Source: a virus
IMG/VR virus record: IMGVR_UViG_3300040770_000156
Location: 1 to 23,879 of that record
Reading direction: 5' to 3' (one strand)
DNA: 23,879 bases
Under the pieces are notes generated by a model. The model saw nothing but the letters and a program-made list of their open reading frames with translations. It did not search any database and was not told where the DNA came from. Both the position numbers and the translations under genes were made by a program. Position 1 is the first letter of the stretch. Each line of letters opens with the position of its first letter. Of this stretch, positions 1 to 23,879 are shown piece after piece.

Positions 1-390
1 AAGAATTCTCGTCTCAAGTCCTACAAGGAGTTGGACGAGAATTCGTCGTTTCTGGCCCTCCCAAATCTCGATGGTGCTGACTACTTGGTAACGCTGCTGT
101 TTGAAGCAGGGCTTGTTCAAAGTACTGGCATGGGTGCAGTGAGCCTTTCGTGGTCTGAGATTGACAGCTGGCTTCGTGTTACGCAACTCGAACTCACTGT
201 GTGGGAGAAGCTAACCATAAAGAGTATGAGTGAGGTTTACGCAGGGGAGTTGAGTGTAGCTACGAAGCGAGATGCACAAGCTCCATACACACACGTAGAC
301 GAAGCGTTGACTGCAGATCGGACAGCGATTGCAAGCAAGTTGAAGGGTGCGTTTGCATCGTTCAGGAAAGACAGATCAGAGAATGAATAA
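1..390 (+). CDS. Tail assembly chaperone, C-terminal part (5' end outside window)
   Basis: The frame is open from base 1 and ends just before the tape-measure gene. A TTG at 31 is an unlikely start because the AAGGAG in front of it touches the codon with no spacer. I therefore read this as the 3' part of a longer gene or of a frameshifted product. The stretch around residues LSWSEIDSWLRVTQLELTVWE and the following MSEVYAGE resembles the gpT-like tail assembly chaperones that precede the tape measure in lambda-like phages. Those proteins hold the tape measure during tail tube polymerisation and are often made by a -1 ribosomal frameshift. Position supports the role; family assignment rests on pattern memory only. 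A perfect 11-bp inverted repeat lies at bases 3-44 in its first codons. The other two frames stop at 78-80 and 89-91, so an upstream short-form protein could end there. Confidence 0.6.
   Translation, partial: KNSRLKSYKELDENSSFLALPNLDGADYLVTLLFEAGLVQSTGMGAVSLSWSEIDSWLRVTQLELTVWEKLTIKSMSEVYAGELSVATKRDAQAPYTHVDEALTADRTAIASKLKGAFASFRKDRSENE
3..44 (+). repeat. Perfect 11-bp inverted repeat (stem-loop) in chaperone gene
   Basis: GAATTCTCGTC at 3-13 is the exact reverse complement of GACGAGAATTC at 34-44, leaving a 20-base loop. It lies inside the coding frame directly before the conserved chaperone-like region. A stem in this place could stimulate frameshifting at a slippery site just upstream of base 1, but no slippery heptamer is visible inside the window. 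Confidence 0.6.
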
Positions 391-401
391 AAGGAATTCA
401 G

Positions 402-3400
402 ATGGCAGCAAATAATTCAGCACTACAGATCGAGGTAGTCTCCACGGGTATTGCGGACACAGTCCGTAAGCTCGACTTGCTCGGTAACGCTGCAGGGCGT
501 AACGAGGCTAAAGTTAAACTCCTGACGGATTCGTTGGGCAAGCTCATGGTAGCGCAGACAACTGCTGTGTCATCTGCCACGGCCCATGCGGCCTCGATCA
601 ACCTGATCGCCCAGGCAATGGGGATGATGGCTAACTACGCCACCACCACGGCCAGCCAAGTATCACTGCTCAACTCCCAGCTCGGAACCTTGAACGCTAC
701 GTCGAACAACACGACCAATGCCTTCACGCGTAAGTCTAACGCGGGGGGAATCGTCAACGCAACCATCCGCGCAATGACCACTGCGGCACTGGCATACCTG
801 AGTATCAACTTCGCCAAGGGCATCGTGGAAGCGGCCGACGGCTGGAAGATGATGCAGGCTCGGCTGAAGCTGGCTACGGGCAGTATGGAAGAGGCGAAGA
901 ACGTCCAAGCCATGCTGTACGACATGGCCCAGCGCTTGCGCGTGCCACTGGAAGATGCAGCAAAACTGTACACACGTATGGCTGTACCAATGCAGCGTAT
1001 GGGGCAAGATGCCCAGCAGACAGCTAATCAGGTTGAGTTCGTCTCCCTGGCATTGAAGCTCAACGGTGCAACAGCAGCCGAAGCCTCGTCTGTCATGCTG
1101 CAGTACTCACAGTCCGTGAATGCTGGCCGACTGAACGGTGCTGAATTTAATGCTGTCGCCGAGGGCGCTCCAGGCATCCTCCGCGCCATTGAAGCTGAAC
1201 TGAAATCCACGGGTAAGTGGAGTGAGTACGGCGGTAAGACTTTGAAGCAGATGGGTTCCGACGGTGAGATCACTTTCGAGCTGATGAACCGTGCGGCACA
1301 GCGTGCCTTGCCAGAGATGCGTAAGGCTTTTGAAGAGCTGCCACTGACTGTCGACGGAGCCATCCAGCGCATCAAGAATGCCTGGTTCAAGGCTATGGGT
1401 GAGTTGGGTGAAAACACTGACATCGGCTCTAAACTCGCTAAGGCGATTGGGCAGCTTGAGGCTAGCATCCCGGCCATCCGTGACGCCCTGGCAAGTATCT
1501 TTATTTTCCTGCATGACAACTTCAGCATGATCACTACAGTGATCCAAGTCATCGTCGCTGGAAAGTTCATTAGCTGGTTGGCATCCGCTGCCCTGGCAAT
1601 CCCTGCGCTTGTTACAGGACTGATGGCAACTACTGCCGCAGCCACGGGCACAGCAGGTGCTATGGGAGCGCTCCGCATCGGCCTGACAGCTTTGACTGGC
1701 CCTTGGGGAATTCTGATCAGCTTGGTCGGTACAGCAGCTGTCGCTGCTTGGCAGTTTTTCAGCAAGGAAGCACCGAAGGCTGATGCCGTCGTGACCAGCT
1801 CCATGCGCGTGCAAACTGTTGACCGCCTGCGCTTGATCCAACAGGAGATCGACAAGATCAATGAGCGTAACGGCGTGATGGCTGTAAAACCTCCTGCCCA
1901 GTACGAGGTGACTGCGAATGACCGGGAACAAGTAGCGCTCATCACAAGGATCAACGGCTTAAAGAGCGCACAACAGTCTATGACGTCTAAAGCAGCTAAG
2001 GACGGCGCACAGGTCACTCTGGACATGCTGGACACCAAACTGAAGACGATGCAAGGTGAACAGACAGTATTGATTGCTTTGAAGAAGGTCAACGAAGACG
2101 CGATGAACAAGCAGAAGGGTGACGCTGTACGTGCAGGCCTTGCCCGGAAGACTGAGACGAAACCTCAAGAGGCCCAGCGCAAGATTGACGAGTACAACGC
2201 CGCGCTGGCTCCGTTGGGACAAGCACTGACAGAGAAGGAAAAGATGGCAGTCCGCATTGACGTCTTGGGTGAAAAGCTCGGAGCTAAGGCTCCTGGCCGT
2301 GACCACTTCAAGGAGTTGCGTACGTCAATTGCAGCTACCACGGCCGAGTTGGAACTTAACATTAAGGCTGGCGACAAGCTGTCAGCCTCTGAGAAGTTGC
2401 GTGAATCGCTGAAGTCTGGTAGCAACGTCGACTTCCGTGGTCTAAGTGACGGCCAAAAAGCAACAGTTCAGGCGGAAGTGGACAAGAACGCTGCACTGGA
2501 GCGTCAGATTGAATTGCGCGATAGAGCTAACAAAGCGACCGCAGATGCCTCGGCAGAGAACGAGCGTTTCGACAAGCGCGTGATGTCTGGCACGGCCGTA
2601 ATCAACGACGAGATCTTGAAGACTCAGTTGCAGACAGCTGCCCTGACACAAAGCAAGACTGCTGTCAAGGAACTGCTTGCTGCGGAGATCGAAGCTGATG
2701 CCCAAGCGGCCGAAGCCGCTGGCAACCGTGAACTGGAAAAGAACTACAACGTCGCCCGGTACGAGGCTTACATGGCCCAGGCCAGAGCCTTGCGTGAGCT
2801 GGCTGAAGCCAAGGTCGAGCTGGGCAAAGGTCAGGACGAGAAAGCTGCAATGGAAGCCCTAGACAAACTCCTGGACCCTAAGAAAGCTTTCAACTTTGGC
2901 GAGGCTCTCGGCGAGGCATTTGGCAAGGCTGGTGAGTCGATTGGTATGATGTCGAAAGCCCTAGGCGAGTACAGCAAAGACCAGGACAAGATTGCTGCAC
3001 AACGTCAATCTTTCATGTCGCTGACAGACGCTAAGAAGCGTTCGGCTGGAATGGAAGCACTGGACAAGAAGGAAGCTCAGTCGAGCCTGCGTATGTACGG
3101 TGCAATGGCATCCGGCGCAAAGGGGTTCTTCGCTCAACACACGACAGCCTACAAGGTGCTGAGTGGTGCAGAGAAAGCCTTCCGTGCTGTCGAGCTGGCA
3201 GGGACACTGTCTAACTTCGCAGAGAAGAGCGGACTGTTGTCTGCTTTCACAGGTCTGTTCACGACAGCCAAAGTGACAGAGACAGCTATCGACACGACGC
3301 AACAGGGCGTGATGCTGGGCGTACACGCTGCAGCAGCAGCCACAGACGTCGCGCTGACTGGGACAACAGAGGCTGCTAAAAACACCCTGAAAATTCCAGG

Positions 3401-5642
3401 CGTGTTGATGTCGTTTATGAGCTGGCTCGGCCCTTGGGGTATGGCAGCTGGCGGCGCGGCTATTGCGGCCGTGCTGGGTGGTGCGCTTGTCGGTGGCGGT
3501 GGCGGTGGCGGAGCAGGTTTCAACCTGCAAGAGCGCCAAGATCGCCAGGGCACTGGCACCGTCCTCGGTGACGACAGCGAAAAGTCTGCGTCCATTGCTA
3601 ACGCAATGTCATCGCTGGAAGACAACTCCAACGTCGGTCTGGTTTTGACGACAAACATGTTGTCAGCCTTACGTGGTATTGAGGCTTCCATGCAAGGCTT
3701 GGCCTCTGCTATTTTCAAGGTATCTGGTATGACTACCGGAAAGAACTTTGGAATCTCGGAAGGCATCTCTGGCGGTGGTTTTGGGTCTAGCGTTTTCGGC
3801 GGAAAAAAGACAACGTCTATCACCGACACTGGCCTGAACATCAACGGCACGGCCGCTGACTTCAGCAAGGGTAGTGGGGTGAAGCAGTACGTGGATGTTA
3901 TGACGCAGAAGAGCGGTGGGTGGTTTAAGAAAGACAAGACGTCTAACCAGCGCCAGTACATGGCCGCAAGCGAAGAGATCACGACGACAATTGGTCGAGT
4001 CTTCGACAGCATCAACTCGACAGTCTCTGACGCAGCAGTCTCTCTGGGTGCAAATGGTGACAGCATCAAGGCCGCAATGGCTTCGTATGTCATCAGCACA
4101 GAGGTCAGCTTTAAAGGGTTAGTAGGTAATGAGCTGTCAGAGGCACTCAACGCCGTGTTCTCAGCATCCGCTGACGGCATTGCACGCACTGTGTTCCCTG
4201 GCCTGGAAGCATTTCAAGCTGCTGGTGAAGGTTACTACCAGACGCTGGTGCGTGTGGCTACGGGTACTGAGCAAGCGCAAAACGCCCTGAAGTCCTTTGG
4301 CATCGAGATGGTCGGCCGAGACTCTCTGGTTAACAAGACTGGCGATATCGCTGCTGAACTGGTTCGTCAGAGCATCATGGCTAAGGAAGCTGGAACGACT
4401 ATGGCGGACGTTATGAAAGTAATGGACGGTAGTATGACCGATCTGGTTGCCGGGTACAAGTCTCTGCTGGCTATCCAGGATACAATGCGCGGCCTTGACC
4501 TCGGACTGAACATCTCGCGGGACACCATCCGTGGTGCAGGCGGTATTGCCGAGCTGGAGAGCGCAATCTCGGAGTTCTCAGAAAACTTCTTCACCGACGC
4601 TGAGAGACAGACAGCAAGCTTCTCGAAGCTCGGTGCTGAGTTTGGACGCCTAGGTGTTGTGATGCCTGCAACTAAGGATGCCTTCAGATCTTTGGTTACG
4701 TCTTTGATGAGCGGAAACGCCGAAAGTCAAGAGCTAGCTGGTAGGGTCATGTTGCTTGGCGGTGCGTTTTCGGATGCATTTCAAGCCACAGAAGACTTAC
4801 GCTCTGACGCCATTGACAGCTTGAGCGCTGCCTACGACAAGGAAGCAGAAGCACTGGAGAACATCATCGACAAGATGAAGGGTTTTAGTGAATCTCTCCT
4901 AGCTTTCAAAGGTTCGTTGCTGACAGGCGATCTGTCCACAAAATCTACCGCTGAAAAGTATGCTACAGCTAAGACCACTTATGACGATGTGTCTACCCGC
5001 GCTTTGGCTGGAGATGAGTCGGCAATAGCAGGCTTTGAGAAGGCTGCTTCAGAGATGTTGAAGCTGTCTCAAGGTATTAATGCCAGCGGGGCAGGTTACA
5101 CTGCTGACTACGAGCGCGTGCTTGCTGAGACAGAAACGCTCTACAAGTTCACTACAACCCAAGTCGACGTTGCGACGGAAAGCCTGGACACGCTTAAAGA
5201 GCAAGTCAAGGGTTTGCTGGATATCAACGAGAGCGTGCTGACAGTGACGGAAGCAATTTTCGCCCTGCAATACGCAATGATGGGGGTTGACCCGCTGGCA
5301 GGTGGCGACGGTTCCCAAGCTATCAGCTTGGCTAACGCAACTTTTGACGGCGACATGGCAAGACTGCTCTGGGGTGACCGTTCGGCAACACCTAGCGAAA
5401 ACCGAGAGTATTCTTTTAGTGGAAACACTCCAGCAAACTCTAGCAGTGCATTGACAGAAGAAGTAATCGCACTCCGTAATGAGTTACGGATGTTGCGAGA
5501 AGAGCAGCGCGAACAAACCGCCAACCTCGTTGTCGCCCAATTCCAATCCCAAGAGCTTAACGCTCAGACGGTTGTTGAGGGCCAGCGCGGCGCGATGGAG
5601 GGTGCTGCGTACCTTGAACGAACTAGAACAGGATTTGCATAA
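402..5642 (+). CDS. Tail tape measure protein
   Basis: This 1746-aa protein sets tail length and occupies the tube lumen before DNA ejection. Residues about 145-340 carry the tape-measure N-terminal domain (TIGR02675-like), with the recognisable 'LYDMAQRLRVPLEDAAKLYTRM' type pattern and 'NGAEFNAVAEGAPGI'. Residues about 365-455 are a long hydrophobic stretch with several possible membrane segments, as expected for a protein that enters the host envelope. Long Ala/Lys/Glu-rich helical parts follow, then a glycine run near residue 1030 and a C-terminal coiled coil near 1683-1718. The ATG at 402 is preceded by AAAAGGAA at a good distance. It follows the chaperone gene by 11 bases and its stop abuts the next ATG. 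With the usual rule of about 0.15 nm per residue, the tail would be near 260 nm. No lytic transglycosylase or peptidase domain was recognised within it. Confidence 0.95.
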   Translation: MAANNSALQIEVVSTGIADTVRKLDLLGNAAGRNEAKVKLLTDSLGKLMVAQTTAVSSATAHAASINLIAQAMGMMANYATTTASQVSLLNSQLGTLNATSNNTTNAFTRKSNAGGIVNATIRAMTTAALAYLSINFAKGIVEAADGWKMMQARLKLATGSMEEAKNVQAMLYDMAQRLRVPLEDAAKLYTRMAVPMQRMGQDAQQTANQVEFVSLALKLNGATAAEASSVMLQYSQSVNAGRLNGAEFNAVAEGAPGILRAIEAELKSTGKWSEYGGKTLKQMGSDGEITFELMNRAAQRALPEMRKAFEELPLTVDGAIQRIKNAWFKAMGELGENTDIGSKLAKAIGQLEASIPAIRDALASIFIFLHDNFSMITTVIQVIVAGKFISWLASAALAIPALVTGLMATTAAATGTAGAMGALRIGLTALTGPWGILISLVGTAAVAAWQFFSKEAPKADAVVTSSMRVQTVDRLRLIQQEIDKINERNGVMAVKPPAQYEVTANDREQVALITRINGLKSAQQSMTSKAAKDGAQVTLDMLDTKLKTMQGEQTVLIALKKVNEDAMNKQKGDAVRAGLARKTETKPQEAQRKIDEYNAALAPLGQALTEKEKMAVRIDVLGEKLGAKAPGRDHFKELRTSIAATTAELELNIKAGDKLSASEKLRESLKSGSNVDFRGLSDGQKATVQAEVDKNAALERQIELRDRANKATADASAENERFDKRVMSGTAVINDEILKTQLQTAALTQSKTAVKELLAAEIEADAQAAEAAGNRELEKNYNVARYEAYMAQARALRELAEAKVELGKGQDEKAAMEALDKLLDPKKAFNFGEALGEAFGKAGESIGMMSKALGEYSKDQDKIAAQRQSFMSLTDAKKRSAGMEALDKKEAQSSLRMYGAMASGAKGFFAQHTTAYKVLSGAEKAFRAVELAGTLSNFAEKSGLLSAFTGLFTTAKVTETAIDTTQQGVMLGVHAAAAATDVALTGTTEAAKNTLKIPGVLMSFMSWLGPWGMAAGGAAIAAVLGGALVGGGGGGGAGFNLQERQDRQGTGTVLGDDSEKSASIANAMSSLEDNSNVGLVLTTNMLSALRGIEASMQGLASAIFKVSGMTTGKNFGISEGISGGGFGSSVFGGKKTTSITDTGLNINGTAADFSKGSGVKQYVDVMTQKSGGWFKKDKTSNQRQYMAASEEITTTIGRVFDSINSTVSDAAVSLGANGDSIKAAMASYVISTEVSFKGLVGNELSEALNAVFSASADGIARTVFPGLEAFQAAGEGYYQTLVRVATGTEQAQNALKSFGIEMVGRDSLVNKTGDIAAELVRQSIMAKEAGTTMADVMKVMDGSMTDLVAGYKSLLAIQDTMRGLDLGLNISRDTIRGAGGIAELESAISEFSENFFTDAERQTASFSKLGAEFGRLGVVMPATKDAFRSLVTSLMSGNAESQELAGRVMLLGGAFSDAFQATEDLRSDAIDSLSAAYDKEAEALENIIDKMKGFSESLLAFKGSLLTGDLSTKSTAEKYATAKTTYDDVSTRALAGDESAIAGFEKAASEMLKLSQGINASGAGYTADYERVLAETETLYKFTTTQVDVATESLDTLKEQVKGLLDINESVLTVTEAIFALQYAMMGVDPLAGGDGSQAISLANATFDGDMARLLWGDRSATPSENREYSFSGNTPANSSSALTEEVIALRNELRMLREEQREQTANLVVAQFQSQELNAQTVVEGQRGAMEGAAYLERTRTGFA

Positions 5643-7142
5643 ATGACCAATGAAGACTTCCTTAAATGGTTGAGAGATCCTGCAGCGATTCGCTGTATTT
5701 TGCTGGAGGTGCGGGTGAAGATAGCCGGGGTGGAAACCACGCGCTATCTTTCTAACCGGGGGTACGTGACTGGCGGGGGCGATGCCCCTGCCAATACAGC
5801 CTACTCAAGCGTCATCTGCGGTGGTGTCAAGTTCACGGAGTCAATCAGCATGGAGGGTAATGCCACCATGTCAATGGGTGATGTGGAGATTGATAACACT
5901 ACAGGGGAGCGTGACTCATGGCTCAACGACTCGTGGAAGAATCGTCAGATCAGTTTGTTTGTAGGAGATGTACGCTGGGTTCGTAGCGAGTTCACCAAGG
6001 TGTTTGAAGGTGTCGTCACTGGCATCGACAGCAAGAGCCGTGGCAAGTTGAACCTGAAGCTCGGCGACAAACTCCAGCGTTTGAATACCCCGGTCACAGA
6101 CGTCAAACTGCTCGGCTCTACGTCCAACAAAGACAAGCTGATTCCGCTGTGTTTTGGGGAATGCCACAACGTATCCCCGCTGCTGGTGGACGGAAACGTC
6201 AACGAGTTTCAGGTGCATAACGGCGCTATTGAGTCGATCATTGAAGTGCGAGACAACGGTGTGCCTGTGGCATTCACGCCGCTCCTGTCTACTGGAAAGT
6301 TCAGGCTACTGAAGCAACCAGTAGGCACGATCACGGCCTCGGTTCAGGGCGCACTATTGACACAACAGCTCGACGGTGCGATAATACCTAGTGGTGTCTA
6401 TTCAAATACCATAGCCAGCATTGCCATCAATCTCGCAACCCTGTACGGGAATAGCATGATGGCTTTGACCATGTCGGACATGGACACCACACTGGTAGCT
6501 TTCAATACGGCCAACACACAACCTGTCGGGCTGTACTTGAGTGACCGTGCCAACCTCCTTGAGACAATCAACAAGCTTGCTTCAAGTGTAGGCGCTCGTG
6601 TCGTTATGACTCGGGGCAACCTTTTGCGGTTTGTCAAGCTGAGTCTCACAGGCTTGCCTGTTGGCACGACAGTCACTTCGACTGACATGGTGGACAAGTC
6701 CCTGGCTATCTCCGATATGCCTGCGATTGTCGCTGGCGTCAAAGTCGGATACTGCAAAAACTACACCGTTCAGTCCAACCTGGAAACAGGTATTCCAGCG
6801 GAGCATATCTCATTGTTCAGCGAAGAGTGGCTCACAACAACCAGAACGGACAGTGTAGCAAAGGCTGAAAACCTGACCTACGTGGAACCAGACCTGCAGG
6901 AGACGCTACTACTGACGGCCGCAACAGCCTTGGCCGAAGCTGATCGTCGACTTGCGATATTCAATACGCAGCGCAAGGTTTTCAGGTACACGGGCTTCGG
7001 CTATCTACTGCTTGAGAATCTCGGAAGCAGCCAGACAATTAAACACCCGCGCTTTGGCCTATCTGCCGGGGCCACGGGTCAGATCGTCTCAATCTCACTT
7101 GATTGGGCGAATCCTTATATCACAATGGAGGTACTCGTGTAA
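5643..7142 (+). CDS. Minor tail protein / tail-tip hub candidate (499 aa)
   Basis: The ATG directly follows the tape-measure stop, with AGGA about ten bases upstream inside the previous gene. The protein has no signal peptide or membrane segment. It is beta-rich, with recurrent short strands and repeated 'GVVTGIDSKSRGKLNLKLGDKL'-style turns. Residues 150-220 hold a distinctive 'IPLCFGECHNVSPLL' motif that I associate with minor tail proteins encoded after the tape measure in siphophages of Pseudomonas-like hosts. The place between tape measure and fibre is where the distal tail protein and hub normally lie. A hub role, closing the tube and anchoring the fibre, is inferred from position only. 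The stop TAA shares one base with the ATG of the fibre gene, so the two are translationally coupled. Confidence 0.7.
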   Translation: MTNEDFLKWLRDPAAIRCILLEVRVKIAGVETTRYLSNRGYVTGGGDAPANTAYSSVICGGVKFTESISMEGNATMSMGDVEIDNTTGERDSWLNDSWKNRQISLFVGDVRWVRSEFTKVFEGVVTGIDSKSRGKLNLKLGDKLQRLNTPVTDVKLLGSTSNKDKLIPLCFGECHNVSPLLVDGNVNEFQVHNGAIESIIEVRDNGVPVAFTPLLSTGKFRLLKQPVGTITASVQGALLTQQLDGAIIPSGVYSNTIASIAINLATLYGNSMMALTMSDMDTTLVAFNTANTQPVGLYLSDRANLLETINKLASSVGARVVMTRGNLLRFVKLSLTGLPVGTTVTSTDMVDKSLAISDMPAIVAGVKVGYCKNYTVQSNLETGIPAEHISLFSEEWLTTTRTDSVAKAENLTYVEPDLQETLLLTAATALAEADRRLAIFNTQRKVFRYTGFGYLLLENLGSSQTIKHPRFGLSAGATGQIVSISLDWANPYITMEVLV

Positions 7143-10100
7143 TGGCAGCTACAGTAAATGCAAGAGATGTTCAGCTTCAGGCAACATCGCCAGCAAACCG
7201 CGTCCTGGCAGTAACGATGGCGTCTAACATCGCCGTCAGCCAGGAAAACGTCACAGGTCTTGGGCTTGTCGTTGCTGGCACAAAAATGGTTTCCCTGACG
7301 GCATCTACCCAGGTGTTTCAGGTAGCCAAAACCGGAACAGTCAGCCCTGCGTCAACAGTACTCAGCGCTGACTTACGGAACCTGACGAACACTCCTGTAA
7401 TTACTGTCACATCCGGCACGATCACATCGCCACTGACGCTGTCCGCTGGCAAGCTAACGGTGAACTATGCCAACCTCACCACAGACACCGCCACGCTGCG
7501 TTTGACGGTGGTGCAGGATGGTGTCACGTACACCGACGAAATCACCATCGTGAAGGTTCGCGAGGGCATCGACGCGCTTGTAGGTTTTCTCACTAATGAG
7601 AGTCACACAGTTCCTGCTGATTATCTGGGTAATGTCACCAACTACGCAGGGGCAGGGGGTAGCTTCAAGGTGTTCTCTGGCACCTCCGACATAACAGCCC
7701 TGTGTACTTTTGCTATCCAGGTGGGTGGAAATCCATCTACCTTGGCAGTGTCCTTGGGCGCGTCTACGGGTGTGTTCTCCGTTACTGGGGGTATGCCTAC
7801 AAGCACAGAAGTTACCACGCTGACCCTGACGGCCACGTTTGGTTCGTCTGTCCTGGTCAAGGTGTTTTCGATTGCCAAGGCACGCGCTGGTGCGACTGGT
7901 GCAGCAGGCACCAACGGTACTAGCGGCAGCAGTGGGGTGCGAGGCTCACGTACGTTTTACGTACCACTGTCAGGGACCACTGGCACCTACTCTGACACTC
8001 TGGCTACAACTACGGCCGCAGTAGAGGGTGGGCCTGTGATGAACGATTTGGTGGTTCAGTACAACAACTCCGTAGGTTTCTCCCAGAGCAAGTTCTACCA
8101 GATCGTCAACAGTGTCGGTTCGTGGGCCGTTGTCAACGCAGTAGTCGACGGTAACCTCCTGGTTTCAGGCTCAGTAGCAGCCACGCACATTCAAGCCAAT
8201 ACCTTCACCGCTGACAACGTGCTTACACGAGGGTTGACAGTTCGGGATACTAGTGGTAACATCATTCTTTCGTCTGGACAAGGTCTGGACTACACACGCG
8301 TGGGCGGAACAAAGCCGCCGTCCAATGCTACGTTCGGCGCTGACAGCACCAACCTGAACGTCGGCATCAGCTCGGGCAACTTCATCTCCAACGCAGGGCC
8401 ATACCCCGACACAGCTGACGGATTTTCGTTTGGCTATGATGACACAGGCAAGACTCGCCAGCCAATCAGAGCCAGCTTTGGGGCATGGCGTCCAACGGGG
8501 CAGGGCGGTGTGTTTCTTGAATTTTTGGCAGCAGACAGTCCCGCTAACGGCACCTTGTCAGACATCAACAACGGCACCAATCGCTACCCGGTTATGGCGG
8601 GTCAGCGCTATGAAGCCAGCGTGTACCTGAGTACACACCGTTGCAGTGCGTGGGTCAACATCGCGTGGTTTACCGCAGCTGGTGTGTATATTGGAGAAAA
8701 CGCTGGCAACGCCGTGTTTGACAATCAAGCCCAGGGCCAGCTTTCAAACTTTCCGCGAACGATCCTTTTTGCCACAGCTCCCGCGAATGCCGCCACGGCG
8801 TCCATCTACGTCCGCTCTTCCTACACTGGCGCAAGCAACCCCTTCACGTTTACGTCGATGTGGTACTTTGGCACCGCCTTGACGTCCCAGACGGTGGCGT
8901 CCCCTTGGAGTGATGGGAAGGGTGCCAACTGGGCTACGAACGTGGTCGGAGCCACGGGCGTGAACAGCAGCATCACTGCAGCTCAGAACTCGGCCAACGC
9001 CGCGAACGACACACTGGCAAACATCGCCTCTGATAACGTGCTGACAAAGGGCGAAAAGCCAGCTGTCATTCTGGAGTACGCGACGATCAGCCAGGAGTAC
9101 ACGGGCATTCAGAATCAAGCAACTGCCGTGGGCGTCTCAAAGGTCAGCTTTGACACGGCTATTGCCGCACTACAGAACTACCTGAACAACACGATTCCAA
9201 ACTGGAACAACTTGTCGGTGGACACAATAATTGATGGCCCGACATTTCGTCAGAAGTTCATCGACTATTACGTCCAGCGTCAGGCGATTCTCAATGCGAT
9301 TGCTCAGAATGCAAACAACCGTCTCCAGACCCGGCAAAACTTGGTCTACAACGCAGGCTTCGAGAATGGGTTTAACGGCTGGACGGGCGCTACCGGGTCG
9401 CTGATCATCTTCGATAGCGTTTGGGGACGAATTGCATTCAAGGATGGAATTTCAGGCACGGGTTCAATCGTTTCTCAGAAGTTTCAAATCCAAGCGGGGG
9501 CGGGTTATACCCTCGCTGGCGACTCCCTGATGCTGAACGCCACATCCGGGGGCGTCTACTTTGATTTAGTCTGGTACAACGGAGCTGGTGTATCACTAGG
9601 CGAGACGGGACAAAATGTAATTACTACAAATCACGATTTTTCCGCAAGTGATAGCAACCGTTCAGTTCATGCCATTACGCACATCGCGCCAGCAGGTGCG
9701 ACACATGCCAGCGTCAGGTTTGTCTGGGAGGCCATTGTCGGAACGGCCATCGTGGGCGTTCGGCAAGTCAAGGTGGAGCGGGGCAGTTTGCCAGCCACGC
9801 CTTATTCCGCCGATGCCACCTTGCCTGTTCTGCAGAACAACGCCAACGTAGCGGCAACCACTTCGCTTTGGACCGGAGTGACAGGAACGGGCAGGCCGCA
9901 AGACAACGCCACCGTTGGTGCCAACGACAGCAACCTGCAGGTCGGCATTGGCTCTAACCTGATTCCCAACAGTGACCTGACCCTGACGTCAGGCGGCTGG
10001 AGTGTTGGCTATCAGCAGTTTGCTGGGCAGAGCTTTAGTCTCACCCGCGACTTGGCAGGAGATGACTGGCGTCCGTTCAGTGGACACAACATCGGACTTT

Positions 10101-10795
10101 ACCGGAGCGGAAGCATTGCAGGCTCTATTGACGTAATTTCACCGACGATTCCTGCCATTTCCAACGCACGCTATGAGCTGTCAGGCCGCATCGCGTCGCA
10201 CCGTTGCGATGCCGACCTTATGGTTGTGTACCTCAACGGGTCTGGCGCTTACGCTGGCGAAGTGCATACGCCCCGAGTGACGCGCTCTGCAGGCGGACGG
10301 AACCTGCGCGACTGGGAGCTTCAAAGCACCTTCTTCACCGTGCCGGAGGGTGTGATTGCAATGTACTTTGCGTTTCGCACTTATCAAGTCGACGCAGGCG
10401 CAGGCGACAGTTACACATGGCTGACCCAGCCGATGCTTTGTCGTGCTGGCGCTGGACAGACCCAGCCTTCGCCGTGGTCAGCGGCCAACTTTGTCGAGCA
10501 GATCACGCCAGCCAATGCCAGCACTTACATTGCTGCGGCGGCGATTGGCAATGCACAAATTGATGTGTTGGACGCTGTCAAGATTACAACGGGCTTTTTG
10601 AGTGCTGATAGGTTTCAGGCCGGAAGCATATCTGCTAGCAAGATTTCGACCACAAGCCTGTCAGCGATTACGGCAACCATCGGCACATTGCGGACAGCAA
10701 CGTCTGGTGCGCGAATGGAAATATCTGACAACGTGTTGAAGGTGTTTGACGGTAATGGTGTCAAGCGTGTGCAGCTTGGCAATTTAGATTTATAA
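7142..10795 (+). CDS. Modular tail fibre / tip attachment protein (gpJ-like C terminus)
   Basis: This is a 1217-aa receptor-binding fibre. I chose the ATG at 7142 because GGAGG lies at 7127-7131 and the codon overlaps the previous stop (TAATG); an in-frame TTG at 7103 has no such support. The order is: Ig-like beta domains (about 1-245) with a 'VQDGVTYTDEITIVKVREG' linker; a short glycine-rich collagen-like segment (about 248-268); then three beta-sandwich modules at about 388-597, 733-891 and 914-1116. The last two are preceded by a helical linker. The C terminus, with 'VKITTGFLSADRFQAGSIS', resembles the DUF1983 end of lambda gpJ-type central fibres. The modules look like carbohydrate-binding jelly rolls, so binding of a surface glycan is plausible but inferred. 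It is followed by several small tail-tip genes. Confidence 0.85.
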   Translation: MAATVNARDVQLQATSPANRVLAVTMASNIAVSQENVTGLGLVVAGTKMVSLTASTQVFQVAKTGTVSPASTVLSADLRNLTNTPVITVTSGTITSPLTLSAGKLTVNYANLTTDTATLRLTVVQDGVTYTDEITIVKVREGIDALVGFLTNESHTVPADYLGNVTNYAGAGGSFKVFSGTSDITALCTFAIQVGGNPSTLAVSLGASTGVFSVTGGMPTSTEVTTLTLTATFGSSVLVKVFSIAKARAGATGAAGTNGTSGSSGVRGSRTFYVPLSGTTGTYSDTLATTTAAVEGGPVMNDLVVQYNNSVGFSQSKFYQIVNSVGSWAVVNAVVDGNLLVSGSVAATHIQANTFTADNVLTRGLTVRDTSGNIILSSGQGLDYTRVGGTKPPSNATFGADSTNLNVGISSGNFISNAGPYPDTADGFSFGYDDTGKTRQPIRASFGAWRPTGQGGVFLEFLAADSPANGTLSDINNGTNRYPVMAGQRYEASVYLSTHRCSAWVNIAWFTAAGVYIGENAGNAVFDNQAQGQLSNFPRTILFATAPANAATASIYVRSSYTGASNPFTFTSMWYFGTALTSQTVASPWSDGKGANWATNVVGATGVNSSITAAQNSANAANDTLANIASDNVLTKGEKPAVILEYATISQEYTGIQNQATAVGVSKVSFDTAIAALQNYLNNTIPNWNNLSVDTIIDGPTFRQKFIDYYVQRQAILNAIAQNANNRLQTRQNLVYNAGFENGFNGWTGATGSLIIFDSVWGRIAFKDGISGTGSIVSQKFQIQAGAGYTLAGDSLMLNATSGGVYFDLVWYNGAGVSLGETGQNVITTNHDFSASDSNRSVHAITHIAPAGATHASVRFVWEAIVGTAIVGVRQVKVERGSLPATPYSADATLPVLQNNANVAATTSLWTGVTGTGRPQDNATVGANDSNLQVGIGSNLIPNSDLTLTSGGWSVGYQQFAGQSFSLTRDLAGDDWRPFSGHNIGLYRSGSIAGSIDVISPTIPAISNARYELSGRIASHRCDADLMVVYLNGSGAYAGEVHTPRVTRSAGGRNLRDWELQSTFFTVPEGVIAMYFAFRTYQVDAGAGDSYTWLTQPMLCRAGAGQTQPSPWSAANFVEQITPANASTYIAAAAIGNAQIDVLDAVKITTGFLSADRFQAGSISASKISTTSLSAITATIGTLRTATSGARMEISDNVLKVFDGNGVKRVQLGNLDL

Positions 10796-10810
10796 AGAGA
10801 GGGGGTAATT

Positions 10811-11080
10811 GTGGCTTACGGGTTAAGAACTTACACAGCGGGAGGGGCGATTGCCGTAGACATTAGCGACAGGCTTACGAGGAGTGTCTCGTCCCATACT
10901 GTGTACCTCGACAATAGTTCGACAACTATATATGTCCCTGGAATGGTTGATGACGGGACTTGGGCGGTTTTTTGTGCTGACCCAAGGTCTGCATCTGGGG
11001 CCATAATCTATAATGGATATTTCATAGGCGGCATTAAGCGGACAGCCGCCACTATAACATTTAACGTATTGAGGGTTTAA
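10811..11080 (+). CDS. Small tail-tip protein, MAYG family (89 aa)
   Basis: The start is GTG, 15 bases after the fibre stop and behind a strong purine-rich site (GAGAGGGGG). The 89-aa product begins MAYGLRTYTAGGAIAVDIS and continues with 'DRLTRSV'. This N-terminal style is common in short tail proteins encoded after the fibre in siphophages and recalls the 'GLRVYN...DS' motif seen inside the next protein. It is soluble and beta-rich, and has no catalytic motif. It starts an AT-richer stretch relative to the fibre gene. The function is unknown; a cap or accessory part of the tail tip is the simplest idea. It is separated from the next ATG by only one base after its stop. Confidence 0.7.
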   Translation: MAYGLRTYTAGGAIAVDISDRLTRSVSSHTVYLDNSSTTIYVPGMVDDGTWAVFCADPRSASGAIIYNGYFIGGIKRTAATITFNVLRV

Positions 11081-11081
11081 T

Positions 11082-11720
11082 ATGGCATATGGGTTCTCAG
11101 TTACGAACAGTTCAGACTTTATTCAGGTTGGCGAGGACTATTCAAATTATGTCGTTGTTGCTAGTGGAACAGCGTTAGGTAATAGAGCAGCTATTAGTAT
11201 CCAAGACTACGGCGTTTTACCTCTTATCATGGTTAAACCAGATATCGACGTAATCATTGCTTGCTATTACGTTAAGAATAATGAATTTTCATTTACCGCC
11301 GTTGGCCCTGGCGGGGGTAGTGATGTGAGGTCGGTTTCATACAAGCTGCTCGTACCTGCGAATGTTGTAACACCCTCGACAGAGTCTTTTGGCTTGAGGG
11401 TTTACAACGGAAGCGGTGGACTTACTTTTGACAGTGGCAGAGAATATTTGAAAATCAATCAGGTACTCAAGATTACAGCCACCAGTGGAGGGGTCACAGC
11501 AGCGGTACTTAACGCCGACTCGTGGTACTCTCTTAACACTCTAGGACTTTTTGGAACGGCTCTGGTAAACGCCTCCCAAGGGCCGTGGATTTATAAAACA
11601 TTGAAGAGAAATGCCGACGCATCTATTGTAATCATGGGGAGAACCCTTTTTCAAGGTCCTTATTTTGTTTTTGAATTGTACGATACACAAGTCACCATTT
11701 TTGCTGGAGTATTCCCATGA
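11082..11720 (+). CDS. Tail-tip / tail fibre-like protein, MAYG paralogue (212 aa)
   Basis: The ATG sits one base after the previous stop; GAGGG near the end of that gene can serve as ribosome binding site. The protein starts MAYGFSVTNSSDFIQVG, and residues about 102-118 read 'FGLRVYNGSGGLTFDSG'. That repeats the motif with which the 89-aa neighbour begins, so the two are likely related in part. It is predicted to be beta-rich, with no membrane span. GC content in sampled lines is about 38-43 percent, clearly below the tape-measure and fibre genes. This suggests exchange of this module between phages. The stop overlaps the next ATG (ATGA). A structural role in the tail tip is inferred from context; no enzymatic motif is visible. 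Confidence 0.7.
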   Translation: MAYGFSVTNSSDFIQVGEDYSNYVVVASGTALGNRAAISIQDYGVLPLIMVKPDIDVIIACYYVKNNEFSFTAVGPGGGSDVRSVSYKLLVPANVVTPSTESFGLRVYNGSGGLTFDSGREYLKINQVLKITATSGGVTAAVLNADSWYSLNTLGLFGTALVNASQGPWIYKTLKRNADASIVIMGRTLFQGPYFVFELYDTQVTIFAGVFP

Positions 11721-12319
11721 TTACTTTTGTAGCGGTCACCAGCAACGGCATCCCTGCTTACACAATACAGCCGTCTGATGATAGTGCAGTAGTTGAAGGT
11801 TCGTTGCTGGGTAATTACACCATGCAAACTATGCCTCAAGGTGTCAACCTTCACGAGCTTCTGACTACCTACTATTTTGACCAGGGCTGGAGGTTGTTGC
11901 CTGAAAAAACAAACACCTACCACATATGGGATTTGGCGACTAAAACTTGGAAAGACCCGCGCACACTAGACGAGATTAAGATTGCAAAGAATTCTTATCT
12001 CAATGAAGCTCGTCTAGCGGCTAATCAAACATCTTTCTTATTCTCTGGCAAGTCCATCGCTGTTGACCAGCTTTCGCGTGGGGATATTGACGCCGTAAAC
12101 GGTGTAGTTACTCTCACTAATGAGATGCCAGCCGGATGGCAGGGCGCTTGGAAAGCGATAGATAACACATACGTTAGCTTACCTGACAAAGCAGCTTGGA
12201 TTATGTTCTACAAAGCTATGGTGGGGCAGGGGAGTGCTAACTTCGCCCACTCCCAGGCACTGAAAGCACGGGTGGCTGCAGCCACAACAATTGCACAGGT
12301 AGAAGCCATTGTCTGGTAA
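11717..12319 (+). CDS. DUF4376-like tail fibre-associated protein (200 aa)
   Basis: The gene starts in an ATGA overlap with the previous gene. The N-terminal half holds 'HIWDLATKTWKDPRTLDEIK', a small domain typical of proteins that follow phage fibre genes. The C-terminal half matches the pattern I know as DUF4376: a helix 'KIAKNSYLNEARLAANQ', a strand pair around 'FLFSGKSIAVDQLSRGDID', then 'WKAIDNTYVSLPDKAAW', and a final helix. Members are found beside tail fibres and are thought to act in fibre assembly or as fibre parts; the molecular role is not settled. Base composition remains lower in GC than the earlier structural genes. A 22-base gap with AAGGAAAA leads to the next gene. Confidence 0.75.
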   Translation: MITFVAVTSNGIPAYTIQPSDDSAVVEGSLLGNYTMQTMPQGVNLHELLTTYYFDQGWRLLPEKTNTYHIWDLATKTWKDPRTLDEIKIAKNSYLNEARLAANQTSFLFSGKSIAVDQLSRGDIDAVNGVVTLTNEMPAGWQGAWKAIDNTYVSLPDKAAWIMFYKAMVGQGSANFAHSQALKARVAAATTIAQVEAIVW

Positions 12320-12341
12320 CTACCATAACTAAGGAAAATGA

Positions 12342-13148
12342 ATGGCTAATTTGAGAGTGGTATATAACAACAGTGCTGACAGAGCGACATTGTCAGCGAC
12401 AGCTGGCGTGGGCACTCTTGTTGCAGCCAATTTATTGACAGATATCAAGTCGGAAGTGTGGCGTACAGCGACTACATCAGCTTCGATCACACTTACGTGG
12501 ACAAACGCTGAGTTGATAGGTTGTGTGGCCCTGCCGTTCTGCAACCTGTCTGCCACAGCAACCATCCGTGTGAGAGGCTACACAGAAGTTGCGGATGTTG
12601 CTGCTGCGGTGGATACTGGTGTAAAGCTGGCCTGCCCAGTAGGTACAGGTGTTGCCCCGGCTGGAGTTAATTCGTACGCCTACGCAGGTGCTTCCTACGC
12701 TGTTGCTTGGCTTGCACAGACGTCAGTGAAGAAGGTTGTGGTTGACCTCGTCGACACAGGCAACTCGTACATCGAAGCCGCCCGTGTTGTTGCAGGGGCA
12801 TACTGGTCGCCGATTAACAATGCTGATTATGGCGCTCAGTTGACAATGGTCGACACCAGCAAACACGAACGCTCTGACGCTGGGGATTTACGGACGGAGC
12901 GTGGTTACATGCACAAAAAGATTAACCTGGATCTTAGCGTAATGCCAGCCGAAGATCGGAATGTAATCTGGAGCATATCCAGAATCAACGGTATGTCGAA
13001 ACCTATGCTGCTAAGTCTGACCCCAGAAGTCGGCGATGCAACAGAGGAGCAAACTTTTTCACTGTACGGGAAATTGTCCCAGCAAAGCAGCATTCGATAC
13101 CAGTTTGCGAACCAGTACAACACAACGATTGAACTGGAGGAGATCTAG
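12342..13148 (+). CDS. Minor tail / structural protein, beta-rich (268 aa)
   Basis: The ATG follows AAGGAAAATGA at normal spacing. The 268-aa product looks like a two-part structural protein. Residues about 1-155 are short beta strands with 'ALPFCNLSATATIRVRGYTE', resembling a discoidin-like jelly roll. The rest includes 'KINLDLSVMPAEDRNVIWS' and ends with 'NTTIELEEI'. I know this layout from uncharacterised structural proteins near the lysis genes of siphophages, but I cannot attach a firm family name. There is no signal peptide or membrane span. It is the last clear tail gene before the lysis region, and a 68-base gap follows it, the longest on the + strand before the terminator. Confidence 0.65.
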   Translation: MANLRVVYNNSADRATLSATAGVGTLVAANLLTDIKSEVWRTATTSASITLTWTNAELIGCVALPFCNLSATATIRVRGYTEVADVAAAVDTGVKLACPVGTGVAPAGVNSYAYAGASYAVAWLAQTSVKKVVVDLVDTGNSYIEAARVVAGAYWSPINNADYGAQLTMVDTSKHERSDAGDLRTERGYMHKKINLDLSVMPAEDRNVIWSISRINGMSKPMLLSLTPEVGDATEEQTFSLYGKLSQQSSIRYQFANQYNTTIELEEI

Positions 13149-13176
13149 TATTGAAGCGTTTCGGCCACTACGCGAG

Positions 13177-13204
13177 TTGTGTTGTGGCATTTAGAATTTA
13201 TAAC
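13177..13204 (+). promoter_or_regulatory. Possible promoter before the lysis cassette
   Basis: TTGTGT at 13177-13182 and TATAAC at 13199-13204 are separated by 16 bases, close to a sigma-70 layout, in the only sizeable gap of the late block. The -35 match is weak, so this is a candidate only. Confidence 0.25.
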
Positions 13205-13216
13205 TTGGAGATTAAC

Positions 13217-13642
13217 ATGAAACTAGCACTATACAAAGGTGATGGAACCAAATTCAACGCAGCCATTCGTTGGGTGGATGGCGGTATTTACAGCCATTGC
13301 GAACTGGTATTCTCAGACGGCATGTCTGCCTCTGCAACCTACCGAGACGACAAAACAGTCCGCGCCAAGGTTATAGACTTCTTCCCTGGCCGGTGGGACT
13401 TCATCGAGCTTCCGGAGAGCCTTGAAGCTGACGCCCGTGCCTTCTACGAAGGCACAGCAGGTACACCGTACGACCTACTTGGTCAGGTTCGGTTTGTATT
13501 TGGTCTGGTCAAGGGGGACAACAAAACCTTCTGGTGTAGCGAGTGGTGCGCTGCTGCGCTCGGTATGCAAGATCCTTGGCGGTATGGGCCTAACGGCTTG
13601 GCCTCTGCAGTAAAAGCTCACTCCGCCTGGAGTACCAAGTGA
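13217..13642 (+). CDS. Papain-like NlpC/P60-superfamily protein (YiiX-like)
   Basis: I start at ATG 13217, where GGAG at 13207-13210 gives a normal spacer; an in-frame TTG at 13151 has no site and would add 22 unlikely residues. The 141-aa product carries His27 in 'YSHCEL' and Cys107 in 'WCSEW', with Asp/Glu and 'GTPYDLLG' between. This His-before-Cys order is typical of the circularly permuted papain-like proteins of the NlpC/P60 superfamily (YiiX/YebB group). Such proteins occur in many phages between tail and lysis genes; they may cut peptide or amide bonds in peptidoglycan, though phage members are mostly untested. There is no signal peptide. Its end overlaps the next gene (GTGA), which ties it to the lysis cassette. 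Confidence 0.8.
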   Translation: MKLALYKGDGTKFNAAIRWVDGGIYSHCELVFSDGMSASATYRDDKTVRAKVIDFFPGRWDFIELPESLEADARAFYEGTAGTPYDLLGQVRFVFGLVKGDNKTFWCSEWCAAALGMQDPWRYGPNGLASAVKAHSAWSTK

Positions 13643-14001
13643 ACGCCAGATCGGGGGACTTACTCTCGGCACTTATCGCCCTAGCGCTATCGCTGTCGTT
13701 TGTAACGTCCTCCAACACTGTCCTGTACACGGCAATGGAGTCTTACTCGCTCTGGCCCCACTGGGCCATTTCCGCAGCGCTGTCTGGTCTGTTTTGCCTG
13801 TGTGCAGCAGTTTCTGAAAATACTAAGGCTCACGCCCTGGCAAGGTTCTTGTCAGGCTGCGTCTGGGGTACTGCGGTACTCGTTCTAGGCTCACAATCAC
13901 TTTGGCTCCCTGTCTTCTGGACTGCGCTAGTGTTACTTTCATTCGACATTATCTCAGTCATAAATAAGGGACTAATATGGACTCCAAAGAATCGCTTTTA
14001 A
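13639..14001 (+). CDS. Four-helix membrane protein of the lysis cassette (120 aa)
   Basis: The start is GTG in a GTGA overlap with the previous stop. The protein has about four hydrophobic segments, near residues 8-25, 42-59, 66-85 and 88-108, with short charged loops and a basic C-terminal end (TPKNRF). I do not recognise the family. Its place directly before the holin suggests a second holin, an antiholin or a helper membrane protein, but superinfection exclusion is equally possible. Its last 25 bases overlap the start of the holin gene in another frame, so their expression is coupled. No lipobox is visible, so it is not an o-spanin. Confidence 0.7.
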   Translation: MNARSGDLLSALIALALSLSFVTSSNTVLYTAMESYSLWPHWAISAALSGLFCLCAAVSENTKAHALARFLSGCVWGTAVLVLGSQSLWLPVFWTALVLLSFDIISVINKGLIWTPKNRF

Positions 14002-14288
14002 CGTCGGCATACCTGACCTATGCCTGGGTAGTCGGTGTCAGCTTGTGGGGTGGGCTTGTCTCGTACTTCGAGAAGAAGGAGCCTTTCAACTGGCTCCACT
14101 TGTTCGCTCACTTGCTGTCGTCGTCCTTTGCTGGACTGATGACTTACTACCTCTGCCAAGCCGGGTCCGTGCCAGAGCCGCTTACAGGTGTGTTCTGCGG
14201 CGTTGCTGCACACATGGGCACCCCTGCCCTGCTGAAGATCAAGATCATCCGGCAGTTCTTTGAAAAAGATGACAAGGAGTCGAAATGA
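13977..14288 (+). CDS. Holin (lysis protein S-like)
   Basis: The ATG is preceded by AAGGGA within the overlapping upstream gene. The 103-aa protein has three probable membrane segments, at about residues 11-31, 39-60 and 69-88, and a charged C-terminal tail (EKDDKESK). The 'GVFCGVAAHMGTPALLKI' end resembles the last helix of the phage_holin_3 (PF05106) family. Holins collect in the inner membrane and open lesions at a set time, letting endolysin reach the wall. It lies immediately upstream of the GH19 endolysin and overlaps it by four bases (ATGA), the classic holin-endolysin arrangement. Assignment is by topology, motif and position. Confidence 0.8.
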   Translation: MDSKESLLTSAYLTYAWVVGVSLWGGLVSYFEKKEPFNWLHLFAHLLSSSFAGLMTYYLCQAGSVPEPLTGVFCGVAAHMGTPALLKIKIIRQFFEKDDKESK

Positions 14289-14926
14289 TAACACTTGAAC
14301 AACTGCTCAAGGCAGCGCCAATAGCCAAGCTACGGGCAGCTATGTTCATTTCGCCACTGAATGCCACGATGGATAAGTGGGGCATCAATACCCCGCTACG
14401 CCAAGCTGCATTCCTGGCCCAGGTATTGCACGAGTCTGGCCTTCTGGCAGTGACAGAGGAAAACCTCAACTACTCGGCTGCGGGTCTTATGAAGACTTGG
14501 CCTACGCGCTTCCCTACCCTGGCGATTGCCAAAGCTTACGAGCGACAGCCTGAGAAGATTGCCAACAAAGTGTATGCCTCGCGCATGGGTAACCGTGACG
14601 AAGCCTCTGGGGACGGTTGGAAGCACAGGGGAGCTGGCCTGATCCAGTTAACGGGCAAAGACAATCATCTAACCTACGCGATTCGGGCTGATAAAGACGT
14701 CTTAACCGTCGGGGAATACATCCGTAGCACCGAGGGTGCTTGCGACGTTTCTGGATGGTTCTGGAGCATCAATGCCCTGAACAAGTTTGCGGATGTGGGT
14801 GACTTCGACGGAGTGTCAGATGTCATCAACCTGGGGCGTAAGACTGCCAAGGTCGGAGACGCTATCGGTTTCGCACACAGAGCTGAAATGTACAACACCT
14901 TGAAAAAGGTATTAGGAGTGAAATAA
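14285..14926 (+). CDS. Endolysin, glycoside hydrolase family 19
   Basis: The 213-aa protein is a phage lysozyme of the chitinase class I (GH19) fold, which cuts glycosidic bonds in peptidoglycan. Visible family motifs are 'FLAQVLHESG' with the likely catalytic acid Glu50, 'TEENLNYSAAGLMKTWP' with a second candidate Glu59, and 'YASRMGNRDEASGDGW' followed by 'RGAGLIQLTGKDNH'. No signal peptide or SAR helix is seen at the N terminus, so export should depend on holin lesions. There is no separate wall-binding domain; the length is normal for single-domain phage GH19 enzymes. It overlaps the holin gene by ATGA and the next membrane protein by TAATG. Confidence 0.93.
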   Translation: MITLEQLLKAAPIAKLRAAMFISPLNATMDKWGINTPLRQAAFLAQVLHESGLLAVTEENLNYSAAGLMKTWPTRFPTLAIAKAYERQPEKIANKVYASRMGNRDEASGDGWKHRGAGLIQLTGKDNHLTYAIRADKDVLTVGEYIRSTEGACDVSGWFWSINALNKFADVGDFDGVSDVINLGRKTAKVGDAIGFAHRAEMYNTLKKVLGVK

Positions 14927-15450
14927 TGGATTGGAAAAATATTGTAAGCCGCACTGCCCCGCTGTTGGGTGCAGCCTTGGGTGGCCCGTTGGGTGGCATT
15001 GCAGTGGCGAAAATCGCTGACGCGCTTGGCTTGTCTGACAAGACAGAGGCTGCGATCACTGAAGCATTGGCTGGCACCACACCGGAGCAGCTGTTGGCAT
15101 TGAAGAATGCTGATCAGACTTTCTCGGTGCGAATGCAGGAGTTGGTGTTCGCTGACGCAAAAGACTCAGCGTCGATTGCGGCAGGAGACAGGGATAGTGC
15201 GCGAAAGCGCGAGTCGGAAGTCAAGGACAATACGCCAAGGAATCTTGCGTACATTGTCACGGCTGGCTACTTCAGCATCGTCGCCCTCCTCATCCTGGGT
15301 AAAATCCCAGTCGAGAACAAGGACATGCTGTTCATCATGCTCGGTACGCTGGGCACAGCCTGGGTTGGCGTGATGGCATACTACTTTGGCACGACAGCCA
15401 ACAGCAAACACAAGACGGACCTGCTTGCCAGGGCAGAGTCCATCAAGTAA
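14926..15450 (+). CDS. 3TM holin-like membrane protein (GTA_holin_3TM type)
   Basis: The ATG shares a base with the endolysin stop (TAATG) and has AGGAG upstream. The 174-aa protein has an N-terminal glycine/alanine-rich hydrophobic part (about 13-35), a charged middle, and two clear membrane helices near 108-125 and 133-155 with the pattern 'AYYFGTTANSKHKTDLLARA' at the end. This matches the layout of the PF11351 'holin of 3TMs' group, found in gene-transfer agents and many phages. As a clear holin already precedes the endolysin, this may act as antiholin or as an alternative holin. It is the last gene of the late block and is followed by the terminator hairpins. Confidence 0.75.
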   Translation: MDWKNIVSRTAPLLGAALGGPLGGIAVAKIADALGLSDKTEAAITEALAGTTPEQLLALKNADQTFSVRMQELVFADAKDSASIAAGDRDSARKRESEVKDNTPRNLAYIVTAGYFSIVALLILGKIPVENKDMLFIMLGTLGTAWVGVMAYYFGTTANSKHKTDLLARAESIK

Positions 15451-15458
15451 AATTTATC

Positions 15459-15478
15459 GCTTCTGGTAGAAGCATTTT
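15459..15478 (+). terminator. Weak hairpin terminator, first of two
   Basis: GCTTCT (15459-15464) pairs with AGAAGC (15468-15473) around a 3-base loop and is followed by ATTTTAT. It starts nine bases after the last late gene. The reverse strand also forms the stem, with a later U-rich stretch, so it might also slow transcription arriving from the right. Confidence 0.45.
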
Positions 15479-15480
15479 AT

Positions 15481-15514
15481 GCGGAGACAGGCTTATGCTT
15501 GCCTCCGCTTTTTT
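15481..15514 (+). terminator. Rho-independent terminator of the late operon
   Basis: GCGGAG-a-CAGGC (15481-15492) pairs with GCTTG-c-CTCCGC (15497-15508) around a TTAT loop, with one mismatch and one G-U pair, followed by six T residues at 15509-15514. The T-tract is only on the + side, so it ends the rightward late transcript at the convergent junction. Confidence 0.92.
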
Positions 15515-15523
15515 GCGTCTGTA

Positions 15524-15691
15524 CTACGAGCCAAGCTTCTCGTTACGACGACGGTGTAGTTTGTGATTTCGGATGTCACGGCGAACCTCGTCGACTGAGT
15601 CGACAACAACCCCGCACACGCCACGGATGAAAATAAATAGGAAGATGAACGGCAGCAGCAAATACTGCAGGTAGTACGAGATGGTACGCAT
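15524..15691 (-). CDS. Small single-span membrane protein (55 aa)
   Basis: This reading frame encodes 55 residues starting MRTISYYLQYLLLPFIFLF. A strong hydrophobic segment (about residues 9-30) is followed by an acidic then very basic tail with 'HKLHRRRNEKLGS'. The ATG overlaps the stop of the upstream gene (TGATG), which supports real, coupled translation. It is the last gene of the leftward operon, ending ten bases from the late terminator. No family is recognised. Topology would put the basic tail in the cytoplasm. Possible roles include an inner-membrane effector or host takeover protein; none can be shown from sequence. Confidence 0.7.
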   Translation of the reverse strand: MRTISYYLQYLLLPFIFLFIFIRGVCGVVVDSVDEVRRDIRNHKLHRRRNEKLGS

Positions 15692-15990
15692 CACGCAGCA
15701 GCTGGTGGTGGCAGTGGTGTGACTGGCCCCATTGCGATGTCCAGCTGGCCGAACAACTCGCCCAGTTCCTTGGTGTCCTTCACCTTGTCATCATGCTTTG
15801 CCTTGATGTACTTCATAATGAGGGACGCCTTGATGCCAGTCTTCTCTTCCAGGGCTTCGCCGATCAGTTTCAGGTCGGTTTTTGCACCTTCGATGGCGCT
15901 GTAGTGCATTGAGGACTCAGAGATGTACCCTGCCAGGAGTTCTTGGCTAACTTCGACGGGGCCGTTGGCGGTGTTGATGGTAGTGTTCAT
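15691..15990 (-). CDS. Small helical protein, possibly DsbA-like dsDNA-binding (99 aa)
   Basis: I place the start at ATG 15990, preceded by AAAAGGAAAACAAC; the frame stays open further upstream but would run through the neighbouring gene and has unnatural composition there. The 99-aa product begins MNTTINTANGPVEVS and has a helical core 'LKLIGEALEEKTGIKASLIMKYI', followed by an acidic helix 'DTKELGELFGQLD' and a Pro/Ala tail. The pattern of a helix, 'EKxGI', a second helix with 'KY', and a final acidic helix recalls the T4 dsDNA-binding protein DsbA. I could not verify this and the match is weak. A hairpin lies just ahead of its ribosome site. Confidence 0.75.
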   Translation of the reverse strand: MNTTINTANGPVEVSQELLAGYISESSMHYSAIEGAKTDLKLIGEALEEKTGIKASLIMKYIKAKHDDKVKDTKELGELFGQLDIAMGPVTPLPPPAAA

Positions 15991-16006
15991 GTTGTTTTCC
16001 TTTTGA

Positions 16007-16213
16007 TTAACCGACGATTTTCGTCGGTTTGTAAACTTTGTTGTCTTCAATTGCGTAGCGGCGCACATCTTGCGCGTCGTCGAGGAAGTACACCCCCTCC
16101 AAGTCTTTGTACACGGTGTACACCTTGCCAATGGTGACGTCCTGAATGCCCTTGTTACGCTTGTGGTGGCAGAACACCACCTCGTCACCTGCTTTGAATT
16201 TTGGTGCAGCCAT
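16007..16213 (-). CDS. SH3-like small protein, copy 2 (68 aa)
   Basis: The 68-aa product begins MAAPKFKAGDEVVFCHHKRNK and continues 'DVTIGKVYTVYKD'. The order K-F-x-x-G-D-x-V-V-F, then K-R-N-K, then D-V-T-I-G-K-x-Y is shared with the adjacent upstream gene, so the two are tandem paralogues. The pattern fits a small SH3-like or KOW-like beta barrel, common in phage early regions, with no known enzymatic role. The ATG lies two bases after the upstream stop and has no clear ribosome site, so translation probably depends on coupling. Its last codons form one arm of a perfect hairpin. Confidence 0.8.
   Translation of the reverse strand: MAAPKFKAGDEVVFCHHKRNKGIQDVTIGKVYTVYKDLEGVYFLDDAQDVRRYAIEDNKVYKPTKIVG
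16009..16029 (-). promoter_or_regulatory. Intercistronic hairpin, 9-bp perfect stem
   Basis: AACCGACGA (16009-16017) and TCGTCGGTT (16021-16029) are exact reverse complements with a 3-base loop. In the leftward mRNA it spans the end of the SH3-like gene and precedes the AAAAGGAAAAC ribosome site of the next gene. No U-tract follows, so it is not an intrinsic terminator. Confidence 0.65.
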
Positions 16214-16215
16214 GA

Positions 16216-16419
16216 TCAGGTCACAAGCTTGGTTGGCTTAGTCGTGGTGACCTTACTGGCACCGAAATTGACGTCACCTACGTCGTCGGTAAACCAGACG
16301 TCGCCGTAGGAATTGATACCTTCGATTTCGTAGATTTTTCCGATGGTGACGTCGGACAAAACTTTGTTGCGCTTGCAACGGCCGAACACGACGCTGTCGC
16401 CAACTTGAAACTTTGCCAT
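16216..16419 (-). CDS. SH3-like small protein, copy 1 (67 aa)
   Basis: The ATG has AAGGAACCACT in front, inside the gap after the 53-aa membrane protein gene. The 67-aa product starts MAKFQVGDSVVFGRCKRNK and contains 'SDVTIGKIYEIEGINSYGD'. It aligns along most of its length with the next gene, which shows a tandem duplication followed by divergence. The middle 'GDVWFTDDVGDVNF' is typical of a small beta-barrel domain seen in many phage hypothetical proteins. No catalytic residues stand out. A role in binding nucleic acid or protein is possible by fold analogy but not shown. Confidence 0.8.
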   Translation of the reverse strand: MAKFQVGDSVVFGRCKRNKVLSDVTIGKIYEIEGINSYGDVWFTDDVGDVNFGASKVTTTKPTKLVT

Positions 16420-16428
16420 AGTGGTTCC

Positions 16429-16590
16429 TTAGAAATAGCCGATGAACACGCCGAGCGGCACGAAGAAGATGCCGAGGATTCGGGCAATAGACACGACCCA
16501 CACCTCGCTAACGGTCATCAGCGAGACGATGTTCGCAATGTAGCCGTAGGCCACGGCCACGATAAACAGAAGACTGATAATAACATTCAT
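16429..16590 (-). CDS. Small two-span membrane protein (53 aa)
   Basis: This frame gives 53 residues beginning MNVIISLLFIVAVAYGYIA. Two hydrophobic helices, about 2-24 and 31-51, are joined by a short loop containing one Glu. AGGGGA lies at a good distance before the ATG, and the gene fits exactly between the redoxin (two bases upstream) and the SH3-like pair. The compact two-helix hairpin topology resembles small phage membrane effectors, but no family is recognised. It could affect the host membrane or respiration, or be a structural helper; this is open. Confidence 0.7.
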   Translation of the reverse strand: MNVIISLLFIVAVAYGYIANIVSLMTVSEVWVVSIARILGIFFVPLGVFIGYF

Positions 16591-16592
16591 TT

Positions 16593-16802
16593 TTATTCCC
16601 CTTGTAGTAAATTGTCCAACTGTACGTGCAAGCCGTCTTTATAGATGACTGGTACAGACCTGTGCCCTGCTCCCATGAGCGTGGCTCTTGCTTCTCCGTC
16701 GAGATCAATCCTGACCTCGTCGTAACTGATTCCAGCAGCGTTCAGTTTGTTCTTTGCCACAACGCATTGTGGACAGTTTGCTTTTGAGTAAACTGTAATC
16801 AT
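16593..16802 (-). CDS. Glutaredoxin / NrdH-like redoxin
   Basis: I place the start at ATG 16802, which overlaps the upstream stop (ATGA) and gives the normal beta-strand opening MITVYSKANCPQC; the open frame further upstream has no sensible protein. The 69-aa product has the redox pair Cys10-Pro-Gln-Cys13 and a later 'SVPVIYKDG' with the cis-proline typical of thioredoxin folds. Length and layout fit NrdH-redoxins and small glutaredoxins, which give electrons to ribonucleotide reductase. Both RNR subunits are encoded just upstream in the same operon, and NrdA ends with a Cys-x-x-Cys that this protein could reduce. The C terminus is short compared with cellular glutaredoxins. Confidence 0.88.
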   Translation of the reverse strand: MITVYSKANCPQCVVAKNKLNAAGISYDEVRIDLDGEARATLMGAGHRSVPVIYKDGLHVQLDNLLQGE

Positions 16803-16993
16803 CCGCGCATCCAGGAATAGCCAAGAAGGTCTTCCTCCTCCTGGAAAGCTGCGTCGGCAATCAAGGCCATCTGCTCCTGCTCGAAAGCAACTGCGGACTC
16901 GTCTGCCATGCACTCCGCAACCATCCGGCAATGCCCTGCTGCCAGATAGTGACTCAGCATGTGTTCTCTGTACTCGTGTACTGCTCGTTCCAT
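16799..16993 (-). CDS. Acidic small protein of unknown function (64 aa)
   Basis: The ATG follows GAGGAGGGTGATACA, one of the best ribosome sites in the window. The 64-aa product starts MERAVHEYREHMLSHYLAAGH, is rich in Glu, Ala, Met and His, and is predicted to be all helical, ending 'QEEEDLLGYSWMRG'. No family is recognised. It lies between nrdB and the redoxin gene and overlaps the latter by ATGA, so it is made together with the dNTP-synthesis proteins. A role tied to RNR is a guess from position only. Confidence 0.75.
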   Translation of the reverse strand: MERAVHEYREHMLSHYLAAGHCRMVAECMADESAVAFEQEQMALIADAAFQEEEDLLGYSWMRG

Positions 16994-17009
16994 TGTATCA
17001 CCCTCCTCT

Positions 17010-17028
17010 TCTCATTATTGAGACTTTT
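17010..17028 (-). repeat. 19-bp direct repeat, copy A, with hairpin
   Basis: TCTCATTATTGAGACTTTT on the + strand occurs here and again at 23110-23128. Its first 14 bases form a 5-bp stem (TCTCA/TGAGA). In the leftward mRNA the hairpin lies just after the nrdB stop and right before the GAGGAGGG ribosome site of the next gene. Confidence 0.8.
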
Positions 17029-18116
17029 TAGAAATCAAGTTCCTCTGACCCCAAGTCGTCCTTGACGACATTGAGAGCGTAGTTGTTGCCAGCAGCTTCC
17101 TGTTGGGCATTCTGATGCTTATCAATGTCAATCCAGTTCGCCATCCAAGGCAGCGGGTTGTGTGCAATTATAGCATACGGATTGACCAAGCCAAACTCTG
17201 CATAAATAACTTGTGCATTAAACAGCACCCACTCTTTAAGCAGTGTTGGATTCAAGCCAACAATGCTCCGCCCTTGCGAGAACAAGTACAGACCCCACCA
17301 GATCTCTCGTGCGACAACTTCGTCAAGCATAGCCTGCATGTCTGCCAAGCATGCTGCCAGGGCGATCCTGCCACGCTCCGTGCGTAGTTCGATCTTCAGT
17401 GCTTCAAGGTCGAGTGCAGCATGGCAGTCCACTTCGTCGACCATTATTTTCTGGACAGCTTTTCCAATGCTTTGAAAATAGCCCTGCTCCACAATAGCGA
17501 ACGTAGCGGCAAACGATGACATGAACTGCAGTCGCTCAAGGAGGTACAGTGCAAACATACCCTTGAATACCGCGTTGTACGTCTCTTGGTTGTTCTCGAC
17601 TTGCCCCAAAGTGTAAGCCGCACCCAACTTGATCAGGCTGCTAAACGCCTTGTTCATTGTGTCACAGCGCAGAAGAGTTTCCTGGTTCTCCATCACCATC
17701 TTGAACACTTCGCTTGGATCTGGCACACAGGTGCGAACGATTTCTGAGTAGGTTTTGGTGTGGGTCACTTCCATAAGCGTGTTCTCCAGCAGACCCTCCC
17801 AGAACTCGCTGTTAGTGACGAACGGGGCAAAGGCCGGAGCAATCGCCCTAGACGCCAAGCTATCCGCTTCCCACTGGAAGGCAAGGTTCATCAACATGAC
17901 TTGATAAACGCTGCGTGGGCACGACAACAAATCCATGCGGCTCTGGTCATGGTTGAACTCGTCAAACTGCCAGCGGTTGGTGATCTGCTTTCGCGTGATC
18001 TTGTCAATGCTGGGGTAGTTCATGTTGATCGTGTCATGAAGAGCCAGCGGCTGACCCAAGAACAAACTGTAGCGCCCGTCCTTCCAGGCTGTGTTTTCAG
18101 TGTTAAATATTTGCAT
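17028..18116 (-). CDS. nrdB: Ribonucleoside-diphosphate reductase, class Ia beta subunit
   Basis: NrdB holds the di-iron centre and tyrosyl radical that start catalysis in NrdA. I prefer ATG 18116 (362 aa) because AAGGA lies directly before it; an in-frame ATG at 18128 has no ribosome site. With this start the ligands fall near the E. coli numbering: Asp85, Glu116, His119 and radical Tyr123 in 'MEVTHTKTY', then Glu194 in 'LLERLQF', Glu228 and His232. The last pair is spaced E-x3-H (DEVDCH) where E. coli has E-x2-H. A C-terminal Tyr346 and the acidic end 'DDLGSEELDF' fit the radical-transfer Tyr356 and the NrdA-binding tail. It follows nrdA by 52 bases that contain a strong hairpin. Confidence 0.95.
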   Translation of the reverse strand: MQIFNTENTAWKDGRYSLFLGQPLALHDTINMNYPSIDKITRKQITNRWQFDEFNHDQSRMDLLSCPRSVYQVMLMNLAFQWEADSLASRAIAPAFAPFVTNSEFWEGLLENTLMEVTHTKTYSEIVRTCVPDPSEVFKMVMENQETLLRCDTMNKAFSSLIKLGAAYTLGQVENNQETYNAVFKGMFALYLLERLQFMSSFAATFAIVEQGYFQSIGKAVQKIMVDEVDCHAALDLEALKIELRTERGRIALAACLADMQAMLDEVVAREIWWGLYLFSQGRSIVGLNPTLLKEWVLFNAQVIYAEFGLVNPYAIIAHNPLPWMANWIDIDKHQNAQQEAAGNNYALNVVKDDLGSEELDF

Positions 18117-18141
18117 TAATTCCTTCATTTCAAACCATGAG

Positions 18142-18163
18142 AGGAAGGGCTTCCGCCCTCCCC
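18142..18163 (-). promoter_or_regulatory. GNRA-tetraloop hairpin between nrdA and nrdB
   Basis: In the leftward RNA, GGGGAGGGC pairs with GCCCUUCCU around a GGAA (GNRA) loop, giving nine pairs including two G-U wobbles. On the other strand those two pairs would be A-C mismatches, so the fold favours the nrd mRNA. It lies after the nrdA stop and about 26 bases before the nrdB start; no U-tract follows. Confidence 0.75.
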
Positions 18164-18168
18164 GCTAT

Positions 18169-20412
18169 TTACAAACTACAAGACTCGCAGTCGGGCATTT
18201 CCTCGCCGTAGGTTTCAGCAAGCTCTGCCCGTGTTGCAGAGTTCATATAGTACCTTGTTTTCAGCCCAAGTTTTCTCATTAGTAAGAATTCTTGCAGCAT
18301 TTTCTTCACTCCCACCTGTCGGTTGTCAACCTCATAACGGATGTAGAAGTCGGCACTGATACCCTGCCCGGTAAACTTCTGGATGATGGCATACACTTCG
18401 ATCATGTCAGTCACTGGGATGTCCCACGCCAACTGATATGCACTCCCCAGGCGCTCCATCTCTGGTGCCAGGAACAGGTTCTTGTTGTTGCCACTCGTCT
18501 TCAACACCTTCAAGCCACGGATCGGGTACAGCCCGTTCGTATGGCCGCTACCGATGCTGCTCGACTCACAAGGCATGTGGGCTTCCAACACACTGTTGCG
18601 AATGCCACCCTGCTCGATAATCTCAGCTCTCAGCGCTTCCCAGTCGAACATCAACGGCTGGTCGACCAACTTGTCGATCTCGCGGTTTGCTGTGTCGATT
18701 GGTAGCCACCCAGCCGGGTACTTCGTCTTGTGCATCCAGGCCGCATTGCCACGCTCTTTCGCCAAACGCAACGACGCTTTGTGCAGCCAGTAGGAATGTC
18801 GCTCGGCCAGTCGGTGGATGTGCTTTTTGCCTTCCAACGATGTGTACGTCAACCCCTTACTAGCCATTTCAAACGCCAAGTTGGTGATGCCAATACCAAC
18901 GCTACGACGAGCTTTGGCAGTGAATTCCAACTGCGGGAAAGGATACTCCATGATCTCGATCACGTTGTCCACCGACAACAAAGTCGAATAGGCAACAGCC
19001 TCGTAGTCTTCGTCCGGTGTGTTGGCCGCAATTGCACCCAGGCTACACAAACCGATCTCGCCAACGCCTTCAGCGTACTTGTACAGCTCGGCGACAGACT
19101 CGTACCCACTTGTCGGCAAGCCGATTTCCTGGCACAGGTTGCTGCTGTAGATGGTACACAGAAACGGTGTATGAGAATTCATAATGTCCGTATTGTGGCC
19201 GTACAGCCTACCAGTCTCATACCATTCCGTCAAGGCTTCAACTGCAATTGCCCTGGCGGATACGAATTCCTTTGGCACCGTCGTGTCTGCCTCAATCGCT
19301 GCGTACAAGAACTCAAAGGTACTTTGGTCACCCTTGTACATCGCTTCGTACAGGCTCGGGGCATCTCCGTAGCTCACTAACATCCAGCTATCGTTCAAGG
19401 CCACCTTCTTGGCGAACAGCGCATTACTGCCGAAGCTGTAGTCGATGTTCTTGATCTGCTTGTCAGCCACCGTTTGCACATTCTTCAGCTTCAAGATGTC
19501 GGAGATTTCCGGGTCAAGAGTATTGAAGTGCATGGTGTTGGCACCGCCACGGCTGCTCTGCATATTTGCTGCAACAACCTTCTCTTGCACCTTGTAGTAC
19601 GGTAGCTTGCCCTGGTGGACAATCGCGCCTCCGCGTACCTTATTTCCCTTGCTGCGAGTCTTCAAATGCATGCCAATGCCAGCTGACGCCGCCGTCATGA
19701 TGTAAGCGATGTGATCCGCAGCCGCCAGGGACGGGATTGTGTCCTGTGTGGTGACGACGCAGCACGATGCGTACTGACGTTTGGGTGTGCCCAGGTTGAT
19801 TGCAAACGGCGTTGGCGGGTTGACCCGCTTTTCGCTGTAGCCTTTGTACAGTTCTTCGACGTCGCGCATGCGACGATGCTTTGGCATTGCCTTCATATTG
19901 CCCAGGGCCATACGCATGTAGACAAACTGAGGAGTCTCGAACGCCACTTTTCCGACACGGTCAATGATGGCGTACTTGTCCATGATCTGCTTCGACTCAG
20001 TGAGCGTGGCATTCATGTCTAGGCTGTGATTGATAAACCCTTCGCACTGGGCCAGCTCCTCTGCGGAGTAGTCCATCTCATTTTCCCACATGCCCAGGAA
20101 CACCATCCGGCTGAACATATCTGCAACCGTCGGGATCGCACGCCAGTCTCCGAAGACATTCTTGTAGACTTTGCCAATGAACAGACGGCCAGCCATACGG
20201 AGGTGGGCCGTAGTTTCACGATCCACGCATTCAGCGATCAAGGCATTGTGCAAGTCGTCGGTGGTGCAGCCGTCGAAACACTTGCGGTATGCGCCGAGGG
20301 CAACGCTGCCCCACTCCACACCAATACCAGCAGACCAGTCGGCCCACTTGTTCAGTTTTTCAGCATCGAAATCAACAGTCGTTCCGTCGCGCTTTGTAAT
20401 TATTGAGATCAT
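18169..20412 (-). CDS. nrdA: Ribonucleoside-diphosphate reductase, class Ia alpha subunit
   Basis: NrdA reduces ribonucleoside diphosphates to deoxy forms. The 747-aa protein has an N-terminal ATP-cone-like region (about 1-90, starting MISIITKRDG), the first active-site cysteine at 217 or 218 ('ASCCVV'), and the catalytic Asn425, Cys427 and Glu429 in 'SNLCQEIGLPT'. Cys456 in 'GLCSLGAI' is the second redox cysteine. Tyr721-Tyr722 in 'KTRYYMNSA' match the radical-transfer pair, and the C terminus carries Cys742-x-x-Cys745 for re-reduction. All key residues are present, so the enzyme should be active. The length is close to E. coli NrdA. The ATG follows AAAGGGAAAA, eight bases after the cupin gene stop, and nrdB and a redoxin follow in the same operon. 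Confidence 0.97.
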   Translation of the reverse strand: MISIITKRDGTTVDFDAEKLNKWADWSAGIGVEWGSVALGAYRKCFDGCTTDDLHNALIAECVDRETTAHLRMAGRLFIGKVYKNVFGDWRAIPTVADMFSRMVFLGMWENEMDYSAEELAQCEGFINHSLDMNATLTESKQIMDKYAIIDRVGKVAFETPQFVYMRMALGNMKAMPKHRRMRDVEELYKGYSEKRVNPPTPFAINLGTPKRQYASCCVVTTQDTIPSLAAADHIAYIMTAASAGIGMHLKTRSKGNKVRGGAIVHQGKLPYYKVQEKVVAANMQSSRGGANTMHFNTLDPEISDILKLKNVQTVADKQIKNIDYSFGSNALFAKKVALNDSWMLVSYGDAPSLYEAMYKGDQSTFEFLYAAIEADTTVPKEFVSARAIAVEALTEWYETGRLYGHNTDIMNSHTPFLCTIYSSNLCQEIGLPTSGYESVAELYKYAEGVGEIGLCSLGAIAANTPDEDYEAVAYSTLLSVDNVIEIMEYPFPQLEFTAKARRSVGIGITNLAFEMASKGLTYTSLEGKKHIHRLAERHSYWLHKASLRLAKERGNAAWMHKTKYPAGWLPIDTANREIDKLVDQPLMFDWEALRAEIIEQGGIRNSVLEAHMPCESSSIGSGHTNGLYPIRGLKVLKTSGNNKNLFLAPEMERLGSAYQLAWDIPVTDMIEVYAIIQKFTGQGISADFYIRYEVDNRQVGVKKMLQEFLLMRKLGLKTRYYMNSATRAELAETYGEEMPDCESCSL

Positions 20413-20420
20413 TTTTCCCT

Positions 20421-20822
20421 TTATGTTAGAACTGGAAGTCTGCCGTGGGCAAGCACTACCTTGGTTCCGTCGTCAAATTCTTCGTGCCACGTTTTGTGCC
20501 ACGGCCCACGGAAGGTGATCACCCAGGTTGTCGGAGCGATGCCGTACACCTTGTGTGTGTTGTTCCGGGTCGTGATAATTGGTTTCAGGCTGGGTTTGTA
20601 GTGGGTCAATCCAGTCCGCCAATGCACATGCAACCTCTCCTCAAGCAAATGCCCAGACAGCACCCAAGAGATGCTGTTGAACGCATGCGAGTGGAAAGCC
20701 TCCCGGCTACTTCTGTCGAATTTCAACAGGGCAACCGAGAAAACATTCTTCCACTCGATCAGCCAGTAGCCTGTGACGTTGGAGTCTTTGCCGCCGTCCT
20801 TGCTGGTCGAAAAGAGTTTCAC
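20421..20822 (-). CDS. Cupin-like protein (133 aa)
   Basis: The start is GTG, overlapping the stop of the cysteine-rich gene (GTGA), with GGAAGGAAG upstream. The 133-aa product has the cupin pattern: 'EAFHSHAFNSISWVLSGHLLEE' carries His44, His46 and nearby Glu61-Glu62, and a second histidine-containing strand lies near His90 ('NTHKVYG'). These could bind one metal ion inside a small beta barrel. Cupins range from dioxygenases to binding proteins, so the reaction cannot be named. The C-terminal part has an unusual 'GPWHKTWHEEF' rich in Trp and His. It stands eight bases before nrdA, so co-expression with RNR is certain if the operon is intact; a link to nucleotide metabolism is inferred. Confidence 0.75.
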   Translation of the reverse strand: MKLFSTSKDGGKDSNVTGYWLIEWKNVFSVALLKFDRSSREAFHSHAFNSISWVLSGHLLEERLHVHWRTGLTHYKPSLKPIITTRNNTHKVYGIAPTTWVITFRGPWHKTWHEEFDDGTKVVLAHGRLPVLT

Positions 20823-20995
20823 TCGACTTCCTTCCAGATGATTTGCTCGTCGCCGCAGTCATCTGGAGCTGCCAGACACATAGCCGTCTCGTTATCAAAT
20901 GCACAACCGTGGCATCCAGCCCGGCACTCCTCTGGTGCTCTCACGTAGCTTTTGCCAGTGATGACACTTTTCAGTTGAATTATCTTTTGGAACAT
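20819..20995 (-). CDS. Cysteine-rich mini-protein (58 aa)
   Basis: AGGAGAAAAC precedes the ATG and the stop overlaps the GTG of the cupin gene, so translation is well supported. The 58-aa product starts MFQKIIQLKSVITGKSYVRA and holds Cys24, Cys28, Cys31, Cys40 and Cys47, followed by 'EQIIWKEVE'. The C-x3-C-x2-C-A-F-D pattern with two later cysteines resembles small phage proteins with 'CxxCAF...C' cores, probably a zinc-ribbon or knuckle. The function is unknown. Metal binding is inferred from cysteine spacing. Confidence 0.75.
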   Translation of the reverse strand: MFQKIIQLKSVITGKSYVRAPEECRAGCHGCAFDNETAMCLAAPDDCGDEQIIWKEVE

Positions 20996-21004
20996 GTTTT
21001 CTCC

Positions 21005-21529
21005 TCAGTGAAGTTTGTACTCGGCGAAGGTTTTTGCTTCGCCACGGTCATTGAACATCTGGCCGCGAATTGAATCGCGAACCTTCTCAAGGTCTTTGAT
21101 CTGCATGCCGACGAAGTCGCGGTCTGGCTCCAACATCTCGTCTGGCAAAGCCTCGCCGCTACTCTCAGCACCGTTTTCCAGCAGGGATCGGAAGTTGACC
21201 CGCATGCCCATCAAAGTACTCAGCTCTTTCGTGAGTGATGGGTCTGTGTACGCTGCAACGATCATCCGCTCCGCCAGGGTGCAAAGTGGCGACTCGACGT
21301 ACGCGCTGTTCATGTTGATCTCGCCGACGGCCATGAAGCCCAGGCCGACGGTGCCCTGCATGTCGCGGTGGTTCAGTGGAACGTATGACACAGGGTAGTC
21401 GATGTCAAAGCCGATGTTGCCCAGTGCCCAGGCCATGTCGTCGTCATTGGCAAGCGCCAACATCTGGACCTCGTTCATGTGGACAAATGGTGTGCAAAGG
21501 CGTAAGTCGCGGAAGCTGATATTTTTCAT
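21005..21529 (-). CDS. Conserved phage-type protein of unknown function (174 aa)
   Basis: The ATG overlaps the upstream stop (ATGA) and has AAGGAGAAAC before it. The 174-aa protein begins MKNISFRDLRLCTPFVHMNE, has a mixed alpha/beta centre with 'YVPLNHRDMQGTVGLGFMAVGEI', and ends in a charged helical part 'MQIKDLEKVRDSIRGQMFND'. It is soluble, without signal peptide or membrane span. I do not recognise a domain. It sits among small uncharacterised genes upstream of the nucleotide metabolism genes, nine bases from the next gene. Confidence 0.8.
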   Translation of the reverse strand: MKNISFRDLRLCTPFVHMNEVQMLALANDDDMAWALGNIGFDIDYPVSYVPLNHRDMQGTVGLGFMAVGEINMNSAYVESPLCTLAERMIVAAYTDPSLTKELSTLMGMRVNFRSLLENGAESSGEALPDEMLEPDRDFVGMQIKDLEKVRDSIRGQMFNDRGEAKTFAEYKLH

Positions 21530-21687
21530 GTTTCTCCTTGCACTTTGATTGCCAGTGCTTCATTCATTAGTTGGATGACTGCTTCGTCACAAACGACGGA
21601 GCATGCCAGTAGGTTTGGGTTGCCAGCAAAGGCGTGTGTTGCAGGCTCTCCGCAGATCCTGCAACGTGGTGTTGTGTCTTCTGTCAT
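21526..21687 (-). CDS. Putative zinc-finger mini-protein (53 aa)
   Basis: I start at ATG 21687, which overlaps the upstream stop (ATGA); an in-frame upstream start would only add an alanine-rich stretch inside the previous gene. The 53-aa product begins MTEDTTPRCRICGEPATHAFA. Cys9-x-x-Cys12 and Cys29-x3-Cys33 are spaced as in treble-clef or MYM-type zinc fingers, followed by a helix 'DEAVIQLMNEALAIKV'. It has no strong ribosome site, so translational coupling is likely. It may bind nucleic acid or protein; no target can be named. Confidence 0.7.
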   Translation of the reverse strand: MTEDTTPRCRICGEPATHAFAGNPNLLACSVVCDEAVIQLMNEALAIKVQGET

Positions 21688-21947
21688 TGCAGCTTCTGCT
21701 GCAGCAGCCACGCCAACATGCCTGGAATTTCCTGGTAAGCGTACAACGTGTTGTAGGCATACTCTTCGTCGGCAATGGTAAAACTGTCTTCATAAAAAGC
21801 AGCGCTCACACCGTCCGGTGAAGGTGCCATGTCGAACAGTGCTTTGAACTGTTCGACACGAACAAAGGCCAGAACACCGTCGCTACGGAGTACGAGGTTG
21901 ATCGGCATATTCGCAATACCAACTTGCATCTGCATCGGTCCGTTCAC
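21684..21947 (-). CDS. Uncharacterised protein (87 aa)
   Basis: The start is GTG in a GTGA overlap with the upstream gene; an in-frame ATG four codons later is an alternative. The 87-aa product begins MNGPMQMQVGIANMPINLVL and has alternating hydrophobic strands ('GVLAFVRVEQFKALFD') followed by an acidic middle with 'ADEEYAYNTLYAYQEI' and a C-terminal helix. No domain is recognised. The tight overlaps on both sides, and a composition like its neighbours, support it as real. It belongs to a string of five coupled small genes between the phosphoesterase and the cupin gene. Confidence 0.72.
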   Translation of the reverse strand: MNGPMQMQVGIANMPINLVLRSDGVLAFVRVEQFKALFDMAPSPDGVSAAFYEDSFTIADEEYAYNTLYAYQEIPGMLAWLLQQKLQ

Positions 21948-22195
21948 TTGCAGCCCCAGAGTTCTTGTGCTTCTTGCAGAGCCAAAATCAAATTGCTTAC
22001 GTCGCTACGACGGATTGCCAAATAATCTGAGCTTCCACCGGCACTTTGCAGAAAGATGTAACCGGGGTGCAAGGCTGGCATGTCCGAGATAGAGGAACTA
22101 ACGTCTTGCCGAACGTCGCCGCTTCCTGCCTTTTCTGCAAACACGATAGTGCAAATAGGTTCTGCACTTTTCGTGCGTATATCGAGTGTGGTCAT
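21944..22195 (-). CDS. Uncharacterised protein (83 aa)
   Basis: The ATG follows AAGGAATAC at a short but acceptable distance. The 83-aa product begins MTTLDIRTKSAEPICTIVFA and contains 'GYIFLQSAGGSSDYLAIRRSDV' and a C-terminal helix 'NLILALQEAQELWG'. The pattern of beta strands and a final helix suggests a small alpha/beta domain, with no known family recognised. It is the first gene after a 62-base gap that holds a candidate promoter and a perfect 9-bp hairpin, so it may head its own transcript. Confidence 0.75.
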   Translation of the reverse strand: MTTLDIRTKSAEPICTIVFAEKAGSGDVRQDVSSSISDMPALHPGYIFLQSAGGSSDYLAIRRSDVSNLILALQEAQELWGCK

Positions 22196-22213
22196 GTATT
22201 CCTTGAAGTGAGA

Positions 22214-22235
22214 GACGCAGCAACAATGCTGCGTC
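22214..22235 (-). promoter_or_regulatory. Perfect 9-bp hairpin before the 83-aa gene
   Basis: GACGCAGCA (22214-22222) and TGCTGCGTC (22227-22235) are exact reverse complements with a 4-base loop. In the leftward RNA no U-tract follows; instead an AAGGAA ribosome site comes 13 bases later. On the + side GTTTTC follows, so it might also weakly stop antisense transcription. Confidence 0.7.
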
Positions 22236-22244
22236 GTTTTCGCT

Positions 22245-22262
22245 ATTGTAACACGAGTTACA
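22245..22262 (-). promoter_or_regulatory. Candidate extended -10 promoter with overlapping dyad
   Basis: On the leftward strand TGTTACAAT gives an extended -10 (TACAAT at 22250-22245). It overlaps a 6-bp dyad TGTAAC-ACGA-GTTACA at 22247-22262 that could be an operator. No good -35 lies at the right distance. Transcription would start near 22238, so the next hairpin would be at the 5' end of the RNA. Confidence 0.35.
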
Positions 22263-23085
22263 GAGGCATCGCCTCAAGCACAGGGTAACCGTCAATGATC
22301 AGCGAAGTGCCAACAATCGGCCGCTTCAGGTTCACGTTGTTGTAGCTGAACGCTAAAGCTTTGTCGTCGATCAAACAGCCGCTGTTCATCGCCCAAAACA
22401 AGCCATTAGGGTTTGCCCAATACTTGATCGCAAAGCTTTCGTGGAAGTGCCCACAGACATGAGACATGCTCATCGCCTGGGACGTCTTCACAGCGTCAGC
22501 GCTCTTGCCGTGGTGTACATACACCTTCTGACCGTCTGGAAGCTCCAGCGTCAGGTCGTTGTGCCACTTCCAGCCATCACCGACCTCCAGCACCTCGTTG
22601 TAGCTGCGGATGTAGCTGCGTGGAATGCCGTGAGCTTTTGACTTGCGGTACACCATGCTTCCGTGGTTGCTGTCGATCAGGTCCATGACAGGGAACAACT
22701 TCTCCAGTTCCTTGACCACTGGCAGTGCCCGACGTAGCTCGTCGCCAGCGCTTGGGAGGTCAGGATCGCTGTCGTGGAAGCTCATCGCATGCTTGTCCAG
22801 CTCGTCACCCAGGCAGACGATCCGTGTCGGCTCGTAGCGCTTTTTCAGCGACTCCAGGAACAGGAGCGTATGCTCATGGTGATACGGGATGTGCATGTCA
22901 GAAATGAACAGGATGCGGCTGTTGTCAACCTCATCCGCCGCCAGCGTTTCCTTGTAGCTACGCAGAAAGTCCGAGAGCGTACTCTTCGGGATGTTCAGCG
23001 CTTCAGCAATTTCACGGCCGCTCATCAAGCCTACCTTGTCCAACGCGATGGCGTTGTGTTGCCAGTCTTTGTCTTTTTCAATCAT
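22258..23085 (-). CDS. Metallophosphoesterase with N-terminal helix-turn-helix
   Basis: The 275-aa protein joins two parts. Residues about 8-45 look like a helix-turn-helix ('SGREIAEALNIPKSTLSDFLR'). Residues about 57-240 form a calcineurin-like phosphoesterase with metal-binding motifs Asp63-Met-His65, Gly93-Asp94-x-x-Asp97, Asn140-His141, His191-His192 and Gly212-His-Phe-His215. The family hydrolyses phosphodiesters or phosphomonoesters with two metal ions; phage members are proposed nucleases or phosphatases, mostly untested. The third motif reads 'SNHGS' where many members have 'GNHD/E'. The ATG follows AAAGGAAGCTTAC and overlaps the upstream gene by eight bases. The HTH suggests targeting to DNA, which is inferred. 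Confidence 0.9.
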   Translation of the reverse strand: MIEKDKDWQHNAIALDKVGLMSGREIAEALNIPKSTLSDFLRSYKETLAADEVDNSRILFISDMHIPYHHEHTLLFLESLKKRYEPTRIVCLGDELDKHAMSFHDSDPDLPSAGDELRRALPVVKELEKLFPVMDLIDSNHGSMVYRKSKAHGIPRSYIRSYNEVLEVGDGWKWHNDLTLELPDGQKVYVHHGKSADAVKTSQAMSMSHVCGHFHESFAIKYWANPNGLFWAMNSGCLIDDKALAFSYNNVNLKRPIVGTSLIIDGYPVLEAMPL

Positions 23086-23434
23086 GTAAGCTTCCTTTCA
23101 GTTTGGCAATCTCATTATTGAGACTTTTCAGCTTCTCTTCTAGGGCAGCTGCCTTGGCGATTTTCTTGTCAAGCTTTTCACATGGGGTCTTAGGCAGCAA
23201 CTCAAGTGACGAGAGCGGCCAGAAGAAACCCAACTCTTCAAAACCCACACCCTGGTCGGTGATGCTGGTGATCTTATCCTTCTTCTGGATAAGCGGTGTC
23301 ATCTCCGGGTTCCAACAGTTCATCCACTCCTTGTCCTGGCCCATGCCGTCTTTGGCGTGAGCCTCCACCTTCTGGATGATCTTCACCTTGTCGCCAACCT
23401 TGAACTCAACACCATTGTATACCCATTTACTCAT
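23078..23434 (-). CDS. SH3-like domain plus coiled coil protein (118 aa)
   Basis: A very strong site (AAGGAGG) precedes the ATG, which overlaps the HNH stop (ATGA). The 118-aa product begins MSKWVYNGVEFKVGDKVKII. The 'FKVGDKVKI' entry resembles that of the two small SH3-like proteins near 16.0-16.4 kb, so it may be a distant relative. The C-terminal third (about 88-115) is a regular coiled coil, 'KKIAKAAALEEKLKSLNNEI'. Residues about 33-75 hold 'KEWMNCWNPEM' and 'GVGFEELGFFWPLSSLELL'. The function is unknown; a dimeric adaptor is plausible. The codons for 'SLNNEI' contain copy B of the 19-bp repeat. Confidence 0.82.
   Translation of the reverse strand: MSKWVYNGVEFKVGDKVKIIQKVEAHAKDGMGQDKEWMNCWNPEMTPLIQKKDKITSITDQGVGFEELGFFWPLSSLELLPKTPCEKLDKKIAKAAALEEKLKSLNNEIAKLKGSLHD
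23110..23128 (-). repeat. 19-bp direct repeat, copy B (within coding sequence)
   Basis: This is an exact copy of TCTCATTATTGAGACTTTT, also found at 17010-17028. Here it encodes part of the coiled coil of the SH3-like protein. The flanking bases differ on both sides. Confidence 0.8.
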
Positions 23435-23879
23435 AATTCCTCCTTGAACAGTATTTCTACCAGTTTTCTACGCTTCGCAGCGTTGCTTACAGATGCACCA
23501 TTGTACCCGCGATCTGAGAGAAATCTCAAAATAACCTTGGTATCTTCCTTGCAGAAGGCAATTATTTTCTTCTCTACTTCAGCCTCGGCAAAAGTGATGC
23601 CAGCCTTCCCGGCATGCGTGTGGATACTGTGACATGGCTTGCACACCACGCGGAGGTTGTCAGTCTCGCAGAACAGGTTGCTGCAGAACAGTCCAACATC
23701 TTCGATCCTGGCGATTGACCCGGCATCCTTTGGGAAGTGATCCACCTCGACCTCCTTCGCACCAAAGCACTTTTCGCATATCGCACAGGCATACTCAAAC
23801 TGTTGCCGTTTGTTTGGCCCTTTATACGGGCGCTTTGCTGCCCTTAACGCTTCGGAACGAGGTATCCAACGCAACCACT
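23431..23879 (-). CDS. HNH endonuclease (5' end outside window)
   Basis: The frame stays open to the window edge (an upstream TGG codon precedes a TTG at 23874), so the true start is probably just outside. About 147 residues are visible. Counting from the TTG, they contain Cys30-x-x-Cys33, then Asp45-His46 in 'VEVDHFP', Asn73, and Cys78-x-x-Cys81-His82. This is the zinc-stabilised HNH core (beta-beta-alpha metal). HNH enzymes nick or cut DNA; in phages they serve in packaging, replication or as homing nucleases. The basic N terminus with 'RAAKRPYKGPNKRQQ' could touch DNA. It is the first visible gene of the leftward operon and is coupled to the next gene by ATGA. It is not near a terminase here, which speaks slightly for a free-standing or homing type. 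Confidence 0.85.
   Translation of the reverse strand, partial: WLRWIPRSEALRAAKRPYKGPNKRQQFEYACAICEKCFGAKEVEVDHFPKDAGSIARIEDVGLFCSNLFCETDNLRVVCKPCHSIHTHAGKAGITFAEAEVEKKIIAFCKEDTKVILRFLSDRGYNGASVSNAAKRRKLVEILFKEEL

Follow-up and report, generated by a model that had tools for sequence, protein, structure and literature searches.

The stretch of DNA analysed here (the window) is a 23,879-base virus record, IMGVR_UViG_3300040770_000156, whose + strand carries a tape measure gene. In a leftward cluster, a metallophosphoesterase gene, nrdA and nrdB were identified by PHROG profile search (Table 1). The nrdA stop codon is a TAA at 18171-18169 on the − strand. The start of nrdB was probably the ATG at 18116 and not 18128, because residue 1 of homologues aligns there and the Shine-Dalgarno (SD) sequence AAGGAA (18125-18120) lies ahead of it. 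From the nrdA stop to this likely start there is a same-strand gap of 52 nt, from which we infer co-transcription of the two genes. The gap contains a hairpin, with 5 nt between the nrdA stop codon and its stem and 25 nt between the stem and the nrdB start.

Table 1. Coordinates of the nrd genes and of the RNA features at two junctions of the leftward cluster
Feature	Position	Strand	Support
Second intercistronic hairpin, after the metallophosphoesterase gene: 9 bp, UUGU loop	22214..22235	−	
nrdA, class Ia ribonucleotide reductase large subunit, 747 aa	18169..20412	−	phrog_84, E 2.4e-236
RNA hairpin at the nrdA 3′ end: 9 bp, GGAA loop, no U-tract	18142..18163	−	
Probable nrdB SD sequence AAGGAA, outside the hairpin	18120..18125	−	mean unpaired 0.67
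nrdB, small subunit, start revised (probable ATG at 18116)	17028..18116	−	phrog_86, E 8.9e-87

The relatives L004 and L005 also kept a hairpin at the place of the second hairpin of the cluster (22214..22235). An extended −10-like sequence, TGTTACAAT, was seen after the metallophosphoesterase stop and just ahead of this 9-bp hairpin (22214-22260), and at the same place in L004 (TGTTACAAT) and L005 (TGCTATAAT); a simple −35/−10 scan of the window did not list it. The element and the hairpin might perhaps represent a promoter of the nrd genes followed by a structured 5′ leader.

In the leftward RNA, positions 18163-18142 read GGGGAGGGC-GGAA-GCCCUUCCU, with a fold energy of −17.1 kcal/mol as against −11.0 kcal/mol on the opposite strand. 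The initial annotation had described nine pairs, two of them G-U, a GGAA loop and no U-tract, and all of this was confirmed from sequence and folding. The hairpin itself is real, with a pairing probability of at least 0.82 for every stem base in a local-context fold, and its tail (CUCAUGGU) holds 3 U in 8 and no run. Taken alone, the fold was only moderately unusual, with z-scores of −2.39 over 26 nt (5/200 shuffles as good) and −1.87 over 64 nt (12/200). It ranked third among perfect-stem minus-strand hairpins of the window, the two stronger ones both lying inside ORFs. The core RGGGCNNNNGCCCY occurred once in the window against 0.06 expected, and a stem of −12 kcal/mol or below at offset 3–7 was found in 3/1500 random window 60-mers (0–6 per 1500 per locus in 11 loci). 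Rfam searches of the window and of six relatives gave no match at gathering score. Given the modest z-scores, a single copy proves little and the relatives decide.

In three relatives, hairpins whose stems differ from that of the window were located 4–7 nt past the nrdA stop: GGAGGGGC-GAAA-GCCCUUCC in L005 (NrdA 88%), GGAGGGGC-GAAA-GCCCUUUC in L006 (NrdA 77-79%) and GGAGGGGC-AUUC-GCCCCUCC in L004 (NrdA 78-80%, NrdB 86%). L044 (67%) carried GCGGGGC-GAAA-GCCCCGC. At 60-70% identity, L073 carried AAAGGGC-UUCG-GCCCUUU, L012 a hairpin of 9 bp closed by a loop of 5 nt, L010 a canonical terminator (GGGAGCC-UUCG-GGCUCCC then U7) and L042 a UUCG hairpin (GGGGC-UUCG-GCCCC) about 75 nt past the stop. The more distant phages Kashira (L098) and ChuuTotoro (L099), both Serratia phages, as well as P018-4, 2L372D and T4, had hairpins 5–31 nt past the nrdA stop. 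The stop-adjacent hairpins of relatives thus showed altered stems, double compensatory changes and swapped loops. GNRA, which the initial annotation had put forward, was not the conserved feature, and a GNRA signal for protein or receptor docking was dropped because the loops included GGAA, GAAA, AUUC, UUCG, UAAU and longer ones. Three of the nearer relatives (L045, L065 and L071) had no gap and no hairpin, nrdB starting 8–19 nt past the stop, and the nrdA ends of J2-1 and L035 had no hairpin there, indicating that the hairpin is dispensable. Among bacterial NrdA relatives (six Ignatzschineria loci, judged by eye and excluded from the counts), a weaker GGCGAAGU-type inverted repeat was seen roughly 10 nt past the stop in L089, L091 and L094 and further on in L092; L090 and L093 had no clear inverted repeat past the nrdA stop.

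A survey for perfect-stem hairpins of −8 kcal/mol or below within 60 nt covered 35 phage nrdA ends from 34 loci; in all, 4645 phage records have an NrdA match. Such hairpins were found at 28 of these 35 ends, which are not independent by descent, and 17 of the 28 started 3–7 nt past the stop. Scored as misses were L034, which has a long stem with internal loops (though −17.5 kcal/mol in RNAfold and followed by a U-run), and L042, because of its distance from the stop. Dropped before the survey were the near-duplicates L018-L021, L023, L027, L029, L030, L032, L033, L038 and L039, all with a hairpin in the RNAfold output, as well as L025 (its match does not reach the end of NrdA), second copies of contigs already included and the fragment L040.

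Covariation was scored on 12 loop-centred sequences, a set that leans towards structure, being few, partly related and picked and centred by their own hairpins: 78.7% of cells were paired, and the score was 0.295 versus 0.187 for shuffled sequences, with 3/500 shuffles reaching it and the true register beating all slid registers. The check in relatives proposed by the initial annotation was thereby passed, the position being conserved and six of nine pairs changed on both sides. For the six nearest homologues, two pairs changed on both sides (a count reached by 155/500 shuffles) and the covariation score was reached by 24/500 shuffles, so the close group alone was only suggestive.

Eight related contigs (about 296 kb) contained the core palindrome 10 times; when these sites were assigned to loci by hand, 7 of the 10 were nrdA ends. 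In 14 loci of the phage group, 13 of 49 same-strand gaps of 25–150 nt had a hairpin of −8 kcal/mol or below, compared with 34/600 random 50-mers and 6/106 gaps under 10 nt. Hairpins therefore mark intercistronic gaps generally, yet nrdA ends gave 6 of the 13, a lower bound because the greedy ORF caller omitted the nrdA junctions of L004, L012 and L044. A chance inverted repeat or a DNA-level element (a recombination or homing site) would agree with z-scores of only −1.9 to −2.4 and with an HNH endonuclease gene lying just after the hairpin in L073, but not with the conserved position, the compensatory stem changes, stable loops in the sense strand only and the rarity of matches in random stretches, and we consider it highly improbable. 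Selection on RNA structure is well supported by these sequence comparisons.

The initial annotation had taken the two G-U pairs, A-C in the opposite RNA, as the trace of selection on the leftward transcript. Selection on that transcript was supported, but the asymmetry was a weak proof of it: 13 hairpins, not independent, gave 7 G-U to 1 A-C, and 8 of the 13 were without any G-U. Loop identity is the stronger strand signal, since 14/18 of the 4-nt loops read in the nrd sense were GNRA (7/18) or UUCG (7/18), and 0/18 were either in the antisense.

A position between nrdA and nrdB, as first annotated, held for the window and also for L004, L006 and L012, in all of which nrdB is the next gene. 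The hairpin persisted, however, before other genes: a lipoprotein-like ORF in L005 (a label read from its N-terminus), a small ORF in L044, another, larger ORF in L010 and, directly after nrdA and hairpin in L073, an HNH gene (HNH_3 and AP2 domains, 6335-7037). The distance to the nrdA stop was nearly fixed and the downstream gene variable, indicating that the element belongs to the 3′ end of nrdA and not to the nrdA/nrdB pair. This bears on 5′ protection of nrdB, in which an endonuclease would cut upstream of the hairpin and a structured 5′ end would shield the downstream segment, as in papBA. Such an arrangement is known in E. coli operons, according to excerpts of PMC5927463, but here only 5 nt separate the nrdA stop codon from the stem and the spacing is fixed to nrdA (3–7 nt in 17/28) whichever gene follows, making this very improbable.

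L073 has two nrdA C-termini. The earlier one ends nrdA proper and has a UUCG hairpin after it; the later, displaced one (VDLLIEEPEPVCDSCSL) continues the HNH frame and carries a GAAA hairpin of its own behind it. On the simplest reading, the mobile HNH gene would have arrived with a replacement nrdA end and hairpin by a homing-type insertion.

Other interruptions of the nrd genes were observed. Group I introns (RF00028, above gathering) split nrdA at about codon 427, presumably the NLC active-site region, in L073 (5088-5299) and L065 (4257-4485), and in L006 the same codon was interrupted by 970 nt that matched no Rfam family. Further insertions were located near nrdA codon 270 in L073 (3792-4573, two sub-gathering group I matches) and near nrdB codon 117 in L065 (5841-6814). 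The nrdA of L004 lay in two overlapping frames at about 5074-5101, from a frameshift or an assembly error, and those of J2-1 (L102) and P018-4 (L103), each annotated as two CDS about 270–350 nt apart, are possibly interrupted genes too.

The nrdB SD sequence lay outside the hairpin and was mostly free when the hairpin was formed, so that the hairpin did not sequester it. Translation could still be controlled if a ribosome on the nrdA stop opened the 5′ arm and the pyrimidine-rich 3′ arm then paired with the SD. When the 5′ arm was blocked in model folding, SD openness fell from 0.67 to 0.39 in the window, 0.81 to 0.47 in L004, 0.79 to 0.24 in L005 and 0.82 to 0.37 in L012, but was nearly flat in L006 (0.73 to 0.66) and rose in L044 (0.65 to 0.70). 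Over 20 junctions, six fell by at least 0.2, three rose by at least 0.2 and the others changed less. The ribosome-gated switch thus fitted part of the close group and failed as a rule; with the hairpin also kept where nrdB is not next, we judge such control improbable.

As for termination, the window hairpin provides the GC-rich stem-loop of an intrinsic terminator in the transcript, but not a U-tract directly after the stem, and a terminator scan omitted it. It might be a weak terminator or attenuator that halts a fraction of RNA polymerases past nrdA, so that nrdA transcript exceeds nrdB transcript; the U-tract would then have been lost from the window copy. The same slot is a textbook terminator with U7 in L010, and U-rich tails follow the hairpin in L014, L016, L013, L028 and L076; these U-tracts favour termination as an original role. 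In T4, about 30% of transcripts stop at a terminator in mobE, which lies between nrdA and nrdB, according to excerpts of PMC2988022, and J03968 annotates a stem_loop (2964-2985) 31 nt past nrdA. The window tail has no U-run, however, nor do L004, L044, L073, L098 and L099, and a ribosome trailing RNA polymerase would mask a stem 5 nt past the stop (excerpts of PMC7858274). Masking would be escaped if transcription runs ahead of translation, and a short stop-to-stem distance is taken in the same excerpts as a sign of uncoupled transcription. Overall, we find weak termination or attenuation a possible but doubtful account of the window hairpin.

With confidence just above even, we propose that the hairpin belongs, as a stem-loop at the nrdA 3′ end, with the malE/puf "decay terminators" and can be exchanged in evolution for weak intrinsic terminators. 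Consistent with a 3′-protective stem-loop, a stable stem lies directly downstream of nrdA with nrdB on the same strand, and compensatory change was found in the 12-sequence alignment, though only suggestively in the six nearest homologues. In this view the stem-loop would close the nrdA cistron on its 3′ side, within a polycistronic nrd mRNA transcribed leftward. When nrdB or downstream RNA is cut, or decays from its 3′ side, 3′-5′ exonucleases would be blocked by the stem next to the nrdA stop, most likely as a post-transcriptional action; the nrdA message would then outlive the downstream message, which may affect the subunit ratio. The intercistronic stem of malE blocks such exonucleases and spares the upstream gene, and more are described in the E. 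coli decay survey, which has the puf stem-loop in its reference list (excerpts of PMC5927463). Lacking a U-tract, the window hairpin should terminate poorly alone, and with ribosomes trailing RNA polymerase, a stem so near the stop (5 nt) would be unlikely to terminate efficiently; the established exonuclease-blocking stems and the absence of a U-run therefore favour decay protection for the window copy. RNase III processing looks unlikely for a 9-bp stem.

Since relatives fill the slot with bare hairpins, canonical intrinsic terminators and forms in between, the selected outcome was probably "more nrdA than downstream message", which could be reached via decay protection in the window and via partial termination elsewhere. 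The stem-loop may thus tune nrdA over downstream genes, and the roles suggested in the initial annotation, protecting the RNA and setting the nrdA:nrdB ratio, are retained as suggestions.

More tentatively, and on the unlikely side in our estimate, a hairpin 3–7 nt past the nrdA stop may be a recurrent, sequence-independent control module of class Ia ribonucleotide reductase operons in unrelated tailed phages. If so, phages would swap stem, loop and U-tract yet keep the distance to the stop, mobile HNH genes would land downstream with a fresh nrdA end and hairpin, a different structure (a REP-like array) would fill the same spot in E. coli, and the level of NrdA over NrdB would generally be set in the RNA at this junction. 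Class Ia reductase depends on both NrdA and NrdB, whose genes are clustered in phages. Because it is tied to the nrdA stop in many phages, the structure offers one place where subunit dosage can be measured with a simple reporter, and the relatives offer a comparison of one slot varying between terminator and bare hairpin.

Elements of this kind are already known, and what is of interest here is the recurrence of one at a set distance from the nrdA stop; titles and abstract starts of open-licence PMC literature gave no description of a conserved hairpin at phage nrdA ends, a weak negative. Like the malE-malF and puf stem-loops (excerpts of PMC5927463), the window hairpin follows at once on the first of two co-directional genes as a stable stem and, in this copy, has no U-tract; it differs in being a single short phage hairpin whose effect on decay is a prediction. 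It resembles the T4 mobE terminator, proposed to balance NrdB with NrdA, since both are stem-loops found a short way past nrdA among phage nrd genes. The T4 stem, however, is 31 nt from the stop and within the ORF of a homing endonuclease; it has a U-tract, and its partial termination was measured (excerpts of PMC2988022; J03968). In E. coli K-12 as well, the nrdA-nrdB junction folds strongly immediately past the nrdA stop (252 nt from the stop into nrdB, −118.4 kcal/mol, z −6.46), with a sequence unrelated to that of the window. This fold looks like a tandem REP/BIME array. Between T4 genes, too, there are C(UUCG)G hairpins that combine a short GC stem with an extra-stable tetraloop; C(UUCG)G recurs in several relatives described here, and the window has C(GGAA)G.
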